DNA from: Pseudomonas fluorescens
GTDB taxonomy: Bacteria > Pseudomonadota > Gammaproteobacteria > Pseudomonadales > Pseudomonadaceae
DNA: 64,000 bases
NCBI RefSeq assembly: GCF_900215245.1
Contig: NZ_LT907842.1
Coordinates: 496,001 to 560,000, forward strand
Reading direction: 5' to 3'
Translations under genes and position numbers: made by a program
The notes under the pieces: generated by a model
What the model was told of the DNA's origin: nothing
Database searches by the model: none
What the model saw: the letters and a program-made list of their open reading frames with translations, nothing else
Shown: piece after piece, positions 1 to 64,000 of the stretch
Layout of the letters: the number at the start of each line of letters is the position of its first letter
Position numbering within the stretch: position 1 is the first letter of the stretch

Positions 1-239
1 TGCGCGGCGACCGCCTCCAGGGTCTGCTGAGCCACTGCCAAATCGAATACCCCGGAAATACGCTTGCGCGCCACATCGCGGCTGACGACAACGGGCAAGC
101 CCAGAGGCACCGATAAGGCGGTAAAGAAGGTGTGCAGGCTTTCATCCCGCGCCTGGTAGCTTTCCCCCCAGGCGGGCGCGTTTGCCAGCAACAACGTAAG
201 GCACAACAGCCAGGGGCACAGCCGGTGGAAACTCATCAT
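1..239 (-). CDS. Type III secretion outer-membrane secretin, InvG/MxiD/EscC family (N-terminal fragment, cut by window edge)
   Basis: Reading leftwards from ATG at 239 (a second ATG follows at 236), 79 codons are open to the window edge. Residues 1-25 form a signal peptide with a leucine-rich core ending near Ala-Trp-Gly. The following stretch (YQARDESLHTFFTAL, then PVVVSRDVARKRISGVFDL) matches the pattern of the N0 domain at the start of InvG-type secretins, where a 'short reactive' segment is followed by VIVSKxAARKxIxGxF. The family forms the outer-membrane ring of the injectisome. The rest of the gene and any neighbouring apparatus genes lie outside the window. The HrcC (plant-type) branch is less similar from memory, so I favour the SPI-1 type; only the N-terminus can be judged. 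Confidence 0.72.
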   Translation of the reverse strand, partial: MMSFHRLCPWLLCLTLLLANAPAWGESYQARDESLHTFFTALSVPLGLPVVVSRDVARKRISGVFDLAVAQQTLEAVAA

Positions 240-363
240 CGCCGAGGGTTGGATATACACGCAGGGGTTCCTGGCAGTCTGGCGCAAAGAAGCGGCCATA
301 CTGAAAGGCCATCGACTTTCAATCTTGATGGAAAGCTGACGGCGGGCCACTTCTGTCTGCCCG

Positions 364-379
364 TGGCATGTGCCTTGCT
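364..379 (+). promoter_or_regulatory. Sigma-54 promoter of nasST
   Basis: TGGCAT, five bases, then TTGCT gives the -24/-12 GG-GC geometry of RpoN promoters. Transcription would start near 390, ten bases before the first ANTAR hairpin. Sigma-54 fits NtrC control of nitrogen genes. No clear NtrC site was seen in the 120 bases upstream. Confidence 0.7.
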
Positions 380-399
380 ATGGACTCTGCATCAGAGCG

Positions 400-502
400 C
401 GCGCCAACGTCGGAGCGTGCCTACAGACAAAGGCGTCGTTACCCCGCAATGGCCTGCGCTGGCCTCACCGCGCTGCCATCCAAGGAAACGACGCTTTTTT
501 TT
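400..502 (+). promoter_or_regulatory. NasT-type (ANTAR) antitermination leader upstream of nasS
   Basis: Hairpin P1 spans 400-417: six-base arms with one mismatch around loop AACGTC (406-411). Hairpin P2 spans 426-437: arms GAC/GTC around loop AAAGGC (429-434). Both loops are six bases with A at position 1 and G at position 4, the signature of ANTAR-protein RNA targets. P2 overlaps the 5' arm of the terminator at 433-502, so the two structures exclude each other. This suggests NasT controls its own transcript; that is inference from the layout. Confidence 0.7.
433..502 (+). terminator. Leader (attenuator) terminator upstream of nasS
   Basis: GCGTCGTT (433-440) pairs with AACGACGC (487-494), followed by eight T (495-502). 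The loop between the arms is long (46 bases) and may fold further. It ends 20 bases before the nasS ATG. Confidence 0.68.
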
Positions 503-522
503 GAGAGAAAAGGTAGGTGTTG

Positions 523-1749
523 ATGAACGATTCGGTCGGCAACAGCCCGGTGAACAAGGCGCTGGCCTGGGTAAACGGTAGCGACGCCCCGGAAAAGAGC
601 AGCCTTGACCTGGGCTTCATGGCGCTGACCGATTGCGCCTCGCTGGTGGTCGCCGCCACCCAGGGCTTCGCCCAGCCCTACGGGCTGACGCTGAACCTCA
701 AACGCCAATCGTCCTGGGCCAACCTGCGTGACAAACTGGTCAGCGGTGAGCTGGATGCCGCCCACAGCCTGTACGGACTGGTCTATGCCGTGCACCTGGG
801 CATTGGCGGCGTAGCCTCTACCGATATGGCTGTGTTGATGGGGCTCAACCAAAACGGTCAGAGCATCAACCTCTCCCACGATTTGCAACAGCAGGGCGTG
901 GTCACTCCTGATGCACTGGATCGTCACGTGCACCAAAGCCGAACAAAGCTGACCTTCGCACAGACCTTTCCCACAGGCACCCACGCCATGTGGTTGTATT
1001 ACTGGCTGGCCAGCCAGGGTATTCATCCATTGCAAGATGTGAACAGCGTGGTGGTGCCACCGCCGCAGATGCTCGCGCACCTGCAAGCCGGGCGGATCGA
1101 CGGCTTTTGCGTCGGCGAGCCTTGGTGCGCCAGCGCCGTCAAGCAAAACCAGGGGTTCACGCTGGCGACCACGCAAGCGATCTGGCCGAACCATCCGGAA
1201 AAAGTACTCGGCTGCACCCAGGCGTTCGTCGATCAATACCCGAACACTGCCCGCCTGCTGGTAATGGCGATCCTCGAAGCCAGCCGTTTTATCGAAGAAA
1301 GCCAGGAAAACCGCCGCTCTACAGCGCAATTACTCAGCGCCCGCGACTACCTCGATACGCCACTCGACTGCATCGAACCGCGCCTGCTGGGCGCTTATGA
1401 CGATGGCCTCGGCAACCAGTGGCAAGACCCACATGCCCTGAGGTTTTTTGCCGATGGCGAGGTGAACCTGCCGTACCTGTGTGACGGCATGTGGTTCATG
1501 ACCCAGTTCCGACGCTGGGGCCTGCTGCGCGAAGATCCGGACTACCTGGGCGTTGCTCGCCAAGTGCAGCAACTGGACCTGTATCGCCAAGCCGCCGCTG
1601 CCGTCGGCGTCGCGGCAAACGCTCAGGACATGCGGAGCAGTCAACTGATCGACGGCAAAATCTGGGACGGTTCCAACCCCGCCGCGTACGCCCGCAGCTT
1701 CCGCCTGCACGCCATGGCCGAGCCTTCCAACCGCCACGCCCAGCGCTGA
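523..1749 (+). CDS. nasS: NasS, nitrate sensor partner of NasT
   Basis: 408 residues of the NrtA/CmpA/NasF binding-protein fold, but with no signal peptide, as expected for the cytoplasmic sensor NasS rather than a periplasmic transporter subunit. The family binds nitrate or nitrite and, when ligand-free, holds the antiterminator NasT inactive. Recognisable blocks are LDLGFMALTDCASLVVA near residue 30, TFPTGTHAMWLYYWLA near 150 and the GRIDGFCVGEPWCA segment near 190, all typical of the NrtA superfamily. ATG at 523 is chosen because AAAGGTAGG lies just upstream; GTG 517 and TTG 520 are alternatives. nasT follows 14 bases after the stop, so the two form one operon, transcribed from the sigma-54 promoter at 364. 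Confidence 0.9.
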   Translation: MNDSVGNSPVNKALAWVNGSDAPEKSSLDLGFMALTDCASLVVAATQGFAQPYGLTLNLKRQSSWANLRDKLVSGELDAAHSLYGLVYAVHLGIGGVASTDMAVLMGLNQNGQSINLSHDLQQQGVVTPDALDRHVHQSRTKLTFAQTFPTGTHAMWLYYWLASQGIHPLQDVNSVVVPPPQMLAHLQAGRIDGFCVGEPWCASAVKQNQGFTLATTQAIWPNHPEKVLGCTQAFVDQYPNTARLLVMAILEASRFIEESQENRRSTAQLLSARDYLDTPLDCIEPRLLGAYDDGLGNQWQDPHALRFFADGEVNLPYLCDGMWFMTQFRRWGLLREDPDYLGVARQVQQLDLYRQAAAAVGVAANAQDMRSSQLIDGKIWDGSNPAAYARSFRLHAMAEPSNRHAQR

Positions 1750-1763
1750 CAGGAGGAACCACG

Positions 1764-2339
1764 ATGTTGCGCATCCTGTTGATCAACGATACCCCGCGCA
1801 AAGTCGGACGCCTGAAGGCTGCGCTGACCGAAGCAGGCTTCGAGGTGATCGATGAGTCCGGCCTGACCATTGACCTGCCTGCGCGCGTCGAAACGGTGCG
1901 CCCCGACGTGATCCTGATCGATACCGAGTCACCCGGCCGCGACGTGATGGAGCAAGTGGTGCTGGTCAGCCGCGACCAACCTCGGCCGATCGTGATGTTT
2001 ACCGACGAGCACGATCCGAACGTGATGCGCCAGGCGATCAAATCCGGGGTCAGCGCTTACATCGTTGAAGGCATCCAGGCCCAACGCCTGCAGCCCATCC
2101 TGGACGTGGCCATGGCTCGTTTTGAAAGCGACCAGGCCCTGCGCGCGCAGCTCCAGGCCCGCGATCAGCAGTTGGCCGAGCGTAAACGCATCGAGCTGGC
2201 CAAAGGCATGCTGATGAAAATGAAGCACTGCAATGAGGAAGAGGCCTACACCCTGATGCGCCGCCAGGCCATGAGCCGCCAACAGAAACTGATCCAGGTG
2301 GCGGAGCAGATTATTGCGATGAGCGAGTTGCTCGGCTGA
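1764..2339 (+). CDS. nasT: NasT, ANTAR-domain transcription antiterminator
   Basis: 191 residues. Residues 1-125 form a receiver-like domain with a candidate phospho-acceptor Asp53 in LIDTES; residues about 130-190 are an ANTAR domain (ERKRIELAKGMLM, EEEAYTLMRRQAMSRQQKL). ANTAR proteins bind paired hexaloop RNA hairpins and prevent formation of a terminator. The start ATG at 1764 has a perfect AGGAGGA seven to thirteen bases upstream. Members of this family respond to NasS, releasing NasT when nitrate or nitrite is present. Matching target leaders are visible in front of nasS, the nitrate transporter and nirB in this same window. Confidence 0.93.
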   Translation: MLRILLINDTPRKVGRLKAALTEAGFEVIDESGLTIDLPARVETVRPDVILIDTESPGRDVMEQVVLVSRDQPRPIVMFTDEHDPNVMRQAIKSGVSAYIVEGIQAQRLQPILDVAMARFESDQALRAQLQARDQQLAERKRIELAKGMLMKMKHCNEEEAYTLMRRQAMSRQQKLIQVAEQIIAMSELLG

Positions 2340-2341
2340 AC

Positions 2342-2357
2342 TGGCGCAGCTCTTGCT
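2342..2357 (+). promoter_or_regulatory. Sigma-54 promoter of the nitrate transporter operon
   Basis: TGGCGC, five bases, then TTGCT, with correct -24/-12 spacing, immediately after the nasT stop codon at 2339. Predicted start near 2368, four bases before hairpin P1. Confidence 0.7.
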
Positions 2358-2371
2358 AAAGAATCCTCACC

Positions 2372-2454
2372 GGTAACCAACGGCGGTTGCCCCTTCTACG
2401 ACAAAGACGTCGCCCACTCGGTTTGCTCGCGCAAACCCGGTGGCGGCGTTTTTT
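2372..2454 (+). promoter_or_regulatory. ANTAR antitermination leader upstream of nasA
   Basis: P1 at 2372-2391 has a seven-pair stem (GGTAACC with GGTTGCC, one G-T pair) and loop AACGGC. P2 at 2399-2412 has stem CGAC/GTCG and loop AAAGAC. Both loops carry A1 and G4. The 3' arm of P2 is also the base of the terminator stem at 2408-2454, giving a clear either/or switch for NasT. Confidence 0.8.
2408..2454 (+). terminator. Leader (attenuator) terminator upstream of nasA
   Basis: A long stem pairs 2408-2425 with 2431-2448 (CGGTTTG with CAAACC, GTCGCC with GGCGGC, small mismatches), capped by a short loop at 2426-2430 and followed by six T (2449-2454). It lies about 100 bases before the nasA start codon, so it must be an attenuator of nasA rather than only the nasT terminator. 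Confidence 0.8.
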
Positions 2455-2550
2455 CGTTTTGGTCCCAGCGTATGGGGCCGATGGGGCGGCCCTAAACGGC
2501 TGTTCCATCACCCGGCCTTCTTACAAGACTCCCAACCGTTGAGGTGCGTG

Positions 2551-3762
2551 ATGAAATCAAGCTTCTGGAAATCCGGGCACACCCCGACCCTGTTTGCCGC
2601 GTTCCTGTATTTCGACCTGAGCTTCATGGTCTGGTACCTGTTGGGCCCGCTGGCGGTGCAAATCGCCGCCGACCTGCACCTGACCACCCAGCAACGTGGC
2701 CTGGTGGTGGCGACGCCCATCCTGGCCGGCGCGGTGCTGCGCTTTTTAATGGGCATGCTGGCCGACAAACTGTCGCCCAAGACCGCCGGCCTGATCGGTC
2801 AGGTGATTGTCATCGCGGCATTGTTCGGGGCCTGGAAACTCGGCATCCACAGCTACGAGCAAGCCCTGCTGCTCGGTGCGTTTCTGGGCATGGCCGGAGC
2901 GTCCTTTGCGGTTGCGCTGCCCCTGGCGTCCCAGTGGTACCCCGCTGAACACCAAGGCAAGGCCATGGGCATCGCTGGCGCGGGTAACTCCGGCACCGTG
3001 TTTGCCGCACTGCTGGCACCGGTGCTGGCCGCTGCGTACGGCTGGAGCAATGTGTTCGGCTTCGCGCTGATTCCGCTGGTACTTACCCTGGTGGTCTTCG
3101 CCTGGCTCGCGCGCAATGCGCCTGAACGTCCGAAAGCCAAATCCATGGCTGACTATTTCAAAGCCCTGGGCGACCGCGACAGCTGGTGGTTCATGTTCTT
3201 CTACAGCGTGACGTTCGGCGGCTTTATCGGCCTGGCCAGCGCCCTGCCCGGCTACTTCAACGACCAATACGGCCTGAGCCCGGTGACCGCCGGCTACTAC
3301 ACTGCCGCCTGCGTATTTGGTGGCAGCCTGATGCGTCCGTTGGGCGGCGCCCTGGCTGACCGTTTCGGCGGGATCCGTACCCTGCTCGGCATGTACAGCG
3401 TGGCGGCCATCTGCATCGCAGCGGTCGGGTTCAACCTGCCAAGTTCCTACGCTGCATTGGCGCTTTTCGTCTGCACCATGCTCGGCCTCGGTGCAGGTAA
3501 TGGCGCGGTGTTCCAACTGGTCCCCCAACGCTTTCGCCGTGAGATCGGCGTGATGACCGGCCTGATCGGCATGGCGGGCGGTATCGGCGGTTTCGCCCTC
3601 GCTGCGGGTATGGGTGCAATCAAACAAAGCACTGGCAGTTACCAGATGGCCCTGTGGTTGTTCGCCAGCCTCGGCGTGCTGGCCTGGTTTGGCCTGCACG
3701 GCGTCAAACGTCGCTGGAGAACCACCTGGGGCTCGGCCGCCGTGACCGCCGCACGCGTCTGA
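2551..3762 (+). CDS. nasA: Nitrate/nitrite transporter, MFS (NarK/NNP family)
   Basis: 403 residues with about 12 membrane segments. Two copies of the nitrate signature of the NNP family are visible, GIAGAGNSGTVFAALLAP near residue 148 and GLGAGNGAVFQLVP near 315. It imports nitrate across the inner membrane for assimilation. ATG 2551 is preceded by GAGG at 2541-2544; an upstream in-frame extension would run into the leader terminator and is rejected. The stop overlaps the start of the downstream phosphatase-kinase gene (TGATG), so the two are translationally coupled. Expression should depend on sigma-54 and NasT. Confidence 0.92.
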   Translation: MKSSFWKSGHTPTLFAAFLYFDLSFMVWYLLGPLAVQIAADLHLTTQQRGLVVATPILAGAVLRFLMGMLADKLSPKTAGLIGQVIVIAALFGAWKLGIHSYEQALLLGAFLGMAGASFAVALPLASQWYPAEHQGKAMGIAGAGNSGTVFAALLAPVLAAAYGWSNVFGFALIPLVLTLVVFAWLARNAPERPKAKSMADYFKALGDRDSWWFMFFYSVTFGGFIGLASALPGYFNDQYGLSPVTAGYYTAACVFGGSLMRPLGGALADRFGGIRTLLGMYSVAAICIAAVGFNLPSSYAALALFVCTMLGLGAGNGAVFQLVPQRFRREIGVMTGLIGMAGGIGGFALAAGMGAIKQSTGSYQMALWLFASLGVLAWFGLHGVKRRWRTTWGSAAVTAARV

Positions 3763-5432
3763 TGAGCCTGCAACTGAGCATCGCCCACGCCAGCGCCATC
3801 GGCCCTCGAACCGAGAACCAGGATGCCCTGCGCGTGGTCACGCCTGTGGCGGAACTGGCCGCAAGCAAGGGTTACCTGTGCGCCATGGCCGACGGCGTCA
3901 GCCAATGTGCCGACGGTGGCCTGGCCGCGCGCTCGACCTTACAGGCGCTGGCCCTGGACTATTACGCCACGCCGCAAACCTGGGGCGTGGCTCAGGCGCT
4001 CGAACGTTTGTTGCTGGCGCAGAATCGCTGGCTTCAGGCCAACGGTGGCGGTCAGCCGCTGCTGACCACCCTCAGCGCCCTGGTGTTTCGTGGCCAACGC
4101 TTCACGCTCGCGCATGTCGGCGATTGCCGGGTCTATCGCTGGCTGGACGGCGAGTTGCAGCGCATCAGCGAAGATCACGTGTGGGAGCAACCGGGCATGC
4201 ACCATGTGCTCAAGCGCGCCCTCGGCCTGGATCAACACCTGGTGCTGGATTTTCTCGACGGTGAATTGCGTGAGGGTGAATGTTTCCTGCTGCTCAGCGA
4301 TGGCGTGTGGGCCACCTTGGGCGATCACAGCATCCGGGCGATTCTGCGTGAGCAAACCGACCTGGATCTGGCGGTCAACACCCTGGTCAACGCTGCACAC
4401 CTGGCCGCCAGCCAGGACAATGCCAGCGCGCTGCTGGTGCGTATCGACAAACTGGGGGCCGCCACCCTTGGCGATGCGCTGGTGCAGTTGCAGCAATGGC
4501 CGCTGCCACCAGTCCTGAAAGCCGGGCAACACTTTGAGGGCTGGCAGGTTGAAAGCGTGTTGGCGCACAGCCGCCAATCCTTGCTGTACCGCGTACGCGA
4601 TGCGCAGCAGCAGCCTTGGTTGCTGAAAACCTTGCCGCTTAACCGTGAGGATGACAACGGTGCGGGTCAAGCGCTGCTCTCGGAAGAATGGTTTCTGCGC
4701 CGCGTTGCCGGGCGCGCGTTTCCTGAAGTGCATGCGGCCAGTGGGCGTCAGCATTTGTACTACGTAATGCGTGAATATCCGGGGCACACCCTGGCAGCAC
4801 TGTTCCAGCATCAGGGCCCACTGCCCCTGGCGCAGTGGCAGTCCATCGCCGAACGATTGTTGCGGGCGGTGGGCATGCTGCATCGACGGCAGATCCTGCA
4901 CCGGGACATCAAGCCGGAAAACCTGTTATTGGGTGACGACGGCGAACTGCGCGTCTTGGATTTCGGCCTGGCCTATTGCCCGGGGCTCTCTGAAGACCGC
5001 GCCCACGAACTGCCCGGCACGCCGAGTTTTATCGCCCCGGAGGCGTTCAGTGGCGAACATCCTACGGCGCAACAGGATTTATACAGCGTCGGCGTCACGC
5101 TCTATTACCTGCTGACCGGGCATTACCCCTACGGCGAAATCGAAGCCTTCCAGCGGCCCCGTTTTGCCCAGCCCGTCAGCGCCAGCCGCTATCGCCCCGA
5201 CCTGCCGGACTGGTTGCCCCTCAGCCTGGAACGAGCGGTGGCGCCTCACCCCGACCAACGTTATGAAACAGCCGAAGAATGGCTGCTTGTCCTGGAGCAG
5301 GCCGACCGCCGTGAGTTGAGCGTGCGCCCCAGACCGCTGCTGGAGCGCGAACCGCTCAAGGTCTGGCAAGCCGTGGCGCTGGCATCGTTGCTGGTCAATC
5401 TGGTGCTGGCGTACTGGCTGTTGCACCACTAG
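3762..5432 (+). CDS. Fused PP2C-type phosphatase and Ser/Thr protein kinase, membrane anchored
   Basis: 556 residues. Residues 1-235 are a PP2C phosphatase (RTENQD near 18, MADGVS, HVGDCRVYRW, LLLSDGVW, QDNASALLV). Residues about 260-525 are an STPK kinase domain with the catalytic loop HRDIKPENLLL and DFGLAYC. One hydrophobic helix (near 535-553) closes the protein, leaving both enzymes in the cytoplasm. The glycine-rich ATP loop is degenerate (LAHSRQSLLYRVRD has no GxGxxG), although a Lys in WLLKTL is kept at the VAIK position. The gene is coupled to nasA and precedes nirB, an arrangement conserved in other pseudomonads. A regulatory role in nitrate uptake or reduction is inferred from position; its targets are not visible. 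Confidence 0.88.
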   Translation: MSLQLSIAHASAIGPRTENQDALRVVTPVAELAASKGYLCAMADGVSQCADGGLAARSTLQALALDYYATPQTWGVAQALERLLLAQNRWLQANGGGQPLLTTLSALVFRGQRFTLAHVGDCRVYRWLDGELQRISEDHVWEQPGMHHVLKRALGLDQHLVLDFLDGELREGECFLLLSDGVWATLGDHSIRAILREQTDLDLAVNTLVNAAHLAASQDNASALLVRIDKLGAATLGDALVQLQQWPLPPVLKAGQHFEGWQVESVLAHSRQSLLYRVRDAQQQPWLLKTLPLNREDDNGAGQALLSEEWFLRRVAGRAFPEVHAASGRQHLYYVMREYPGHTLAALFQHQGPLPLAQWQSIAERLLRAVGMLHRRQILHRDIKPENLLLGDDGELRVLDFGLAYCPGLSEDRAHELPGTPSFIAPEAFSGEHPTAQQDLYSVGVTLYYLLTGHYPYGEIEAFQRPRFAQPVSASRYRPDLPDWLPLSLERAVAPHPDQRYETAEEWLLVLEQADRRELSVRPRPLLEREPLKVWQAVALASLLVNLVLAYWLLHH

Positions 5433-5492
5433 AGGGCGAATTAACCCAGGGATATCGACGCTGGCCCCAATAAAACCGGGCGCTAGGTAACT

Positions 5493-5508
5493 TGGCACAA
5501 CCACTGCA
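5493..5508 (+). promoter_or_regulatory. Sigma-54 promoter of nirBD-nasC-cobA
   Basis: TGGCAC, five bases, CTGCA: a perfect -24 element and a -12 element differing by one base from TTGCA. Predicted start near 5519, just ahead of the leader hairpins. Confidence 0.7.
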
Positions 5509-5540
5509 TTAACTTTTTCAACAACACACATACAGCCGCT

Positions 5541-5628
5541 CCTTCAACGTCGAAGGGCCGAGCTTCCCGAGAGAACGGGACCAGGACAAAGGCGTCCTCG
5601 CTAGCTAACTAGCGGGGACGCCTTTTTT
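5541..5628 (+). promoter_or_regulatory. ANTAR antitermination leader upstream of nirB, with three hexaloop hairpins
   Basis: Hairpin 1: 5541-5556, stem CCTTC/GAAGG, loop AACGTC. Hairpin 2: 5565-5580, stem TCCCG/CGGGA, loop AGAGAA. Hairpin 3: 5584-5597, stem GGAC/GTCC, loop AAAGGC. All three loops have A1 and G4. Hairpin 3 overlaps the left arm of the terminator that follows, so it corresponds to P2 of the other nas leaders. Either hairpin 1 or 2 could act as P1. Confidence 0.8.
5589..5628 (+). terminator. Leader (attenuator) terminator upstream of nirB
   Basis: AAGGCGTCC-T-CGCTAG (5589-5604) pairs with CTAGCG-G-GGACGCCTT (5609-5624) around a four-base loop, followed by a run of T ending at 5628. 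It lies 38 bases before the nirB start codon. Confidence 0.9.
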
Positions 5629-5666
5629 GTTTGCGCGTGATTTGTCGAGCCATTGCGGAGAACGAC

Positions 5667-8120
5667 ATGAAAAAACTCAAATTGGTGATGATCGGCAACG
5701 GCATGGCCGGTGTACGCACCCTCGAAGAATTGCTCAAACTGAGCAGCGACCTGTACGACATCACCGTGTTCGGTGCCGAGCCTCACACCAACTACAACCG
5801 AATTCTGTTGTCACCGGTGCTGGCGGGCGAGCAGACGTTTGAAGAGATCGTGCTCAACGATCTCAGTTGGTACCTGGATAACAACATCAAGCTGTTGCTC
5901 AACCGCAAAGTGGTGCAGATCGACCGCGTCAAACGCATCGTGATCGCCGAAGACGGCAGCGAAGCCGAATACGACCGCCTGCTGATCGCCACCGGCTCAA
6001 CGCCGTTTATCCTGCCGATTCCCGGCAACGCTTTAAAAGGTGTCATCGGCTACCGCGACATCGCCGACACCCAGGCCATGATCGACACCGCCAGAACCCA
6101 CAAGCACGCCGTGGTCATCGGCGGTGGCCTGCTCGGTCTGGAAGCCGCCAACGGCCTGATGCTGCGCGGCATGCACGTGACGGTGGTGCATATCGGCGAA
6201 TGGTTGCTGGAGCGCCAGCTGGACAAAACCAGTGGCCAGTTACTGCAAACCGAACTGGAAAGCCGTGGCCTGGTGTTTCGGTTGTGCGAACAGACCCAGG
6301 CCCTGCACGACGCCGGCAATGGCCGCGTAGGCTCGGTGCAATTCAAGAATGGCGAGATTATCCCCGCCGACCTGGTGGTGATGGCCGCCGGTATCCGCCC
6401 CAACACTGAACTCGCGGAAAAATCCGGCATCCCCTGCAACCGTGGGATTCTGGTCAACGACACCCTGCAAACTTACGACCCGCGCATCTATGCCATCGGT
6501 GAATGTGCCAACCATCGCGGGATTGCCTACGGGCTGGTGGCGCCGCTGTTCGAGCAAGCCAAGGTCTGCGCCAATCACCTGGCTCAACTGGGCTTTGCGA
6601 CCTATAAGGGTTCGGTCACTTCGACCAAATTAAAGGTGACCGGCATCGACCTGTTCTCCGCCGGCGACTTCATGGGCGGCGAAGGCACCGAGACCATCAC
6701 CCTCTCCGACCCGATTGGCGGCGTCTACAAGAAGCTGGTGATCAAGGACGACATCCTGGTCGGCGCCTGCCTGTACGGCGATACCGCAGACGGCGGTTGG
6801 TATTTCCGCCAGATCCGTGAGAACCATGCGATTGGCGAGATCCGTGATCACTTGATGTTTGGCGAGAACACGCTCGGCGATGTCGGCCATCAAGGCCAGG
6901 ACAAAGCCATGAGCATGGCCGACAACGCTGAAGTCTGCGGATGCAATGGCGTGTGCAAGGGCACCATCGTCAAGGCGATTCAGGAACACGGGCTGTTCAG
7001 CGTCGACGAGGTGAAAAAGCACACCAAGGCCGCCAGCTCCTGCGGTTCGTGTGCCGGGCTGGTGGAACAGATTTTGATCAACACCGTGGGGGGCGCTGCG
7101 GACGTCAAACCGAAAAGCGAAAAGGCTATTTGCGGTTGCAGCGACCTCAACCACGGGCAAATCCGCCTGGCGATCCGCGAACAGCATCTGCTGACCATCG
7201 CCGACACCATGAGCTACCTGAACTGGCGCACACCCAACGGCTGCGCCACCTGCCGCCCGGCACTCAACTACTACCTGATCTCCACTTGGCCGGGTGAAGC
7301 CAAGGACGACCCGCAATCGCGCCTGATCAACGAACGCGCCCACGCCAATATCCAGAAAGACGGCACCTACTCTGTAGTCCCCCGGATGTGGGGCGGGGTG
7401 ACCAATCCCGCGGAGCTACGGCGTATCGCCGATGTGGCTGACAAGTACAACGTGCCGATGGTCAAAGTCACCGGCGGCCAGCGTATCGACCTGCTGGGCA
7501 TCAAGAAACAGGACCTGCCCGGCGTCTGGAAAGACCTCGACATGCCGTCCGGCCATGCGTACGGCAAATCCATCCGCACCGTGAAGACCTGCGTCGGCAG
7601 CGAGTTCTGCCGCTTCGGCACGCAGAACTCGACGCAGTTGGGCATCGAACTGGAGCATGACCTGTTCAATATGTGGTCACCGCACAAGGTCAAGCTCGCG
7701 GTGTCCGGTTGCCCACGCAATTGCTCGGAAGCGGGGATCAAGGACGTCGGGATTATCGGCGTCGACTCCGGCTGGGAGATGTATATCGGCGGCAATGGCG
7801 GGATCAAAACCGAAGTCGCAGCGTTCTTCGTCAAGCTGAAAACCGCCGAAGAAGTCCGCGAATACAACGGTGCTTTCCTGCAGTTGTACCGCGAAGAAGC
7901 CTTCTACCTCGAACGCACCGTGCATTACCTGCAACGGGTCGGCATGGAACATATCAAGAAGGCCGTACTGGAAGACCCGGCCAGGCGCCAGGCGCTCAAT
8001 GAGCGTCTGCAGTTCTCACTGTCATTCGAACAGGACCCTTGGAAGGAACGCCTGGAGCAGCCGCTGCTGAAAAAGGAATTCGAGGTTATTCCCGTCAAGC
8101 AACTGGAGGTGCCGGCATGA
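5667..8120 (+). CDS. nirB: Assimilatory nitrite reductase [NAD(P)H], large subunit
   Basis: 817 residues. Domains in order: FAD/NAD(P)-dependent oxidoreductase (residues 1-310, start LVMIGNGMAG), two BFD-like [2Fe-2S] segments (CGCNGVC...CGSCAGL near 415-465, then CGCSDLNHG...CATC near 485-530), and the siroheme/[4Fe-4S] domain with CVGSEFC near 635 and SGCPRNCSE near 680. It reduces nitrite to ammonium in the cytoplasm. ATG 5667 follows GGAG at 5657 and gives the usual N-terminus MKKLKLVMIG. The stop overlaps the nirD start (ATGA). Confidence 0.96.
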   Translation: MKKLKLVMIGNGMAGVRTLEELLKLSSDLYDITVFGAEPHTNYNRILLSPVLAGEQTFEEIVLNDLSWYLDNNIKLLLNRKVVQIDRVKRIVIAEDGSEAEYDRLLIATGSTPFILPIPGNALKGVIGYRDIADTQAMIDTARTHKHAVVIGGGLLGLEAANGLMLRGMHVTVVHIGEWLLERQLDKTSGQLLQTELESRGLVFRLCEQTQALHDAGNGRVGSVQFKNGEIIPADLVVMAAGIRPNTELAEKSGIPCNRGILVNDTLQTYDPRIYAIGECANHRGIAYGLVAPLFEQAKVCANHLAQLGFATYKGSVTSTKLKVTGIDLFSAGDFMGGEGTETITLSDPIGGVYKKLVIKDDILVGACLYGDTADGGWYFRQIRENHAIGEIRDHLMFGENTLGDVGHQGQDKAMSMADNAEVCGCNGVCKGTIVKAIQEHGLFSVDEVKKHTKAASSCGSCAGLVEQILINTVGGAADVKPKSEKAICGCSDLNHGQIRLAIREQHLLTIADTMSYLNWRTPNGCATCRPALNYYLISTWPGEAKDDPQSRLINERAHANIQKDGTYSVVPRMWGGVTNPAELRRIADVADKYNVPMVKVTGGQRIDLLGIKKQDLPGVWKDLDMPSGHAYGKSIRTVKTCVGSEFCRFGTQNSTQLGIELEHDLFNMWSPHKVKLAVSGCPRNCSEAGIKDVGIIGVDSGWEMYIGGNGGIKTEVAAFFVKLKTAEEVREYNGAFLQLYREEAFYLERTVHYLQRVGMEHIKKAVLEDPARRQALNERLQFSLSFEQDPWKERLEQPLLKKEFEVIPVKQLEVPA

Positions 8121-8434
8121 ACTGGCTGGATATCTGCGCCCTCGACGAGATCAACGCGCTGGGCTCGCGCATCATCAATGGACCCAAAGGTGATATCGCG
8201 ATTTTTCGTACCAGTGACGATGAAGTTTTCGCCCTCGATGACCGCTGCCCACACAAGGGCGGGCCACTGTCCCAAGGCCTGATCTATGGCAAGCGCGTGG
8301 CCTGCCCGCTGCATAACTGGCAGATCGACCTGGCATCCGGCGAAGCCCAGGCACCGGATATTGGCTGCGCCCATCATCACCCCGCCCGCGTGGAAAACGG
8401 CCGTGTGATGTTGGCCCTGCGGGACGCAGGTTGA
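8117..8434 (+). CDS. nirD: Nitrite reductase small subunit (Rieske-type)
   Basis: 105 residues. A complete Rieske motif is present (CPHKGGPLSQ near residue 40 and CPLHNW near 60), so a [2Fe-2S] cluster is expected. The subunit partners NirB. Start and stop codons overlap those of nirB and nasC respectively (ATGA and TGATG), implying tight translational coupling across the operon. Confidence 0.95.
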   Translation: MNWLDICALDEINALGSRIINGPKGDIAIFRTSDDEVFALDDRCPHKGGPLSQGLIYGKRVACPLHNWQIDLASGEAQAPDIGCAHHHPARVENGRVMLALRDAG

Positions 8435-11142
8435 TGAACCGCCAGACCACTGCCTCCACCTGTTGTTATTGCGGGGTGGGGTGCGGCGTGCTGATCGAAC
8501 ATGACGGCACGCACATTCTGGGTGTGCAAGGCGACCCGGACCACCCGGCCAACTTCGGCAAGTTGTGCAGTAAAGGCGCCAGTCTGCACCTGACCGGCGA
8601 CCTGGCTGCCCGCGCCTTGTACCCGGAGCTTCGCCTGGGCAAAGGCCTGGCCCGTGCCCGCAGCGACTGGGACACCGCCCTGGAACACGCGGCCAACGTG
8701 TTCGCCGACACCATCGCCGAGCACGGGCCGGACAGCGTGGCGTTCTACATCTCCGGGCAATTGCTGACCGAGGACTACTACTGCTTCAACAAACTGGCGC
8801 GCGCGGTGGTCGGCACCCACAATATCGACAGCAACTCGCGGCTGTGCATGTCTTCGGCGGTGGTTGGTTACAAGCGCAGCCTGGGCGCCGATGCGCCGCC
8901 CTGCAGTTATGAAGACCTGGAGTCCAGCGACTGCGTGATGATCGTCGGCAGCAACATGGCCTACGCCCACCCAGTATTATTCCGACGCCTGGAGGAGGCT
9001 AAATCCCGACGCCCGCAAATGAAGGTCGTGGTGATTGACCCACGGCGTACCGACACCTGCGAGTTAGCTGACCTGCACCTGGCGATTCTGCCGGGTACGG
9101 ATGTCGCGCTGTTTCACGGAATCTTGCATCTGTTGCTGTGGGAAGACTGGATCGACCGCGACTTTATCCAGGCGCATACCGACGGGTTGGCCGAGTTGAA
9201 GCGACTGGTGCATGACTACACGCCGCAAATGGTCACGCAGTTGTGCGGGATCAGCGTCGAGCAACTGCGCCTGTGCGCGCAATGGGTCGGCACATCCCGC
9301 AGTTTTCTGTCGCTGTGGTGCATGGGGCTGAACCAATCCACCGCCGGCAGTGCGAAAAACAGCGCGCTGATCAACCTGCACCTGGCAACCGGCACGATTG
9401 GCCGACCGGGCTGTGGGCCATTTTCCCTGACCGGCCAGCCCAATGCGATGGGGGGGCGCGAAACCGGCAGCTTGTCGAATTTACTCCCCGGGCACCGCGA
9501 GGCGGCCAACCCCGAACACCGAGCGCAAGTCGCCGCCTACTGGGGGGTTGAATCGTTGCCCGCGACCACCGGGCTGACCGCAATCGAACTGTTCGAGCAA
9601 ATCCAGGCCGGCAAGATCAAGGCATTGTGGATTGCCTGTACCAACCCTGCGCAATCCCTGCCGGATCAGAACAGCGTGCGCGCGGCCTTGGCTGCCTGCC
9701 CGTTCGTGGTCTTGCAAGAGGCCTTTCGCACGACCGAAACGGCTGCCTATGCCGACTTGCTGCTGCCTGCCGCCAGTTGGGGGGAGAAGGAAGGCACAGT
9801 GACCAACTCCGAACGGCGCGTTTCCCACGTGCGCCGCGCCATCACCCCACCCGGGGAAGCGCGTCCCGATTGGGCGATTACGGTGGATTTCGCACGGCGG
9901 CTGCAGCATCGCTTACGGCCCGGATCGGCCAGCCTGTTCGCGTTTGAACAACCTGCGCAGATTTTTGATGAATACAAAGGGCTGACCCGCGACCGCGATC
10001 TCGACCTGTCAGGCCTCAGCCATGCGCTGCTCGATCAGATCGGGCCGCAGCAATGGCCATTTCCCGTGGGCGCGCAAACGGGAACGCCGCGCCTGTACAC
10101 CCAGGGTACCTTCCCAACCGAAACGGGCCGTGCACACTTTATCGCCGACCCTTACCGCGCCGCCAAGGAACAGCGGGACGCGCGCTTCCCGCTGACGCTG
10201 ATCACCGGCCGCCTGCGCGATCAATGGCACGGCATGAGCCGCACCGGCACGGCGGCGCAGTTGTTCGGGCACGTCAGTGAGGCGTTGCTGAGCCTGCACC
10301 CGGATGAGTTGCGCCGTCATCGCTTCAAGGAAGGTGACTTGGTCAGCCTGAAAAGCCGTCGCGGCAGCGTGATCGTCGCCGTCGGCAGTGACGACAGCGT
10401 GCGTCCAGGCCAGGCGTTCTTGCCCATGCATTGGGGCGATCGCTTTCTCAAAGGCGGCGTCAACGTGTTGACCCCACCGGCGTTCGATGCCCTGTCAAAA
10501 CAGCCCGAACTCAAGCACAGCGGCGTGCGCCTGGAACCCGTGCAACTGCCATGGCAGCTGTTCGCGCTGATCGAAGGGAATATACAGCAGCACTTTGAAG
10601 CCCTGCGCCCGCTGTGCGAGGGCTTTGCCTACGTCAGCCTCAGCCTGGCAGGCCGTGAACGGCCGGCGTTGCTGGTGCGCGCAGCCCACACCGAAGCGCC
10701 CGACCTGCAACTGTTGACCCGAATCGACGAACTGCTGGGCCTCAACGATGGCCCTGTCATGGCCTACGACGACCCGCGTCGCTCAATCGGCAAGCGCGTC
10801 AAAATTGAAAAAGGCCGCATCACTGCGCTGCGCCTGGCAGGCGAAACCCTGGCCAGGCACTGGCTGCAAAGCCTCTGGCAGGAAGGCCGGGCTGACGAAC
10901 AACTGCGACGTTGGCTGTTGGCGCCGCTCAGTGCGCCACCGGGTGGCACGACAGCCAGCACCAAGACTTTGTGCAACTGCAAGAACGTCAGCGAAAGCGC
11001 GGTGTGCGCCGGTATCGGCCGTGGATTGGACCTGGACGGGCTCAAACTGGAGCTCGGCTGCGGCACTCAATGCGGCTCCTGTGTGCCGGAAATCAAACGT
11101 CTTTTGGCCAGCAACCCGCAGCCAATCGCAATAAGTGGGTGA
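8434..11142 (+). CDS. nasC: Assimilatory nitrate reductase, molybdopterin catalytic subunit
   Basis: 902 residues of the bacterial NasA/NarB molybdo-bis-MGD family. The N-terminus holds a [4Fe-4S] motif (Cys10, Cys13, Cys17 and Cys45 in GKLCSKGAS). The central region is the molybdopterin oxidoreductase body, followed by a dinucleotide-binding domain (LITGRLRDQWHGMSRTGTA). Unlike the shorter NarB type, the C-terminal 70 residues add a BFD-like [2Fe-2S] domain (CNCKNVSE...CGTQCGSC), probably for electron entry. Nitrate is reduced to nitrite for NirBD. Symbol use varies: nasA is applied to this enzyme in some species, nasC in others. Confidence 0.94.
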   Translation: MNRQTTASTCCYCGVGCGVLIEHDGTHILGVQGDPDHPANFGKLCSKGASLHLTGDLAARALYPELRLGKGLARARSDWDTALEHAANVFADTIAEHGPDSVAFYISGQLLTEDYYCFNKLARAVVGTHNIDSNSRLCMSSAVVGYKRSLGADAPPCSYEDLESSDCVMIVGSNMAYAHPVLFRRLEEAKSRRPQMKVVVIDPRRTDTCELADLHLAILPGTDVALFHGILHLLLWEDWIDRDFIQAHTDGLAELKRLVHDYTPQMVTQLCGISVEQLRLCAQWVGTSRSFLSLWCMGLNQSTAGSAKNSALINLHLATGTIGRPGCGPFSLTGQPNAMGGRETGSLSNLLPGHREAANPEHRAQVAAYWGVESLPATTGLTAIELFEQIQAGKIKALWIACTNPAQSLPDQNSVRAALAACPFVVLQEAFRTTETAAYADLLLPAASWGEKEGTVTNSERRVSHVRRAITPPGEARPDWAITVDFARRLQHRLRPGSASLFAFEQPAQIFDEYKGLTRDRDLDLSGLSHALLDQIGPQQWPFPVGAQTGTPRLYTQGTFPTETGRAHFIADPYRAAKEQRDARFPLTLITGRLRDQWHGMSRTGTAAQLFGHVSEALLSLHPDELRRHRFKEGDLVSLKSRRGSVIVAVGSDDSVRPGQAFLPMHWGDRFLKGGVNVLTPPAFDALSKQPELKHSGVRLEPVQLPWQLFALIEGNIQQHFEALRPLCEGFAYVSLSLAGRERPALLVRAAHTEAPDLQLLTRIDELLGLNDGPVMAYDDPRRSIGKRVKIEKGRITALRLAGETLARHWLQSLWQEGRADEQLRRWLLAPLSAPPGGTTASTKTLCNCKNVSESAVCAGIGRGLDLDGLKLELGCGTQCGSCVPEIKRLLASNPQPIAISG

Positions 11143-11151
11143 GGGAAAAAT

Positions 11152-11895
11152 ATGAGCGCAAAAGTCTGGCTGGTGGGCGCAGGGCCTGGTGATCCGGAGT
11201 TGTTGACCCTAAAGGCGGTGCGGGCCCTGCACGCAGCCGATGTGGTGCTGATCGATGATTTGGTCAACCCGGCAGTGCTGGACCACTGCGTCAACGCGCG
11301 GGTAATCACCGTAGGCAAGCGTGGGGGTTGCCGTTCAACCCCGCAGGATTTTATTCATCGCCTGATGCGGCGCTATGCGCGCCAGGGCAAATGCGTGGTA
11401 CGGCTTAAAGGCGGTGACCCGTGCATTTTTGGTCGAGGCGGCGAAGAGGCGACGTGGTTGCGTGAACGCGGGGTGGAGGTGGAATTGATCAATGGGATTA
11501 CAGCGGGGCTGGCGGGGGCAACGAATTGCGATATCCCGCTGACGTTGCGTGGTGTCAGCCGAGGCGTAACGCTGGTCACGGCGCATACCCAGGACGACAG
11601 CAGCCTGAACTGGCGCGCATTGGTCGAGGGTGGCACGACGTTGGTGGTGTATATGGGCGTGGCGAAACTTGAAGAGATTCGTCAGCAACTGCTGGAGGGC
11701 GGAATGGCCGCGGATATGCCGGTGGCGATGATCGAAAACGCATCGCTGCCCCAGCAGCGGGAATGTCGCAGTCATCTGGCGTCTATGCATGCGGATGCGC
11801 AGGCATTTGCCCTGAAGAGCCCGGCGATCCTGGTGATCGGGAGCGTTGCCGCCGCTGCGCAGGCGGTCCAGGTTGCAGTGTCAGCTGCCGGTTGA
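11152..11895 (+). CDS. cobA: Uroporphyrinogen-III C-methyltransferase (SUMT)
   Basis: 247 residues. SUMT motifs are clear: VWLVGAGPGDPELLTLKAVR at the N-terminus, VRLKGGDPCIFGRGGEEA near residue 80 and VVYMGVAKLEEI near 165. It methylates uroporphyrinogen III twice to precorrin-2, the precursor of siroheme. Its place 9 bases after nasC makes sense because NirB needs siroheme. It is a stand-alone SUMT, not the CysG fusion. A strong bidirectional terminator follows at 11911. Confidence 0.95.
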   Translation: MSAKVWLVGAGPGDPELLTLKAVRALHAADVVLIDDLVNPAVLDHCVNARVITVGKRGGCRSTPQDFIHRLMRRYARQGKCVVRLKGGDPCIFGRGGEEATWLRERGVEVELINGITAGLAGATNCDIPLTLRGVSRGVTLVTAHTQDDSSLNWRALVEGGTTLVVYMGVAKLEEIRQQLLEGGMAADMPVAMIENASLPQQRECRSHLASMHADAQAFALKSPAILVIGSVAAAAQAVQVAVSAAG

Positions 11896-11910
11896 GGCAA
11901 ATCGCAGGCG

Positions 11911-11941
11911 AAAAAAAGCCCGGCCTAAGCCGGGCTTTTTT
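11911..11941. terminator. Bidirectional intrinsic terminator between cobA and oprF
   Basis: AGCCCGGC and GCCGGGCT pair around CTAA, flanked by seven A on the left and six T on the right. It works for cobA on the plus strand and for oprF on the minus strand. Confidence 0.93.
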
Positions 11942-11955
11942 CTACCACTCAGTAA

Positions 11956-12939
11956 TTACTGAGCAGCTTGAGCTTCTACCGAGGCTTCTACGCGACGGTT
12001 GATAGCGCGGCCAGCTTCAGTTGCGTTGTCAGCAACTGGGCGGGATTTGCCATAACCAACCGAGCTTACACGGTTAGGAGCGATACCGTCTTTGACCAGA
12101 ACTTGCTTGACCGCGTCAGCACGACGCTGGGACAGCTTCTGGTTGTAAGCGTCAGGACCGACGGAGTCAGTGTGACCTTCAACAACGGTGGTGGTCTGTG
12201 GGTACTGTTTCATGAAGTCAGCGAGGTTTTTCACGTCGCCGTAGCTGTTAGGCTTAACAACCGACTTGTCGAAGTCGAACTTCACGTCCAGCTCAACACG
12301 AACAACCTGAGCAACTGGAGCTTCTGGCTCTGGAGTTGGCTCTGGAGCTGGTGCTGGGGTAGGAGCTGGAGCTACTGCGCCAGCGTTACCGCCGAAGTTC
12401 ACACCCAGGCCGACCAGTGCGGAGTAGTCCCACTTGCCGTTGTCCAGTGCGTAGTCAGCTTCAACGCCAGCACGTGCGAACAGGTTGTTGGTGAAGTAGT
12501 ACTTCACGCCAGCGCCAGCGATAGCCAGAGTCGACTGGTCACGACCAGTGTGGCCGTCAGCAGCAACGTTGGTACGGCTCTGGTGACCGAAACCACCTTC
12601 AACGTATGGACGCAGGGAGTCAACACCGGCCTGACCGAAGTGGTACTGAGCAGTCACGCTGCCAGTGTCACCTTTGATCTTCTGGTTACCAGTACCGTCG
12701 TTCGAACGGGTGTGGTTGGTGGTGTCGTAGTTCAGGTTAACCGACACGTCGTCGGTAATGAAGTAACCGATGCTGGCGCCAGGGTTGTAGCCGTCTTCGA
12801 TGTGCTTGACGCTATCGTTGAACTGCTTTTTGTAGAACAGCTGGCCTTCAACTGCGCCTTGGCCTTGTGCCAGTGCGCCGAAAGAAGTAGCGGCAATAAG
12901 AGTACCAATGGCCAAGCCCAAGGTGTTTTTCAGTTTCAT
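11956..12939 (-). CDS. oprF: OprF, major outer-membrane porin / OmpA-family protein
   Basis: 327 residues. Signal peptide residues 1-24 (ends FGALA-QGQG). Residues 25-160 form the eight-stranded barrel, then a Pro-Ala-Glu-rich hinge (near 195-210: APTPAPAPEPTPEPE), then an OmpA C-terminal peptidoglycan-binding domain (VEGHTDSVGPDAYNQKLSQR near 250). It is a structural, slow porin of Pseudomonas and a host-interaction factor. It lies downstream of sigX in the conserved cmpX-sigX-oprF order, and SigX is known to drive oprF in pseudomonads. The hinge lacks the cysteine-rich loop known from P. aeruginosa OprF. Confidence 0.97.
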   Translation of the reverse strand: MKLKNTLGLAIGTLIAATSFGALAQGQGAVEGQLFYKKQFNDSVKHIEDGYNPGASIGYFITDDVSVNLNYDTTNHTRSNDGTGNQKIKGDTGSVTAQYHFGQAGVDSLRPYVEGGFGHQSRTNVAADGHTGRDQSTLAIAGAGVKYYFTNNLFARAGVEADYALDNGKWDYSALVGLGVNFGGNAGAVAPAPTPAPAPEPTPEPEAPVAQVVRVELDVKFDFDKSVVKPNSYGDVKNLADFMKQYPQTTTVVEGHTDSVGPDAYNQKLSQRRADAVKQVLVKDGIAPNRVSSVGYGKSRPVADNATEAGRAINRRVEASVEAQAAQ

Positions 12940-13046
12940 CCGTTAAATCCCCATCTGGTGATTGTAAAGCAGTCCCACAAACCGGGGGACAACTCGGCGA
13001 CAAGTCTAACAGAACTTGCCTACACGTAAGAGATATTTGCCACGCA

Positions 13047-13637
13047 CTAAGTTTCAGTCTCGCCCGCAAATTTCTCACGTAATTTATCAAGAGCACGCTT
13101 GTAACGCATTTTTGTAGCACTCAAACCCATGTGCATGATGTCAGCAATTTCCTGAAACTCGAGCTCTGCGACAAATCGTAGCACCAGAATTTCACGGTCA
13201 ATTGGATTCACATACACCAACCAGCGATCAAGTCCGCCCTTTTCCTCGGGTGTCGGCGCCTTTTCTTCAGACGCTTCCTCAAGGGGGTCCAGACTCAAAG
13301 CGTCCATCAAGCGACGCTTTCGCCGTTCCTTACGATACTGCGTGATGCACTCGTTGTACGTGATGCTGTAAAGCCACGTCTTGAACTTCGATTTTCCCTC
13401 GAAGTTCTTCAGCCCGTACAGCACCTTGAGCATCACTTCCTGACAGACATCGTCCGCGTCTCTATCGTTCCCTAAATACCTTGAACAAACGTTGAACAGA
13501 GTGCGTTGATACCTGCGCATCAATTCTTCATACGCGCGTGTTACGTGAAACAGCTCCGTGTGCGAGCGCGCGACCAACTCCTCATCAGAGAGCTCACGGG
13601 GGTCATAGCGCGTAGACAGCGTTTGGGCTTTATTCAA
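13047..13637 (-). CDS. sigX: ECF sigma factor SigX
   Basis: 196 residues, near-identical in pattern to SigX of P. aeruginosa. Region 2 (YQRTLFNVCSRYLGNDRDADDVCQE near 45-70, KTWLYSITYNECI near 85) and region 4 (DREILVLRFVAELEFQEIAD near 150) are intact; a Glu-rich linker separates them. The start is TTG at 13637 (MNKAQTLSTRYDP), matching the conserved N-terminus; no ATG fits. SigX controls membrane fluidity and oprF transcription. No anti-sigma gene sits next to it; the mechanosensitive channel gene cmpX is upstream. Confidence 0.96.
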   Translation of the reverse strand: MNKAQTLSTRYDPRELSDEELVARSHTELFHVTRAYEELMRRYQRTLFNVCSRYLGNDRDADDVCQEVMLKVLYGLKNFEGKSKFKTWLYSITYNECITQYRKERRKRRLMDALSLDPLEEASEEKAPTPEEKGGLDRWLVYVNPIDREILVLRFVAELEFQEIADIMHMGLSATKMRYKRALDKLREKFAGETET

Positions 13638-13724
13638 AACAAGTCGTGCCGACAGTCAGGTCAATGTCCGCTACAGCCCGGTCACCCGGGTTTGCGGCGG
13701 CGTACATTAGCAGGGTTTTCCGGG

Positions 13725-14549
13725 TTAGCGGCTACTGACCTGCTGCTCCAGAAGAATTCGATTGGACAGTGACACCAGGTCACCGTCATCGGTCAGCACC
13801 GTAGTCTTGACTGTACCGATCTCTTCGATTTGCCCTTCGACCTCGCCCACACGGACCTGCTGCCCTACCTGATACAGCTCGCGCACATAGATTCCCGCAA
13901 GAATCTGACCGGCAATTTCCCGGCTACCCAACCCCATGGCCAGCGCAACGGCCAGACCAACGGTAATCAAAACAATCACAATCACGTGGTTAAGAAGGTC
14001 AGTTTTGACCTCCAGCTGGCTGATCGCGACGGAAATACTGATGATGATCACCAGCCCCTGGGCGATTCGCCCCAGGCCCGCAGCGTAGTCCAAGCCCACG
14101 CCTTCAGCTGCCCCACGCACCAGCCCATTGGCCAATTGCGCCAGCAAAACGCCTACCAGCAACACCAGCGCGCCGCCGAAAACTTTCGGCAAATACAGTG
14201 CCAGCATGTCGAGCGTAGCTGAAACTCGCTCAAGTCCAAGGGATTGAGCCGCAGAAACCAGAAAAATAAGTAAAACGAACCAGTAGACGATCTTCCCGAT
14301 CAGGGTAGAGATCGGTACCTGCAGCCCGGCACGGCCCAATAGTTTGGTCAAACCGGTGCCCGCCATCAAGCGATCCAGCCCAAGCTTGGCCAATAATTTG
14401 GACAGCAAGGTGTCGAGCAACTTGGCCACGACAAACCCCAGCAATACCAGGACCAGAGCACCAAACAGGTTGGGAATGAAATTCGCCACCTTGGTCCACA
14501 ATGCGGTCATCGCGGTGACCAGGCTCTGGGTCCAGAGATCAAGTTCCAT
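13725..14549 (-). CDS. cmpX: CmpX, mechanosensitive-channel-like membrane protein
   Basis: 274 residues with about five membrane helices, including repeated hydrophobic segments near residues 20-45, 85-105, 125-150 and 165-205, then a conserved C-terminal soluble MscS-like portion (MGLGSREIAGQILAGIYVREL, then VRVGEVEGQIEEIG). In Pseudomonas, CmpX loss affects cell-wall stress signalling and SigX activity. ATG at 14549 lies two bases after the crfX stop, indicating translation coupled to crfX; TTG 14555 is an alternative start. Confidence 0.92.
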   Translation of the reverse strand: MELDLWTQSLVTAMTALWTKVANFIPNLFGALVLVLLGFVVAKLLDTLLSKLLAKLGLDRLMAGTGLTKLLGRAGLQVPISTLIGKIVYWFVLLIFLVSAAQSLGLERVSATLDMLALYLPKVFGGALVLLVGVLLAQLANGLVRGAAEGVGLDYAAGLGRIAQGLVIIISISVAISQLEVKTDLLNHVIVIVLITVGLAVALAMGLGSREIAGQILAGIYVRELYQVGQQVRVGEVEGQIEEIGTVKTTVLTDDGDLVSLSNRILLEQQVSSR

Positions 14550-14551
14550 AT

Positions 14552-14797
14552 TCAATCAGCCTTATCAGCAGTGCGAGCAAGAGGTTTACGACGGGAAACC
14601 GGCGATACATGGGCCGAACCATTGTTCAGGGCCATCATCAACGCCGGCAGCCAACGACCGAGCAAACCGAACAGGTCACCTGCCCCTACCTGACGGTTGG
14701 CGGTTTTCAACACGCGGCCCAGGCACGCGTCGTCGTCACGGTTGGACGGCGACGCATTGAGCATGTCACGCAAAGACTGTTCGAACGGATCGTGCAT
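14552..14797 (-). CDS. crfX: CrfX, small conserved protein of the cmpX-sigX region
   Basis: 81 residues starting MHDPFEQSLRDMLN at ATG 14797, preceded by GAGAGG on its strand. It has a short hydrophobic segment (GLLGRWLPALMMAL near 48-62) and a basic tail. It is recognised by position and sequence as CrfX, a Pseudomonas-specific protein of unknown biochemical role. It is cotranscribed with cmpX, whose start is two bases downstream. Confidence 0.88.
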   Translation of the reverse strand: MHDPFEQSLRDMLNASPSNRDDDACLGRVLKTANRQVGAGDLFGLLGRWLPALMMALNNGSAHVSPVSRRKPLARTADKAD

Positions 14798-14872
14798 AAA
14801 GACCTCTCGCAAGTATTTTAAAAGACGAGGGTTAAATTCTTGGGGTCACATGCGACCCTTGCTGTGTTCAGG

Positions 14873-15868
14873 TCAAACCCAGCGTAATCGTCGAAATAGC
14901 CACCATTGCCCGAGTGCGACAGACACCATCATCAGGCAGGCAATCGCGAATCCATAGGGGTCACCGGCGAAGGGTATTCCACCCACATTTATACCCAGCA
15001 GACCGGTCAGAAAACTCATCGGCAGAAAGATTCCGGTGATGATCCCGAAGCGGTACATGGTGCGATTCATACGCACGCTCAAGCGCCGGTCTTCGGTCTC
15101 AAGCACAAGTCCCACGCGCTCCCGAGTCAATTCGAGCTCTTCGAGGTAACGGGTCAGGCTGTTGTTCAATTCGTTCCAATAGTCAGCATCATCATTACAG
15201 AACCACGGCAATTTGATCCGCGTCAGCTGGGCAAAAATATCCCGCTGCGGCGCCAGGAAACGTTTCAGCCCAGCCGCCCGGCGACGGATCTGCAAAACAT
15301 TGCCATGTTCCGGAGTATACCGTTCGTCGGCATCAAGTTTTTCTTCCTCGAAATCGACGATTTCGGAAAGGTCAGTCACCAAATCCTGCACTTTATGGGT
15401 CAGGTACTGCGCCATATAAAGGATGAGTTCCGACGAGGTTTTGGGGCCTTTACCTTCCGCCAATTGCACCAGCAGCTCATCGGTGGCGCGCAGCGGGCGC
15501 AGACGCAAGGAAATCACGCGACTGGCCGCAGCAAAGATACGCACCGAGACCATGTCTTCCGGCTCAGCCCCCGGGTTGAGGTTGACCCCTCGCAGAAACA
15601 GCAGCAGTTCGTCGTCCGGCAACGGCAGCAGGCGCGGACGGGTGTTTTCTTCCAGCAACAAATCGCACGCGAACTCGCTCAAGCCGCTGGATTTACGCAG
15701 CCAGGTCTGGGTCTGGGGATGGCTGCGATCCCAATGCAACCACAGGCTTTCCTGGGGCTGCAGTTGCAAATCGTCGAGCTCAGTCCGGGCAATCGAACGC
15801 GCACCGCCTTTACCGTCCAGTACCAGGGCATGCACCAACCCCCACTGCGCGTTTTCTTCCTCGAACAT
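14873..15868 (-). CDS. cmaX: CmaX, CorA/ZntB-type divalent metal transporter
   Basis: 331 residues from ATG 15868 (GTG 15874 is possible). A large acidic cytoplasmic domain is followed by two C-terminal helices (FGIITGIFLPMSFLTGLLGI and AIACLMMVSVALGQWWL). The loop after the first helix reads GINVGG, keeping the Gly-x-Asn motif of the CorA/ZntB superfamily (GMN in CorA, GIN in ZntB). Members are homopentameric magnesium or zinc channels or transporters. The ion cannot be assigned from sequence alone. The gene belongs to the conserved crfX-cmpX-sigX neighbourhood. Confidence 0.88.
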   Translation of the reverse strand: MFEEENAQWGLVHALVLDGKGGARSIARTELDDLQLQPQESLWLHWDRSHPQTQTWLRKSSGLSEFACDLLLEENTRPRLLPLPDDELLLFLRGVNLNPGAEPEDMVSVRIFAAASRVISLRLRPLRATDELLVQLAEGKGPKTSSELILYMAQYLTHKVQDLVTDLSEIVDFEEEKLDADERYTPEHGNVLQIRRRAAGLKRFLAPQRDIFAQLTRIKLPWFCNDDADYWNELNNSLTRYLEELELTRERVGLVLETEDRRLSVRMNRTMYRFGIITGIFLPMSFLTGLLGINVGGIPFAGDPYGFAIACLMMVSVALGQWWLFRRLRWV

Positions 15869-15892
15869 CCTCACCCCTATGGCTACAGCAGT

Positions 15893-16384
15893 TTATTCAG
15901 GCATTTTCAGCGGGCTAGGCGAGACGATCACGCCATTGTTGTCCGCATAGATGTACTCGCCGGGGCAGAACGTCACGCCCGCGAAGGTCACCACCACGTT
16001 CAGGTCGCCAATGCCGCGCTTGTCGGTTTTCATCGGGTGGGAGGCCAGTGCCTGCACGCCCAGGTCAGTTTGGGCGATGATATCGACATCGCGGATGCAA
16101 CCGTAGATGACCAACCCTTCCCAGCCATTTTTTGCGGCTTTCTCGGCGATCAGGTCGCCCAGCAAGGCGCGACGCAGGGAACCACCACCGTCAACCACCA
16201 GCACTTTGCCGGTCCCCGGCTGGTCGGCCTGTTCCTTGACCAATGAGTTGTCTTCGAAGCATTTGATGGTGACGATTTCGCCACCAAAGGAGTCTCGGCC
16301 ACCGAAATTGCTGAACATCGGCTCAACCACCTGCACCAGGTCCGGGTAGGCGTCGCACAAGTCGGGCGTCACGTAATGGTTCAT
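15893..16384 (-). CDS. RraA-family protein (RNase E regulator RraA or HMG/oxaloacetate aldolase type)
   Basis: 163 residues from ATG 16384 ([15 protein letters not shown]). It carries the family core [21 protein letters not shown] followed by [10 protein letters not shown], where the Arg-Asp pair binds substrate and metal in the aldolase members. Length equals E. coli RraA (161). Members either inhibit RNase E or act as class II aldolase/oxaloacetate decarboxylase, and sequence does not separate these well. The gene stands between cmaX and a hydrolase, as in other pseudomonads. An in-frame extension upstream to 16459 lacks a sensible start. Confidence 0.88.
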
Positions 16385-16614
16385 CGAGAAACTCCTGTCG
16401 TGAAAGAAGAGGTCGAACATCCCACGGTGTACATCAGAAAAACGCGTCGCAACAGGCAATCTTTACATGCTCCCCGTCGACGGCGGCCATGATCAAACCG
16501 ATCCTGTCGCAACGCAATAGCCACTGCGCGACTGAATATGACCAGAAGCGCCTGGCGCGTCATATCTTAGCCGCAACCACACACAAGTGAAACGCCCTTG
16601 GTAGAGCGCTTGCG

Positions 16615-17604
16615 TCACACCGTTACGGCGACCTGCGCTTGAGCCCCGAATAAAGGTGTCAGCGGATCTTTCAACCACTGCGCCACCAACGGCCACACTT
16701 CGGCCTGGGCGGCTTTGCTGACCAGCATTTCAACATGCCCGAAATCCCCGCTAAAACCTTGCCCGCGCCCCAGGCACAGGTATTGGCGATGCTCAGAGCC
16801 CACTTGTTCGAACAGCTTGCGACACGCCCAATCCGGGTCTTGTCGATCGCCCGCGGCGCTTACCGCCAACAGCGGCACGTCGACGTCGGCCAAGCCTTTC
16901 CACCAGTCTTGCTTACCCTCGCCAAAGCGCCCGAACAGGCCATTCCAGCGCATGGCTTCGATCATCACGCCCGCCGGCTCATCCTCTGGACCGCGCTTGA
17001 GCCGGGAGCCGGAGACCTGACCAAAGCGCTTCAAGAGCAAACGTCCCGTCCACTCCAGCGGTGGAATTTTCAACGGCCAGTGGGTACGACTGACCTGGCA
17101 GCCAAACAGCGCGACTGAGGCCACTGCCGGGGCGCCAAGGTGCTGACCACCCAGGGCTGCCGCCAGAGCGGTGCCGCCCAGGGAATGCCCGATCCAGTGC
17201 GGGATTTGCGCACTTTGCTCACGCACAAACGCCCCGATGGCCGGCAAATCGTAACGCGCATAATCGGCGACGCGGTTGCTCGCGTAGTGCTGATTGCGCT
17301 TGGAGAGGCCATGCCCGCGCATTTCCGGGATCCATACATCAAATCCCTGGCGTGCCAGGTACGCGCCCAGGCCGATGCCTTTAGGCGAGTACCAGAAGCG
17401 CCGATTGGAAAAACTGCCGTGCACTAAAATGACCGGCGTGCCCCGGTTTTCCGGGACATCCGCCAGGCCCAAACGGGTCACGGCCAACTCGACGGTGCCG
17501 TCCGGGCTGTTGCCGGGTTTGAGGCGGTACACATCTTCACTCAGGTCGCCACGACGTTCAGCACTGATCAGGGCGACGGGAAACAGGTTGCTACTGCTTT
17601 GCAT
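16615..17604 (-). CDS. Alpha/beta hydrolase
   Basis: 329 residues from ATG 17604 (MQSSSNLFPVALISAERRGD). The fold is supported by the oxyanion-side motif LVHGSFSNRRFWY near residue 67, the nucleophile elbow GHSLGG near 140 (catalytic Ser), and a terminal block with DFGHVEML near 300 providing His. There is no signal peptide. The substrate is unknown; similar proteins are annotated as esterases or depolymerase-like hydrolases. The ppsA terminator is immediately upstream, so transcription is independent. Confidence 0.85.
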   Translation of the reverse strand: MQSSSNLFPVALISAERRGDLSEDVYRLKPGNSPDGTVELAVTRLGLADVPENRGTPVILVHGSFSNRRFWYSPKGIGLGAYLARQGFDVWIPEMRGHGLSKRNQHYASNRVADYARYDLPAIGAFVREQSAQIPHWIGHSLGGTALAAALGGQHLGAPAVASVALFGCQVSRTHWPLKIPPLEWTGRLLLKRFGQVSGSRLKRGPEDEPAGVMIEAMRWNGLFGRFGEGKQDWWKGLADVDVPLLAVSAAGDRQDPDWACRKLFEQVGSEHRQYLCLGRGQGFSGDFGHVEMLVSKAAQAEVWPLVAQWLKDPLTPLFGAQAQVAVTV

Positions 17605-17617
17605 AATGCTCTTGCAC

Positions 17618-17650
17618 AAAAAAGGGCGGCGTCCGGAAGGAGTTCCGCCC
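17618..17650 (-). terminator. Intrinsic terminator downstream of ppsA
   Basis: On the minus strand GGGCGG (17650-17645) pairs with CCGCCC (17629-17624), with an inner GGA/TCC pairing, and is followed by six T (17623-17618). It lies just before the hydrolase start at 17604. Confidence 0.8.
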
Positions 17651-17664
17651 TGCACAGATAAGAA

Positions 17665-17693
17665 TGCCGGTCACCCTTGATGAGTGACCGGCA
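17665..17693. repeat. Perfect inverted repeat after ppsA (possible additional terminator)
   Basis: TGCCGGTCAC (17665-17674) and GTGACCGGCA (17684-17693) enclose nine bases. It sits 18 bases past the ppsA stop. T-rich flanks are short on both sides, so it may stabilise the mRNA end or terminate weakly. Confidence 0.7.
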
Positions 17694-17710
17694 CTTTTGA
17701 CGTAACGACC

Positions 17711-20086
17711 TTATGCGGGCGCTTGGCCTTCCGCCAGGAAGAACCAGGTTTCCAGCACGGAATCGGGGTTCAGCGAGACGCTTTCGATGCCCTGCTCCAT
17801 CAACCATTTGGCCAGGTCCGGGTGGTCGGAAGGGCCTTGGCCGCAGATGCCGATGTACTTGCCGGCCTTGTTACAGGCCTGGATGGCGTTGGCCAGCAGC
17901 TTCTTGACCGCCGGGTTACGCTCGTCGAACAAGTGAGCGATGATCCCCGAATCGCGGTCCAGGCCCAGGGTCAACTGGGTCAGGTCGTTGGAGCCGATGG
18001 AGAAGCCGTCGAAGAATTCCAGGAACTCTTCGGCCAGGATGGCGTTGGACGGCAGTTCGCACATCATGATCACGCGCAAGCCGTTTTCACCGCGGCTCAG
18101 GCCGTTTTCCGCCAACAGATCAACGACTTGGCTCGCCTCACCGAGGGTACGCACGAACGGCACCATGATCTCGACGTTGGTCAGGCCCATCTCGTTGCGC
18201 ACGCGCTTGAGCGCACGGCACTCAAGCTCGAAGCAATCGCGGAACGCTTCGCTGATGTAACGCGATGCGCCGCGGAAGCCCAGCATCGGGTTTTCTTCTT
18301 CCGGCTCATAGAGCTTGCCGCCGATCAGGTTGGCGTATTCGTTGGACTTGAAGTCCGACAGGCGCACGATGACCTTTTTCGGGTAGAAGGCCGCCGCCAG
18401 GGTGCTGATGCCTTCCACCAGCTTCTCGACGTAGAAACCTACCGGGTCGTTGTAGCCGGCAATGCGCTTGTCGACGCTTTCCTTGATATCCAACGGCAGA
18501 CCGTCGTAGTTCAGCAACGCCTTGGGGTGCACGCCGATCATGCGGTTGATGATGAACTCCAGGCGGGCCAGGCCCACACCGGCGTTCGGCAACTGTGCGA
18601 AATCAAAGGCACGGTCCGGGTTACCGACGTTCATCATGATCTTGAACGGCAGCTCTGGCATGGCTTCGATGGAGTTTTGCTTGATGTCGAAGCCCAACTC
18701 GCCTTCAAAAATGAAGCCGGTATCGCCTTCGGCGCAGGACACCGTCACACCTTGGCCGTCTTTCAACAGTTGCGTGGCATTGCCGCAACCCACCACGGCA
18801 GGGATGCCCAGCTCACGCGCGATGATCGCCGCGTGGCAGGTACGCCCGCCGCGGTTGGTGACGATGGCGCTCGCGCGCTTCATCACCGGTTCCCAGTCCG
18901 GGTCGGTCATGTCGGAGACCAGTACGTCGCCTGGCTGGACTTTGTCCATCTCGGACACGTCTTTGATGATCCGCACTTTGCCGGCGCCAATGCGCTGGCC
19001 GATGGCGCGACCTTCTACCAGCACGGTGCCGGTTTCTTTGAGCAGGTAACGCTCCATGACGTTGGCCGAGGTACGGCTCTTCACGGTTTCAGGGCGAGCC
19101 TGCACGATGTACAGCTTGCCGTCGTCACCGTCTTTGGCCCACTCGATGTCCATCGGGCACTTGTAGTGCTTTTCGATGATCATTGCTTGCTTGGCCAATT
19201 CGCTGACTTCGGCGTCGGTCAGGCAGAAACGCGCACGTTCAGCCTTGTCGACATCAACGGTTTTCACCGAGCGACCGGCCTTGGCCTCGTCGCCGTAGAT
19301 CATCTTGATGGCTTTACTGCCCAGGTTACGGCGCAGGATGGCCGGACGGCCTGCCTCAAGGGTGTGTTTGTGGACGTAGAATTCGTCCGGGTTGACCGCG
19401 CCTTGTACGACGGTTTCGCCCAGGCCGTAGGCGCCAGTGATAAACACCACGTCACGGAAACCGGATTCGGTGTCCAGTGTGAACATCACGCCAGCGGTGC
19501 CGGTTTCCGAACGTACCATGCGCTGCACGCCGGCAGACAAGGCCACCAGCTTGTGGTCGAAACCCTGGTGCACACGGTAGGAAATAGCGCGGTCGTTGAA
19601 CAGCGAGGCGAACACTTCCTTGGCTGCGCGGATAACGTTTTCCACGCCGCGGATATTAAGGAAGGTTTCTTGCTGGCCGGCAAAGGAGGCATCCGGCAAG
19701 TCTTCAGCGGTGGCGGAAGAGCGCACGGCAACGGCCATGTCCGGGTTACCGGCCGACAACGTAGCGAAAGCAGTGCGGATTTCTTCGTTGAGCTTCTCGG
19801 GGAACTCGGCTTCCATGATCCATTTACGGATCTGGGCGCCGGTCTTGGCCAAAGCGTTGACGTCATCGACATCCAGGGCGTCCAGCGCGGCGTGGATCTG
19901 AGCATTCAACCCGCTCAGTTCGAGGAAATCGCGGTAAGCCTGGGCCGTGGTGGCGAAACCACCGGGCACCGAAACACCAGCGCCTGCAAGATTACTGATC
20001 ATCTCGCCGAGGGATGCGTTCTTGCCCCCCACATGCTCTACATCATGGACGCCGAGCTTATCGAGGGAAACTACGTACTCTACCAA
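17711..20086 (-). CDS. ppsA: Phosphoenolpyruvate synthase
   Basis: 791 residues. The order is N-terminal pyruvate/ATP-binding domain ([23 protein letters not shown]), the swivelling phospho-His domain ([21 protein letters not shown] near residue 420) and the C-terminal PEP/pyruvate barrel ending [20 protein letters not shown]. It makes PEP from pyruvate and ATP for gluconeogenesis. The start codon is TTG at 20086 with GGAGAGA nine bases upstream on its strand. It is divergent from its regulator gene ppsR, with about 180 bases between them. Confidence 0.96.
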
Positions 20087-20264
20087 GGTGATCTCTCCAC
20101 TTTCTGTGTTGGAAAAGCTCAGGACGCCGGCTGCTCAGTAGGAGCAAACGCTGACGCTTGTGGCCTGGACCTGGAAAATAAGTGAGAATGCGGCCCACTG
20201 CGGGACGGCAAAATCGCGCCTATCATATCCAAGATTCGCCATCAGCTTAAGGCCCAGGGCTCAA

Positions 20265-21083
20265 ATGAAACGATCTGCTTTCTTTATCTCCGACGGCACC
20301 GGCATTACAGCCGAAACATTGGGTCAGAGCCTGCTCGCGCAGTTTGAAAACATTACCTTCGCCAAATTCACGCGGCCCTATATCGACAGCGTGGATAAAG
20401 CGCGGGCCATGGTACAACAAATCAATCTGGCGGCCGAAAAAGACGGTTGTCGCCCGATCATTTTCGACACCATCGTCAATCAGGATATTCGTGAGATCCT
20501 CGCGACTTCCAATGGTTTCATGATCGACATCTTCTCCACGTTCCTGGCGCCGCTGGAGCAAGAGCTGAGTGAACACTCCTCCTATTCCGTAGGAAAGTCC
20601 CATTCCATTGGGCACAACTCCAATTATATGGAGCGTATCGAGGCGGTAAACTTCGCCCTCGACAACGATGACGGCGCCCGCACTCACTACTATGACAAGG
20701 CCGACCTGATCCTGGTGGGCGTCTCCCGCTGCGGCAAGACCCCGACGTGCCTGTACATGGCCATGCAGTTCGGCATCCGCGCGGCCAACTATCCGCTGAC
20801 CGAAGACGACATGGAACACCTGACGCTGCCGACCGCCCTGCGCGCGCACCAGCACAAGCTGTTCGGCCTGACCATTGACCCGGACCGCCTCACGGCCATC
20901 CGCAACGAGCGCAAGCCCAACAGCCGCTACTCCAGCTATGCCCAGTGTGAGTTCGAAGTGCGCGAAGTGGAAAATCTGTTCCGTCGCGAGAATATTGCAC
21001 ACATCAATTCCACGCATTTCTCGGTGGAAGAGATATCGGCGAAGATTCTCGTGGAGAAAGGCGTAGAGCGCAGATTCAAATAA
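20265..21083 (+). CDS. ppsR: PEP synthase regulatory kinase/phosphorylase (DUF299)
   Basis: 272 residues. The DUF299 P-loop [10 protein letters not shown] is near residue 150, and the N-terminus has [16 protein letters not shown]. The family reversibly phosphorylates a Thr next to the catalytic His of PEP synthase in an ADP- and phosphate-dependent way. Pairing with divergent ppsA supports this assignment over the PPDK-regulating relatives. ATG 20265 gives the conserved [11 protein letters not shown] start. Confidence 0.95.
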
Positions 21084-21116
21084 CCCTGAATGCCCGACAA
21101 CCCCGCAATTCAAAAC

Positions 21117-21206
21117 TGTGGGGGCGGGCTTGCTCGCGAATGCGCTGGATCAGTCAGTCAATCTGTAGACTGACACCGTGTTTTCGCGAGCAATCCCGCG
21201 CCCACA
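21117..21206. repeat. REPIN (two inverted REP units) after ppsR
   Basis: Left arm TGTGGGGGCGGGCTTGCTCG and right arm CGAGCAATCCCGCGCCCACA are imperfect inverted copies, 90 bases end to end. This is the GCGGGCTTGCTCGCGA family of fluorescent pseudomonads. It sits between converging ppsR and the MocR gene. Confidence 0.9.
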
Positions 21207-21229
21207 TTCAGGTCGGCGTACACCCAAGC

Positions 21230-22657
21230 CTACAAATGAAACCTGTCCCCGCCCTGCCCCAACGCCGTCGCCAGCGCATCGAACCCCGCCCGCAACAACT
21301 GATCATCGCCCGACGTATTACAAATGCTCGCCCGAATGAACTGCGGCACTGCGGTTTGCCCCACTGCAAACGCCTCGGCGGTGGCGATCAGGTAATTATT
21401 CTGCTTTAGCTCGGCCTCGATTTCCGACGCTCGCCATGGCTCCGGCACTTCAATCCAGAAATGCGGACTGTTGAGGTGGGTGCGATATTCCAGGCCGGCC
21501 AGCAGGTCGCGCACCAGGGCTTTGCGTCGGGTGATCTCATTGATTTGTTGGCGTAACAAGTATTCAGCCGTGCCGTTTTCGATCCACTGGGTCGCCAGTT
21601 CCAGGGTCACCGGTGTGGCCATCCAGCAGGTCGAGCGTAACGCTGCCGAAATACGGCTGACCAATGCCGGTGGCGCATGCACATAGCCGACACGTAGCCC
21701 GGCAGACACCGCCTTGCTCAGGCTACTGATCAAAATCGTACGCTCAGGTGCGAAAAAGCTCAGCGGTGGTGGGCGATCCTCCACCAGGACGCCGTGGGCT
21801 TCGTCTTCAAGAATCAGCAGATTGTGCTCACGGCACACCTTAACCAGAGCCTCCCGGCGTGCGACAGACAGTACCGCCGTGGTCGGATTCTGGATGGTCG
21901 GCGTGCAGTACAGCGCCGAAACCCGATGATTACGGCAGACCTCATCCAGCGCAGCGGGCAGCACGCCTTCCTCATCCATTTCCAGACCGATCAGACGTAC
22001 GCCAAGCATCCGCGCAGCGGTGATCAGCCCTGGATAGGTCAGTTGTTCAGTGACCACCGTATCGCCCGCCCGCAGCAGCGCCATCATGGCGCAAAGCAAA
22101 CCATGCTGGCCGCCATTGACACAGATGACCTGCTCGGGGATCGGGTGAAACTCGCGCTGCACCAGCCATTGCGCACCGGCCTCACGGTAGCGCGGCAAAC
22201 CGGCGTCCGGTGTGTAGGCACTGATGTCCTGAAGGAACTTGGCGTTGGTCGACAGGGTTTGGAAGCTCTGCGCGAGAAACACCGTCTCCTGCCCAGGAAT
22301 GTGCATGTTACGGCTCATATCGAAATACTGACGCGGCTCCTCGCTGACGTTGCGAAAGCCTTCATCACGCTGGCGCTCCATCCCACGCTTGCGCACGAAC
22401 GTGCCGTCCCCCACCCGTGCGACGACTAACCCAAGGCGTTCCAGTTCGCCATAGGCGCGGCTGATGGTGCCGATGGTCACGCCCAGATTGTCGGAAAGAA
22501 CCCGATGGGGCGGCAGTTTTCGCCCCGGCTCAATCAAGCCTTCAAGGATGCCCCGTTCCATCACATCAGACAGGCGCTTGTACTTCACGCCCTGACCGCT
22601 GGACAACCCCTCACGCATAATTGACACCATGTCAATATTTGTTTTGACAGCCATCAT
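21230..22657 (-). CDS. MocR-type (GntR HTH / aminotransferase fold) transcriptional regulator
   Basis: 475 residues. Residues about 20-95 are a GntR winged helix (LPPHRVLSDNLGVTIGTISRAYGELERLGLV). Residues about 120-470 are an aminotransferase class I fold with the PLP lysine in SSLSKAVSAGLRVGYV near 290. MocR proteins bind PLP or PLP-amino acid adducts and usually control a divergent gene. Here that gene is the EamA transporter at 22758 that heads the sulfur-carrier operon, only 100 bases away. The N-terminus may begin at ATG 22657 or 22654. Effector identity is unknown; a PLP adduct with cysteine or an acetylserine-derived compound is an inference from context. Confidence 0.9.
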   Translation of the reverse strand: MMAVKTNIDMVSIMREGLSSGQGVKYKRLSDVMERGILEGLIEPGRKLPPHRVLSDNLGVTIGTISRAYGELERLGLVVARVGDGTFVRKRGMERQRDEGFRNVSEEPRQYFDMSRNMHIPGQETVFLAQSFQTLSTNAKFLQDISAYTPDAGLPRYREAGAQWLVQREFHPIPEQVICVNGGQHGLLCAMMALLRAGDTVVTEQLTYPGLITAARMLGVRLIGLEMDEEGVLPAALDEVCRNHRVSALYCTPTIQNPTTAVLSVARREALVKVCREHNLLILEDEAHGVLVEDRPPPLSFFAPERTILISSLSKAVSAGLRVGYVHAPPALVSRISAALRSTCWMATPVTLELATQWIENGTAEYLLRQQINEITRRKALVRDLLAGLEYRTHLNSPHFWIEVPEPWRASEIEAELKQNNYLIATAEAFAVGQTAVPQFIRASICNTSGDDQLLRAGFDALATALGQGGDRFHL

Positions 22658-22683
22658 TCGCCCTAATAGTGTGCTTTTGCGGG

Positions 22684-22700
22684 TTCAATCACTGATTGAA
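22684..22700. promoter_or_regulatory. Candidate MocR operator (inverted repeat)
   Basis: TTCAATC and GATTGAA form a perfect repeat around ACT in the intergenic space between the MocR gene and the EamA gene. A further TTCAAT half-site is at 22728, and GTCAATAT occurs on both sides of the gap. Such repeats flanking a divergent promoter fit a MocR dimer site; not proven. Confidence 0.5.
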
Positions 22701-22757
22701 ACAACTTAATACACAGTCAATATAGAGTTCAATGCCGGCTCAGGGAAGCAATAAACG

Positions 22758-23708
22758 ATGCCAATGTCCGCCGTTCTTGAAAACACTCCAAAAACAAAAA
22801 CTCAGAAACAGTGGTTGGCTGGCCTGGTCACCAGTGTGATGTTTCTTATCGTGTGCCTGAGTTGGGGCACCACTTGGCTGGGGATCAAGATTGCCGTCGA
22901 AAGCGTGCCACCGCTGACGTCCGCGGGCTTGCGCTTCCTGATCGCGTTTCCGTTGTTTCTGTGCTTTGCCCTGGTGCGCCGCGAACCCATCCTGTTCCCG
23001 CGAGAAAGCCGCTGGTTCTTCGTATTCGTGACCCTGTCCTATTTCAGCGTTCCCTATTACTTGCTCAACTATGGCGAGATGCACGTCTCGTCCGGTCTCA
23101 CCGCCCTGCTGTTCAGCTGCATGCCCGTCTTCATTCTGATTTTCTCCGCGCTGTTCCTGCGCGAGCGCATCTATTTTTCCCAAGTGGTCGGCATTGGCAT
23201 TGGTTTCGGCAGCCTCTACATGATCATCAAGAGCCAGGGCCTGCACCTGGACCACGCCGAGTTCTTCGGGGTACTGGCGATCCTGACCGCCGCGATCATG
23301 CATGCCTTGTGCTATGTCATTACCAAGCAAAAAGGCAGCGCCATCAGCGTAATTACCTACAACACCCTGCCCATCGGCATTGCCGGGCTGATGCTGTTCG
23401 TGGCCGGCCTGTGGTTTGAAACACCCACGTTCGAAAACATTACCCTGCGTTCCTGGAGCGCACTGTTCTACCTGGGACTGGTGGCGTCTGTGGGCGGTTT
23501 TATCGTGTACTTCATGCTGCTCAAACGCTTGAGCCCGATCATTTTGTCGTTCGTATTCATCATCTTCCCGGTATTCGCAGTGATCATCGGCGCCTGGTAC
23601 GAAGGCGTGGAGATTTCCCGCGACCTGATGCTGTACTCAGCGATCCTGCTGGCCGGCTTTGCGATTACCAAGTTGCCGGTTGAAAAACTGCTGGCCAAGA
23701 AAAATTGA
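22758..23708 (+). CDS. EamA/DMT-family transporter, probable amino-acid or metabolite exporter
   Basis: 316 residues with ten predicted membrane helices in two EamA halves (LSWGTTWLGIKIAVESVPP near residue 35; WSALFYLGLVASVGGFIVYFML near 235). The relatives include exporters of cysteine, threonine and other amino acids. It is the first gene of the operon with the JAMM-carrier-E1-rhodanese fusion 38 bases downstream and lies opposite a MocR regulator, so export of the pathway product is a reasonable inference. Substrate is not evident from sequence. Confidence 0.88.
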   Translation: MPMSAVLENTPKTKTQKQWLAGLVTSVMFLIVCLSWGTTWLGIKIAVESVPPLTSAGLRFLIAFPLFLCFALVRREPILFPRESRWFFVFVTLSYFSVPYYLLNYGEMHVSSGLTALLFSCMPVFILIFSALFLRERIYFSQVVGIGIGFGSLYMIIKSQGLHLDHAEFFGVLAILTAAIMHALCYVITKQKGSAISVITYNTLPIGIAGLMLFVAGLWFETPTFENITLRSWSALFYLGLVASVGGFIVYFMLLKRLSPIILSFVFIIFPVFAVIIGAWYEGVEISRDLMLYSAILLAGFAITKLPVEKLLAKKN

Positions 23709-23746
23709 CTGTCCTGACCCATCAACACCAGCAACGCGAGAGAAAC

Positions 23747-25609
23747 ATGGATGTCCTCCGCCCGACCGCCCTGGAACAGATCTACGCCCACGCCAGCCGC
23801 AGCTACCCCGAAGAGTGCTGTGGTTTTGTCTTCGCCGACGGCAGTGTGTACCTGGGCAGCAATATCCAGAATGAGCTGCACCACAAGAACCCCGAGATGT
23901 ACCCGCGCAGCGCGGCCAATGGCTACACCTTTTCCGTGGCCGACACGCTGCTGCTGAACAAGGCGTTTCGCAGCGATAACCCGGTGGTGGTGATCTACCA
24001 CTCCCACCCGGACGTCGGTGCCTATTTCAGTGACGAAGACCAGGACAAGGCGCTGTTCCTGGGTGAGCCGATCTACCCCGTCAGCTACCTGGTGGTGGAC
24101 GTTTGCCAGGGCCAGGCCCTGGGCTCAAAGCTGTTTGCCTGGGATGGCAAGCATTTCGCACTTCAACCTTTCAACGACCTGCACACGGAGTTGTCCATGA
24201 ACGCTGTCTCTTTCCCCGATATTCTGGTTCGCGTGGCCAAGCTGCCGGAAGCGACCCTTGAGGGCACTGGATCGACATTGCGCGAAGTCATTGAAAACCT
24301 CTGCAGCAGCCACCCACAGCTGCGCCCGCACCTGTTTCATGAAAAAAACAACCAGCTCAAGGAACACTTTCTGTTCACCGCTGAAGAAGAACTGATCGGC
24401 GCAGACGACCCCTTGCCGGAAAAAGCCAGGATCGAAGTGCTGCTCGCGACCTCCGGCGGCATGGATGTCGACGCGCTGAGCAATGAAGAAGTGCAGCGTT
24501 ACGTGCGCCACATCACGCTGCCAGGCGTCGGTCGCGAAGGTCAGTTGAACCTCAAAAAAGCCAAGGTGTTGATCATCGGCACCGGTGGCCTGGGCTCACC
24601 CATCAGCCTTTACCTGGCGGCAGCCGGCATCGGCACACTGGGCCTGGTGGATTTCGATGTGGTGGAAAGCAGCAACCTGCAACGCCAGATCGTCCACGGC
24701 AACAGCACACTGGGTATGCCCAAGGTCGAGTCCGCCAAGCAACGCCTGCAGGACCTCAACCGGCATATTCAGATCAACGCCCACAACACGGCCCTGAATG
24801 CCGACAACGCGCTGGATCTGGTGGGCGCCTACGATCTGGTGATCGACGGCACCGACAATTTCGACACGCGCTACCTGGTCAACGACGCTTGCGTGCAGTT
24901 GGGCAAACCCTTGGTGTATGGCGCTATCTATCGTTTCGATGGGCAGATCAGCGTGCTCAACTACAAAGGCGGGCCGTGCTACCGCTGCCTGTTCCCCACA
25001 GCCCCGCCCGCAGAACTGGCCCCCAACTGCAGCGCCGGCGGCGTCATCGGTGTACTGCCGGGCGTGGTCGGGATAATTCAGGCCACCGAAGCCATCAAGT
25101 TGCTGATCGGCATCGGCGAACCGCTGTCCGGCCGCTTGATGCGCTTTGATGCACTGGCAATGAAATTCAGCGAAATCCGCTTCAAGCGTCGCGCCGATTG
25201 CCCATGCTGCTCGGAACTGCGTCACAGCGAAGCGGTGGCACCGGCGGTTTGCGCGGACGCCCTGCCCAGCCAACCGTCCCTGGCCGAAGAGCGCTACATC
25301 AAGCCGCGCGTACTCAAGCAACTGCTCGAACACCCGCGCAGCGCGGATGTGCTGCTGGATGTGCGCGACGCCAGCGAACTGGAAGTGTGCAAATTGCCGG
25401 GCGTTGTACACATCCCCCTCGCTGAACTGGATGGGCAACTCGACAGCCTCAGCCGGGACAACACCCATTACCTGATCTGCTACGCAGGGACCCGCGCCGA
25501 GCAAGCGGCCAGCACCTTGCTTGCGGCCGGTTTCGCCAATACCAAAGTCCTGCAGGGCGGCATGAAGCACTGGGTTCGCGACGTCGAACCCGATATGCCT
25601 TTGTACTGA
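23747..25609 (+). CDS. Four-domain sulfur-transfer protein: JAMM peptidase + MoaD/ThiS-like carrier + E1-like adenylyltransferase + rhodanese
   Basis: 620 residues. Residues 1-145: JAMM metallopeptidase with Glu22/23 and zinc ligands His85, His87 and Asp98 (YHSHP, then FSDED), like Mec+ and QbsD. Residues 151-238: a beta-grasp carrier of MoaD/ThiS/CysO type ending LLATSGG at 237-238. Residues 239-500: MoeB/ThiF-like E1 with GTGGLG at 278 and zinc-type pairs (CYRC, CPCC). Residues 535-620: rhodanese with loop CYAGTR. The Gly-Gly that must be free to be adenylylated is internal, so cleavage after residue 238, perhaps by its own JAMM domain, is required, or the Gly-Gly is used another way. Met151 and Met239 sit exactly at domain borders, as if separate genes had fused. 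ATG 23747 follows GAGAGAAAC. I know of related gene sets but cannot name this protein. Confidence 0.9.
   Translation: MDVLRPTALEQIYAHASRSYPEECCGFVFADGSVYLGSNIQNELHHKNPEMYPRSAANGYTFSVADTLLLNKAFRSDNPVVVIYHSHPDVGAYFSDEDQDKALFLGEPIYPVSYLVVDVCQGQALGSKLFAWDGKHFALQPFNDLHTELSMNAVSFPDILVRVAKLPEATLEGTGSTLREVIENLCSSHPQLRPHLFHEKNNQLKEHFLFTAEEELIGADDPLPEKARIEVLLATSGGMDVDALSNEEVQRYVRHITLPGVGREGQLNLKKAKVLIIGTGGLGSPISLYLAAAGIGTLGLVDFDVVESSNLQRQIVHGNSTLGMPKVESAKQRLQDLNRHIQINAHNTALNADNALDLVGAYDLVIDGTDNFDTRYLVNDACVQLGKPLVYGAIYRFDGQISVLNYKGGPCYRCLFPTAPPAELAPNCSAGGVIGVLPGVVGIIQATEAIKLLIGIGEPLSGRLMRFDALAMKFSEIRFKRRADCPCCSELRHSEAVAPAVCADALPSQPSLAEERYIKPRVLKQLLEHPRSADVLLDVRDASELEVCKLPGVVHIPLAELDGQLDSLSRDNTHYLICYAGTRAEQAASTLLAAGFANTKVLQGGMKHWVRDVEPDMPLY
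24187..24199 (+). promoter_or_regulatory. Internal ribosome-binding site and ATG at the JAMM/carrier border
   Basis: GGAG at 24187-24190 is six bases before an in-frame ATG at 24197 (Met151). Starting here would give a carrier-E1-rhodanese protein without the peptidase domain. The placement at an exact domain border makes a functional or ancestral start plausible. Confidence 0.55.
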
Positions 25610-25624
25610 TTCGGGGACAGCCTG

Positions 25625-26539
25625 ATGTTGCATAACTCAATACTCGACGTGATCGGCCAAACGCCCATCGTGCGCCTGGAGCAGTTTTCCGAGGACCTCG
25701 GCATCGAGGTCTACGCCAAGCTGGAATCACTCAACCCCGGCGGCAGTCACAAGGCGCGCATCGCCTTGGGCATGATCCTCGACGCCGAACGGCGCGGCGT
25801 GCTGATCCGCGATTCCGGGCAAACCATTATCGAACCCAGCGGCGGCAACACCGGCATCGGCCTGGTGATGGCAGGCAATGTACTGGGCTACAAAGTGGTA
25901 CTGGTGATCCCCGACAACTACAGCCCGGAAAAACAGAAACTGCTGCGTCTCTACGGCGCCAAGGTCGTGCTGTCGGACAGCCGTTTGGGCAATAACTCCC
26001 ATGGCGAAAAGTGCATGGAGCTGCAGCTGGAAAACCCCAGCTTCGTGATGCTCAACCAGCAACGCAACGGTGCCAACCCACAAACCCATCGGGATACCAC
26101 CGCGCCGGAAATCATCCGCGCCTTCGGTGAGCAGCGCGTTGACTATTTCGTCAGCGGTATCGGCACCGGTGGCCACATCACTGGCATCGGCGAAACCCTC
26201 AAAGCCGCATGGCCGGCGATCCGGGTGATGGGCGTTGAGCCGGAGGAATGCGACCTGCTGAAAAACCGGCACGCGCCACACCATATTCAGGGCCTGTCGA
26301 TTGGCCTGATCCCAAGCATCCTCAATGTCGAGGTGCTGGACGGCATGCTCAAGGTATCGCACCAGGCGTGCATCGACATGATGAAACGCATCATGCGCAC
26401 CGACGCCATCAGCCTTGGGTTGTCCTCAGCTGCCAACATGGTTGCCATCGCTCAGCTTGCCCCCGAACTTCCGCCCGAAACGGTTGTGTTGACCATGGTC
26501 TACGACAATGCTGACAGCTACCTGCCCAATTTCGAGTAA
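25625..26539 (+). CDS. Cysteine synthase (CysK/CysM)-family PLP enzyme with altered substrate loop
   Basis: 304 residues of fold-type II. PLP lysine is Lys43 in NPGGSHKARIA (usual form NPGGSxKDR). The substrate loop that is normally PTSGNTG reads PSGGNTG near residue 77, a notable change. The phosphate loop SGIGTGGHITGIG near 178 and the C-terminal GLSSAANM near 275 are kept. Cysteine synthases replace the acetyl or phosphate group of an activated serine by a sulfur nucleophile; CysM of Mycobacterium takes sulfur from the thiocarboxylate of CysO. Adjacent carrier, JAMM and acetyltransferase genes point to a carrier-dependent reaction here. The gene starts 15 bases after the fusion gene. Confidence 0.88.
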   Translation: MLHNSILDVIGQTPIVRLEQFSEDLGIEVYAKLESLNPGGSHKARIALGMILDAERRGVLIRDSGQTIIEPSGGNTGIGLVMAGNVLGYKVVLVIPDNYSPEKQKLLRLYGAKVVLSDSRLGNNSHGEKCMELQLENPSFVMLNQQRNGANPQTHRDTTAPEIIRAFGEQRVDYFVSGIGTGGHITGIGETLKAAWPAIRVMGVEPEECDLLKNRHAPHHIQGLSIGLIPSILNVEVLDGMLKVSHQACIDMMKRIMRTDAISLGLSSAANMVAIAQLAPELPPETVVLTMVYDNADSYLPNFE

Positions 26540-26576
26540 CCCGTTTGCCAACCATCCAGACTGTGGGGGTGCCTCC

Positions 26577-27569
26577 ATGGGGGGCTTTATCGACATGCAA
26601 CAGCTGCACGATGAGTTGCTTACCCACCTCATCAAGACCCTGACGCCTACGCAGATGAAGCAGTTGGAACCGCACCTGGCGCCGCTGATCCAGAACGCCG
26701 CGCAGGCCGTGGCCGAAGACTTGATCGCCTATGCCTATCGCGACCCGGCTTCCCGAGGGCGCGGCGAGTTGATCCTGGAGTCCTACGCCTCGTTCAAGGC
26801 CGTGCTGTTCTACCGGCTTGCGCACCTGGTGTGGAATTTTCCCGACCAGACTAACGGTCTGTTTTCGCGCATCGCCCTCAAGCTCAGCAACCAGGGCAAA
26901 GTGCTCTCCGGCGCCGAGATTCACCCCGCCGCACGCATCGGCCGGCGCTTCGTACTTGACCATGGCTACGGCACGGTGATCGGCGAAACCTGCGAGATCG
27001 GCAACGACTGCTACATCCTCTGCGGCGTGACATTGGGCGCACGGGGTATCGCCAATAACCCGGACGGCAAGCGTCACCCGCGCCTGGGCAACAATGTCGA
27101 GGTGGGCGCTGGCGCACGCGTGCTCGGCTATGTGCTGATCGGCGACAACGTGTTTATCAGCCCTTCATGCGTGATTACCCAGGATGTGCCGGCGGGCACC
27201 AAGGTCAAGGTGGTCAATCAGATTCAGCTGCAGAAAAACGCTGAATCGGACCACAGCAACTACCTCGGTGCGTTCGCCCTGGATGAGCGTTTACACGTGG
27301 TCGGTGAGGTCAGTGCCAGCCACAAGGTCACGGTACTGGATGCCGACTTTCACCCCCTTCAAGGGTTGATGCTGGAGGCCACGGTGAAAGAGCGTCATCA
27401 CCTGCAATTTCGCCTGCGTCGCCTCGATGTCGGCGACCACCTGCCGCGACTGCCACTGAACCTGAAAGTCTGCGGGCCCGAATTTGAAATCACCCTGCTC
27501 TCCCCTCCTGGCTTGAGCGCAATGGTGCGCCACCTGCTGCAAGCCAGCCCATTGATCGTCGGAGGTTGA
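26577..27569 (+). CDS. Serine O-acetyltransferase (CysE/EpsC-like) with C-terminal extension
   Basis: 330 residues from ATG 26577, with a G-run upstream; ATG 26595 is an alternative. Residues about 60-215 match SAT: ASFKAVLFYRLAHLVWNF, left-handed beta-helix repeats (IHPAARIGRRFVLDHGYGTVIGETCEIG), then VEVGAGARVLGYVLIGDN. It should make O-acetylserine for the preceding PLP enzyme. About 115 further residues (from QLQKNAESDHSNYL to the end) do not belong to ordinary SAT; they contain two similar beta-rich stretches and the protein ends in IVGG. The role of this extension is unknown. The downstream AlaX-like gene begins two bases after the stop. Confidence 0.85.
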   Translation: MGGFIDMQQLHDELLTHLIKTLTPTQMKQLEPHLAPLIQNAAQAVAEDLIAYAYRDPASRGRGELILESYASFKAVLFYRLAHLVWNFPDQTNGLFSRIALKLSNQGKVLSGAEIHPAARIGRRFVLDHGYGTVIGETCEIGNDCYILCGVTLGARGIANNPDGKRHPRLGNNVEVGAGARVLGYVLIGDNVFISPSCVITQDVPAGTKVKVVNQIQLQKNAESDHSNYLGAFALDERLHVVGEVSASHKVTVLDADFHPLQGLMLEATVKERHHLQFRLRRLDVGDHLPRLPLNLKVCGPEFEITLLSPPGLSAMVRHLLQASPLIVGG

Positions 27570-27571
27570 AC

Positions 27572-28300
27572 ATGTCCGTGCACACCATGGAAACCCTGGC
27601 GCTGTTTGACAGTGCCCCCTATCAGAACGCCTTCAGCGCGCGGGTAATTGCCGTCAGCGAACACGGTATCGCGCTGGAGCACACGCTGTTCTACCCCACC
27701 GGTGGCGGGCAACCGGGCGATACCGGGCACCTGACCCTGGCCGATGGCACGCGGGTCGAGGTGATCGGCACCGTGCGCGACCCGGTGCTGCGCTCGATCA
27801 TCTGGCACCAGGTCGAACACTGCCCCGAGCAATTGACAGCCGGGGTGCAAGTGGACGCAGGCCTGGACTGGCAGCGGCGTTACCAGCACATGAAAATGCA
27901 CACCTGCCTGCACTTGCTGTGCTCGATCATCGATGCACCGGTCACTGGTTGCAGCATCAGCGCAGACAAAGGTCGCCTGGATTTCGACCTGCCGGAAATG
28001 ACCCTCGACAAAGACAGCATCACCCGCGACCTCAATGCCTTGATCGAACAGGCCCATGAGGTGAAAACCCTGTCGATGCCCGCCTCCGAATATTCGACCC
28101 TGCTCCAAATCACCCGCACCCAGGCGGTGGCACCACCGGTCATCCAGGGTTCGGTCCGCGTGATCGAGATCGCCGGTATCGACATCCAGCCGTGCGGTGG
28201 CACGCACGTGATCAACACTGAAGAAATCGGCCGGGTGTTCTGCGAAAAAATCGAGAAAAAGAGCAAGCACAATCGCCGGGTGATCCTGCGCTTTGAGTGA
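27572..28300 (+). CDS. AlaX-type stand-alone tRNA-editing hydrolase
   Basis: 242 residues related to the editing domain of alanyl-tRNA synthetase. The two zinc-binding motifs are present: HTCLH near residue 110 (HxxxH) and CGGTH near 208 (CxxxH), and the N-terminal GGGQPGDTG loop is conserved. AlaX enzymes hydrolyse Ser or Gly wrongly attached to tRNA-Ala. ATG 27572 has GGAGG seven bases upstream; it is translationally close to the acetyltransferase gene. An editing enzyme as the last gene of an amino-acid synthesis and export operon suggests it may clear tRNA charged with the product; this is inference. Confidence 0.87.
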   Translation: MSVHTMETLALFDSAPYQNAFSARVIAVSEHGIALEHTLFYPTGGGQPGDTGHLTLADGTRVEVIGTVRDPVLRSIIWHQVEHCPEQLTAGVQVDAGLDWQRRYQHMKMHTCLHLLCSIIDAPVTGCSISADKGRLDFDLPEMTLDKDSITRDLNALIEQAHEVKTLSMPASEYSTLLQITRTQAVAPPVIQGSVRVIEIAGIDIQPCGGTHVINTEEIGRVFCEKIEKKSKHNRRVILRFE

Positions 28301-28362
28301 TACAGCGTGGCTGACGCGGTCAAGTATGGGGGCTCCCCCCCACACCGACGCAGTTTTGCGCT

Positions 28363-29268
28363 CTATTTCTTTTGCCCGTCGGCTTTCTTAACCAGATCAT
28401 CAATCTGCTGTTGAAGCTGTGAAATCAACTTTTCGTAGTGATCGGTGGCCTCGTCAAGTCCGCCTTCAAGCTCTTGGTTTTCTTTCTTGAGTGCTTCAAT
28501 GGTCTGGGAAACCGACGCGGTTGGCTCATTGTCAGGGACCGACACTTCGCTTGGCGTGGAAGCGGGTGTTTCAGGCTGCACGCCACCTGCCGGAACAGAT
28601 TTGGCAGGGTCAGTCTTCTCTGCCGGTATCGGTGGGAGATTCATCGTGTCGATTCGGTGGGCCAGGCTCCCAATCAGCTGTAACAACCGTGCAAGCATCA
28701 ACTGGAACTGCTCGAATGCCTGCTTGACCATATGACGAAACTCGTCGTTTTCACGGGTCAACACATCAACACTGCGCGACGGGTCGGGCTCGCTCACCTG
28801 CGTATCCAGCGGGGAAGACGTTTCAGGCGGCGCCACCTGCCGTTCATCGTCGAGGCGGGTGTCCGGCTGACTGGCGGGTGTAACGGAAGCATCGGGGGCG
28901 GGTTTATCTGAAGCATTGAGCTGTTGCGTCAGGTTGAGTGCCTGCTGGAGAAGCCGCTGGACTTGCGGCTCAAACTTTTCAATCAGCGCTTTGAGCTTGG
29001 CGAGAAGCTGATTATTTTTTTGAGTCAATTCTGCCAGCTGGCGCGTTTCAGCGGCTTCTGGCGGCTTCGGGTTGACGATTGCACGGTGGCTCGAAAACGG
29101 GCCGCGCTGCTCGGGCGTCACAGGCTGACGGGCAGGTGTCGGATCAGGCTGGGTGTCAGATACCCCAGTCGCTTCGGTGCTGCCTTCAGGGTCGGTGGAC
29201 GCTGGCGCTGGGAACATTTCATAGCCAACCGGGTAAGGCGCTTGTTGCTGAGTATTTACGCTAGTCAT
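28363..29268 (-). CDS. Uncharacterised protein with three similar coiled-coil segments
   Basis: 301 residues from ATG 29268 (MTSVNTQQQAPYPVGYEM); longer upstream frames lack a plausible start. Three amphipathic segments share the pattern (L)TxxNxxL...(Q)xxxLLQ: about 76-118 (ELTQKNNQLLAKLKALIEKF), about 160-202 (VLTRENDEFRHMVKQAFEQF) and about 260-298 (ALKKENQELEGGLDEATDHY). Pro/Thr/Ser-rich linkers of about 45-60 residues separate them. It has no signal peptide, membrane helix or cysteine. The composition resembles secreted or surface-scaffold proteins, but I recognise no family. It converges on the AlaX operon and is a single-gene unit. Confidence 0.65.
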   Translation of the reverse strand: MTSVNTQQQAPYPVGYEMFPAPASTDPEGSTEATGVSDTQPDPTPARQPVTPEQRGPFSSHRAIVNPKPPEAAETRQLAELTQKNNQLLAKLKALIEKFEPQVQRLLQQALNLTQQLNASDKPAPDASVTPASQPDTRLDDERQVAPPETSSPLDTQVSEPDPSRSVDVLTRENDEFRHMVKQAFEQFQLMLARLLQLIGSLAHRIDTMNLPPIPAEKTDPAKSVPAGGVQPETPASTPSEVSVPDNEPTASVSQTIEALKKENQELEGGLDEATDHYEKLISQLQQQIDDLVKKADGQKK

Positions 29269-29708
29269 GGAGTGCCGTCTCAGATTCAGGTCTTTAATAC
29301 GTAACTGACGCGTGCCAGCGAAGCGGCAGTAGCCAGTCGTCTCGCTACCTGATTGGCACTTTTCTGAAAGCGGTTCCGAGCTTGAAGGACAGGTGGGTAG
29401 CTGATTGTGTCCGCGTGAAAGAGCAGCAACACCCTGCAATTTGAATGATTGTTGAGCCGTGCCAGAGCTGACGGCAGCCTGAGTGCATTTTTTACCGAAA
29501 ACTGACAGTAATTTTATACGTTTGTAACATTTTGAAACGTACAATCCCGCCAGCGACGAATCTCCCCCAGATTCGAAGCGCACCAGACTCACGGAGAAAG
29601 AGCGCCCGCCCCTTCTCGGTGGGTGATTTGTATAGACGCTAAGCTCATTCCCACCGCACCTCTTTGCACCTGAACGCTGCCGGACTGACTGCCTATGAAC
29701 TACGGCCT
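29269..29708. other. Divergent intergenic region, 440 bases
   Basis: No gene was found. It holds the promoters of the coiled-coil gene (minus) and the ABC permease (plus). An inverted repeat TACGTTT (29517-29523) / AAACGTA (29535-29541) is the only clear symmetrical site. No hrp box in usable orientation and no REP unit were seen. Confidence 0.6.
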
Positions 29709-31454
29709 ATGAAAAAAGTATTCCGTCACTACCTACCAGCCTCAACGCTGCGTCTGCTGCCCAACCGTTGGGATTTGGTCGCACTGCCTCTGGTAGTCGG
29801 CTTTTTGCTGTTTCTGTCCATCGGCGCCCGGGAAACCTGGGCCCCCATCGCCACGTTACAGAGTGAGGTCATCTCCCTCGACCCGGCCAACCTGCCGGAA
29901 TACGCGATGCGCACCACCTTGCGCATGCTCGCGGCGATGGTGGCATCGCTGATTTTCACGCTGTTGTACGGCACCCTGGCCGCCAAAAGCCGACGCGCCG
30001 AAAAACTGCTGGTGCCGGTGCTCGACATTCTGCAATCGGTGCCGGTACTCGGTTACATCTCGTTTACCGTGACGTTCTTCCTGCTGATGTTTCCAGGGCG
30101 CGTGCTGGGGGCCGAGTTCGCGGCGATCTTTGCGATCTTTACCAGCCAGGCCTGGAACATGACGTTCAGCTTTTACCAGTCGCTGCGCATGCTGCCCCAT
30201 GACCTGGTGGAAGTGTCCACCAACCTGCGGCTCTCCGGCTGGCAGAAGTTCTGGAAACTCGACGTGCCCTTCGCCATGCCCGGGCTGGTGTGGAACATGA
30301 TGATGAGCATGTCCGGCGGTTGGTTTTTCGTGGTTGCTTCTGAAGCCATCACCGTCGGCGACAAAACCATCACGCTGCCGGGCGTGGGCTCATACCTGGC
30401 CTTGGCCATTGCCCAGAAAGACCTGCATGCGGTGGGGTATGTGATCCTGGCGATGATTGTGGTGATCCTGATCTACGACCAGTTCCTGTTCCGCCCACTG
30501 GTAGCCTGGGCCGACAAATTCCGCATGGAAACCACCGCCTCCCAGGGCGCCGCCCCCCAATCCTGGCTGCTGAACCTCATCCAGCGCACCCGCATTGTCC
30601 AGCGCATCCTGCGCCCTATCACCCGCACAGTCAGTCGCATCGGCAACAAGCGCTTCAGCCTCGCGGGCGGTGCGCTCAAGGCCTTGCCGGCAGAGACACC
30701 GGCGGCGTCAAAGGTGATCGATTGGGTGTGGGGCTCACTGATAGCGCTGATGGCGGCGTATGCGCTGTACCACATCGTGCAGTACGTCGGCACCGAGGTG
30801 ACGCTCGCCGAAGTCGGCCATGTGTTTGTACTGGGCCTTATCACCCTGCTGCGAGTGGCCGGGCTGATTCTGATCGCCTCGCTGATCTGGGTGCCGTTGG
30901 GCGTGATGATCGGCTTGCGTCCCAGCCTTGCGGAAAAAATCCAGCCCCTCGCGCAGTTCCTCGCGGCGTTCCCGGCGAACCTGCTGTTCCCGGTGTTCGT
31001 CATTGTGATCCTGCACTACAAGCTCAACCCGGACATCTGGCTGAGCCCGCTGATCGTGCTGGGCACCCAGTGGTACATCCTGTTCAACGTGATCGCCGGT
31101 GCCACCGCGTTCCCCAACGATTTCAAGGAAGTCGCCGCCAACTTCCGCATTCGCGGCTGGCTGTGGTGGCGCAAGGTGATGTTGCCGGGGATCTTTCCGT
31201 ACTACGTCACCGGCGCGATTACCGCGTCCGGCGGTGCATGGAACGCCAGCATCGTGTCCGAGTATGTGTCCTGGGGCCAGGACAACGTGGTGGCTCACGG
31301 GCTGGGGTCCTACATTGCGCAGACCACCGCCGCCGGCGACTTCCCGAAGATCGCCCTGGGCGTCGTAGTGATGTCGATCTTTGTGGTGGCCTTCAACCGC
31401 GCGGTCTGGCGACCGATGTACGCCATGGCTGAAAACAAACTTCGCTTGAATTGA
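29709..31454 (+). CDS. ABC transporter permease, two fused BPD domains (nitrate/sulfonate/taurine type)
   Basis: 581 residues from ATG 29709. Two complete permease modules are fused: residues about 60-270 (EAA loop near LPHDLVEVSTNLRLSGWQKF) and about 365-570 (loop FPNDFKEVAANFRIRGWLWW), so one chain supplies both halves of the membrane channel. The family imports anions such as nitrate, sulfonates or related small molecules. The ATPase gene follows after 14 bases. No substrate-binding protein gene is adjacent, so the substrate cannot be called. Confidence 0.88.
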   Translation: MKKVFRHYLPASTLRLLPNRWDLVALPLVVGFLLFLSIGARETWAPIATLQSEVISLDPANLPEYAMRTTLRMLAAMVASLIFTLLYGTLAAKSRRAEKLLVPVLDILQSVPVLGYISFTVTFFLLMFPGRVLGAEFAAIFAIFTSQAWNMTFSFYQSLRMLPHDLVEVSTNLRLSGWQKFWKLDVPFAMPGLVWNMMMSMSGGWFFVVASEAITVGDKTITLPGVGSYLALAIAQKDLHAVGYVILAMIVVILIYDQFLFRPLVAWADKFRMETTASQGAAPQSWLLNLIQRTRIVQRILRPITRTVSRIGNKRFSLAGGALKALPAETPAASKVIDWVWGSLIALMAAYALYHIVQYVGTEVTLAEVGHVFVLGLITLLRVAGLILIASLIWVPLGVMIGLRPSLAEKIQPLAQFLAAFPANLLFPVFVIVILHYKLNPDIWLSPLIVLGTQWYILFNVIAGATAFPNDFKEVAANFRIRGWLWWRKVMLPGIFPYYVTGAITASGGAWNASIVSEYVSWGQDNVVAHGLGSYIAQTTAAGDFPKIALGVVVMSIFVVAFNRAVWRPMYAMAENKLRLN

Positions 31455-31468
31455 CGGGATTCGCTGTG

Positions 31469-32791
31469 ATGAATACCAACACTGAACACACTGCTGATAC
31501 CCCCGAAATCTTCTCGCTGAAAAACGTGAATCGGGTGTTCGGCAAAGGTAAAGACGAACTGCAGGTGCTCAGCGGCGTGGACCTGAGCCTGCACGAGGGT
31601 GAAATCGTCGGCATGCTCGGCCGCTCGGGCTCGGGCAAGTCCACACTGCTGCGGATTATCGCCGGGTTGATTCAACCGTCATCGGGCGACGTCCGCTACA
31701 ACGGCGCGCCGCTGAACGGCCCGGCCGAAGGCGTGGCCATGGTATTCCAGACGTTTGCGCTGTTCCCCTGGCTGACCGTACTGGAAAACGTGGAAGCCGG
31801 CCTGCAAGCCCTGCAGGTCGAGCGCAAGGAAACCCGCAAGCGCGCACTGGCGGCCATCGACTTGATCGGCCTGGACGGTTTTGAAAACGCCTACCCGCGT
31901 GAGTTGTCCGGCGGCATGCGCCAGCGAGTGGGGTTTGCCCGTGGCCTGGTGGTCAACCCGACCCTGCTGCTGATGGACGAACCGTTCTCCGCCCTGGACG
32001 TGCTGACCGCCGAAACCCTGCGCACTGACTTGCTCGACCTGTGGAGCGGCAAACAACTGCCGATCAAGTCGATCCTGATCGTGACCCACAACATCGAAGA
32101 AGCCGTGTTGATGTGCGACCGCATCCTGGTGCTGTCGTCCAACCCCGGTCGCGTGGTCGCAGCCATCAACGTACCGTTCCCGCACCCGCGCAACCGGCTG
32201 GACCCGACCTTTCGGCAAATGGTCGACGACATCTATGCGCTGATGACTGACCGGCGCAGCGCCGACGCCAGCCGAGGCCTGCCGGAACTGAAAATGGGCA
32301 GCCTGTTGCCGGAAGTGTCGACCAACCTGATGGCCGGCCTGATCGAAACCCTCGCCGCCGAGCCTTACAACGGGCATGCCGGCTTACCGACCGTAGCCGA
32401 GCGGCGCTTGCTGGAAGTCGACGATCTGTTCCCGGTAGCGGAGATGCTTGAGCATTTGGGCTTTGCCGAGCTCAAAGGCGCCGACATTACCCTGACCGAT
32501 GCCGGCAAATTGTTCGCCGACTATGGCACCCAGGAACGCAAAACCCTGTTCGCCGAGCATTTGATCCGGCACGTGCCATTGGCCGCACGCATTCATCAGG
32601 TGTTGCTTGAGCGCAGCGGGCACCGGGCGCCACGGGTGCGCTTCGAGCAGGAATTGGAAGACTCAATGACCGAAGCGTTTGTCGAGAAAACCCTGGAAAG
32701 CGTGGTGGCGTGGGGGCGCTATGCGGAGATTTTCTCCTATGACGACCACACCGAGACGTTCAGCCTGGATGATGTGGAAGGCAGTATGTAG
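31469..32791 (+). CDS. ABC transporter ATP-binding protein with AAA-associated C-terminal domain
   Basis: 440 residues. Residues about 15-260 form the ATPase: Walker A GRSGSGKS near 53, signature LSGGMRQR near 145, Walker B LLLMDEP near 168, H-loop VTHNIEEA. Residues about 290-430 are an extra domain seen in a subset of nitrate/sulfonate-type importers; it looks helical and winged-helix-like and may regulate the ATPase. ATG 31469 is preferred to TTG 31451, which would overlap the permease stop. It forms an operon with the fused permease. Confidence 0.88.
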   Translation: MNTNTEHTADTPEIFSLKNVNRVFGKGKDELQVLSGVDLSLHEGEIVGMLGRSGSGKSTLLRIIAGLIQPSSGDVRYNGAPLNGPAEGVAMVFQTFALFPWLTVLENVEAGLQALQVERKETRKRALAAIDLIGLDGFENAYPRELSGGMRQRVGFARGLVVNPTLLLMDEPFSALDVLTAETLRTDLLDLWSGKQLPIKSILIVTHNIEEAVLMCDRILVLSSNPGRVVAAINVPFPHPRNRLDPTFRQMVDDIYALMTDRRSADASRGLPELKMGSLLPEVSTNLMAGLIETLAAEPYNGHAGLPTVAERRLLEVDDLFPVAEMLEHLGFAELKGADITLTDAGKLFADYGTQERKTLFAEHLIRHVPLAARIHQVLLERSGHRAPRVRFEQELEDSMTEAFVEKTLESVVAWGRYAEIFSYDDHTETFSLDDVEGSM

Positions 32792-32814
32792 CGCCTGAGC
32801 AAACGCTAATGTGA

Positions 32815-32905
32815 ATGTGGAAGCGGGCTTGCTCGCGAATGCGGTGAGTCAGCGACAGATGAATTGCCTGACACTGCGCTTTCGCGAGCAAGCCCGCTCC
32901 CACAT
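32815..32905. repeat. REPIN between ABC ATPase and prpD genes
   Basis: ATGTGGAAGCGGGCTTGCTC on the left and GAGCAAGCCCGCTCCCACAT on the right form inverted arms around a variable centre, 91 bases in all. Converging genes flank it, so it may also block read-through. Confidence 0.92.
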
Positions 32906-32922
32906 TAGTTTCGTGGTGTTGT

Positions 32923-34407
32923 TTAGATTACAAAAAAATCAACGAAACGGTTCACAGGCGTGGCCTCCAGCCGTGCCTGATCCTTGCACAACGCAAAAAT
33001 CTGCGCACTGCGCTGCGCGGTAAACCGCGTGGCCAAATTGGCTTTGAACTTGTCTTCCAGCAACGGAATGCCATCCACCCGACGCCGACGATGGCCAATC
33101 GGGTATTCCACCGCCACCTGCGCGGTGCTGGAGCCGTCGTTGAAAAACACCTGCACCGCGTTGGCGATGGAGCGCTTGTCCGCCTCCAGGTATTCGGGGC
33201 TGTAGCGCGGGTCTTCGACAATGACCATCTTCTGGCGCAGCTCATCAATGATCGGATGAGCCGCATGAAACTCATCCTCGTACTGCTCGGCCACCAGATT
33301 GCCGAAGGCCAGGGGCACCGCGGTCATGTATTGCAGGCAGTGGTCGCGATCGGCGGCGTTGGCCAATGGGCCGACCTTGGAGATGATGCGAATCGCCGAC
33401 TCGTGGGTGGTGATCTCGATGCGTTCGATTTCATGCAGGCGATGCTTGACCAACGGGTGCAACGTCACCGCCGCCTCGCAGGCCGTTTGCGCGTGAAACT
33501 CGGCGGGGAAGCTGATCTTGAACAGCACGTTTTCCATCACATAGGTGCCGTAAGGCTGTGACAGGCTGAATGCCCGTTTGTCCTCCGGCTTGAGCGCCAG
33601 GTCGTTGTTGGTGTGGCTGAACAGCACGTCGTAAAAGCCCCACTGCGGCGCGCTCAACACCCCGGGGATGCCCATCTCGCCACGCAGCGCGATATCCGCC
33701 AGGCGCACGCCACGGCTTGAGGCATCCCCCGCTGCCCAGGATTTGCGCGAACCGGCATTGGGCGCGTGGCGGTAGGTGCGCAGCGCCTGCCCATCGACAA
33801 AGGCGTGGGACAAGGCGGCGAGCAGTTGCTCACGGTCAGCGCCCATCAACTTGGCGGTGACAGCAGTAGAGGCGACTTTCACCAGCAGCACATGATCGAG
33901 GCCGACGCGGTTGAAAGAGTTTTCCAGGGCAATCACGCCCTGGATCTCGTGGGCCATGATCATCGCTTCCAGCACCGCGCGCACGGTCAGCGGCGCGTCG
34001 CCATTGGCCACGCGCTGTTGTGAAAGGTGGTCGGCCACGGCAAGAATGCCCCCGAGGTTATCCGAAGGGTGGCCCCACTCGGCGGCGAGCCAGGTGTCGT
34101 TGTAGTCGAGCCAACGCACGATGCAGCCAATGTCCCAGGCGGCTTTGACCGGGTCCAGCCGAAACGACGTGCCCGGCACGCGCGCGCCGAACGGCACCAC
34201 CGTGCCCTCCACGATCGGCCCCAGGTGCTTGGTGCACTCGGGGAAGCGCAGGGCCAAAAGGCCGCAACCGAGGGTGTCCATCAGGCAGTTGCGGGCAGTG
34301 TCCAAGGCGTCCCGGGAATCAATCCGGTAATTGAGGACATAATCGGCGATGTCCTGCAGGACCTGGTCGTAGTCGGGATGGTGGTTCTGGTCGACGTTGG
34401 CGCTCAT
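32923..34407 (-). CDS. prpD: 2-Methylcitrate dehydratase PrpD
   Basis: 494 residues of the MmgE/PrpD family, with no Fe-S cysteines. Conserved stretches are [16 protein letters not shown] near residue 42, [29 protein letters not shown] near 92 and [14 protein letters not shown] near 165. In the methylcitrate cycle it dehydrates 2-methylcitrate. It is last in the minus-strand prp cluster. Because acnD and prpF provide a second route for the same step, having prpD as well is notable but common in pseudomonads. Confidence 0.93.
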
Positions 34408-34551
34408 GGCCGTTCTCCAAAGTGGGTTAGGGTTGCTCCATCCTCAGGGTCAGGGTTGATCATGTGTGGCAGGTCTGATTGCCTGCTAATTGAATGCGGA
34501 TTGCGTTGCCCCCCCAATTAAGCCCGCCCCACAAGGGGACGGTGCAGGGTT

Positions 34552-35742
34552 TTAAAAGGCGTCGCCGGGCACGCGCACGAAACCTTCCATCAGGACTCGC
34601 GCACTGCGGCTCATGATGGCTTTTTTCACCACCCATTCACCGTTCACCTGGCTGGCTTCAGCGCCGACGCGCAAGGTGCCGGACGGGTGCCCGAAGCGCA
34701 CGGCGTTACGCTCAACACCGCCGGCGGCCAGGTTGACCAGCGTGCCGGAAATTGCCGCCGCCGTGCCGATCGCCACGGCTGCCGTGCCCATCATCGCGTG
34801 GTGCAACTTACCCATCGACAGCGCACGCACCAGCAAGTCGACATCACCGGCGTTGATTGCCTTGCCACTGGACGCCACGTAATCCGCAGGCTTGGCCACA
34901 AACGCGACCTTCGGCGTGTGCTGGCGCTGGGCGGCTTCGTCGAGGTGTTTGATCAGGCCCATGCGCAAGGCGCCATAGGCGCGCACGGTTTCGAACATCG
35001 CCAGGGCTTTGGGGTCGCTGTTGATCGCGCCCTGCAGCTCGGTGCCGGTGTAGCCAAGGTCTTCGGCGTTGATGAAAATCGTCGGGATGCCCGCGTTGAT
35101 CAGCGTCGCTTTGAAGGTGCCGACCCCCGGTACTTCCAAGTCATCGACCAGGTTGCCGGTGGGGAACATCGAGCCGCCGCCGCCCTCTTCTTCGGCCGCC
35201 GGGTCCATGAATTCGAGCTGCACTTCGGCGGCCGGAAAGGTCACGCCGTCAAGTTCGAAGTCGCCGGTTTCCTGCACCGCGCCGTCGGTGATCGGCACAT
35301 GGGCGATGATGGTCTTGCCAATATTGGCCTGCCACACCCGCACCACCGCTACACCGTTGTGCGGCACGCGGGCGGGGTCGACCAACCCGGCGCTGATGGC
35401 GAAAGAGCCCACCGCCGCCGAGAGGTTGCCGCAGTTGCCGCTCCAGTCGACAAAGGGCTTGTCGATGGAGACCTGGCCAAACAGGTAGTCCACGTCGTGC
35501 TCGGCGCGGGTGCTTTTGGCCAGGATCACGGTTTTGCTGGTGCTGGAGGTAGCACCGCCCATGCCGTCAATCTGCTTGTCGTAGGGATCGGGGCTGCCAA
35601 TCACCCGCAACAGCAGGGCATCGCGAGCGGCACCCGGCACCTGCGCCGCTTCGGGCAGGTCGTTGAGGCTGAAAAACACGCCCTTGCTGGTGCCGCCACG
35701 CATATAGGTGGCGGGGATCTTGATTTGCGCTGCGTGTGCCAT
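34552..35742 (-). CDS. prpF: 2-Methylaconitate cis-trans isomerase PrpF
   Basis: 396 residues of the PrpF family (diaminopimelate-epimerase fold): IPATYMRGGTSKGVFF at the N-terminus with the conserved MRGGTSKG motif, and VDWSGNCGNLSAAVGSFAI near residue 118 with the GNCGN motif. PrpF isomerises the 2-methylaconitate formed by AcnD. The start at 35742 is 11 bases after the acnD stop, so the two are one operon. Confidence 0.95.
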   Translation of the reverse strand: MAHAAQIKIPATYMRGGTSKGVFFSLNDLPEAAQVPGAARDALLLRVIGSPDPYDKQIDGMGGATSSTSKTVILAKSTRAEHDVDYLFGQVSIDKPFVDWSGNCGNLSAAVGSFAISAGLVDPARVPHNGVAVVRVWQANIGKTIIAHVPITDGAVQETGDFELDGVTFPAAEVQLEFMDPAAEEEGGGGSMFPTGNLVDDLEVPGVGTFKATLINAGIPTIFINAEDLGYTGTELQGAINSDPKALAMFETVRAYGALRMGLIKHLDEAAQRQHTPKVAFVAKPADYVASSGKAINAGDVDLLVRALSMGKLHHAMMGTAAVAIGTAAAISGTLVNLAAGGVERNAVRFGHPSGTLRVGAEASQVNGEWVVKKAIMSRSARVLMEGFVRVPGDAF

Positions 35743-35753
35743 GGTTATCCTCT

Positions 35754-38348
35754 TCAGGCGGTCGCCGCCGATTCCAGGAAGTCTTGGGCAAACCGCTGCA
35801 ACACGCCGCCCGCCTCGTAGATCGACACTTCTTCAGCCGTGTCCAGACGGCACGTCACCGGCACTTCGACACGTTCGCCATGCTTGCGGTTGATCACCAG
35901 GGTCAACTGCGCACGCGGGGTGCGCTGGCCGATCACGTCATAGGTCTCGCTGCCGTCAATGTTCAAGGTGTGACGGTCGGTGCCCGGCAGGAATTCCAGC
36001 GGCAACACGCCCATGCCCACCAGGTTGGTGCGGTGAATGCGTTCAAAGCCTTCGGCGACAATCGCTTCCACACCGGCCAGGCGCACGCCCTTGGCCGCCC
36101 AGTCGCGGGACGAGCCCTGGCCGTAGTCGGCACCCGCAATAATGATCAGCGGCTGCTTGCGCTCCATGTAGGTTTCGATGGCTTCCCACATCCGCGTGAC
36201 CTGGCCTTCGGGCTCGATACGCGCCAGGGAACCCTGCTTGACCTTGCCGTTTTCAACCACCATTTCATTGAACAGTTTCGGGTTGGCGAAGGTTGCGCGC
36301 TGCGCGGTCAAGTGGTCGCCGCGGTGGGTGGCGTAGGAGTTGAAGTCAACTTCCGGCAGGCCCATTTTCGCCAGGTATTCACCGGCGGCGCTGTCGAGCA
36401 TGATCGCGTTGGACGGCGACAGGTGATCGGTGGTGATGTTGTCCGGCAGCACCGCCAACGGGCGCATGCCCTTGAGCGGGCGAGCACCGGCCAGCGCGCC
36501 TTCCCAGTACGGCGGGCGGCGTATGTAAGTGCTTTGCGGGCGCCAATCGTACAGCGGCGCGACTTTCGGGCCGGTGTCTTCGTGAATCGCGAACATCGGG
36601 ATGTACACCGCACGGAACTGCTCCGGTTTGACCGACGCCTTGACCACCGCGTCGATTTCTTCATCGCTCGGCCAGATGTCTTTGAGGCGGATTTCCTTAC
36701 CGTCGGCATCCAGGCCCAGCACGTCCTTTTCGATGTCAAAACGGATGGTGCCGGCAATCGCATAAGCCACGACCAGCGGCGGCGAAGCGAGGAATGCTTG
36801 CTTGGCGTACGGGTGAATGCGCCCGTCAAAGTTGCGGTTACCGGAAAGCACCGCGGTGGCGTAGAGGTCACGGTCGATGATTTCTTGCTGGATCACCGGG
36901 TCGAGCGCACCGGACATGCCGTTGCAGGTGGTGCAAGCGAACGCCACCACACCAAAACCCAACTGCTCCAACTCGTGGGTCAAGCCGGCTTCGTCGAGGT
37001 ACATCGCCACGGTTTTCGAGCCGGGCGCCAGCGAAGATTTGACCCACGGTTTGCGGGCCAGCCCGAGCCTGTTGGCATTGCGTGCCAACAGGCCGGCGGC
37101 GATCACGTTGCGCGGGTTGCTGGTGTTGGTGCAACTGGTAATGGCGGCGATGATCACCGCGCCATCCGGCATTTGCCCCGGCACTTCGTCCCACTGCCCG
37201 GAGATGCCCTTGGAGGCCAGATCACTGGTGGCGACGCGGGCGTGCGGGTTGCTCGGGCCGGCCATATTGCGTACGACACTGGACAGGTCGAAGGTCAGGC
37301 CGCGCTCGTACTGCGCGCCTTTGAGGTCATCCGCCCACAGGCCGGTGTGGCGCGCGTACTGCTCAACCAACGTGACTTGTTCGTCTTCGCGGCCGGTGAG
37401 TTTCAGGTAGGCGATGGTCTGCGAGTCGATGTAGAACATGGCCGCGGTGGCGCCATATTCCGGGGCCATGTTGGAGATGGTCGCACGGTCGCCCAGAGTC
37501 AGGGCCGAGGCACCTTCGCCGAAGAATTCCAGCCATGCCCCCACCACTTTCTGCTTGCGCAGGAATTCGGTCAGCGCCAGCACCATGTCGGTCGCGGTAA
37601 TGCCCGGTTGCAGCTTGCCCGTCAGCTCCACGCCGACACTTTCCGGCAAGCGCATCCACGAGGCGCGGCCGAGCATCACACTCTCGGCTTCAAGGCCGCC
37701 GACGCCGATGGCGATCACGCCCAGGGCATCCACGTGCGGGGTGTGACTGTCGGTGCCGACGCAGGTATCCGGGAACGCCACACCGTCACGTACCTGAATC
37801 ACCGGGGACATTTTCTCCAGGTTGATCTGGTGCATGATGCCGTTGCCCGGCGGGATCACGTCGACGTTCTTGAAGGCCTTTTTGGTCCACTCGATAAAGT
37901 GGAAACGGTCTTCGTTGCGACGGTCCTCGATGGCGCGGTTTTTCTCGAACGCATCGGGGTCAGCACCACCGGCTTCAACGGCCAGGGAGTGGTCGACGAT
38001 CAGTTGGGTCGGCACCACCGGGTTGACCTGGGCCGGGTCGCCGCCTTGCAGGGCGATGGCATCGCGCAGGCCGGCGAGGTCGACCAGAGCGGTCTGGCCG
38101 AGGATATCGTGGCACACCACGCGCGCCGGGAACCACGGGAAGTCGAGGTCACGCTTGCGCTCGATCAGTTGGCTCAGGGACGCATTGAGCGTGGCCGGGT
38201 CGCAACGGCGCACCAGGTTCTCCGCGAGGACGCGGGAGGTGTACGGCAAGGTGGCATAGGCACCGGGGCGGATTGCATCGACTGCCGCGCGGGCGTCGTA
38301 GAAATCCAGGCGGCTGCCGGGCAGCGGTTTACGAAATTCAGTGTTCAT
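35754..38348 (-). CDS. acnD: Fe/S-dependent 2-methylisocitrate dehydratase AcnD
   Basis: 864 residues of the aconitase A type. Cluster-binding cysteines appear in SCTNTSNPRNV and CTTCNGMSG near residues 395-460; the N-terminus reads PLPGSRLDFYDARAAVDAI, typical of AcnD rather than housekeeping AcnA. It dehydrates 2-methylcitrate with PrpF as the required partner. On the opposite strand an 884-codon open frame exists but is a shadow. Confidence 0.95.
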   Translation of the reverse strand: MNTEFRKPLPGSRLDFYDARAAVDAIRPGAYATLPYTSRVLAENLVRRCDPATLNASLSQLIERKRDLDFPWFPARVVCHDILGQTALVDLAGLRDAIALQGGDPAQVNPVVPTQLIVDHSLAVEAGGADPDAFEKNRAIEDRRNEDRFHFIEWTKKAFKNVDVIPPGNGIMHQINLEKMSPVIQVRDGVAFPDTCVGTDSHTPHVDALGVIAIGVGGLEAESVMLGRASWMRLPESVGVELTGKLQPGITATDMVLALTEFLRKQKVVGAWLEFFGEGASALTLGDRATISNMAPEYGATAAMFYIDSQTIAYLKLTGREDEQVTLVEQYARHTGLWADDLKGAQYERGLTFDLSSVVRNMAGPSNPHARVATSDLASKGISGQWDEVPGQMPDGAVIIAAITSCTNTSNPRNVIAAGLLARNANRLGLARKPWVKSSLAPGSKTVAMYLDEAGLTHELEQLGFGVVAFACTTCNGMSGALDPVIQQEIIDRDLYATAVLSGNRNFDGRIHPYAKQAFLASPPLVVAYAIAGTIRFDIEKDVLGLDADGKEIRLKDIWPSDEEIDAVVKASVKPEQFRAVYIPMFAIHEDTGPKVAPLYDWRPQSTYIRRPPYWEGALAGARPLKGMRPLAVLPDNITTDHLSPSNAIMLDSAAGEYLAKMGLPEVDFNSYATHRGDHLTAQRATFANPKLFNEMVVENGKVKQGSLARIEPEGQVTRMWEAIETYMERKQPLIIIAGADYGQGSSRDWAAKGVRLAGVEAIVAEGFERIHRTNLVGMGVLPLEFLPGTDRHTLNIDGSETYDVIGQRTPRAQLTLVINRKHGERVEVPVTCRLDTAEEVSIYEAGGVLQRFAQDFLESAATA

Positions 38349-38410
38349 CGTCAGGACTCGGTCACGGTAGGTTCACAAGGTGCCGACTGACTCCGAGGTG
38401 GAATGCGATC

Positions 38411-38508
38411 AAAATGTGGGAGCGGGCTTGCTCGCGAAAGCGGTGGAACAGTCGCCGGATGTGTTGAATGACACACCGTATTCGCGAGCAAGCCCGCTCC
38501 CACATTTT
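38411..38508. repeat. REPIN between prpC and acnD
   Basis: AAAATGTGGGAGCGGGCTTG and CAAGCCCGCTCCCACATTTT are perfect inverted arms at the ends of a 98-base element, the best conserved copy in the window. It lies inside the prp cluster and may separate mRNA levels of prpC and acnD. Confidence 0.94.
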
Positions 38509-38546
38509 TGATTCGGTTACCACGTCAGAATCGCCGGTCACTTCAC

Positions 38547-39674
38547 TCAGCGACGTTCGATTGGCACGAACTTGCGCTGCTCAACGCCGATATATTCGGC
38601 GCTTGGACGGATGATGCGGTTGTTGGCGCGCTGCTCGAACACGTGCGCGGCCCAGCCGGTGAGGCGCGAGCACACAAAGATCGGCGTGAACAGCTTGGTC
38701 GGGATGCCCATGAAGTGGTACGCCGAGGCATGGTAGAAGTCGGCATTGGGGAACAACTTCTTCTGCTCCCACATGGTCTTGTCGATGGCTTCGGAAACCG
38801 GGAACAGCACGGTATCCCCTACTTCGTCGGCGAGTTTTTTCGACCAGCCCTTGATCACTTCATTGCGCGGGTCGCTGTCTTTGTAGATCGCGTGGCCGAA
38901 GCCCATGATCTTGTCTTTGCGCGCCAGCATGCCAAGGGTGCCTTCAACGGCCTCTTCGGCCGAGCCGAAACGCTCGATCATTTCCATCGCCGCTTCGTTG
39001 GCGCCGCCATGCAGCGGGCCGCGCAGGGAGCCGATGGCAGCAGTGACGCACGAATACAGGTCGGACAAGGTCGAGGCACACACGCGGGCGGTGAAGGTCG
39101 ACGCGTTGAATTCGTGCTCGGCGTAGAGGATCAGCGACACGTTCATGACTTTCTCATGCAGTGCGCTCGGCTTTTTGCCATGCAACAGGTGCAGGAAGTG
39201 GCCGCCGATGCTGGGCTCGTCGGTCACGCAGTCGATGCGCTTGCCGTCGTGGCTGAAGCGATACCAGTAACACATGATCGCCGGGAAGGCGGCAAGCAGG
39301 CGGTCGGTGACATCGCGTTGCACGCTGAAGTCTTTCTCGGGCTCGATATTGCCCAGGAACGAGCAACCCGTGCGCATCACGTCCATCGGGTGGGCGTCGG
39401 CAGGAATGCGTTCGAGCACTTCTTTCAGGGCCTGGGGCAGATCGCGCAGGGTGCTCAGCTTTTTGCTGTAGGCCGCCAGCTCGGCGTTGGTCGGCAACTC
39501 GCCGTAGAGCAGCAGGTAGGCGACTTCTTCAAATTGCGCGTCGGCGGCGAGTTCACGCACGTCATAACCGCGATAGGTGAGGCCGGCACCGGCCTGGCCT
39601 ACGGTGGACAGTGCCGTTTGCCCGGCCACCTGGCCACGCAGGCCAGCGCCACTCAGTACTTTTGCTTCAGCCAT
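38547..39674 (-). CDS. prpC: 2-Methylcitrate synthase PrpC
   Basis: 375 residues from ATG 39674 (MAEAKVLSGAGLRGQVAGQT). Citrate-synthase family with GLTYRGYDVRELA near 30, LHGGANEAAMEMIERFG near 225 and GFGHAIYKDSDPRN near 265 carrying catalytic His and Asp neighbours. It condenses propionyl-CoA with oxaloacetate. The short, prpC-type length and cluster position favour methylcitrate over citrate synthase. Confidence 0.95.
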   Translation of the reverse strand: MAEAKVLSGAGLRGQVAGQTALSTVGQAGAGLTYRGYDVRELAADAQFEEVAYLLLYGELPTNAELAAYSKKLSTLRDLPQALKEVLERIPADAHPMDVMRTGCSFLGNIEPEKDFSVQRDVTDRLLAAFPAIMCYWYRFSHDGKRIDCVTDEPSIGGHFLHLLHGKKPSALHEKVMNVSLILYAEHEFNASTFTARVCASTLSDLYSCVTAAIGSLRGPLHGGANEAAMEMIERFGSAEEAVEGTLGMLARKDKIMGFGHAIYKDSDPRNEVIKGWSKKLADEVGDTVLFPVSEAIDKTMWEQKKLFPNADFYHASAYHFMGIPTKLFTPIFVCSRLTGWAAHVFEQRANNRIIRPSAEYIGVEQRKFVPIERR

Positions 39675-39713
39675 GGTTCTCTCCAATTTTGTCGTTATTC
39701 AGGGAGGCGCGTA

Positions 39714-39737
39714 TGGGAGCAGGCTGGCCCGCTCCCA
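39714..39737. repeat. Single REP-like hairpin between prpB and prpC
   Basis: TGGGAGC and GCTCCCA enclose ten bases. This is one REP unit rather than a full REPIN, the fifth spacer-type palindrome related to the GCGGGC family in this window. Confidence 0.7.
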
Positions 39738-39743
39738 CAGGCT

Positions 39744-40637
39744 TTACTTCTTCGCGGCGAACAGCGCGTCGAGCTTCTGCTCGAAGGTGTGGTAGTCGAT
39801 GCGATCGTAAAGCTCCATGCGGGTCTGCATGGTGTCGATCACGTTCTGTTGGGTGCCGTCGCGACGGATCGCGGTGTAGACGTTCTCGGCGGCCTTGTTC
39901 ATGGCACGGAACGCCGAGAGCGGGTACAGCACGATGGAAACATCGGCAGATTTCAACTGTTCGGTGGTGTACAGCGGGGTTGCGCCAAATTCGGTGATGT
40001 TGGCCAGGATCGGCGCCTTCACGCGGGCGGCGAACAGTTTGTACATCTCCAGTTCAGTGATGGCTTCCGGGAACACCATGTCGGCGCCGGCTTCGATGCA
40101 GGCGGCGGCACGCTCCAGGGCGGATTCCAGCCCTTCGACGGCAAGGGCGTCGGTGCGTGCCATGATCACAAAGCTGTCATCGGTGCGCGCATCCACGGCG
40201 GCCTTGATGCGGTCGACCATTTCCTGCTGGGACACGATTTCCTTATTCGGGCGATGACCGCAGCGCTTGGCGCCAACCTGGTCTTCGATGTGGATGGCAG
40301 CGGCGCCGAACTTGATCATCGATTTGACCGTGCGCGCCACGTTGAAGGCTGACGAACCGAACCCGGTGTCCACGTCCACTAGCAGCGGCAAGTCGCACAC
40401 GTCAGTGATACGGCGCACGTCGGTCAGCACATCATCCAGGCCGGTGATGCCCAGGTCCGGCACACCGAGCGAGCCGGCAGCGACGCCGCCGCCCGAGAGG
40501 TAAATGGCCTTGAAACCGGCGCGCTTGGCCAGCAGCGCGTGGTTGGCGTTGATTGCGCCCACCACTTGCAATGGCTGTTCGCTGGCGACGGCATCACGGA
40601 AACGCTGGCCTGGAGTAGTTTTATTGTTGGAACTCAT
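39744..40637 (-). CDS. prpB: 2-Methylisocitrate lyase PrpB
   Basis: 297 residues. Isocitrate-lyase superfamily with [10 protein letters not shown] near residue 85 (metal-binding Asp) and the active-site Cys in [12 protein letters not shown] near 122. It splits 2-methylisocitrate into pyruvate and succinate, completing propionate use. Its start overlaps the stop of the upstream GntR gene by four bases, so regulator and enzyme are coupled. Confidence 0.96.
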
Positions 40638-41356
40638 GACTCACCTCGCTGAGTGGCTGTCTGGGGCGCGCCGTCCGGGAAGTGACGGGCGATATTGCGT
40701 TTGGAGGCGCCGATATGCCGGCGCATCAACAATTCGGCCAGTTCACCGTCGCGATCGGCAATCGCATCAAGAATGCGGTGATGCTCGGCAAAGGCCTGGC
40801 GTGGACGATTGGGGGTGGCAGAGAACTGGATGCGGTACATGCGCACCAACTGGTACAGCTCGCCGCAGAGCATCTGGGTCAGCGTGCGATTACCGGCACC
40901 TTGAATTATCCGGTAATGAAAATCGAAGTCGCCTTCCTGCTGGTAGTACCCGACACCCGCCTGGAACGCTTCGTCGCGCTCATGGGTGTGCAGCACTTGG
41001 CGCAGCTCTTCGATTTCCGCATCGGTCATGCGCTCGGCAGCCAAACGGCAGGCCATGCCTTCCAGGGATTCGCGGATTTCATAGAGCTCGATCAGCTCGG
41101 CATGGCTCAAGGACACCACTCGCGCGCCTACGTGGGGCACGCGCACCAGCAGACGCTGACCTTCCAGGCGGTGGATCGCTTCACGCAATGGGCCACGGCT
41201 GATGCCGTAGGTGCGCGCCAGCTCTGGCTCGGAGATCTTGCTGCCGGGGGCGATTTCGCCTTTGACGATGGCGGCCTGGATACGCCGGAAGACGTTCTCG
41301 GACATGGTCTGGGAATCGTCTTGCGCTACCACTGGGGTTTCCAGTTGATCCAGCAT
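40634..41356 (-). CDS. GntR/FCD-family regulator of the methylcitrate cluster
   Basis: 240 residues from ATG 41356 ([16 protein letters not shown]). A GntR winged helix ([29 protein letters not shown] near 40-70) precedes an FCD ligand domain with conserved His and Asp metal ligands (DFDFHYRI near 140, HHRI near 190). It is the first gene of the prp cluster and overlaps prpB. A matching palindrome ATTGTCGACAAT lies 74 bases upstream of its start. It probably represses prp genes until a methylcitrate-cycle intermediate binds; this is inference from family and position. Confidence 0.9.
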
Positions 41357-41429
41357 ATTGTTGACACCTTTAAAAGCAATGCCGCAAAAACTAGCCAATC
41401 AGACCTTGATAGTCAAAGAATAAATCAAC

Positions 41430-41441
41430 ATTGTCGACAAT
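41430..41441. promoter_or_regulatory. Candidate operator of the prp GntR regulator
   Basis: ATTGTCGACAAT is a perfect 12-base palindrome in the region upstream of the GntR gene. FCD-type GntR regulators commonly bind short TNGTNNACNA-type palindromes. It also lies 190 bases upstream of the opposite gene at 41629. Confidence 0.65.
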
Positions 41442-41628
41442 CGTCTAATAACCCCTTCTGCCCGCTCCCGGGCATGGCCGCCTGCCAGCGCTGGCGCCAA
41501 AAAAGCATCATGTTAGAATGCCCGCCGCTTTTGCCTGACATCACTTGATGAAACGGCGCACTAGAGATTGCGCAGCAATGCCAGTCGCCTTGATGAATTG
41601 AACATCGCACTGCACCGCGTCAGGATCT

Positions 41629-42174
41629 ATGAGACTCAAGCCCTTCCTTCTGATTTGCCTACTGTTCCTGCCAGGGCTTATGCCGGGGCTATGTGCTGCC
41701 GCCGAGAAAACCGTGTATGGCCTGAATGAATACGCCAAATTGGCCGGCATTGACCTGGAAGTCGCGGCCAAACTCGACACGGGCGCCAAGACCGCCTCGT
41801 TGAGCGCACGCGATATCAAGCGCTTCAAGCGTAACGGCGAATCCTGGGTGCGCTTCTACCTGGCTATCGACACCGCCCATTCCCACCCCATCGAACGCCC
41901 ATTGGCCCGCGTCAGCAAGATCAAGCGCCGCGCCGGTGACTACGACCCCGATGAGGACAAGAACTACACCGCCCGCCCAGTGATTGCCCTGGATATCTGC
42001 ATGGGCAACGCTTTACGCAGCATCGAAGTGAACTTGACTGACCGCAGCGCCTTCCAATACCCGCTGCTGATCGGCTCCGAAGCGTTGAAACGCTTTGATG
42101 CGCTGGTCGACCCCAGTCTTAAATACGCAGCGGGCAAACCTGCCTGCGCCGCCGACGCTCATACCGCCGAGTAA
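41629..42174 (+). CDS. Exported retropepsin-like protein (RimB/'Zn_protease' family)
   Basis: 181 residues. Signal peptide 1-24 ending CAAAEK. The core LDTGAKTASLSA near residue 47 is the Asp-Thr-Gly motif of pepsin/retropepsin folds. Pfam calls the family ATP-dependent zinc protease, although it looks like an aspartyl peptidase. It starts a three-gene operon with a membrane transglutaminase-like protein (5 bases downstream) and an ATP-grasp ligase, a combination described by comparative genomics as a peptide-tagging system. Its direct substrate is unknown. Confidence 0.85.
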   Translation: MRLKPFLLICLLFLPGLMPGLCAAAEKTVYGLNEYAKLAGIDLEVAAKLDTGAKTASLSARDIKRFKRNGESWVRFYLAIDTAHSHPIERPLARVSKIKRRAGDYDPDEDKNYTARPVIALDICMGNALRSIEVNLTDRSAFQYPLLIGSEALKRFDALVDPSLKYAAGKPACAADAHTAE

Positions 42175-42179
42175 ACTGA

Positions 42180-43712
42180 ATGCGCTCTCTGACCCTGCAC
42201 CTGAAAATCCTTATCACCATCCTGGTGGTATTGGGTATTTCGGTCACCGCCTACCAGATTTTCGTGCTGGGCATCCCCGTCACCGAGGACGCCACCGACG
42301 ACCTCTGGAACATCGACGCCAAGGTCGAGTTCGTCGCCAACCCCAAAGACCCGGTGAAGATCTCGATGTTCGTGCCGCCCCTGAGCCGCGACTTCGTCAG
42401 CCTCAATGAGAGTTTCATCTCCAATAATTACGGCGTCAGCGTCAACCGCACCGACGGCAACCGCAAGGTGACGTGGTCGGCACGCCGAGCCAAAGGCAAG
42501 CAGACCCTGTATTACCGACTGGTGCTGACCAAGCGTTACAGCGGTGAAAAGGTCAAGGTCAAGGGCCCGACCTTCCGCGACAGCATCGCAGTCGAAGGCC
42601 CGGAGAAAATCGCCGCCGAAGCCTTGCTGGCGCCGATCCGCCAGCACTCGGCGGACGTCGAGACCTTTATCGGCGAGGCTATCAAGCGTACCAACAACCT
42701 CAACGACGACAATGTGAAGCTGCTGCTGGCCGGCGATCCGTCGACACCGCACAAGGCCAAGATCGTCGAGCTGCTGCTGTCGATCGCCCACGTGCCGATC
42801 GAAAAGGTCCACACCATCCGCCTGGTGGCCGACCAACCGCAAACCCCGGAGCTGTGGCTGCGCAGTTTCAACGGCAATGACTGGCTGTACTTCAACCCGG
42901 AAACCGGCGAGCAAGGCCTGCCGTCCGACCGCCTGTTGTGGTGGACCGGCGATGAAAACCTGATCACGGTCGATGGCGGCAAGAAAGCCATGGTGACCTT
43001 CAGCCTGAACAACAGCGAAATGAACGCCATTCGCCTGGCCAAGCTGACTGACGAAAATACCGACGCCAACTTCCTCGAATATTCGCTGTACGGCCTGCCG
43101 CTGCAAACCCAGCAGACCTTCATGATCATGGTGATGATCCCGATTGGCGTGCTGGTGATTCTGATCCTGCGCAACCTGATCGGCCTGCAGACCCTGGGCA
43201 CCTTTACCCCGGTGCTGATCGCCCTGGCGTTTCGCGAGACGCAGTTGGGCTTCGGCATCGTCCTGTTTACGATTATCACGGCGCTGGGCCTGTCCCTGCG
43301 CTCGTACCTGGAACACTTGAAGTTGCAGATGCTGCCGAGGCTATCGGTGGTGCTGACCTTCGTGGTGGTACTGATTGCGGCCATCAGCCTGTTCAGCCAC
43401 AAACTCGGCCTGGAACGCGGGCTGTCGGTGGCGTTGTTCCCGATGGTGATCCTGACCATGACCATCGAACGCCTGTCGATCACCTGGGAGGAGCGCGGCG
43501 CCAACCATGCGCTGAAAGTGGCGATCGGTACGCTGTTCGCCGCCTCCCTGGCGCACATCATCATGAGCGTGCCGGAGCTGATCTACTTTGTGTTTACCTT
43601 CCCGGCGATCCTGTTGATCCTGGTGGGCTTCATGCTGGCCATGGGTCGTTACCGCGGCTACCGCCTGACCGAGCTGGTGCGCTTCAAGGCCTTCCTCAAG
43701 GCTGACTCGTAA
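42180..43712 (+). CDS. Inactive transglutaminase-like domain fused to seven membrane helices
   Basis: 510 residues. One N-terminal helix (residues 8-28) anchors a periplasmic domain to about residue 310, related to transglutaminase folds but without a readable Cys-His-Asp triad. The C-terminal third has about seven helices (from QTFMIMVMIPIGVLVILILRNLI near 318 to the end). The family is uncharacterised. The periplasmic domain may bind peptides or glutamate-containing chains made or cut by its neighbours. Its TAA stop overlaps the ATG of the next gene. Confidence 0.82.
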   Translation: MRSLTLHLKILITILVVLGISVTAYQIFVLGIPVTEDATDDLWNIDAKVEFVANPKDPVKISMFVPPLSRDFVSLNESFISNNYGVSVNRTDGNRKVTWSARRAKGKQTLYYRLVLTKRYSGEKVKVKGPTFRDSIAVEGPEKIAAEALLAPIRQHSADVETFIGEAIKRTNNLNDDNVKLLLAGDPSTPHKAKIVELLLSIAHVPIEKVHTIRLVADQPQTPELWLRSFNGNDWLYFNPETGEQGLPSDRLLWWTGDENLITVDGGKKAMVTFSLNNSEMNAIRLAKLTDENTDANFLEYSLYGLPLQTQQTFMIMVMIPIGVLVILILRNLIGLQTLGTFTPVLIALAFRETQLGFGIVLFTIITALGLSLRSYLEHLKLQMLPRLSVVLTFVVVLIAAISLFSHKLGLERGLSVALFPMVILTMTIERLSITWEERGANHALKVAIGTLFAASLAHIIMSVPELIYFVFTFPAILLILVGFMLAMGRYRGYRLTELVRFKAFLKADS

Positions 43713-44698
43713 TGTTCGGCTTCTGGAAGACCTGGAAGGCCCTGGAAGCGCGGGGGATCATGGGCATCAACCGGCGTAATGCCGATTACGTGCTCAAGTA
43801 CAACAAGCGCAGCCTGTACCCGATTGTGGATGACAAGATCATCACCAAGGAACGGGCGATTGCCGCCGGCATCCATGTGCCGGAAATGTACGGGGTCATT
43901 TCCACCGAGAAGGAAATCGACAAGCTCGACGCGATCATCGGCGGGCGCAACGACTTCGTGATCAAACCGGCCCAGGGCGCTGGCGGTGATGGCATCCTGG
44001 TGGTGGCCGACCGTTTTGAAGGGCGCTATCGCACCGTGTCCGGCAAGATCATCAGTCATGAAGAAATCGAGCACCAGATTTCCAGCATCCTCACCGGCTT
44101 GTATTCCCTGGGCGGCCACCGGGACCGTGCGCTGATCGAATACCGCGTGGTGCCGGACCAGATCTTCAAGAGCATCAGCTATGAAGGCGTGCCGGATATC
44201 CGCATCATCGTGCTGATGGGCTACCCGGTGATGGCGATGCTGCGCCTGCCGACCCGGCAATCCGGCGGCAAGGCCAACCTGCACCAGGGCGCCATTGGCG
44301 TGGGTGTGGACCTGGCCACCGGCCTGACCCTGCGCGGCACCTGGCTGAACAACATCATCACCAAACACCCCGACACCACCAACGCAGTGGACGGTGTGCA
44401 ACTGCCCAACTGGGATGGTTTCATGCAGCTGGCGGCCGGCTGCTACGAACTGTGCGGGCTGGGCTATATCGGGGTAGACATGGTGCTGGACCAGGAAAAA
44501 GGCCCGCTGATCCTCGAACTGAATGCGCGGCCGGGGCTGAATATCCAGATCGCCAACGACTGCGGCCTGACCCTGCGCACCCACGCCGTGGAAGCGCGCC
44601 TGGAAGCACTGAAAGCCGCCGGCGTGACGGAAACCCCGCAAGAGCGCGTGACGTTTGTGCAGGAAATGTTTGGGCACATACCCCACGTCGAAGGCTGA
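43712..44698 (+). CDS. RimK-type ATP-grasp ligase, alpha-L-glutamate ligase-like
   Basis: 328 residues. ATP-grasp elements: FVIKPAQGAGGDGILVVADR near residue 90, EYRVVPDQIF near 150 and the metal-binding LILELNARPGLNIQIAN near 265. RimK relatives add glutamate or other amino acids to a carboxyl end. It belongs to the operon with the retropepsin and 7TM protein, suggesting a ligase-plus-peptidase cycle acting around the inner membrane. The ligase has no signal peptide, so the cytoplasm is its likely site. Confidence 0.86.
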   Translation: MFGFWKTWKALEARGIMGINRRNADYVLKYNKRSLYPIVDDKIITKERAIAAGIHVPEMYGVISTEKEIDKLDAIIGGRNDFVIKPAQGAGGDGILVVADRFEGRYRTVSGKIISHEEIEHQISSILTGLYSLGGHRDRALIEYRVVPDQIFKSISYEGVPDIRIIVLMGYPVMAMLRLPTRQSGGKANLHQGAIGVGVDLATGLTLRGTWLNNIITKHPDTTNAVDGVQLPNWDGFMQLAAGCYELCGLGYIGVDMVLDQEKGPLILELNARPGLNIQIANDCGLTLRTHAVEARLEALKAAGVTETPQERVTFVQEMFGHIPHVEG

Positions 44699-44798
44699 TC
44701 CGGGCTTCAACCTGTCTATCGCCGACATCCCCTCTAGGACCAAATCCTACGGGGGACTACAATCGCCTCCCCCACGCCAATCGCTGATCCGCCCCGCA

Positions 44799-46142
44799 AT
44801 GTCGACCTGCTCCGTACACTCGCTGCCCTACCGCGCCAACCCCGCCGACTATTTCGCGGCGATTCGCCATGCCCCCGGTGCGGTGCTGCTCGACAGCGGG
44901 CGCCCGGCCGCAGAACGCGGGCGTTATGACGTGCTCAGCGCCTGGCCACAAGCAACCCTGACCGTAAGGCCTGACGAAAGCGGCCGTGATTTCCTGCAAC
45001 GCTTGCGCGATAACCTGACGCAGCTGGGTGAAGCGGCAATACCGGCGGATTTGCAACTGCCATTTGCCGGCGGCTTGATCGGCTACCTGAGCTACGACTT
45101 CGGTCGGCACCTGGAACAGATGCCACACCTGGCGGTGGATGACCTGCACCTGCCGGATGCACGCTTCGGGCTGTATGCCTGGGCGCTGATCAGCGACCAC
45201 CAGGCACAGACCAGTCAGTTGATCTTCCACCCGGCGCAGGCCGACAGCGAGCGACAACGGTTGATCGACCTGTTCAGCCAGCCTGCCCCGCACACATCGG
45301 CCACCTTCAGGCTGCATGGCCCGATGGCGCCCGATCTCACCGCCGAGGCTTATCGCCAGGCCATCGTGCGCATTCAGGACTATATCCAGGCGGGCGACTG
45401 CTATCAGGTCAACTTCGCGCAGCGCTTCCGGGCGCCGTGCAGCGGCGACCCATGGGTGGCTTACTGCGCGCTGCGTGAAGCCTGCCCTACGCCCTTTTCA
45501 GGTTTCCAGAGCCTGCCGGATCACGGCGCGGTAGTGAGCCTGTCGCCGGAGCGCTTTGTCAGGATCAGCGAACGCCAAGTCGAAACGCGCCCGATCAAAG
45601 GCACCCGCCCACGGGGTTTGACGCCCGCAGAGGATGCAGCTCAGGCTGCCGAACTCCTGGCCAGCCCCAAGGATCGCGCCGAAAACCTGATGATCGTCGA
45701 CCTGCTGCGCAACGACCTCGGTCGCACCTGCCGCACGGGCTCGGTGAACGTGCCGGAGTTGTTCAGCCTGGAAAGCTACCCCAACGTGCACCACCTGGTG
45801 AGCAGCGTCACCGGCATCCTGGCCGACGACAAGGACGCCCTCGACCTGATCGCCGGCAGCTTCCCCGGCGGCTCCATCACTGGCGCGCCGAAGATCCGCG
45901 CGATGCAGATCATCGACGAGCTGGAGCCGACGCGCCGCGGTTTGTATTGCGGCTCGCTGGTGTACCTGGATGTACGCGGCGAGATGGACAGCTCCATCGC
46001 GATTCGCAGTCTGCTGGTCAAGGATGGGCAGGTGTGCTGCTGGGGCGGCGGCGGAATCGTCGCGGACTCGCAGTGGGAGGCGGAGTATCAGGAGTCGCTG
46101 ACCAAGGTGCGAGTGTTGTTACACACGTTGGAAAACCTCTAG
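44799..46142 (+). CDS. pabB: Aminodeoxychorismate synthase component I
   Basis: 447 residues from ATG 44799 (MSTCSVHSLPYRANPADYF). Chorismate-binding family: GGLIGYLSYDFGRHLEQ near residue 90, IKGTRPRG near 260, ENLMIVDLLRNDLGR near 290 and PGGSITGAPKIRAMQIIDELE near 350. It aminates chorismate with ammonia from PabA to give aminodeoxychorismate for folate. The conserved Lys in PIKGTRP agrees with PabB rather than TrpE, which has Ala at the equivalent place. In Pseudomonas it neighbours thrH, as here. Confidence 0.94.
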   Translation: MSTCSVHSLPYRANPADYFAAIRHAPGAVLLDSGRPAAERGRYDVLSAWPQATLTVRPDESGRDFLQRLRDNLTQLGEAAIPADLQLPFAGGLIGYLSYDFGRHLEQMPHLAVDDLHLPDARFGLYAWALISDHQAQTSQLIFHPAQADSERQRLIDLFSQPAPHTSATFRLHGPMAPDLTAEAYRQAIVRIQDYIQAGDCYQVNFAQRFRAPCSGDPWVAYCALREACPTPFSGFQSLPDHGAVVSLSPERFVRISERQVETRPIKGTRPRGLTPAEDAAQAAELLASPKDRAENLMIVDLLRNDLGRTCRTGSVNVPELFSLESYPNVHHLVSSVTGILADDKDALDLIAGSFPGGSITGAPKIRAMQIIDELEPTRRGLYCGSLVYLDVRGEMDSSIAIRSLLVKDGQVCCWGGGGIVADSQWEAEYQESLTKVRVLLHTLENL

Positions 46143-46346
46143 CGGCGCCCATCTGCCTGGCGTTCAGACGCAGAGCCCAGTCGCCGAAAAAACCTGAATC
46201 AGAATGGTCGTCGACGGCGTGTGAGCGGGAGGTTAGCGTCCAGCCCCTACCGCCCACCCGCCGTTTGTGAAGGATCACATGAAGCGAATGCCTACTCGTC
46301 AGAAATTATTTCCGCGATTGCGTACCCACTCAACCACGCCTATTAT

Positions 46347-46361
46347 CTCCCATATTGGGAG
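46347..46361. promoter_or_regulatory. Candidate HigA operator overlapping the higB ribosome-binding site
   Basis: CTCCCA and TGGGAG form a perfect repeat around TAT, just after a TATTAT box at 46341. The right arm includes most of the higB Shine-Dalgarno sequence (GGGAGG, 46357-46362). Antitoxins of this type normally repress their own promoter. Confidence 0.65.
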
Positions 46362-46370
46362 GCTGCCGCG

Positions 46371-46673
46371 ATGCGGATAATCGCTCTTTCTACCTTACGA
46401 ATATTCTGGGAAAGCCATCCCGCGTACAGCGAGGCCAAAACGCCGCTGGTCGAGCTGTATCGCCACTTGGAGAAAACTACTTACACCACGCCGCAGGCAC
46501 TCAAAGAAGCGCTCAGGACGGCGAGCATTCTCAAGGCCGGCAGGGTCGTGTTTAACGTGGGCGGCAACAAATATCGAGTGATCATGGCGATCGACTATCA
46601 ACGACAGCTGGGTTTCGTCCGTTTCGTGGGAACCCATGCGCAATACAACCAGATCAACGCGGAGACCGTGTGA
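46371..46673 (+). CDS. higB: HigB-type toxin, mRNA interferase
   Basis: 100 residues from ATG 46371 with GGGAGG nine bases upstream. It matches the HigB_toxin family of RelE-like ribosome-dependent RNases: MRIIALSTLRIFWESHPAYSEA, then LKAGRVVFNVGGNKYRVI, then FVRFVGTHAQYNQI, with a conserved His near the C-terminus. It is followed directly by the antitoxin gene, overlapping by one base (TGATG). The toxin-first order is usual for higBA. Confidence 0.9.
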   Translation: MRIIALSTLRIFWESHPAYSEAKTPLVELYRHLEKTTYTTPQALKEALRTASILKAGRVVFNVGGNKYRVIMAIDYQRQLGFVRFVGTHAQYNQINAETV

Positions 46674-47029
46674 TGAACATCAAACCTATTCACTCCCAGG
46701 AAGACCTCACGGCGGCGCTCGCACGCGTCGAGCAGCTATGGGGAGCGCACGTCAACTCGCCAGAGGGTGACGAACTGGAAATCCTCGCCGTACTCATTGA
46801 GAAGTACGAGGCGGAACATTTTCCAATGCCGGCTTCAGACCCAGTGGAAGCGATTAAATTTCGTATGGAGCAGTTGGGCATGACTGCGCGTGACCTTGAG
46901 CCTTTTATCGGTACAAGCGGGCGCGTGTCCGAAGTGCTGAATCACAAGCGAAAGCTGAGCCTGGCGATGATCAAACGCCTGCATGAAGGCTTGAGTATTC
47001 CTTATGAGCGCTTGCTGGCCGAGGTTTAG
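46673..47029 (+). CDS. higA: HigA-type antitoxin with HTH domain
   Basis: 118 residues. The N-terminal half (EEDL...WGAHVNSPEGDELEILAVLIEKYE region) is the toxin-binding extension of large HigA antitoxins. The C-terminal half is an XRE helix-turn-helix (RMEQLGMTARDLEPFIGTSG, then RVSEVLNHKRKLSLAMIKRL). It neutralises the toxin and probably binds the palindrome at 46347. Start ATG 46673 overlaps the toxin stop. Confidence 0.9.
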   Translation: MNIKPIHSQEDLTAALARVEQLWGAHVNSPEGDELEILAVLIEKYEAEHFPMPASDPVEAIKFRMEQLGMTARDLEPFIGTSGRVSEVLNHKRKLSLAMIKRLHEGLSIPYERLLAEV

Positions 47030-47094
47030 GCGCTGACTGAGCCGCCTTCATCACAGGCGAGCCCGTGATGAGGCCAACAGCATCAACCCATAAA

Positions 47095-47712
47095 CTACAG
47101 GCTCAACGGCCGATTCGACGCCTTGATGAACTCTTTTTTCAAGTCCTCAAACGTATGCACCGCTGGGAACTGCGGGAACTCGCGAATCACATTCTCCGGC
47201 GCATGGAACAGAATCCCACGGTCAGCTTCGCCGAGCATGGTGGTGTCGTTGTAGGAATCGCCGGCGGCGATCACTCGGTAGTAGAGGGTCTTGAACGCCA
47301 GCACCGACTGGCGTTTGGGGTCCTTCTGGCGCAGTTGGTAGCTCACCACCCGGTCGTTCTCATCGGTAATCAACCGGTGGCACAGCAAGGTCGGAAAACC
47401 CAGTTGACGCATCAGCGGCTGGGAGAATTCGTAGAAGGTGTCTGACAAAATCACCACCTGGAAGCGCTCGCGCAGCCAGTTGACGAACTCGATGGCACCG
47501 TCCAGCGGCTTGAGGGTGGCGATCACTTCCTGGATATCGGCGAGCTTGAGTCCGTGTTCGTCGAGGATGCGCAGGCGCTGCTTCATCAGCACGTCGTAGT
47601 CGGGAATATCCCGGGTGGTGGCCCGCAGGGATTCAATACCGGTTTTTTCGGCGAAGGCGATCCAGATTTCCGGAACCAGCACCCCTTCCAGGTCGAGACA
47701 GGCAATTTCCAC
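47095..47712 (-). CDS. thrH: Phosphoserine phosphatase / phosphoserine:homoserine phosphotransferase ThrH
   Basis: 205 residues of the HAD superfamily, the exact length of ThrH. Motif I is DLEGVLVPE (residues 7-15), with motif II near ILSDTFYEF at 88 and motif III/IV near AAGDSYNDTTML at 150. ThrH dephosphorylates phosphoserine and can transfer the phosphate to homoserine, linking serine and threonine synthesis. It is transcribed convergently with higBA and lies between pabB and cysH as in other pseudomonads. Confidence 0.94.
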   Translation of the reverse strand: MEIACLDLEGVLVPEIWIAFAEKTGIESLRATTRDIPDYDVLMKQRLRILDEHGLKLADIQEVIATLKPLDGAIEFVNWLRERFQVVILSDTFYEFSQPLMRQLGFPTLLCHRLITDENDRVVSYQLRQKDPKRQSVLAFKTLYYRVIAAGDSYNDTTMLGEADRGILFHAPENVIREFPQFPAVHTFEDLKKEFIKASNRPLSL

Positions 47713-47864
47713 AACACACCCCTATTTATAGTGTTCAAGTTGAGCGAGCAAAAGGACTGCCGAACTCTAGCGACTCAAGCTCGGCCCCGCAACGCAGGGC
47801 GGATTTTGATACCATCGCTCCCCTATAGAGCGCTCAGCGCCACTGACCTGTAGGAACCGTCCTG

Positions 47865-48599
47865 ATGAACCAAGCCTTTGACGTCGCTGAACTCTCTGCG
47901 ACTTACGCAAACAAATCCGCCCAGGACATTCTCAAGCTGGCCTTCAGTCAGTTCGGCGATGACCTGTGGATTTCCTTCAGCGGCGCCGAGGACGTGGTGC
48001 TGGTAGACATGGCCTGGAAGCTGAACAAGAACGTCAAGGTGTTCAGCCTCGACACCGGTCGCCTGCACCCGGAGACCTACCGGTTTATCGAGCAGGTGCG
48101 CGAGTTCTACAAGATCGACATCGAGCTGATCTCGCCGGACCAGCGCGCGCTGGAACCGTTCGTCAAGGAAAAGGGCCTGTTCAGCTTCTACAAGGACGGC
48201 CATGGCGAATGCTGCGGCGTGCGCAAGATCGAGCCGCTGCGCCGCAAACTGTCCGGCGTAAGCGCCTGGGCCACCGGCCAACGCCGCGACCAGAGCCCGG
48301 GCACCCGCAGCCAGGTGGCGGCACTGGAGGTCGACAGCGCGTTCTCCACTCCGGAACGCACGCTGTACAAGTTCAACCCGCTGGCACAGATGACCAGCGA
48401 GGAAGTCTGGGGTTACATCCGTATGCTGGAGCTGCCTTACAACAGCCTGCATGAGCGCGGCTTTATCAGCATCGGCTGCGAGCCGTGCACCCGGCCGGTA
48501 TTGCCGAACCAGCACGAGCGCGAAGGTCGCTGGTGGTGGGAAGAAGCCACGCAAAAGGAATGTGGCCTGCACGCCGGGAATCTCATCAGCAAAGCCTGA
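47865..48599 (+). CDS. cysH: Adenosine 5'-phosphosulfate reductase
   Basis: 244 residues. The PAPS-reductase fold has the P-loop-like [13 protein letters not shown] near residue 38 and the catalytic ECGLH motif near the end. Cysteine pairs CCGVRK near 117 and CEPC near 205 bind a [4Fe-4S] cluster, which marks assimilatory APS reductase rather than PAPS reductase. It supplies sulfite for cysteine synthesis. A REPIN follows the stop. Confidence 0.95.
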
Positions 48600-48618
48600 A
48601 GACCAGCGCAGTCAACCC

Positions 48619-48708
48619 TGTGGGAGCGGGCTTGCTCGCGAATGCCGTGGATCAGTCGACCTATTCAGTGACTGGCACTGCACATTCGCAAGCAAGCCTT
48701 CTCCCACA
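48619..48708. repeat. REPIN after cysH, right arm decayed
   Basis: Left arm TGTGGGAGCGGGCTTGCTCG is intact. The right arm, read from 48685, is CGCAAGCAAGCCTTCTCCCACA with substitutions, so the hairpin is imperfect. Total about 90 bases. Confidence 0.85.
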
Positions 48709-49069
48709 TTTGCGTTGTGGCGAACATAAATCTTGTACACACCAATGTAACCATCGGTGCCATTTATGTGTGCAATCCATTTAAAAGCGCACCATAACGT
48801 AACACCTGTTCCCGGCTCTTTTCGTTCCGTCCCGCACTGCCTCTGCTGCCTGAAAAATAAATACCTGTTCAAATGGTCAATTTATATCGCTTTTAATTCA
48901 GTCAGTTATTTGAGAAGCCTACAAAAACGAAATTAATTACCCGTTTCATAGATCCAAAACTGGCACGCATGTGGCTTAAGGTTAAAAGCGCTTTGTATAC
49001 AATAAATACAAAACATACATACACTTTGCCATCCGCGGCTCGCTCGCCGATGCGCTGGAGCCTGCCGGA
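48709..49069 (+). promoter_or_regulatory. AT-rich upstream region of the NCS1 permease gene
   Basis: No gene was found in 361 bases. The stretch from 48840 to 49020 is visibly AT-richer than the surroundings. TTGTATACAA (48993-49002) is a perfect ten-base palindrome of the GntR type, followed by more ATACA repeats up to 49022. Regulated transcription of the permease is likely, but no regulator gene is adjacent in that direction. Confidence 0.5.
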
Positions 49070-50599
49070 ATGCGTACCAGCCTCTCAAATAACATCGCAC
49101 TGGATCTGCCCTCCTCCGCCCTGACCCCGGAGGCTGCAAGCCCCGGCCCGCTGGTGCTCAGCCCTCGCCTGCACAATCGGGACCTGGCGCCCACCAAGGT
49201 TGAGGGGCGTCGCTGGGGTCGCTATAGCATTTTCGCGTTGTGGACCAATGACGTGCACAACATCGCCAACTATTCGTTCGCCATCGGTTTATATGCACTG
49301 GGCCTTGGCGGTTGGCAGATTCTGTTATCACTGGGGATTGGCGCGGCGCTGGTGTACTTCTTCATGAACTTGTCGGGGTACATGGGGCAAAAGACCGGCG
49401 TGCCGTTTCCGGTCATCAGCCGTATCAGTTTCGGTATCCACGGGGCACAAATTCCGGCGCTGATCCGGGCGGTGATTGCGATTGCCTGGTTTGGTATCCA
49501 GACCTACCTGGCGTCAGTGGTTTTCCGCGTGCTGTTATCGGCAATTCATCCAGGCTTTGCCGACTACGACCACAACTCGATCCTCGGCCTCTCGACGCTG
49601 GGTTGGGCGTGTTTCGTGACGATCTGGTTTGTGCAGCTGGCGATCCTGGCGTACGGCATGGAAATGGTGCGCCGCTATGAAGCGTTCGCCGGGCCGGTCA
49701 TTCTGGTGACGGTGGCCTCCTTGGCCGGTTGGATGTATTTCCAGGTCGGCGGCAATATCGCCTGGTCGATCCGCGAGCCGCTGAGCGGTGCAGAGATGTG
49801 GCGCAATATCTTTGCCGGCGGCGCGTTGTGGCTGACGATCTACGGCACGCTGATTCTCAACTTCTGCGACTTTGCCCGTTCCTCGCCGTGCCGCAAGACC
49901 ATCCTGGTCGGTAATTTCTGGGGCTTGCCGGTGAATATCCTGGTGTTTGCCGCCATCACCGTGCTGCTCTGCGGCGGGCAGTTCCAGCTCAATGGCCGGG
50001 TAATCGAAAGCCCGACCGAAATCATCGCGGCAATCCCCAATACCTTCTTTCTGGTGCTGGGCTGCCTGGCATTCCTGATCGTCACCGTGGCGGTGAACAT
50101 CATGGCCAACTTCGTCGCGCCGGCCTTTGTGTTGAGTAACCTGGCGCCCAAGTACCTGAACTTCCGACGTGCCGGGCTGATCAGCGCCACCGTGGCAGTG
50201 CTGATCCTGCCGTGGAACCTCTACAACAGCCCGCTGGTGATCGTGTATTTCCTGTCCGGCCTGGGCGCGCTGCTCGGGCCGCTGTATGGAGTGATCATGG
50301 TCGATTACTGGTTGATCCGTAAAAGCCAGGTGGACGTTCTGCAGTTGTATAGCGAAGACCCGAATGGGGTTTATTACTACAGCCGAGGCGTCAACTTACG
50401 CGCAGTCGCGGCGTTTATTCCCGCGGCGGTGATCGCGATCCTGCTGGCGCTGTTGCCGGGCTTTACCAGCGTCGCTCCCTTTTCCTGGCTGTTTGGCGCT
50501 GGTATTGCAGGGCTGTTGTACCGGCTGATCGCCAAACGCCAACCGTTCTACGCCGATGTCAGCGGCGAAAGCATTGCAGTCGATAACGTCAGTCATTAA
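49070..50599 (+). CDS. NCS1-family nucleobase/hydantoin/allantoin permease
   Basis: 509 residues, about 12 helices. NCS1 hallmarks: RRWGRYSIFALWTNDVHNIANYSFAIGL near residue 45, GIQTYLASVVFRVLL near 145 and NFCDFARSSPCRKTI near 262. The first ATG at 49070 gives a 45-residue polar N-terminus, usual for the family. Members import allantoin, hydantoins, uracil or related nitrogen compounds. The next gene, 13 bases downstream, is in the Asp/Glu/hydantoin racemase family, which suggests use of a hydantoin-like or dicarboxylate-like substrate. Confidence 0.88.
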   Translation: MRTSLSNNIALDLPSSALTPEAASPGPLVLSPRLHNRDLAPTKVEGRRWGRYSIFALWTNDVHNIANYSFAIGLYALGLGGWQILLSLGIGAALVYFFMNLSGYMGQKTGVPFPVISRISFGIHGAQIPALIRAVIAIAWFGIQTYLASVVFRVLLSAIHPGFADYDHNSILGLSTLGWACFVTIWFVQLAILAYGMEMVRRYEAFAGPVILVTVASLAGWMYFQVGGNIAWSIREPLSGAEMWRNIFAGGALWLTIYGTLILNFCDFARSSPCRKTILVGNFWGLPVNILVFAAITVLLCGGQFQLNGRVIESPTEIIAAIPNTFFLVLGCLAFLIVTVAVNIMANFVAPAFVLSNLAPKYLNFRRAGLISATVAVLILPWNLYNSPLVIVYFLSGLGALLGPLYGVIMVDYWLIRKSQVDVLQLYSEDPNGVYYYSRGVNLRAVAAFIPAAVIAILLALLPGFTSVAPFSWLFGAGIAGLLYRLIAKRQPFYADVSGESIAVDNVSH

Positions 50600-50612
50600 C
50601 CAAGGACATTCC

Positions 50613-51341
50613 ATGCGCATCCTCGTGGTCAACGTCAACACCACCGCATCCATCACTGAAACCATCGCCGAGCAGGCCCGCGCTGTGGCCTCGCCCGGCA
50701 CCGAAATCGTCGGTCTCACACCGTATTTCGGCGCCGAGTCGGTGGAAGGCAATTTCGAAAGCTACCTGGCCGCTATCGCCGTGATGGACCGGGTGATGGC
50801 CTACGATCAGCCGTTTGATGCGGTGATCCAGGCCGGCTATGGCGAACATGGCCGTGAAGGTTTGCAGGAACTGTTGAATGTACCGGTGGTGGACATCACC
50901 GAGGCGGCGGCCAGCACGGCGATGTTCCTGGGCCACGCCTACTCAGTGGTGACCACCCTGGACCGCACGGTGCCGCTGATCGAAGACCGCTTGAAACTTG
51001 CCGGGCTGTATCAACGTTGCGCGTCGGTGCGCGCCAGTGGCATGGCAGTGCTCGAACTCGAAGAAGACCCGGTGGCCGCCATGGAAGCCATCGTGCGCCA
51101 GGCGGAACTGGCGATCCGCGAGGACAAGGCCGAAGTGATCTGCCTGGGCTGCGGCGGTATGGCCGGGCTGGATGAACAGATTCGCCAGCGCACCGGCGTG
51201 CCGGTGGTGGATGGGGTGACGGCGGCAGTGACCATTGCCGAATCCCTGGTTCGGTTGGGGTTGTCGACATCGAAGATCAGGACCTATGCCACGCCGCGGC
51301 CGAAGAAGGTCATTGGTTGGCCGGGCAGGTTGGGCCGGTAG
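50613..51341 (+). CDS. Asp/Glu/hydantoin racemase-family protein lacking the first catalytic cysteine
   Basis: 242 residues. The fold is recognised from RILVVNVNTTASITETIAE and from VICLGCGGMAGLDEQI near 175-190, where Cys180 is the second catalytic Cys. The usual first Cys, expected in the FDAVIQAG block, is Gly75 (QAGYGEHGREG). Two-cysteine racemases need both residues; the arylmalonate decarboxylase branch has Gly and a single Cys in these positions. The enzyme may therefore be a decarboxylase or hydrolase rather than a racemase. ATG 50613 has AGGAC upstream. It belongs to an operon with the NCS1 permease. Confidence 0.85.
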   Translation: MRILVVNVNTTASITETIAEQARAVASPGTEIVGLTPYFGAESVEGNFESYLAAIAVMDRVMAYDQPFDAVIQAGYGEHGREGLQELLNVPVVDITEAAASTAMFLGHAYSVVTTLDRTVPLIEDRLKLAGLYQRCASVRASGMAVLELEEDPVAAMEAIVRQAELAIREDKAEVICLGCGGMAGLDEQIRQRTGVPVVDGVTAAVTIAESLVRLGLSTSKIRTYATPRPKKVIGWPGRLGR

Positions 51342-51384
51342 ACCGAGTCGCCTGCGATGGCCGCGACTCCCTGAGCAGCCGTCG

Positions 51385-52308
51385 TCAAATCGCGCTGAAC
51401 CGCTGCCCCAAGCCCTTCTCGGCAAACTGCTCGATGATGAAATCCACAAACGCCCGGGTCTTGCCGGGCAGCAGCTTGTGTTCGGCGTAGTAGATGGAGA
51501 TGTTGCCATCGTCGACGTACCAATCAGGCAACACCCGCACCACCGCACCGCTGTCGAGGAACGGCACGGCCATCGGCATACTGACCAGCGCAATCCCCAG
51601 GCCTTGAGCGCTGGCGCAGCAGGCGGCTTCGGAATCGCTCATGGTCATGCGCGGCTTGAGCACCAGCGGGCGTTGCTCACGCTCCGGGCCGGTGAGCTGC
51701 CAGGTTCGCACGCGGCCGGTTTGCGGCGACCGGATCAAGATGCCCAGGCAATGCGATAAATCTTCGGGCCCCCTTACGGGCAGGCGTTGCTCCAGGTAAG
51801 ACGGCGAGGCCACCAGGATTCGATGCGCAGGTGCCAGCTTGCGCGCCACCACGCCTTGGGGCAGCTCAAAGCCGCCGCCGATAGCGGCATCAAAGCCTTG
51901 GCCGATCAGGTCCACCTGGCGATTCTCAAAATGCCAATCCGGGCTGATCGCCGGAAAGCGCCGCATAAACTCCGCCAGTAACGGCACCACATAACGATTA
52001 CCGAACACCGTGCCCATGCTGACCTTGAGCGTGCCCACCGGGCGGCCTTGCGCGCTCGCCAGGTTGGCCACCGCGTTCTGGATGGTGATGAGGCTGTCGC
52101 TGACTTCTTCAAGGAACAGCTTGCCGGCTTCGGTCAGGGTCAGGCGTCGGGTGCTGCGTTGAAACAGGCGAACACCGAGGCGTGTTTCCAGCTTGGCGAC
52201 GCTCTTGCCAACCGCCGCCGGCGTCAGACTCAGGTGCCGGGCCGCCTCGGCAAAGCTGCCGCCTTCAGCACTGCGCACAAAGCATTCGATACTGCCAAAG
52301 CTTTCCAT
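51385..52308 (-). CDS. LysR-family transcriptional regulator
   Basis: 307 residues. The N-terminal helix-turn-helix reads GSFAEAARHLSLTPAAVGKSVAKLETRLGVRLFQRSTRRL; the rest is the LysR effector-binding domain. ATG 52308 is clear. It is divergent from the SDR gene at 52415, 106 bases away, so that gene is its likely target. It is of the CrgA/DmlR-like subgroup with a short C-terminus. Confidence 0.92.
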   Translation of the reverse strand: MESFGSIECFVRSAEGGSFAEAARHLSLTPAAVGKSVAKLETRLGVRLFQRSTRRLTLTEAGKLFLEEVSDSLITIQNAVANLASAQGRPVGTLKVSMGTVFGNRYVVPLLAEFMRRFPAISPDWHFENRQVDLIGQGFDAAIGGGFELPQGVVARKLAPAHRILVASPSYLEQRLPVRGPEDLSHCLGILIRSPQTGRVRTWQLTGPEREQRPLVLKPRMTMSDSEAACCASAQGLGIALVSMPMAVPFLDSGAVVRVLPDWYVDDGNISIYYAEHKLLPGKTRAFVDFIIEQFAEKGLGQRFSAI

Positions 52309-52414
52309 ATCGCACCATTCTAAACTTTTGGTTTACACAGACTATAGCAATCACGGTCTACCAGGCTGGCTGGGTGAGGTCGATACTCGGCCCATCAACT
52401 ACTTGGAGATCGAC

Positions 52415-53161
52415 ATGACCACACACAACCTCACCGGCAAAGTCGCCTTGATCCAGGGCGGTTCACGCGGCATCGGCGCTGCCATCGTCAAGCGCCTCGC
52501 CGCACAAGGTGCAGCCGTTGCCTTTACCTACATCAGCTCGGCCGCCAAAGCCGAGGAACTACAGAACGCGGTGATCAGCGCAGGCGGCAAAGCCCTGGCG
52601 ATTCAGGCCGACAGTGCCGACGCCACGGCGATTCGCAATGCGGTCAACGCGACCGTCGAAGCGTTCGGACGCCTGGATATCCTGGTGAATAACGCCGGTG
52701 TATTGGCGATCGCCGCGCTGGAAGATTTCAAGCTGGAAGACTTCGACCAGACCCTGGCGATCAATGTGCGCAGCGTGTTTATTGCCACCCAGGAAGCGAC
52801 CAAACACATGGGTGAAGGCGGCCGCGTGATCAACATCGGCAGCACCAATGCCGAACGCATGCCGTTTGGCGGCGGTGGCCCCTATGCGATGAGCAAGGCC
52901 GCACTGGTAGGCCTGACCAAAGGTTTGGCGCGGGACCTGGGGCCACGCGGCATCACCATTAACAATGTGCAGCCGGGGCCGGTTGACACCGATATGAACC
53001 CGGCGAACAGTGAGTTTGCCGAGACGCTGATCGGGCTGATGGCGGTGGGGCGTTATGGCCATGCCGAGGAGATTGCCAGTTTTGTGGCGTATCTGGCCGG
53101 GCCTGAGGCGGGCTATATCACGGGGGCAAGCCTGACCATCGATGGCGGTTTCAGCGCCTGA
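52415..53161 (+). CDS. Short-chain dehydrogenase/reductase
   Basis: 248 residues from ATG 52415, with TTGGAGAT upstream. SDR motifs: GGSRGIG near residue 17 (NAD(P) binding), NNAG near 90, Ser near INIGST at 138 and the catalytic YxxxK in PYAMSK near 158. The end TGASLTIDGGFSA is typical. A broad family; substrate unknown. It is controlled most likely by the divergent LysR gene. A REPIN-like palindrome follows six bases after the stop. Confidence 0.93.
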   Translation: MTTHNLTGKVALIQGGSRGIGAAIVKRLAAQGAAVAFTYISSAAKAEELQNAVISAGGKALAIQADSADATAIRNAVNATVEAFGRLDILVNNAGVLAIAALEDFKLEDFDQTLAINVRSVFIATQEATKHMGEGGRVINIGSTNAERMPFGGGGPYAMSKAALVGLTKGLARDLGPRGITINNVQPGPVDTDMNPANSEFAETLIGLMAVGRYGHAEEIASFVAYLAGPEAGYITGASLTIDGGFSA

Positions 53162-53166
53162 CCCAC

Positions 53167-53228
53167 TGGCAGCGGGCGTGCCGGCGACAGCGGTCTTGAG
53201 GACGCTATCGCCGGCACGCCCGCTGCCA
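53167..53228. repeat. REPIN-like palindrome of a second family (GGCAGCGGGCGTGCCGGCGA type)
   Basis: TGGCAGCGGGCGTGCCGGCG and CGCCGGCACGCCCGCTGCCA are perfect inverted arms, 62 bases in all, between converging SDR and HAD genes. Its core differs from the GCTTGCTCGCGA family. Confidence 0.9.
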
Positions 53229-53247
53229 CGGTGTTGCCCGTGTTCAG

Positions 53248-53937
53248 TCAGGGAAAAGGTGGCAAGCCATAGGCGGCGAGGTCGAAGTCCGCAAGTTTGC
53301 GGATGATCTGGTCGGCATGCGGGTACTTGCTGTCAGCCATGGCTTCATCCGGCACAGCGATGGCCGTCATGTTGGCGGCTTTGGCGGCCGTCACACCGAA
53401 CGGCGAGTCCTCGAACACCAGGCAATCCTGCGGCGCGATGCCCAGGCGACGCGCGGCGGTCAGGAAGATATCCGGCGCAGGTTTCGCGGCGCCGACTTCC
53501 GGGTCATCGGCGGTGACGATGGTGCCGAACAGGCCAAACCATTCGCGGTGCAAAGTGGTCTTATGGCCAAACGAATTGCGCGATGAGCTGGTGCCCACTG
53601 CGATCGGAATGTCATGGGCCTTCAAGTGCCGCACCAGCGCCTCGGCCCCCGGCATGCCCAAGGCATTGGGGAAACGCTCGCTCATCAGCGGTTCACGGAT
53701 TTTGAGAAACTCGGCTGCCGTGATTGGCAAGTCCAGTGCCTTTACCACATAGTCAGCCAGGTCCTGAGCGCCCCGGCCGATGATGTGCTGCTTGATGCCC
53801 CAGTCGTAGGTTCGGCCGTAGCGTTCGGCGATGATCTGCGTGACTTCGGTGTAGATGCCCTCGGTATCCAGCAACAACCCGTCCATATCGAAAATCACGG
53901 CCTTGATCGGGCCGACTGCGGTACGCGGTGCATTCAT
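53248..53937 (-). CDS. HAD-family hydrolase (phosphoglucomutase/GS1-like)
   Basis: 229 residues from ATG 53937. HAD motif I FDMDGLLLDTEG near residue 16, motif II VGTSSS near 115, motif III Lys in GAAKPAPD near 150 and motif IV FEDSPFG near 172 are all present. A small helical cap lies after motif I. The family includes beta-phosphoglucomutase and pseudouridine or sugar phosphatases; substrate is not predictable. Confidence 0.9.
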   Translation of the reverse strand: MNAPRTAVGPIKAVIFDMDGLLLDTEGIYTEVTQIIAERYGRTYDWGIKQHIIGRGAQDLADYVVKALDLPITAAEFLKIREPLMSERFPNALGMPGAEALVRHLKAHDIPIAVGTSSSRNSFGHKTTLHREWFGLFGTIVTADDPEVGAAKPAPDIFLTAARRLGIAPQDCLVFEDSPFGVTAAKAANMTAIAVPDEAMADSKYPHADQIIRKLADFDLAAYGLPPFP

Positions 53938-53991
53938 CACAACAGAACCTTGGGGGAAGGACTAAAAGGATTCAGCACAATAACGGCCCAC

Positions 53992-54007
53992 GTTGCTTGC
54001 AAGCAAC
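53992..54007. promoter_or_regulatory. Perfect 16-base palindrome upstream of the HAD gene
   Basis: GTTGCTTGCAAGCAAC, centred between 53999 and 54000, 55 bases upstream of the HAD start and about 230 before the DUF2784 gene. It resembles a TetR-type operator. No regulator gene is adjacent. Confidence 0.45.
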
Positions 54008-54237
54008 CATCACCGCCACAAACCTGCGCCCACCGTCACGCCTGACTCGGCAAAGCCCGTGCCCGACTTGCTAAGCGGTGAGTCGGTAAAAACACTGCTC
54101 GACGGGCTGATCCGCAGCACGTGGCAGGCGAATGACTTGGTTGCCGTAATATGGCGAAAAACGGCCTGTGTTTATCGACGACCTGCCAGAACACTTCGGC
54201 GCCTGACACCGGCCCACTTTAATAAGCGAACCCGATC

Positions 54238-54621
54238 ATGCTCTACCGCGTAGCCGCCGACAGCCTGGTGCTGTTCCACCTGTGTTTCATCTTGTTCGTG
54301 CTGTTCGGCGGGTTGCTCGCCCTCAAGTGGCGGCCCGTCATGTGGCTGCACCTGCCAGCCGCTGCCTGGGGAGTGGCGGTGGAAGTGTTCCACCTGCCCT
54401 GCCCGCTGACCCGTTGGGAAAACCTGTTGCGCCATCTCGCCGGGCAGGACGGTTATGGCGGCGGGTTTGTCGAGCATTACATCCTCACGCTGATCTACCC
54501 GGCCGGGCTGACCCCGAACATTCAATGGGTGCTCGCAGCCGTGGTGCTGCTGATCAACATTGCGGTGTATGTGCGCTTGATCAGGCAGAAACAGGCAAAC
54601 AACCCAGTTCGGCCAATGTAG
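54238..54621 (+). CDS. DUF2784 inner-membrane protein
   Basis: 127 residues with three or four helices (LVLFHLCFILFVLFGGLLAL near 10, TLIYPAGL near 85, WVLAAVVLLINIAVYV near 98). The conserved CPLTRWENLLR near residue 55 is the DUF2784 signature. Function unknown. Its last 41 bases overlap the end of the convergent oxidoreductase gene. Confidence 0.85.
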   Translation: MLYRVAADSLVLFHLCFILFVLFGGLLALKWRPVMWLHLPAAAWGVAVEVFHLPCPLTRWENLLRHLAGQDGYGGGFVEHYILTLIYPAGLTPNIQWVLAAVVLLINIAVYVRLIRQKQANNPVRPM

Positions 54622-55549
54622 CCTCCACCGCCTGCTCCAGCGGCGTGTGCGGCTCGCGGCCCAAGGCGCCCAGCAAGCGCTGGTTATCCAGGCACAACGG
54701 GGTTTGCCACAGGTAGCGCATTTCCTGCATTTCACGGATTGTGACGACAAAGGGCGCTACCAATTTCATCAACCACCAAGGGAAACGACCTACGCGCGGC
54801 TGATGACCCGTCCGGCGCAGCACCACGCGCTGGATTGCCTCGGCCATCTGCGTGCCGTCGGCGTCCATATGCCCGGCCATATGAAAGCGCGCGAACGCAT
54901 CGAGGCTCGCCCGGCGCTCAATCAACTCGAGCATGGTGCGCGCCACATCCGGCAGGTACGCCCATTGATGCGCCACCCCGGGAGTGCCTGGGTAGCTGAC
55001 CGCGCGCACCGGTTTGCCGGGTTTGACCAGGCCTTGAGCAAACCAGTTGTTGGCGACCCGCGCGCCGAAAAAATCCCCGGCACGCACGATCAACACCCGA
55101 GCGCCCTGGCGGGAAGCGTCCTGTAGACGCTGCTCCAGTTGCACACGAATCGCGCCTTTGCGTGTCTGCGGGTGCTGAGGCGAGTCTTCGTGCAATACGG
55201 GAAACGCATCCGGCCCGAAGTTGTAGACCGTGCCAGGCAACACGATGGTTGCGCCCTCGGCAATCGCCGCCGCGATGCTGTTATCGATCATCGGCACCAC
55301 CTGCTCGGCCCAGTTGCGATAGCCCGGCGGGTTGACCGCATGGACGATCACCGCACAGCCACGCGCTGCGGCGAGCACCGCCTGGCGATTGAGCGCATCG
55401 CCCTGCAGCCAGGAGAAGGCAGCATGCTCACGACGCGCCTTGTCCACATTCCGAGTCAACGCACACACCTCCCAGCCTGCCGCACTCATCTGCCGCGCCA
55501 CTTCGCCGCCGATCCCGCCCGTCGCTCCCAGTACCAGAACTTTGCTCAT
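54581..55549 (-). CDS. NAD(P)-binding epimerase/NmrA-like oxidoreductase
   Basis: 322 residues from ATG 55549 (MSKVLVLGATGGIGGEVARQ), with an atypical-SDR Rossmann motif GATGGIGG at residues 8-15. The last third (NQRLLGALGREPHTPLEQAVEATLAEL) resembles sugar-epimerase-like oxidoreductases. Divergent from the LysR gene at 55643, which probably controls it. No catalytic YxxxK pattern is obvious. It overlaps the DUF2784 gene end to end. Confidence 0.85.
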   Translation of the reverse strand: MSKVLVLGATGGIGGEVARQMSAAGWEVCALTRNVDKARREHAAFSWLQGDALNRQAVLAAARGCAVIVHAVNPPGYRNWAEQVVPMIDNSIAAAIAEGATIVLPGTVYNFGPDAFPVLHEDSPQHPQTRKGAIRVQLEQRLQDASRQGARVLIVRAGDFFGARVANNWFAQGLVKPGKPVRAVSYPGTPGVAHQWAYLPDVARTMLELIERRASLDAFARFHMAGHMDADGTQMAEAIQRVVLRRTGHQPRVGRFPWWLMKLVAPFVVTIREMQEMRYLWQTPLCLDNQRLLGALGREPHTPLEQAVEATLAELGCLPVSA

Positions 55550-55642
55550 GACCCTCTCCCACGTTGGTTGGTGAGGCCATTGTGTGGCGGGCTCGGCTAT
55601 CGATAAATTGCCGAAGAGCATCGAGCCGCTATACATTTATGC

Positions 55643-56527
55643 ATGCCTGCAAATATTGGTTGGGAGCTTTACCGGTCGTTCCTCGGTGTACTGAAGGAAG
55701 GATCGTTGTCGGGGGCCGCGCGGTTGCTTGGCATCACACAGCCGACGGTCGGCCGGCACATCGCTGCGCTGGAATCGGCGCTGGGCGTGGTGCTGTTTAC
55801 TCGCTCGCCCAGCGGGCTGTTGCCGACGGCAGTGGCCCACACGTTGCGCGCCCACGCCGAAACCATGGAGCGCACGGCCGCCGCCCTCGAACGCACCGCG
55901 TCGGCTCAAGGCGATGAAGTGCGTGGCGTGGTGCGGATCTCGGCCAGTGAAGTGGTCGGTGTGGAAGTGCTGCCGCCGATCATCACCCAGTTACGTCGCC
56001 AGCACCCGCACCTGCGGGTTGAACTGATCCTGAGCAACCGCCTGATCGACCTGCTGCAGCTGGAGGCCGACATCGCCGTGCGCATGGTCCGACCGAGCCA
56101 GGCGCAATTGCTGGCAAGGCGCGTCGGCCTGATCGAAGTCGGCCTGTATGCCCGCGATGATTATCTGCAACAGCACGGCATCCCGCTGCTGATGCACGAC
56201 CTCGTCGGCCACTCGGTGATTGGCTTTGATCAGGAAAGCGCGTTTATCCGCAGCTTGCCCATCAAAGGCTTTGATCGCAGTGTCTTCGCCATCAGCAGCG
56301 ACAGCGACCTGGCACAACTGGCGCTGATCCGTGCCGGTGCCGGAATCGGCGGTTGCCAGGTGCAACTGGCCAAGCAAACCCCGAGCCTGCAGCGGGTACT
56401 GCCCGACGCGTTTGCGTTCAAGATGGACACCTGGGTCACCATGCACGAAGACCTGCGCAACAGCCCGCGCTGCCGGGTGACCTTTGATGCGCTGGTGCAG
56501 GGTTTACAGCGTTACGTACAGGATTGA
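55643..56527 (+). CDS. LysR-family transcriptional regulator
   Basis: 294 residues. The HTH reads GSLSGAARLLGITQPTVGRHIAALESALGVVLFTRSPSGL near residues 20-60, followed by the effector domain. It lies 93 bases from the divergent oxidoreductase gene. The first ATG at 55643 fits the domain start. Confidence 0.92.
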   Translation: MPANIGWELYRSFLGVLKEGSLSGAARLLGITQPTVGRHIAALESALGVVLFTRSPSGLLPTAVAHTLRAHAETMERTAAALERTASAQGDEVRGVVRISASEVVGVEVLPPIITQLRRQHPHLRVELILSNRLIDLLQLEADIAVRMVRPSQAQLLARRVGLIEVGLYARDDYLQQHGIPLLMHDLVGHSVIGFDQESAFIRSLPIKGFDRSVFAISSDSDLAQLALIRAGAGIGGCQVQLAKQTPSLQRVLPDAFAFKMDTWVTMHEDLRNSPRCRVTFDALVQGLQRYVQD

Positions 56528-56581
56528 GACAGCTGAATTGGTAAAGAATCAGACTCCCTCATTCCGTTCGTAGACGCCCCC

Positions 56582-57160
56582 ATGTCCGAAGCCTTCGAAG
56601 TCCCCAGCCCCCACGAAAAGCACATCGAACACACCACCGAACATGCCCATGGCCGCGGAGACAATTTCGCCAGCCGCATCGCCGTGATGACCGCCCTGAT
56701 GGCCACCCTCGGTGCCATGCTCAGTTACCAGGCCGGCTCGACCGAAAGCGAAGCGGCGATGGACAAAAACAACGCCGCCATCATCAAGACCGAAGCCGCC
56801 AACCAGTGGAACTACTACCAGGCCAAATCCAGCCGACAAAACCTGGCGGAACTGGCCACCCATATCCCCGGTGTGGATGCTGCGCATTACAAGGACGAAA
56901 TCGAACGCTACAGAGGCCAGAAGGAAGAAGTGCGCAAGCAGGCCGAGAAGCTTGAGGCGACGTCACGGGACTGGGATCAGAAGTCCGAAGAGGCGCTGCA
57001 CCAGCATCACCGATGGGCCCAGGCGATGACGGCGATTCAGATCGCGATTTCGCTGGCGGCGATTACGTTGCTGACGCGCAAGGAATGGTTGAAGCGGATG
57101 TCATACACCGCCGGCGGCGTGGCCGTGATATTGGGCAGCCTGGCGTGGCTGCATCTCTGA
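56582..57160 (+). CDS. DUF4337 membrane protein
   Basis: 192 residues. A His/Glu-rich N-terminus (residues 1-25) leads to one helix near 30-50 (RIAVMTALMATLGAMLSYQA), a long charged coiled-coil region (60-145) and two C-terminal helices (AMTAIQIAISLAAITLL and YTAGGVAVILGSLAWL). This layout matches DUF4337. Function unknown. It is transcribed alone, with a REPIN after the stop. Confidence 0.85.
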   Translation: MSEAFEVPSPHEKHIEHTTEHAHGRGDNFASRIAVMTALMATLGAMLSYQAGSTESEAAMDKNNAAIIKTEAANQWNYYQAKSSRQNLAELATHIPGVDAAHYKDEIERYRGQKEEVRKQAEKLEATSRDWDQKSEEALHQHHRWAQAMTAIQIAISLAAITLLTRKEWLKRMSYTAGGVAVILGSLAWLHL

Positions 57161-57181
57161 CTGACCGAACGCGGTCAAAAA

Positions 57182-57269
57182 GTGGGCGCTGGCTGGCCTG
57201 CGATGGCGGTGGGTCAGGCCGCATCAATGTTTGCTGAACCCGCGCTATCGCAGGCAAGCCAGCGCCCAC
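57182..57269. repeat. REPIN of a third type (GGGCGCTGGCTGGCCTGCGA)
   Basis: GTGGGCGCTGGCTGGCCTGC and GCAGGCAAGCCAGCGCCCAC form inverted arms with a few mismatches, followed inward by GATGGCG/CGCTATC. The element spans 88 bases between the DUF4337 and M24 genes. Confidence 0.88.
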
Positions 57270-57366
57270 AGGTGCTCTTCGGGGTTATCAGAGTTGGGCT
57301 CTGCATCGTATCGCTATATAGTAAAACGCATAGCGACCAGTACAGCTTGAACGCGAGGGAAAACCG

Positions 57367-58026
57367 GTGACTGCACAACCCAAAGAAGCTGTGGGCGCCG
57401 CCTACAGTATCGACTCCATGCGTTATGCCCAGGCCATGACGTGGCAAGCCATCGACCACCTTGCCCAACGTATTCGCCCCGGCATGCTCGAATCCGAAGC
57501 GCGCGAGCTGGGCAAGCAGGTGCTCACCGAACTCGACATGCAACGCATCTGGCACCCGCTGCTGGTGCGATTCGGTGCCAACACCCTCAAGACGTTCAAG
57601 CAACGCTCGGACGGCGACCCGGTATTGGCTGAAAACGATATCTTCTTCATCGACATGGGCGCAGTCTGGCAAGGCCACGAAGGTGACGCCGGTGCGACCT
57701 TCGCCACCGGCAACGACCCACAGATGATCGCCTGCGCCAGCGCCGCCAAAGCGCTGTTCGACCGCGTACAGTCACGCTGGAAAAGCGACCAGGTCGCAGG
57801 CCTTGAGCTTTACCGCTACGCCGAGGAGCAGGCCCAGGCCATGGGTTGGCAACTGAACCTCGACATCAAGGGGCACCGCGTCAGCGACTTCCCCCACGCG
57901 ATCCACCGTGGCGGCGACCTGGGCGATTTCGAACACTGCCCGAATGCCGGGCTGTGGATCCTGGAAATCCAGATCGCCCACCCGAACAAGCCGTACGGCG
58001 CCTTCTACGAAGATTTACTCGCCTGA
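57367..58026 (+). CDS. M24-family metallopeptidase-like protein (Xaa-Pro type)
   Basis: 219 residues, starting at GTG 57367 with GAGGGAA seven bases upstream. The creatinase/methionine-aminopeptidase fold is recognised from FFIDMGAVWQGHEGDAGATF near residue 97, where two Asp act as metal ligands, a His-containing stretch HRVSDFPHAIHRGGD near 170, and Glu residues in LEIQIAHP and FYEDLL at the C-terminus. It is shorter than typical Xaa-Pro peptidases (no N-terminal domain). Activity is uncertain. Confidence 0.83.
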   Translation: MTAQPKEAVGAAYSIDSMRYAQAMTWQAIDHLAQRIRPGMLESEARELGKQVLTELDMQRIWHPLLVRFGANTLKTFKQRSDGDPVLAENDIFFIDMGAVWQGHEGDAGATFATGNDPQMIACASAAKALFDRVQSRWKSDQVAGLELYRYAEEQAQAMGWQLNLDIKGHRVSDFPHAIHRGGDLGDFEHCPNAGLWILEIQIAHPNKPYGAFYEDLLA

Positions 58027-58043
58027 CCCACCAAGGAATCAAA

Positions 58044-58397
58044 ATGGAACACTCCACCCAATTTCCCGTGCTGTTGTTTTCCTACGGCACCTTGCAAGAC
58101 AAGGCCGTGCAACTGGCCAACTTTGGCCGGGAATTAGTCGGCCAGCAGGACGCGATGCTGGGCTATTCACAAAGTTGGGTAGAAATCACCGACCCCGAAG
58201 TGCTGGCCACCAGCGGCAAGACCCACCACCCGATTCTCGCACCGACGACAGAGAAGGCTGCCAGCGTTGAAGGCATGGTCTTTCAGATCAACGAGCAGGA
58301 ACTGGCCGCGGCGGATGCGTATGAAGTGTCCGACTATAAACGGGTCTCGGTCGCGCTGGCTTCCGGGCTGACGGCTTGGGTGTACGTACAGGCGTGA
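58044..58397 (+). CDS. Gamma-glutamylcyclotransferase (AIG2/GGCT)-like protein
   Basis: 117 residues from ATG 58044 with AAGGAA upstream. The N-terminal LLFSYGTLQDKAVQ motif and the VEGMVFQINEQEL segment near 75 are typical of the AIG2/GGCT fold. The family catalyses cyclisation of gamma-glutamyl groups. It lies 17 bases after the M24 gene and is probably cotranscribed. Confidence 0.88.
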   Translation: MEHSTQFPVLLFSYGTLQDKAVQLANFGRELVGQQDAMLGYSQSWVEITDPEVLATSGKTHHPILAPTTEKAASVEGMVFQINEQELAAADAYEVSDYKRVSVALASGLTAWVYVQA

Positions 58398-58499
58398 CGA
58401 TCAAAATGTCGACTGATTGATGTCAATCCGCCCTGGCCACGTTTAAAGTGTCGCCCCCTCGTGAATTGAATCGCGAGGGTTAGTCCATGGAGTTACACA

Positions 58500-58835
58500 G
58501 TGAAGTACGTCAGTAAAGTGGTTGCAGCAGCAGTTCTCGGTTTCGCACTGGCAGGCTGCACCGGCACCGCCATCAAATCCCCGCAGTACGACAGCAGCCA
58601 GTACACCGTGCTGGGCCACAGCGAAGCCAGCGCCACCGGCATCATGTTGTTCGGGGTTATCCCGATCGGCCAGAACAGCCGTTTTGTGCGCGCTCAGGAT
58701 GCAGCCATCAAAGCCAAAGGCGGCGACGCGCTGATCAACACCCAAGTGCAGGAAAAGTGGTTCTGGGCATGGGTATTGAGCGGTTACACCACCAAGATCT
58801 CGGGTGATGTGATCAAGCTGAAAACCGCGCAATAA
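58500..58835 (+). CDS. Small lipoprotein
   Basis: 111 residues, starting at GTG 58500 with GGAG nine bases upstream. Signal peptide II: VVAAAVLGFALAGC, lipobox LAGC with Cys19. The mature part (IMLFGVIPIGQNSRFVRAQDAAIKAKGGDALINTQVQEKWFW) resembles TRL-like and other short lipoproteins of Gram-negatives. No specific role recognised. Confidence 0.82.
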   Translation: MKYVSKVVAAAVLGFALAGCTGTAIKSPQYDSSQYTVLGHSEASATGIMLFGVIPIGQNSRFVRAQDAAIKAKGGDALINTQVQEKWFWAWVLSGYTTKISGDVIKLKTAQ

Positions 58836-58912
58836 ATGTAAAAGTGTCAAAATCGCCAGGGCATTAGCGCCTGCGCGAGACGTATCATGGGCCTGACCTT
58901 CGAGGATGGCCC

Positions 58913-59953
58913 ATGAACCTCAGTATCCTGTACGCACTGGCCGCTGCCGCCCTCTTCGGCGCCAGCACGCCGCTCGCCAAAAGCCTCGGCCTGGGCCTCT
59001 CGCCCGTGCTGCTCGCCGGCCTGCTCTACCTCGGCAGCGGCGTCGGCCTGGCCGGCGTGCGCCTGATCCGTGATCGCGGCTGGAAACCCAGCGGGCTGAC
59101 CCGTTCCGAATGGCCGTGGCTGATCGGCGCCATCGCGTTCGGCGGCATCCTCGGGCCGGTCGCATTGATGTTCGGCCTGACGCGCACGGCCGGCGCGACC
59201 GCCTCCCTGATGCTCAACCTTGAATCGGTGCTGACCGCCGTTATCGCCTGGCTGGTATTCCGAGAAAATGCCGACCGGCGCATCGTCCTGGGAATGCTCG
59301 CCATTGTGCTCGGCGGCGTGGTGCTGTCAGGCGCCGGCGGTGGCGGCACAAGCCACGATTGGACCGGGCCGTTGGCCGTAGCGGTTGCCTGTTTGTGCTG
59401 GGGGATTGATAACAACCTGACGCGCAAGGTGTCTGCGTCTGACGCGGTGTTTATTGCGGGCGCCAAGGGTTTAATTGCCGGGGTGGTGAATTGCAGTTTG
59501 GCGCTGTATCTCGGCGCGCAGGTTCCGGGCGTGGCGCAGCTGGCGCCGATCTTGCTGGTCGGGTTTCTGGGGTATGGCATCAGCCTGGTCATGTTCGTGC
59601 TGGCATTGCGCGGCCTGGGCAGTGCACGCACCGGCGCCTACTTTTCGACCGCGCCATTCCTCGGTGCCGCGGTGGCCTTGCTGGTGATGGGCGAGTCGGT
59701 GAGCGTGGCGTTCTGGGTTGCGTCGGCGCTGATGGCCGTGGGTGTGTGGCTGCACCTGACGGAGCGGCATGCGCATGAGCATCTGCACGAGGCGACGGAA
59801 CACGGGCACCGGCACGTGCATGATGAGCATCATCAACATGAGCATGGGTTTGAGTGGGACCCGGCGGAGCCGCATAGTCATGTGCATGTACACAGTGTGA
59901 TGCGGCATAGCCATGCGCATTTTCCGGATGTGCATCATCGGCATCGGCATTGA
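58913..59953 (+). CDS. DMT/EamA transporter with histidine-rich cytoplasmic tail
   Basis: 346 residues. Ten helices in residues 1-285 in EamA arrangement (ALAAAALFGASTPLAKSLGL near 8, VAVACLCWGIDNNLTRKVS near 160). The last 60 residues are dominated by histidine (HAHEHLHEATEHGHRH, then HDEHHQHEHG, then HSHVHVHS), with 22 or more His in all. Such tails bind divalent metals, so metal-linked transport or sensing is suspected. No metal regulator is adjacent. Confidence 0.85.
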   Translation: MNLSILYALAAAALFGASTPLAKSLGLGLSPVLLAGLLYLGSGVGLAGVRLIRDRGWKPSGLTRSEWPWLIGAIAFGGILGPVALMFGLTRTAGATASLMLNLESVLTAVIAWLVFRENADRRIVLGMLAIVLGGVVLSGAGGGGTSHDWTGPLAVAVACLCWGIDNNLTRKVSASDAVFIAGAKGLIAGVVNCSLALYLGAQVPGVAQLAPILLVGFLGYGISLVMFVLALRGLGSARTGAYFSTAPFLGAAVALLVMGESVSVAFWVASALMAVGVWLHLTERHAHEHLHEATEHGHRHVHDEHHQHEHGFEWDPAEPHSHVHVHSVMRHSHAHFPDVHHRHRH

Positions 59954-60014
59954 TGCACTGACGGCTGGGCGGCCGGACATTATGAGAAATGGCGAGGTAG
60001 CGTCGCCCTGCTTT

Positions 60015-60380
60015 TCAAGGCCAATCGTCAATAAAAAACCAGCTGATGGTGAGGCCGAAAAGGGAGAGACAGGTAACGAAAGTTGGTACGACCATCCAGT
60101 ACTTTAGGTGCCGAGGTATTTTTTCAACATCCTCAACAAGTACCATCCCTCTCCACTGAATGACTTTTGGGATAAGAATGACGGTAGCCATGGCGTATAC
60201 GCGTTGGGGCCTTCCTTCAAAGGGCGCATTACGAAAAGTGTGCCTGCATCCGACTATGTAGCTGCTGTATTGCATATAGCGCTCGGCGGCATCGAGTTTT
60301 TTGAACATGGCAGAAAACATGATCGGGAAGCTTAGTAGCAAGAGGGCGCACGAGCCCAACACAAAATATTCCAAGTACAT
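60015..60380 (-). CDS. Small membrane protein, probable immunity protein of the upstream toxin
   Basis: 121 residues from ATG 60380. Helices near residues 4-24 (FVLGSCALLLLSFPIMFSAM), 63-77 and 95-115 (VVPTFVTCLSLFGLTISWFF). Its ATG directly follows the stop codon of the preceding gene (TGAATG), indicating coupled translation. The base composition is lower in G+C than in the neighbours. As the preceding gene looks like a pore-forming antibacterial effector, a membrane-embedded immunity role is likely; this is inference from position and topology. Confidence 0.6.
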   Translation of the reverse strand: MYLEYFVLGSCALLLLSFPIMFSAMFKKLDAAERYMQYSSYIVGCRHTFRNAPFEGRPQRVYAMATVILIPKVIQWRGMVLVEDVEKIPRHLKYWMVVPTFVTCLSLFGLTISWFFIDDWP

Positions 60381-61355
60381 TCAACTCTCCACGGACTTAT
60401 AGAGAAATTTTCCTACAAATTCTCCAGCGTTGCTTCCGAACTTGCCTGAGGTGAGTCCGCCAGCAGCACCGCCGACGATGGCGCATGCCAAAGCTCCGGC
60501 GCCCATTGTAGGTATGCCAAAAACAATCGCGCAGGCACTGGTACCGACAAGAGCACCTAGTGTCCCGCCCACGGATGCGCCGCCAACGCCAATCACCAAC
60601 TTGCCGCCTTCAACATACTTCGCCTGCGTACACTCTTGCTCACGCCCAGTGGAACACGCCTCCGATATCTCCAGCGCCGTCGCCCCAACATCCAGCGCTA
60701 TACCAATGTAAGTCCCCTTCTTCAGCATCTGCGAAGCCTTGGCTAAACGCTTGACCCGCGCCTCATACCCGCGAATTTCTCCATGCTGCCAATAGCTTTT
60801 ACTGGATATCCCCAGCATCTTTTTAATCGAACCTTCGTTTCTCAACCCCGTACCAAAGCGCGCCATCCCCGAGATTTGGCTGTCCAACCTTGCAAACAGT
60901 GCTCTTCGTTTAGCCAGAAACTCCTCCCTCGCCCCCGTGGTTCCCTTTCTCAAATACTGCTTATGCAACGCCTCGATTTCCATAAGGGTCTTCTCGACTT
61001 GCGCCAAATGCTTGCTCCAAGCGCTGCTGGCACTGCCGATGCCAACGGAGGAATAGGTCAAGATGGCCTGCAACTGATCATAGTTTTTGACCAGGAACTG
61101 GTCGGTTGCGGAGTATGCCAACAAGGCGAGCTTTATATTCAACGCCGAGCGCATCAGCTGTGCCTCTTCGGCAGTGCAAGAGGCGGTGCGGCTATCCCCG
61201 ATGATCACTAATTGCCCAGGCAACACCAGCGTGTTGCGGATGTGCTGGTTGAGGGTGTCGAATTTGGTCTGGGTATGGGGATCAAGCGCCAGGCTCAGTT
61301 TAAGCAGCGGGTAAGGGTGCGGTCGTTCGTTGATAAATGCGTAGGGTCCCTGCAT
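60381..61355 (-). CDS. Putative pore-forming T6SS effector (Tse4-like, glycine-zipper)
   Basis: 324 residues, no signal peptide. N-terminal region FINERPHPYPLLKLSLALD, then VLPGQLVIIGDSRTASCTAEEAQLM, and a helical middle region (residues 95-210). The C-terminal 110 residues are rich in Gly and small residues: GKLVIGVGGASVGGTLGALV, then MGAGALACAIVGGAAGGLTS, giving GxxxG-type membrane segments. This matches the character of Tse4-type T6SS effectors, which form ion-selective pores, rather than enzymes. No catalytic motif is seen. T6SS structural genes are absent from the window. Assignment to Tse4 is from remembered features, so it is tentative. Confidence 0.55.
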   Translation of the reverse strand: MQGPYAFINERPHPYPLLKLSLALDPHTQTKFDTLNQHIRNTLVLPGQLVIIGDSRTASCTAEEAQLMRSALNIKLALLAYSATDQFLVKNYDQLQAILTYSSVGIGSASSAWSKHLAQVEKTLMEIEALHKQYLRKGTTGAREEFLAKRRALFARLDSQISGMARFGTGLRNEGSIKKMLGISSKSYWQHGEIRGYEARVKRLAKASQMLKKGTYIGIALDVGATALEISEACSTGREQECTQAKYVEGGKLVIGVGGASVGGTLGALVGTSACAIVFGIPTMGAGALACAIVGGAAGGLTSGKFGSNAGEFVGKFLYKSVES

Positions 61356-61866
61356 GCGTGCACCTCCAAGTGACTGAGGCGCAGGACTATAAGAAGGTGC
61401 TACACCGGAAGTAAGACGTGCAGAGGCGTGGTTTTAACGTTTCAGAAATGGACTACTTCAATCCAGGTGCATGCCTACGATTTAAGGTAACAACTGAGCA
61501 CCCAACCCCCTTATTTAATGGGATAGCGTTGAACTAGGAGTGGCTAATTAATTCGGGCAACGCCCTACAAAACGTTCAAAAGCGTCGGCCTCCCACTTCA
61601 AAACCGTCAAGCCTATCGTCAATGGGTCGCCCACATGGCGAACGGGTTTGGCGACTCGACTATCAAGACGGCAGCAGTCTCCCGGCAGATTTGCGGGATG
61701 CGCCTGCACGCAATAAGCTGCTCAACGGCAGCTGTGCGTGGGAGACCTTCGGGTCTGCCGGTCTTTGTCCGTTCTTATACCGGTTCGCCAACCTGCGTAG
61801 AGCTGCCAGCTTTTGTTTGGCGACAAATGAGTGGCTCATATTCCTCTAACTGAACGGACTTAACGC
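61356..61866 (+). promoter_or_regulatory. Long intergenic region with a structured leader before the small protein gene
   Basis: 511 bases with no gene I can support. AGACC-TTCG-GGTCT (61743-61756) is a UUCG-capped hairpin, followed by CCGGT (61758-61762) pairing with ACCGG (61779-61783), and then GAGCTGCCA near 61799 partly pairing with TGGCTC near 61835. The series ends 25 bases before the start at 61867, so a cis-acting RNA leader is a reasonable reading. Similar text before small Pseudomonas genes is familiar to me but I cannot name an RNA family. Two short frames of 72-75 codons overlap here and look spurious. Confidence 0.5.
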
Positions 61867-62136
61867 ATGAACCAATACATTGCCCTCACCAGCAACGACA
61901 GCGCCACCCCTGCCCTTTTTGTCGATACCAGCGTGCCGCTGGAAATACTCCTCGACGCTGCGGCCTATCGCCTTCGTGCCGTTACCCAAGTGCTTGAGAA
62001 CCTCGCACTGCGCAGCGAGCTAAGTAGCGATGCCGTTGTGCAAAGCGATTTCGCGCTGCTCTGCTCAATTCCGCTGCGCGACGGGTGCGATGTGCTGGAC
62101 GTCATAGGGCGGCGGATGGATACGCCGAGCTCGTGA
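61867..62136 (+). CDS. Small Pseudomonas protein, DUF3077/DUF6124-like
   Basis: 89 residues from ATG 61867 (ACGCATGAACCAAT). It lacks signal peptide and membrane helix. The pattern ALFVDTSVPLEILLDAAAYRLRAVTQVLENLALRSEL, then FALLCSIPLRDGCDVLDVI, is similar to the small proteins present in many copies in Pseudomonas genomes. Function unknown. Confidence 0.6.
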   Translation: MNQYIALTSNDSATPALFVDTSVPLEILLDAAAYRLRAVTQVLENLALRSELSSDAVVQSDFALLCSIPLRDGCDVLDVIGRRMDTPSS

Positions 62137-62228
62137 TACAAGAACGGGTGTGTAACGGCATGCGCACAACGCGGCGGAACACGGGCACCGGCATTGACGG
62201 CGGGTGCTCATGCTAAAGAGCTAGCCCA

Positions 62229-63788
62229 TCAAGGCTGCTCAGCCACCACGCAATTGCGCCCGTTTTGCTTGGCCTGGTACAACAGCTGGTCAGCCCGTTC
62301 AAGCACCACCGCAATCGAATCGGCGCCGGGGTGCCATAGCGCGACGCCCAGCGAAACCGTCAGGTGCCCGACCGTTTCGATGGCCGCTGCGTCGATTGAA
62401 GCACGCAGTCGCTCGGCAACATCGATGGCCGCCTGAAGCGAACTATTGGGCAATAACAACACGAATTCCTCGCCACCAACCCTGCAGGGCAAGTCGTTAG
62501 ACCGTGAGTTCTGTTGCATGAGCTGCGCGATCGCCCTCAGGGTTTCATCACCTGCCGCGTGGCCGAAAGTGTCGTTCACACGTTTGAAGTGGTCGATGTC
62601 CATGGAAACAACGGCGAACGCTTTTTCAGCGTCCTCCCAACGCGCCAGGACATCCTGCATCGCTCGGCGGTTGGCGAGCCCTGTCAGCGCATCGGTTTGC
62701 GCTTGCTGATTGAGCTTGCCGATTTTCTCTTGCAGCAGGGTGGCGCCGAGCAACAGTGCTCTGCGAATCTGCCAGCTTTCGAAATAACGCGCCGGGACTG
62801 CGCTGATGCGTTCGTAGCTGTCGGGTGTGTCCAGCCGTTTAGCGCACTCGGCAAGCCTGGACAGTGGCGCCGAGATCCTTGCGCCCAGCCACCAGATCAA
62901 GATGATGCCGAACAGCGCCAGCGGCGCTATACCCTGCATGACTTTGGCCATGGTGTGCTGCAGGACGGCCTGGATGTTTTCCAGTGGCTGTTGCGAAATC
63001 ACTCCCCAACCACTGCTGGGCACCTTGGCGAAGCCCGCGAGCATTTCCACGCCATTGGCATCCGTCGCCTGTAAAGTACCGGCGTCCTGACTGAGCGCTG
63101 CATCGGCGATCAACCCCGTTCCCGTGACGCTGCCTATCTGCGCGGGATCGGTGTGATAGAGCACCCGGCGGGCGCTGTCGATAAGATAGACATGCGCGCC
63201 ATCCTTACGCACATTGGTATCCATCAGCGCCTGCAGTGTATTTCTCTGCTCAAGCCGGACACTGCCGCCTATCAGGCCCAGGTATTCGCCTTTCGCGTCG
63301 AATATGGGCTGGGAAATGAACACCACCAGATTGCCGGAGAGGGACCTGAACGCATTGCTGATTCTTGGCACACGAAGGCTGAGCGGCTCCTTGTGTTGCA
63401 GCGTGCGCCCATCGAGATGGAGGCTTTGCGGGGCTGAGGCAATGATTGATCCGCCCGCGTCGGCGATCAGCACGGAGTTGAAACTGGCGTCCTGGCCAAA
63501 CAGTCGATCGGCCTCCTCGGCCAAATAGCGCTTATCGTCAAACGCCTTACCAATGAGCACGGAGCCAAACTTTAACTTGTCCAGGTCCGAGTCAAGCACC
63601 TGCTCCACACTCAGCGCGATCCGAGCGGCGTAGGCCTTGTTCACCTCCAGGGCATTCTCAATCAACTCCTGCTTCTGAATCTTGAACGTCACCCAGAAAC
63701 TGTTGACCAATGTTGCAAAGGCAGAGAGCAGCACAAAGATAAGAATCAGCGTGCGAAGGTTGAGCTTAGGCTTCGGTCGAGTGGTCAT
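62229..63788 (-). CDS. Membrane diguanylate cyclase with extracytoplasmic sensor (dCache-GGDEF)
   Basis: 519 residues. One N-terminal helix (about 12-32), a periplasmic double-Cache-type sensor to about 270, a second helix (GIAPLALFGIILIWWLGARI near 285), a HAMP-like linker and a GGDEF domain (about 355-519). The active-site loop is GGEEF near 455, and RSND, five residues before it, is an intact allosteric RxxD site. It should make cyclic di-GMP in response to a small periplasmic ligand. No EAL domain is present. ATG 63788 is the only sensible start. Confidence 0.93.
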   Translation of the reverse strand: MTTRPKPKLNLRTLILIFVLLSAFATLVNSFWVTFKIQKQELIENALEVNKAYAARIALSVEQVLDSDLDKLKFGSVLIGKAFDDKRYLAEEADRLFGQDASFNSVLIADAGGSIIASAPQSLHLDGRTLQHKEPLSLRVPRISNAFRSLSGNLVVFISQPIFDAKGEYLGLIGGSVRLEQRNTLQALMDTNVRKDGAHVYLIDSARRVLYHTDPAQIGSVTGTGLIADAALSQDAGTLQATDANGVEMLAGFAKVPSSGWGVISQQPLENIQAVLQHTMAKVMQGIAPLALFGIILIWWLGARISAPLSRLAECAKRLDTPDSYERISAVPARYFESWQIRRALLLGATLLQEKIGKLNQQAQTDALTGLANRRAMQDVLARWEDAEKAFAVVSMDIDHFKRVNDTFGHAAGDETLRAIAQLMQQNSRSNDLPCRVGGEEFVLLLPNSSLQAAIDVAERLRASIDAAAIETVGHLTVSLGVALWHPGADSIAVVLERADQLLYQAKQNGRNCVVAEQP

Positions 63789-64000
63789 TGTTGAACTATC
63801 CGGGTGTGCGGGAGAAAGACAAACGATTTCACCCTTGGTATCGCATCCTGGCCGAAAGCAGCCGCTGCCGCCGGCTTGGAGGCCCGCCAGCCAATTCTGA
63901 ACGCACTGAGCCGATGTGTCTGAGAGTCGACGCTATAAAACACCGTCAGTCCCAGATTGGACCTATATGGCCTTTTTTCAGACGCCAGAAACCACAAACC
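63789..64000. other. Right-end sequence without a recognisable gene
   Basis: The remaining 212 bases upstream of the diguanylate cyclase gene contain only short spurious frames. They probably hold its promoter. No repeat or terminator was seen. Confidence 0.5.

What the first reader, a model, noticed from the sequence alone, without database searches (positions are those of the whole stretch)
23747..25609. Single polypeptide fusing JAMM peptidase, MoaD-like sulfur carrier, E1 adenylyltransferase and rhodanese, with the carrier's Gly-Gly buried in the chain
Seen: JAMM ligands (His85, His87, Asp98), a beta-grasp carrier ending in SGG at 237-238, an E1 GTGGLG loop at 278, and a rhodanese CYAGTR loop. 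Known: in CysO/Mec+ and QbsE/QbsD systems these are separate proteins, and the carrier needs a free C-terminal Gly-Gly to become a thiocarboxylate. Inference: the protein must be cleaved after Gly238, possibly by its own JAMM domain, making it a self-processing polyprotein; or a fused carrier works in an untested way. Comparative surveys have noted fusions of these domains, but I know of no experimental study.
Basis: partly seen in the sequence, partly recalled or inferred. Interest (0 to 1): 0.88.

Follow-up and report, generated by a model that had tools for sequence, protein, structure and literature searches.

The report
Sulfur-carrier polyprotein with buried cleavage site
In one group of Pseudomonas, four enzyme parts of a rare cysteine-making route are welded into one protein whose sulfur-carrying part ends mid-chain, so it probably has to be cut free, and a signal hidden inside the gene probably lets the cell also make a shorter version.

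Summary
Window 23747-25609 (+) is one intact 620-aa frame: JAMM peptidase, ThiS/MoaD-type carrier ending ATSGG-238, MoeB/MoeZ-type E1, rhodanese. It is no artefact: 64 of 79 related loci have all four domains in frame, and the fused proteins form one clade. Two fusions differ in age. Carrier-GG-E1 is old (in frame in 78 of 79 loci); JAMM is a separate gene outside the P. fluorescens group and was joined once. Gly237-Gly238 never vary while several following residues do, and JAMM lies beside the carrier in 48 of 48 loci found by carrier alone. Cleavage after Gly238 is the best reading; JAMM cleavage of buried Gly-Gly is proven for MoaD-MoaE-type fusions and was proposed for fused carriers in 2006. 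New here: the carrier's former ribosome-binding site and start codon (ATG 24197, Met151) survive inside the fused gene in 66 of 66 loci, in its lowest synonymous-diversity window, so a 470-aa product is likely too. The operon (EamA, cysteine-synthase-like, SAT-like, AlaX, MocR) suggests CysO-like cysteine synthesis.

The parts
23747..24196 (+). JAMM/Prok-JAB peptidase domain, residues 1-150; metal ligands His85 (23999-24001), His87 (24005-24007), Asp98 (24038-24040)
   Evidence: Pfam PF14464 57.5 bits; ligand residues the same in 65 of 65 fused proteins; phmmer to PDB 2kcq E 5.6e-8
24197..24460 (+). ThiS/MoaD-like beta-grasp sulfur carrier, residues 151-238
   Evidence: PF02597 23.2 bits when cut out, cut-off 22.5; weak PDB profile matches to MoaD and SAMP1
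24455..24460 (+). Gly237-Gly238, predicted cleavage after Gly238
   Evidence: the same in 65 of 65 fused proteins while 239, 241-243 vary; 123 of 123 carrier proteins
24461..25216 (+). short linker plus MoeB/MoeZ-type E1 adenylyltransferase, residues 239-490
   Evidence: ThiF 277.5 bits; PDB 1jw9 MoeB E 1.2e-61, Uba4 6yub E 1.4e-59
25310..25579 (+). rhodanese domain, residues 522-611, loop CYAGTR with Cys578
   Evidence: PF00581 53.6 bits; Cys578 in 65 of 65
24187..24190 (+). GGAG Shine-Dalgarno-like site kept inside the coding frame, before the internal start
   Evidence: in 66 of 66 fused genome-contig loci and 46 of 46 fused genus-sample loci; -6.1 kcal/mol with anti-SD, best of 9 in-frame Met codons
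24197..24199 (+). internal ATG (Met151), aligned with the start codon of the separate carrier-E1-rhodanese gene in sister lineages
   Evidence: 66 of 66 and 46 of 46 fused loci; alignment with loci that have a separate JAMM
24170..24214 (+). synonymous-diversity trough, codons 142-156
   Evidence: obs/exp 0.048 against 0.59 for the gene; lowest of 606 windows, 0 of 2000 permutations
22758..23708 (+). EamA/DMT-family transporter of the same gene cluster
   Evidence: PF00892 151.5 bits; order conserved in 78 of 79 loci
25625..26539 (+). cysteine-synthase-like PLP enzyme with loop EPSGGNTG
   Evidence: PF00291 246.7 bits; TIGR01136 299.4 bits, below its cut-off of 344.15; loop in 79 of 79 loci
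26508..27569 (+). serine O-acetyltransferase-like (CysE/EpsC) protein
   Evidence: TIGR01172 149.8 bits, below its cut-off of 210.65
27566..28300 (+). AlaX-like alanyl-tRNA editing protein
   Evidence: NF040865 203.3 bits, below its cut-off of 300; PF07973 43.3 bits, over its cut-off
21230..22657 (-). divergent MocR-type (GntR + aminotransferase) regulator
   Evidence: PF00392 and PF00155; NF052286 EhuR-like 451.2 bits, below its cut-off of 480

Best explanation
This is a fused form of a CysO/Mec+/MoeZ-type protein-thiocarboxylate cysteine pathway. Steps: (1) the gene is translated from ATG 23747 into the 620-aa four-domain protein and, from the kept internal site at ATG 24197, probably also into the 470-aa carrier-E1-rhodanese protein. 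(2) A JAMM domain, in cis or in trans, cuts after Gly238, freeing the carrier C-terminus from the E1. (3) E1 adenylates Gly238 and the rhodanese supplies persulfide sulfur, giving carrier-COSH. (4) The operon's acetyltransferase makes O-acetylserine and its cysteine-synthase-like enzyme adds the carrier thiocarboxylate to it. (5) JAMM releases cysteine (or a close relative) from the carrier, and the EamA protein may export it. Shown by sequence: domains, invariant residues, linkage, single origin of the JAMM fusion, kept internal start signals. Inferred: cleavage, double translation, chemistry and product.
For: Domains and active residues intact. Gly-Gly constant while its codons and residues 239, 241-243 drift, so the constraint is on the protein. 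Carrier-E1 in one frame in 78 of 79 loci; JAMM present beside the carrier in 79 of 79, and in 48 of 48 plus 11 of 11 loci found by carrier alone. Fused JAMM-carrier rows form one clade, 98/94 support; the linker DNA resembles the intergenic leader of separate-gene species. Internal ATG plus GGAG in all 66 and 46 fused loci, the lowest synonymous window of the gene, strongest SD of 9 in-frame Met codons, RNA less folded than shuffles (z +2.19). Complete operon order in 78 of 79 loci. Precedents for JAMM cutting after buried Gly-Gly: PMC4443979, PMC8832034, PMC6043591 (passages); CysO chemistry in PMC3227635 (passages).
Against: No cleavage, thiocarboxylate or second start has been measured. No structure could be predicted. 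The carrier match is weak (Pfam E 1e-4, PDB profile E 0.011 at best). The cysteine-synthase-like, acetyltransferase-like and AlaX-like proteins score below the NCBIfam cut-offs, and the synthase carries EPSGGNTG and GSHKAR where its nearest solved relative has ECTSGNVG and GSVKDR, so the product may not be cysteine. Gene starts do not always show a synonymous trough (CysKM codons 1-15 ratio 0.722, EamA 0.536, the fused gene's own start 0.35), and a second trough at codons 175-183 is unexplained, so the trough alone does not prove a start. Asp240 is also the same in 65 of 65, so not every residue behind Gly-Gly drifts. AlaX has no role in the plain cysteine scheme.
Confidence: 0.62

Rival explanations
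1. The fused carrier is never cleaved. It serves as a docking or regulatory ubiquitin-like domain, and the E1-rhodanese part works on free carriers such as the genome's MoaD-like or ThiS-like proteins.
For: The genome has two other PF02597 carriers, and both end in a free Gly-Gly (L088; L089). Iyer et al. 2006 describe ThiF proteins with an N-terminal Ub-like domain distinct from ThiS (PMC1779556 passage).
Against: Constant Gly-Gly with variable flanks and constant JAMM partnership have no reason under this reading. SAMP1-MoaE and MoaX fusions needed cleavage for function (PMC4443979 passages, PMC4326299 abstract).
Confidence: 0.12
2. Only the 620-aa protein is made. The GGAG-ATG inside is a fossil of the former gene boundary or is kept for another reason (codon usage, mRNA structure, regulator binding).
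For: A second, unexplained synonymous trough lies at codons 175-183; the fusion is confined to one clade; real starts nearby need not show a trough.
Against: A fossil should drift: synonymous diversity in the whole gene is 0.59 of expectation but 0.048 here. GGAG survives even where residue 147 changed (Thr, Ala or Met).
Confidence: 0.25
3. The operon does not make ordinary cysteine but a cysteine-like non-protein amino acid or thiol that is exported by EamA and kept off tRNA by AlaX.
For: AlaX and EamA are in the conserved order of 78 of 79 loci. Synthase loops differ from its nearest solved relatives; best PDB match is O-ureido-L-serine synthase. A relative locus (L109) continues into an NRPS-like 982-aa frame after AlaX.
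Against: The six best PDB matches are nearly equal (E 1.5e-66 to 1e-65; four are cysteine synthases). The NRPS neighbour is one locus in a draft with frame breaks, and its identity was read by eye from the translation, not scanned. No NRPS-like frame is among the ORFs listed after AlaX in the window up to 32000.
Confidence: 0.28

Closest known systems
CysO / Mec+ / CysM / MoeZ cysteine pathway of Mycobacterium (PMC3227635 passages)
   Same: ThiS-like carrier, JAMM-type protease (Mec+; its class is recalled), E1-rhodanese and a cysteine-synthase-family enzyme
   Different: separate proteins there; carrier thiocarboxylated at the last Gly of its GG; O-phosphoserine substrate; here an acetyltransferase-like gene, AlaX, EamA and MocR are in the cluster
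Iyer et al. 2006 gene neighbourhood 4c: ThiS/MoaD, E1-rhodanese, JAB, cysteine synthase (PMC1779556 passages and section 12)
   Same: same four components; P. aeruginosa is listed, whose PA2100-PA2106 show this gene order in other papers
   Different: the parts I read give E1 fused to rhodanese and a non-ThiS Ub-like domain fused to some ThiF, but not the carrier-E1 or JAMM-carrier-E1-rhodanese fusion; its figures were not available to me
MoaD-MoaE fusions cut after Gly: M. tuberculosis MoaX, H. volcanii SAMP1-MoaE (artificial), D. radiodurans DRMoaD-MoaE (PMC4326299 abstract, PMC4443979 and PMC8832034 passages)
   Same: carrier Gly-Gly buried by fusion to a partner enzyme, cleavage needed for function
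   Different: partner is MoaE, not the activating E1; protease is a separate protein (unidentified for MoaX in the abstract)
Capped carriers QbsE/QbsD and PtmS2/PtmS1 (PMC6006322 passages)
   Same: a protease (JAMM family for PtmS1) exposes Gly-Gly by removing residues behind it
   Different: the cap is 1-2 residues in the Ptm carriers, here the whole 382-aa E1-rhodanese

Membership tests
CysO/Mec+/MoeZ/CysM thiocarboxylate cysteine pathway | ThiS/MoaD-fold carrier with Gly-Gly | tested here: met
   PF02597 23.2 bits over cut-off 22.5 when cut out; GG at 237-238. Fold not modelled
CysO/Mec+/MoeZ/CysM thiocarboxylate cysteine pathway | JAMM peptidase with complete metal site | tested here: met
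   PF14464 57.5 bits; His85, His87, Ser95, Asp98 in 65 of 65
CysO/Mec+/MoeZ/CysM thiocarboxylate cysteine pathway | E1-rhodanese of MoeZ type | tested here: inconclusive
   MoeZ model NF005902 411.7 bits, below its cut-off of 647; MoeB subfamily model NF004281 319.4 over 266
CysO/Mec+/MoeZ/CysM thiocarboxylate cysteine pathway | CysM-type synthase | tested here: not met
   CysM model TIGR01138 222.9 bits, below its cut-off of 394.2; CysK TIGR01139 292.7, below 350.95. A related but divergent synthase
CysO/Mec+/MoeZ/CysM thiocarboxylate cysteine pathway | carrier thiocarboxylate and carrier-cysteine adduct formed | not testable with these tools
   needs mass spectrometry
Fused carriers matured by JAMM (MoaX-like principle) | Gly-Gly buried by a C-terminal fusion partner | tested here: met
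   carrier-E1 in frame in 78 of 79 loci
Fused carriers matured by JAMM (MoaX-like principle) | cleavage after Gly-Gly by a JAMM | not testable with these tools
   inferred from conservation and linkage only
Bacterial ubiquitin-like conjugation or defence systems (6A-MBL cap2_3) | E1 of the 6A-MBL cap2_3 model | tested here: not met
   NF058523 49.2 bits against a cut-off of 320
Bacterial ubiquitin-like conjugation or defence systems (6A-MBL cap2_3) | an E2-like domain or gene beside the E1 | tested here: not met
   no such match among the seven proteins of the neighbourhood scanned with Pfam or, in the families shown, the six scanned with NCBIfam; PADLOC not run

The most novel reading that the evidence does not exclude
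A single bacterial gene encodes a self-assembling thiocarboxylate factory. One frame gives a 620-aa polyprotein and, from a kept internal start under strong synonymous constraint, a 470-aa version, so the ratio of peptidase to carrier-E1 is set by translation. The polyprotein cuts its own carrier free of the enzyme that will charge it. The pathway makes a cysteine-like non-protein amino acid, exported by EamA and kept off tRNA by the co-encoded AlaX.
Probability: 0.17. Interest if true: 0.8.

Novelty: new variant of a known kind. Interest (0 to 1): 0.6.

Why it matters
It would give a one-gene model for how a ubiquitin-like carrier is matured, charged and recycled, with protease, carrier, activating enzyme and sulfurtransferase in fixed order. 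It also catches a gene fusion that kept the downstream gene's ribosome-binding site and start, a testable case of one gene making two nested products. The locus has a P. aeruginosa counterpart by gene order (PA2100-PA2106) whose cysteine-synthase-like and acetyltransferase genes recent papers list without, in the passages I saw, having tested them, so the question 'what does this operon make?' is open and addressable in laboratory pseudomonads.

Tried and rejected
Rejected: a sequencing or frameshift artefact (all four domains in one frame in 64 of 79 genome-contig loci and 44 of 48 genus-sample loci). Rejected: an internal start at Met239 right after Gly-Gly (ATG in the window, but residue 239 is Ile in 16 of 65, SD only -1.7 kcal/mol, synonymous ratio about 0.8). 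Not found: a functional split at Gly238. Six short hits to the carrier profile (one is the window's own fragment) all carry residues after GG. The one genome with a break there (L099) reads SGERA-stop, having lost Gly238, and looks decayed. Weak, distant hits do include small carriers ending in free Gly-Gly: of nine weak genus hits four were read and all four end GG-stop (L102-L105); of three weak phylum hits two were read, ending GG-stop (L106) and GGS-stop (L107). None of L102-L106 matched the neighbouring genes; L107 has a cysteine-synthase-like gene and a separate E1 nearby, the ordinary unfused arrangement.

ORF length alone cannot tell fused from separate (L101 and L084 have long open frames but a separate JAMM), so classifications use frame and stop checks. 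Rows dropped: from the synonymous analysis 15 of 79 loci (12 with separate JAMM; L033, L053, L068 with frame breaks), leaving 64 plus the window, then 44 representatives; from the tree L033, L053, L068, L110 (85 of 89 rows kept, 81 distinct). The genome-contig scan kept the best 80 of 157 matches, so the rest were not seen.
Full report
What is there. The frame 23747-25609 (+) encodes 620 aa with four domains: Prok-JAB (residues 8-117, 57.5 bits), ThiF/E1 (252-487, 277.5 bits) and rhodanese (522-611, 53.6 bits) by Pfam, and between JAMM and E1 a carrier that Pfam does not report in the full-length protein but which, cut out, just passes the ThiS gathering score (23.2 vs 22.5 bits; 7 of 8 family members match at E 1 or better). 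A profile of eight carriers matches five ThiS/MoaD or SAMP1 chains only weakly (E 0.011-0.089; the other two of seven hits are a SNAPIN homologue, E 0.15, and Urm1, E 1.7); the three alignments printed run through to the C-terminal Gly-Gly. The E1 is closest to MoeB and Uba4 among solved structures; the JAMM is closest to 2kcq. His85, His87, Ser95, Asp98, Gly237, Gly238, Cys428 and Cys578 are the same in 65 of 65 fused proteins (window plus 64 loci).

How widespread. One scan of genome contigs with the JAMM-carrier part returned 79 loci (best 80 of 157 kept). All four domains are in one frame in 64 of 79. JAMM-carrier-E1 are in one frame in 65 (L033 breaks before the rhodanese), L053 has JAMM-carrier in frame with a break inside the E1 region, and 13 have JAMM out of frame with the carrier: L068, a frame break in a gene otherwise like the fused ones, and 12 separate JAMM genes. 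Carrier and E1 are in one frame in 78 of 79. As that scan used JAMM as well as carrier peptides, I repeated the search with the carrier profile alone: 58 of 298 genus genomes matched at E 0.001; 49 of them (own genome included) at E 1.3e-35 or better, the other nine only weakly (E 1e-5 to 9e-4). I fetched the 48 other strong loci: JAMM lies beside the carrier in 48 of 48; in 45 JAMM-carrier-E1 are in frame (44 through the rhodanese), two have a separate JAMM, one (L099) is broken exactly at the Gly-Gly and reads SGERA-stop. These species overlap with the first set. In a family sample 48 of 398 genomes matched at E 1e-10; the 11 of its loci that I fetched in addition all have a separate JAMM beside an in-frame carrier-E1. 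In a phylum sample 9 of 398 matched at E 0.001 (6 strong, all same genus, own included), in a class sample 2 of 369 at E 1e-8 (own included).

Two fusions of different age. In P. alcaligenes, P. indica, P. otitidis, Vreelandella, Paraburkholderia and others JAMM is its own gene, followed by a Shine-Dalgarno-like site and the ATG of a carrier-E1-rhodanese gene. On an E1-based tree of 81 proteins the 65 fused rows are one side of one branch (support 98/94; bootstrap not fully settled, root at the midpoint). The linker DNA of the fused genes resembles the intergenic leader of the separate-gene species: P. indica (L073) tgatcaacgaccctgcaaaaggagttgtacATG against P. proteolytica (L055) ccttcaacgacctgcaaacggagttgtacATG. 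I infer that JAMM was joined by loss of its stop, and that carrier-E1 is the older fusion.

A start site inside the gene. In the loci with JAMM and carrier in frame the former start ATG (Met151, window 24197) and its GGAG (24187-24190) survive: 66 of 66 genome-contig loci and 46 of 46 genus-sample loci. In 44 representatives, synonymous diversity over codons 142-156 is 0.048 of expectation against 0.59 for the gene, the lowest of 606 windows; 0 of 2000 site permutations gave a window as low. No 15-codon window in the four neighbouring genes tested is as low (minima 0.117-0.295). The site has the strongest anti-SD pairing of the nine in-frame Met codons (-6.1 kcal/mol; annotated start -3.0), and the RNA around it is less folded than shuffles (198 of 200 shuffles fold at least as well). 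Against: real starts need not show a trough (codons 1-15: CysKM 0.722, EamA 0.536, the fused gene 0.35), the low EpsC value (0.117) lies where its listed frame overlaps CysKM, and a second trough at codons 175-183 (0.029 in the 9-codon scan) is unexplained. I rate a second product from Met151 at about 0.7.

The buried Gly-Gly. In 65 fused proteins positions 234-238 (ATSGG) never vary; 239 is Met or Ile, 240 always Asp, 241-243 vary. Synonymous diversity at the junction is ordinary (0.72-0.80), so selection there acts on the protein. Among 139 proteins fetched by two searches, 123 hold this carrier end and all 123 have Gly-Gly before the E1; the other 16 are JAMM fusions of other kinds without it. 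Many of the 123 are near-identical. The residue after GG is Met, Leu, Ser, Ile, Thr, Val or Ala, and the stretch to the E1 start is mostly one length but varies in a few. A peptide-bonded Gly cannot be adenylated at its carboxylate (established MoaD/ThiS/CysO chemistry). The simplest reading is cleavage after Gly238 by a JAMM, in cis or trans.

Neighbourhood and function. The order MocR(-), EamA, JAMM, carrier-E1-rhodanese, cysteine-synthase-like, serine-acetyltransferase-like, AlaX is complete in 78 of 79 loci (not L076) and 11 of 13 further loci (not L110, which has lost the middle, nor L111, without AlaX in the stretch). The synthase-like enzyme has NPGGSHK[A/V/T]RIAL and [I/L]EPSGGNTG in 79 of 79 loci, unlike the solved relative aligned, and scores below the CysK and CysM cut-offs. 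JAMM is fused to EamA in P0066, P0071, P0072, P0074 and P0075, and ThiS-JAMM to an aminomutase-type enzyme in P0076 and P0078. In L109 the cluster runs on into a 982-aa frame that I read by eye as NRPS-like. In P. aeruginosa papers, PA2100-PA2103 are among the genes up on N-acetylcysteine (PMC9431628, passages), PA2101-PA2104 and PA2106 are listed with values of 2.2-4.3 in a table of an RpoH study (PMC9866376, one table passage), and PA2104 and PA2105 are named (PMC12800425, PMC13256707, passages). The orthology is by gene order and description; I did not align the PAO1 proteins.

What is known. CysO is thiocarboxylated by MoeZ, loaded with cysteine by CysM and freed by Mec+ (PMC3227635, passages). 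Iyer et al. 2006 list a neighbourhood of ThiS/MoaD, E1-rhodanese, JAB and cysteine synthase including P. aeruginosa, and suggest that JAB might cut fused ThiS/MoaD free (PMC1779556, passages and section 12). Cleavage of buried Gly-Gly is shown elsewhere: MoaX (PMC4326299, abstract), SAMP1-MoaE (PMC4443979, passages), DRMoaD-MoaE (PMC8832034, passages), archaeal ubiquitin and SAMP precursors (PMC6043591, passages); capped carriers PtmS2 and the QbsD precedent (PMC6006322, passages). One passage points the other way on detail: it reports that for HvJAMM1 the diglycine is not required for cleavage of linear fusions (PMC8832034 citing earlier work), whereas PMC4443979 saw no cleavage in vivo without it. 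Ten searches of the open PMC library listed no experimental study of this four-domain protein or of an internal start in it; the library lacks most subscription journals.

Verdict. Observation confirmed; interpretation partly supported; new variant of a known kind. The single JAMM fusion, the constrained internal start and the older carrier-E1 fusion are the additions of this work. Cleavage, second product and chemistry remain to be shown.

Noticed in passing
24269-24295 (codons 175-183): A second stretch with almost no synonymous change (ratio 0.029 in the 9-codon scan) with several uncommon codons; no RNA structure found that explains it.
   Followed up: partly
L109 13427-16375: In a relative from another family of the class, the same JAMM-carrier-E1-synthase-SAT-AlaX order runs into an NRPS-like frame (read by eye), hinting that the operon may feed a natural product.
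   Followed up: partly
proteins P0066, P0071, P0072, P0074, P0075: JAMM fused to the C-terminus of the EamA transporter instead of to the carrier; P0066 and the carrier-E1 protein P0114 both list a longest contig of 6755 bases, so may be neighbours.
   Followed up: no
proteins P0076 and P0078: ThiS-JAMM fused to a glutamate-1-semialdehyde-aminomutase-type enzyme.
   Followed up: no
L099 (G567) about 5190-5210: A genome in one contig with the fused gene broken exactly at the Gly-Gly (SGERA-stop); the neighbouring genes are all still matched.
   Followed up: partly
own genome C1:93632-94746 (L087, L005), outside the window: Another Prok-JAB gene next to a distant E1-like match, possibly a ubiquitin-like system.
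   Followed up: no
25625-26539: The cysteine-synthase-like enzyme has EPSGGNTG and NPGGSHKARIAL-type loops in 79 of 79 loci, unlike the nearest solved relative aligned.
   Followed up: partly
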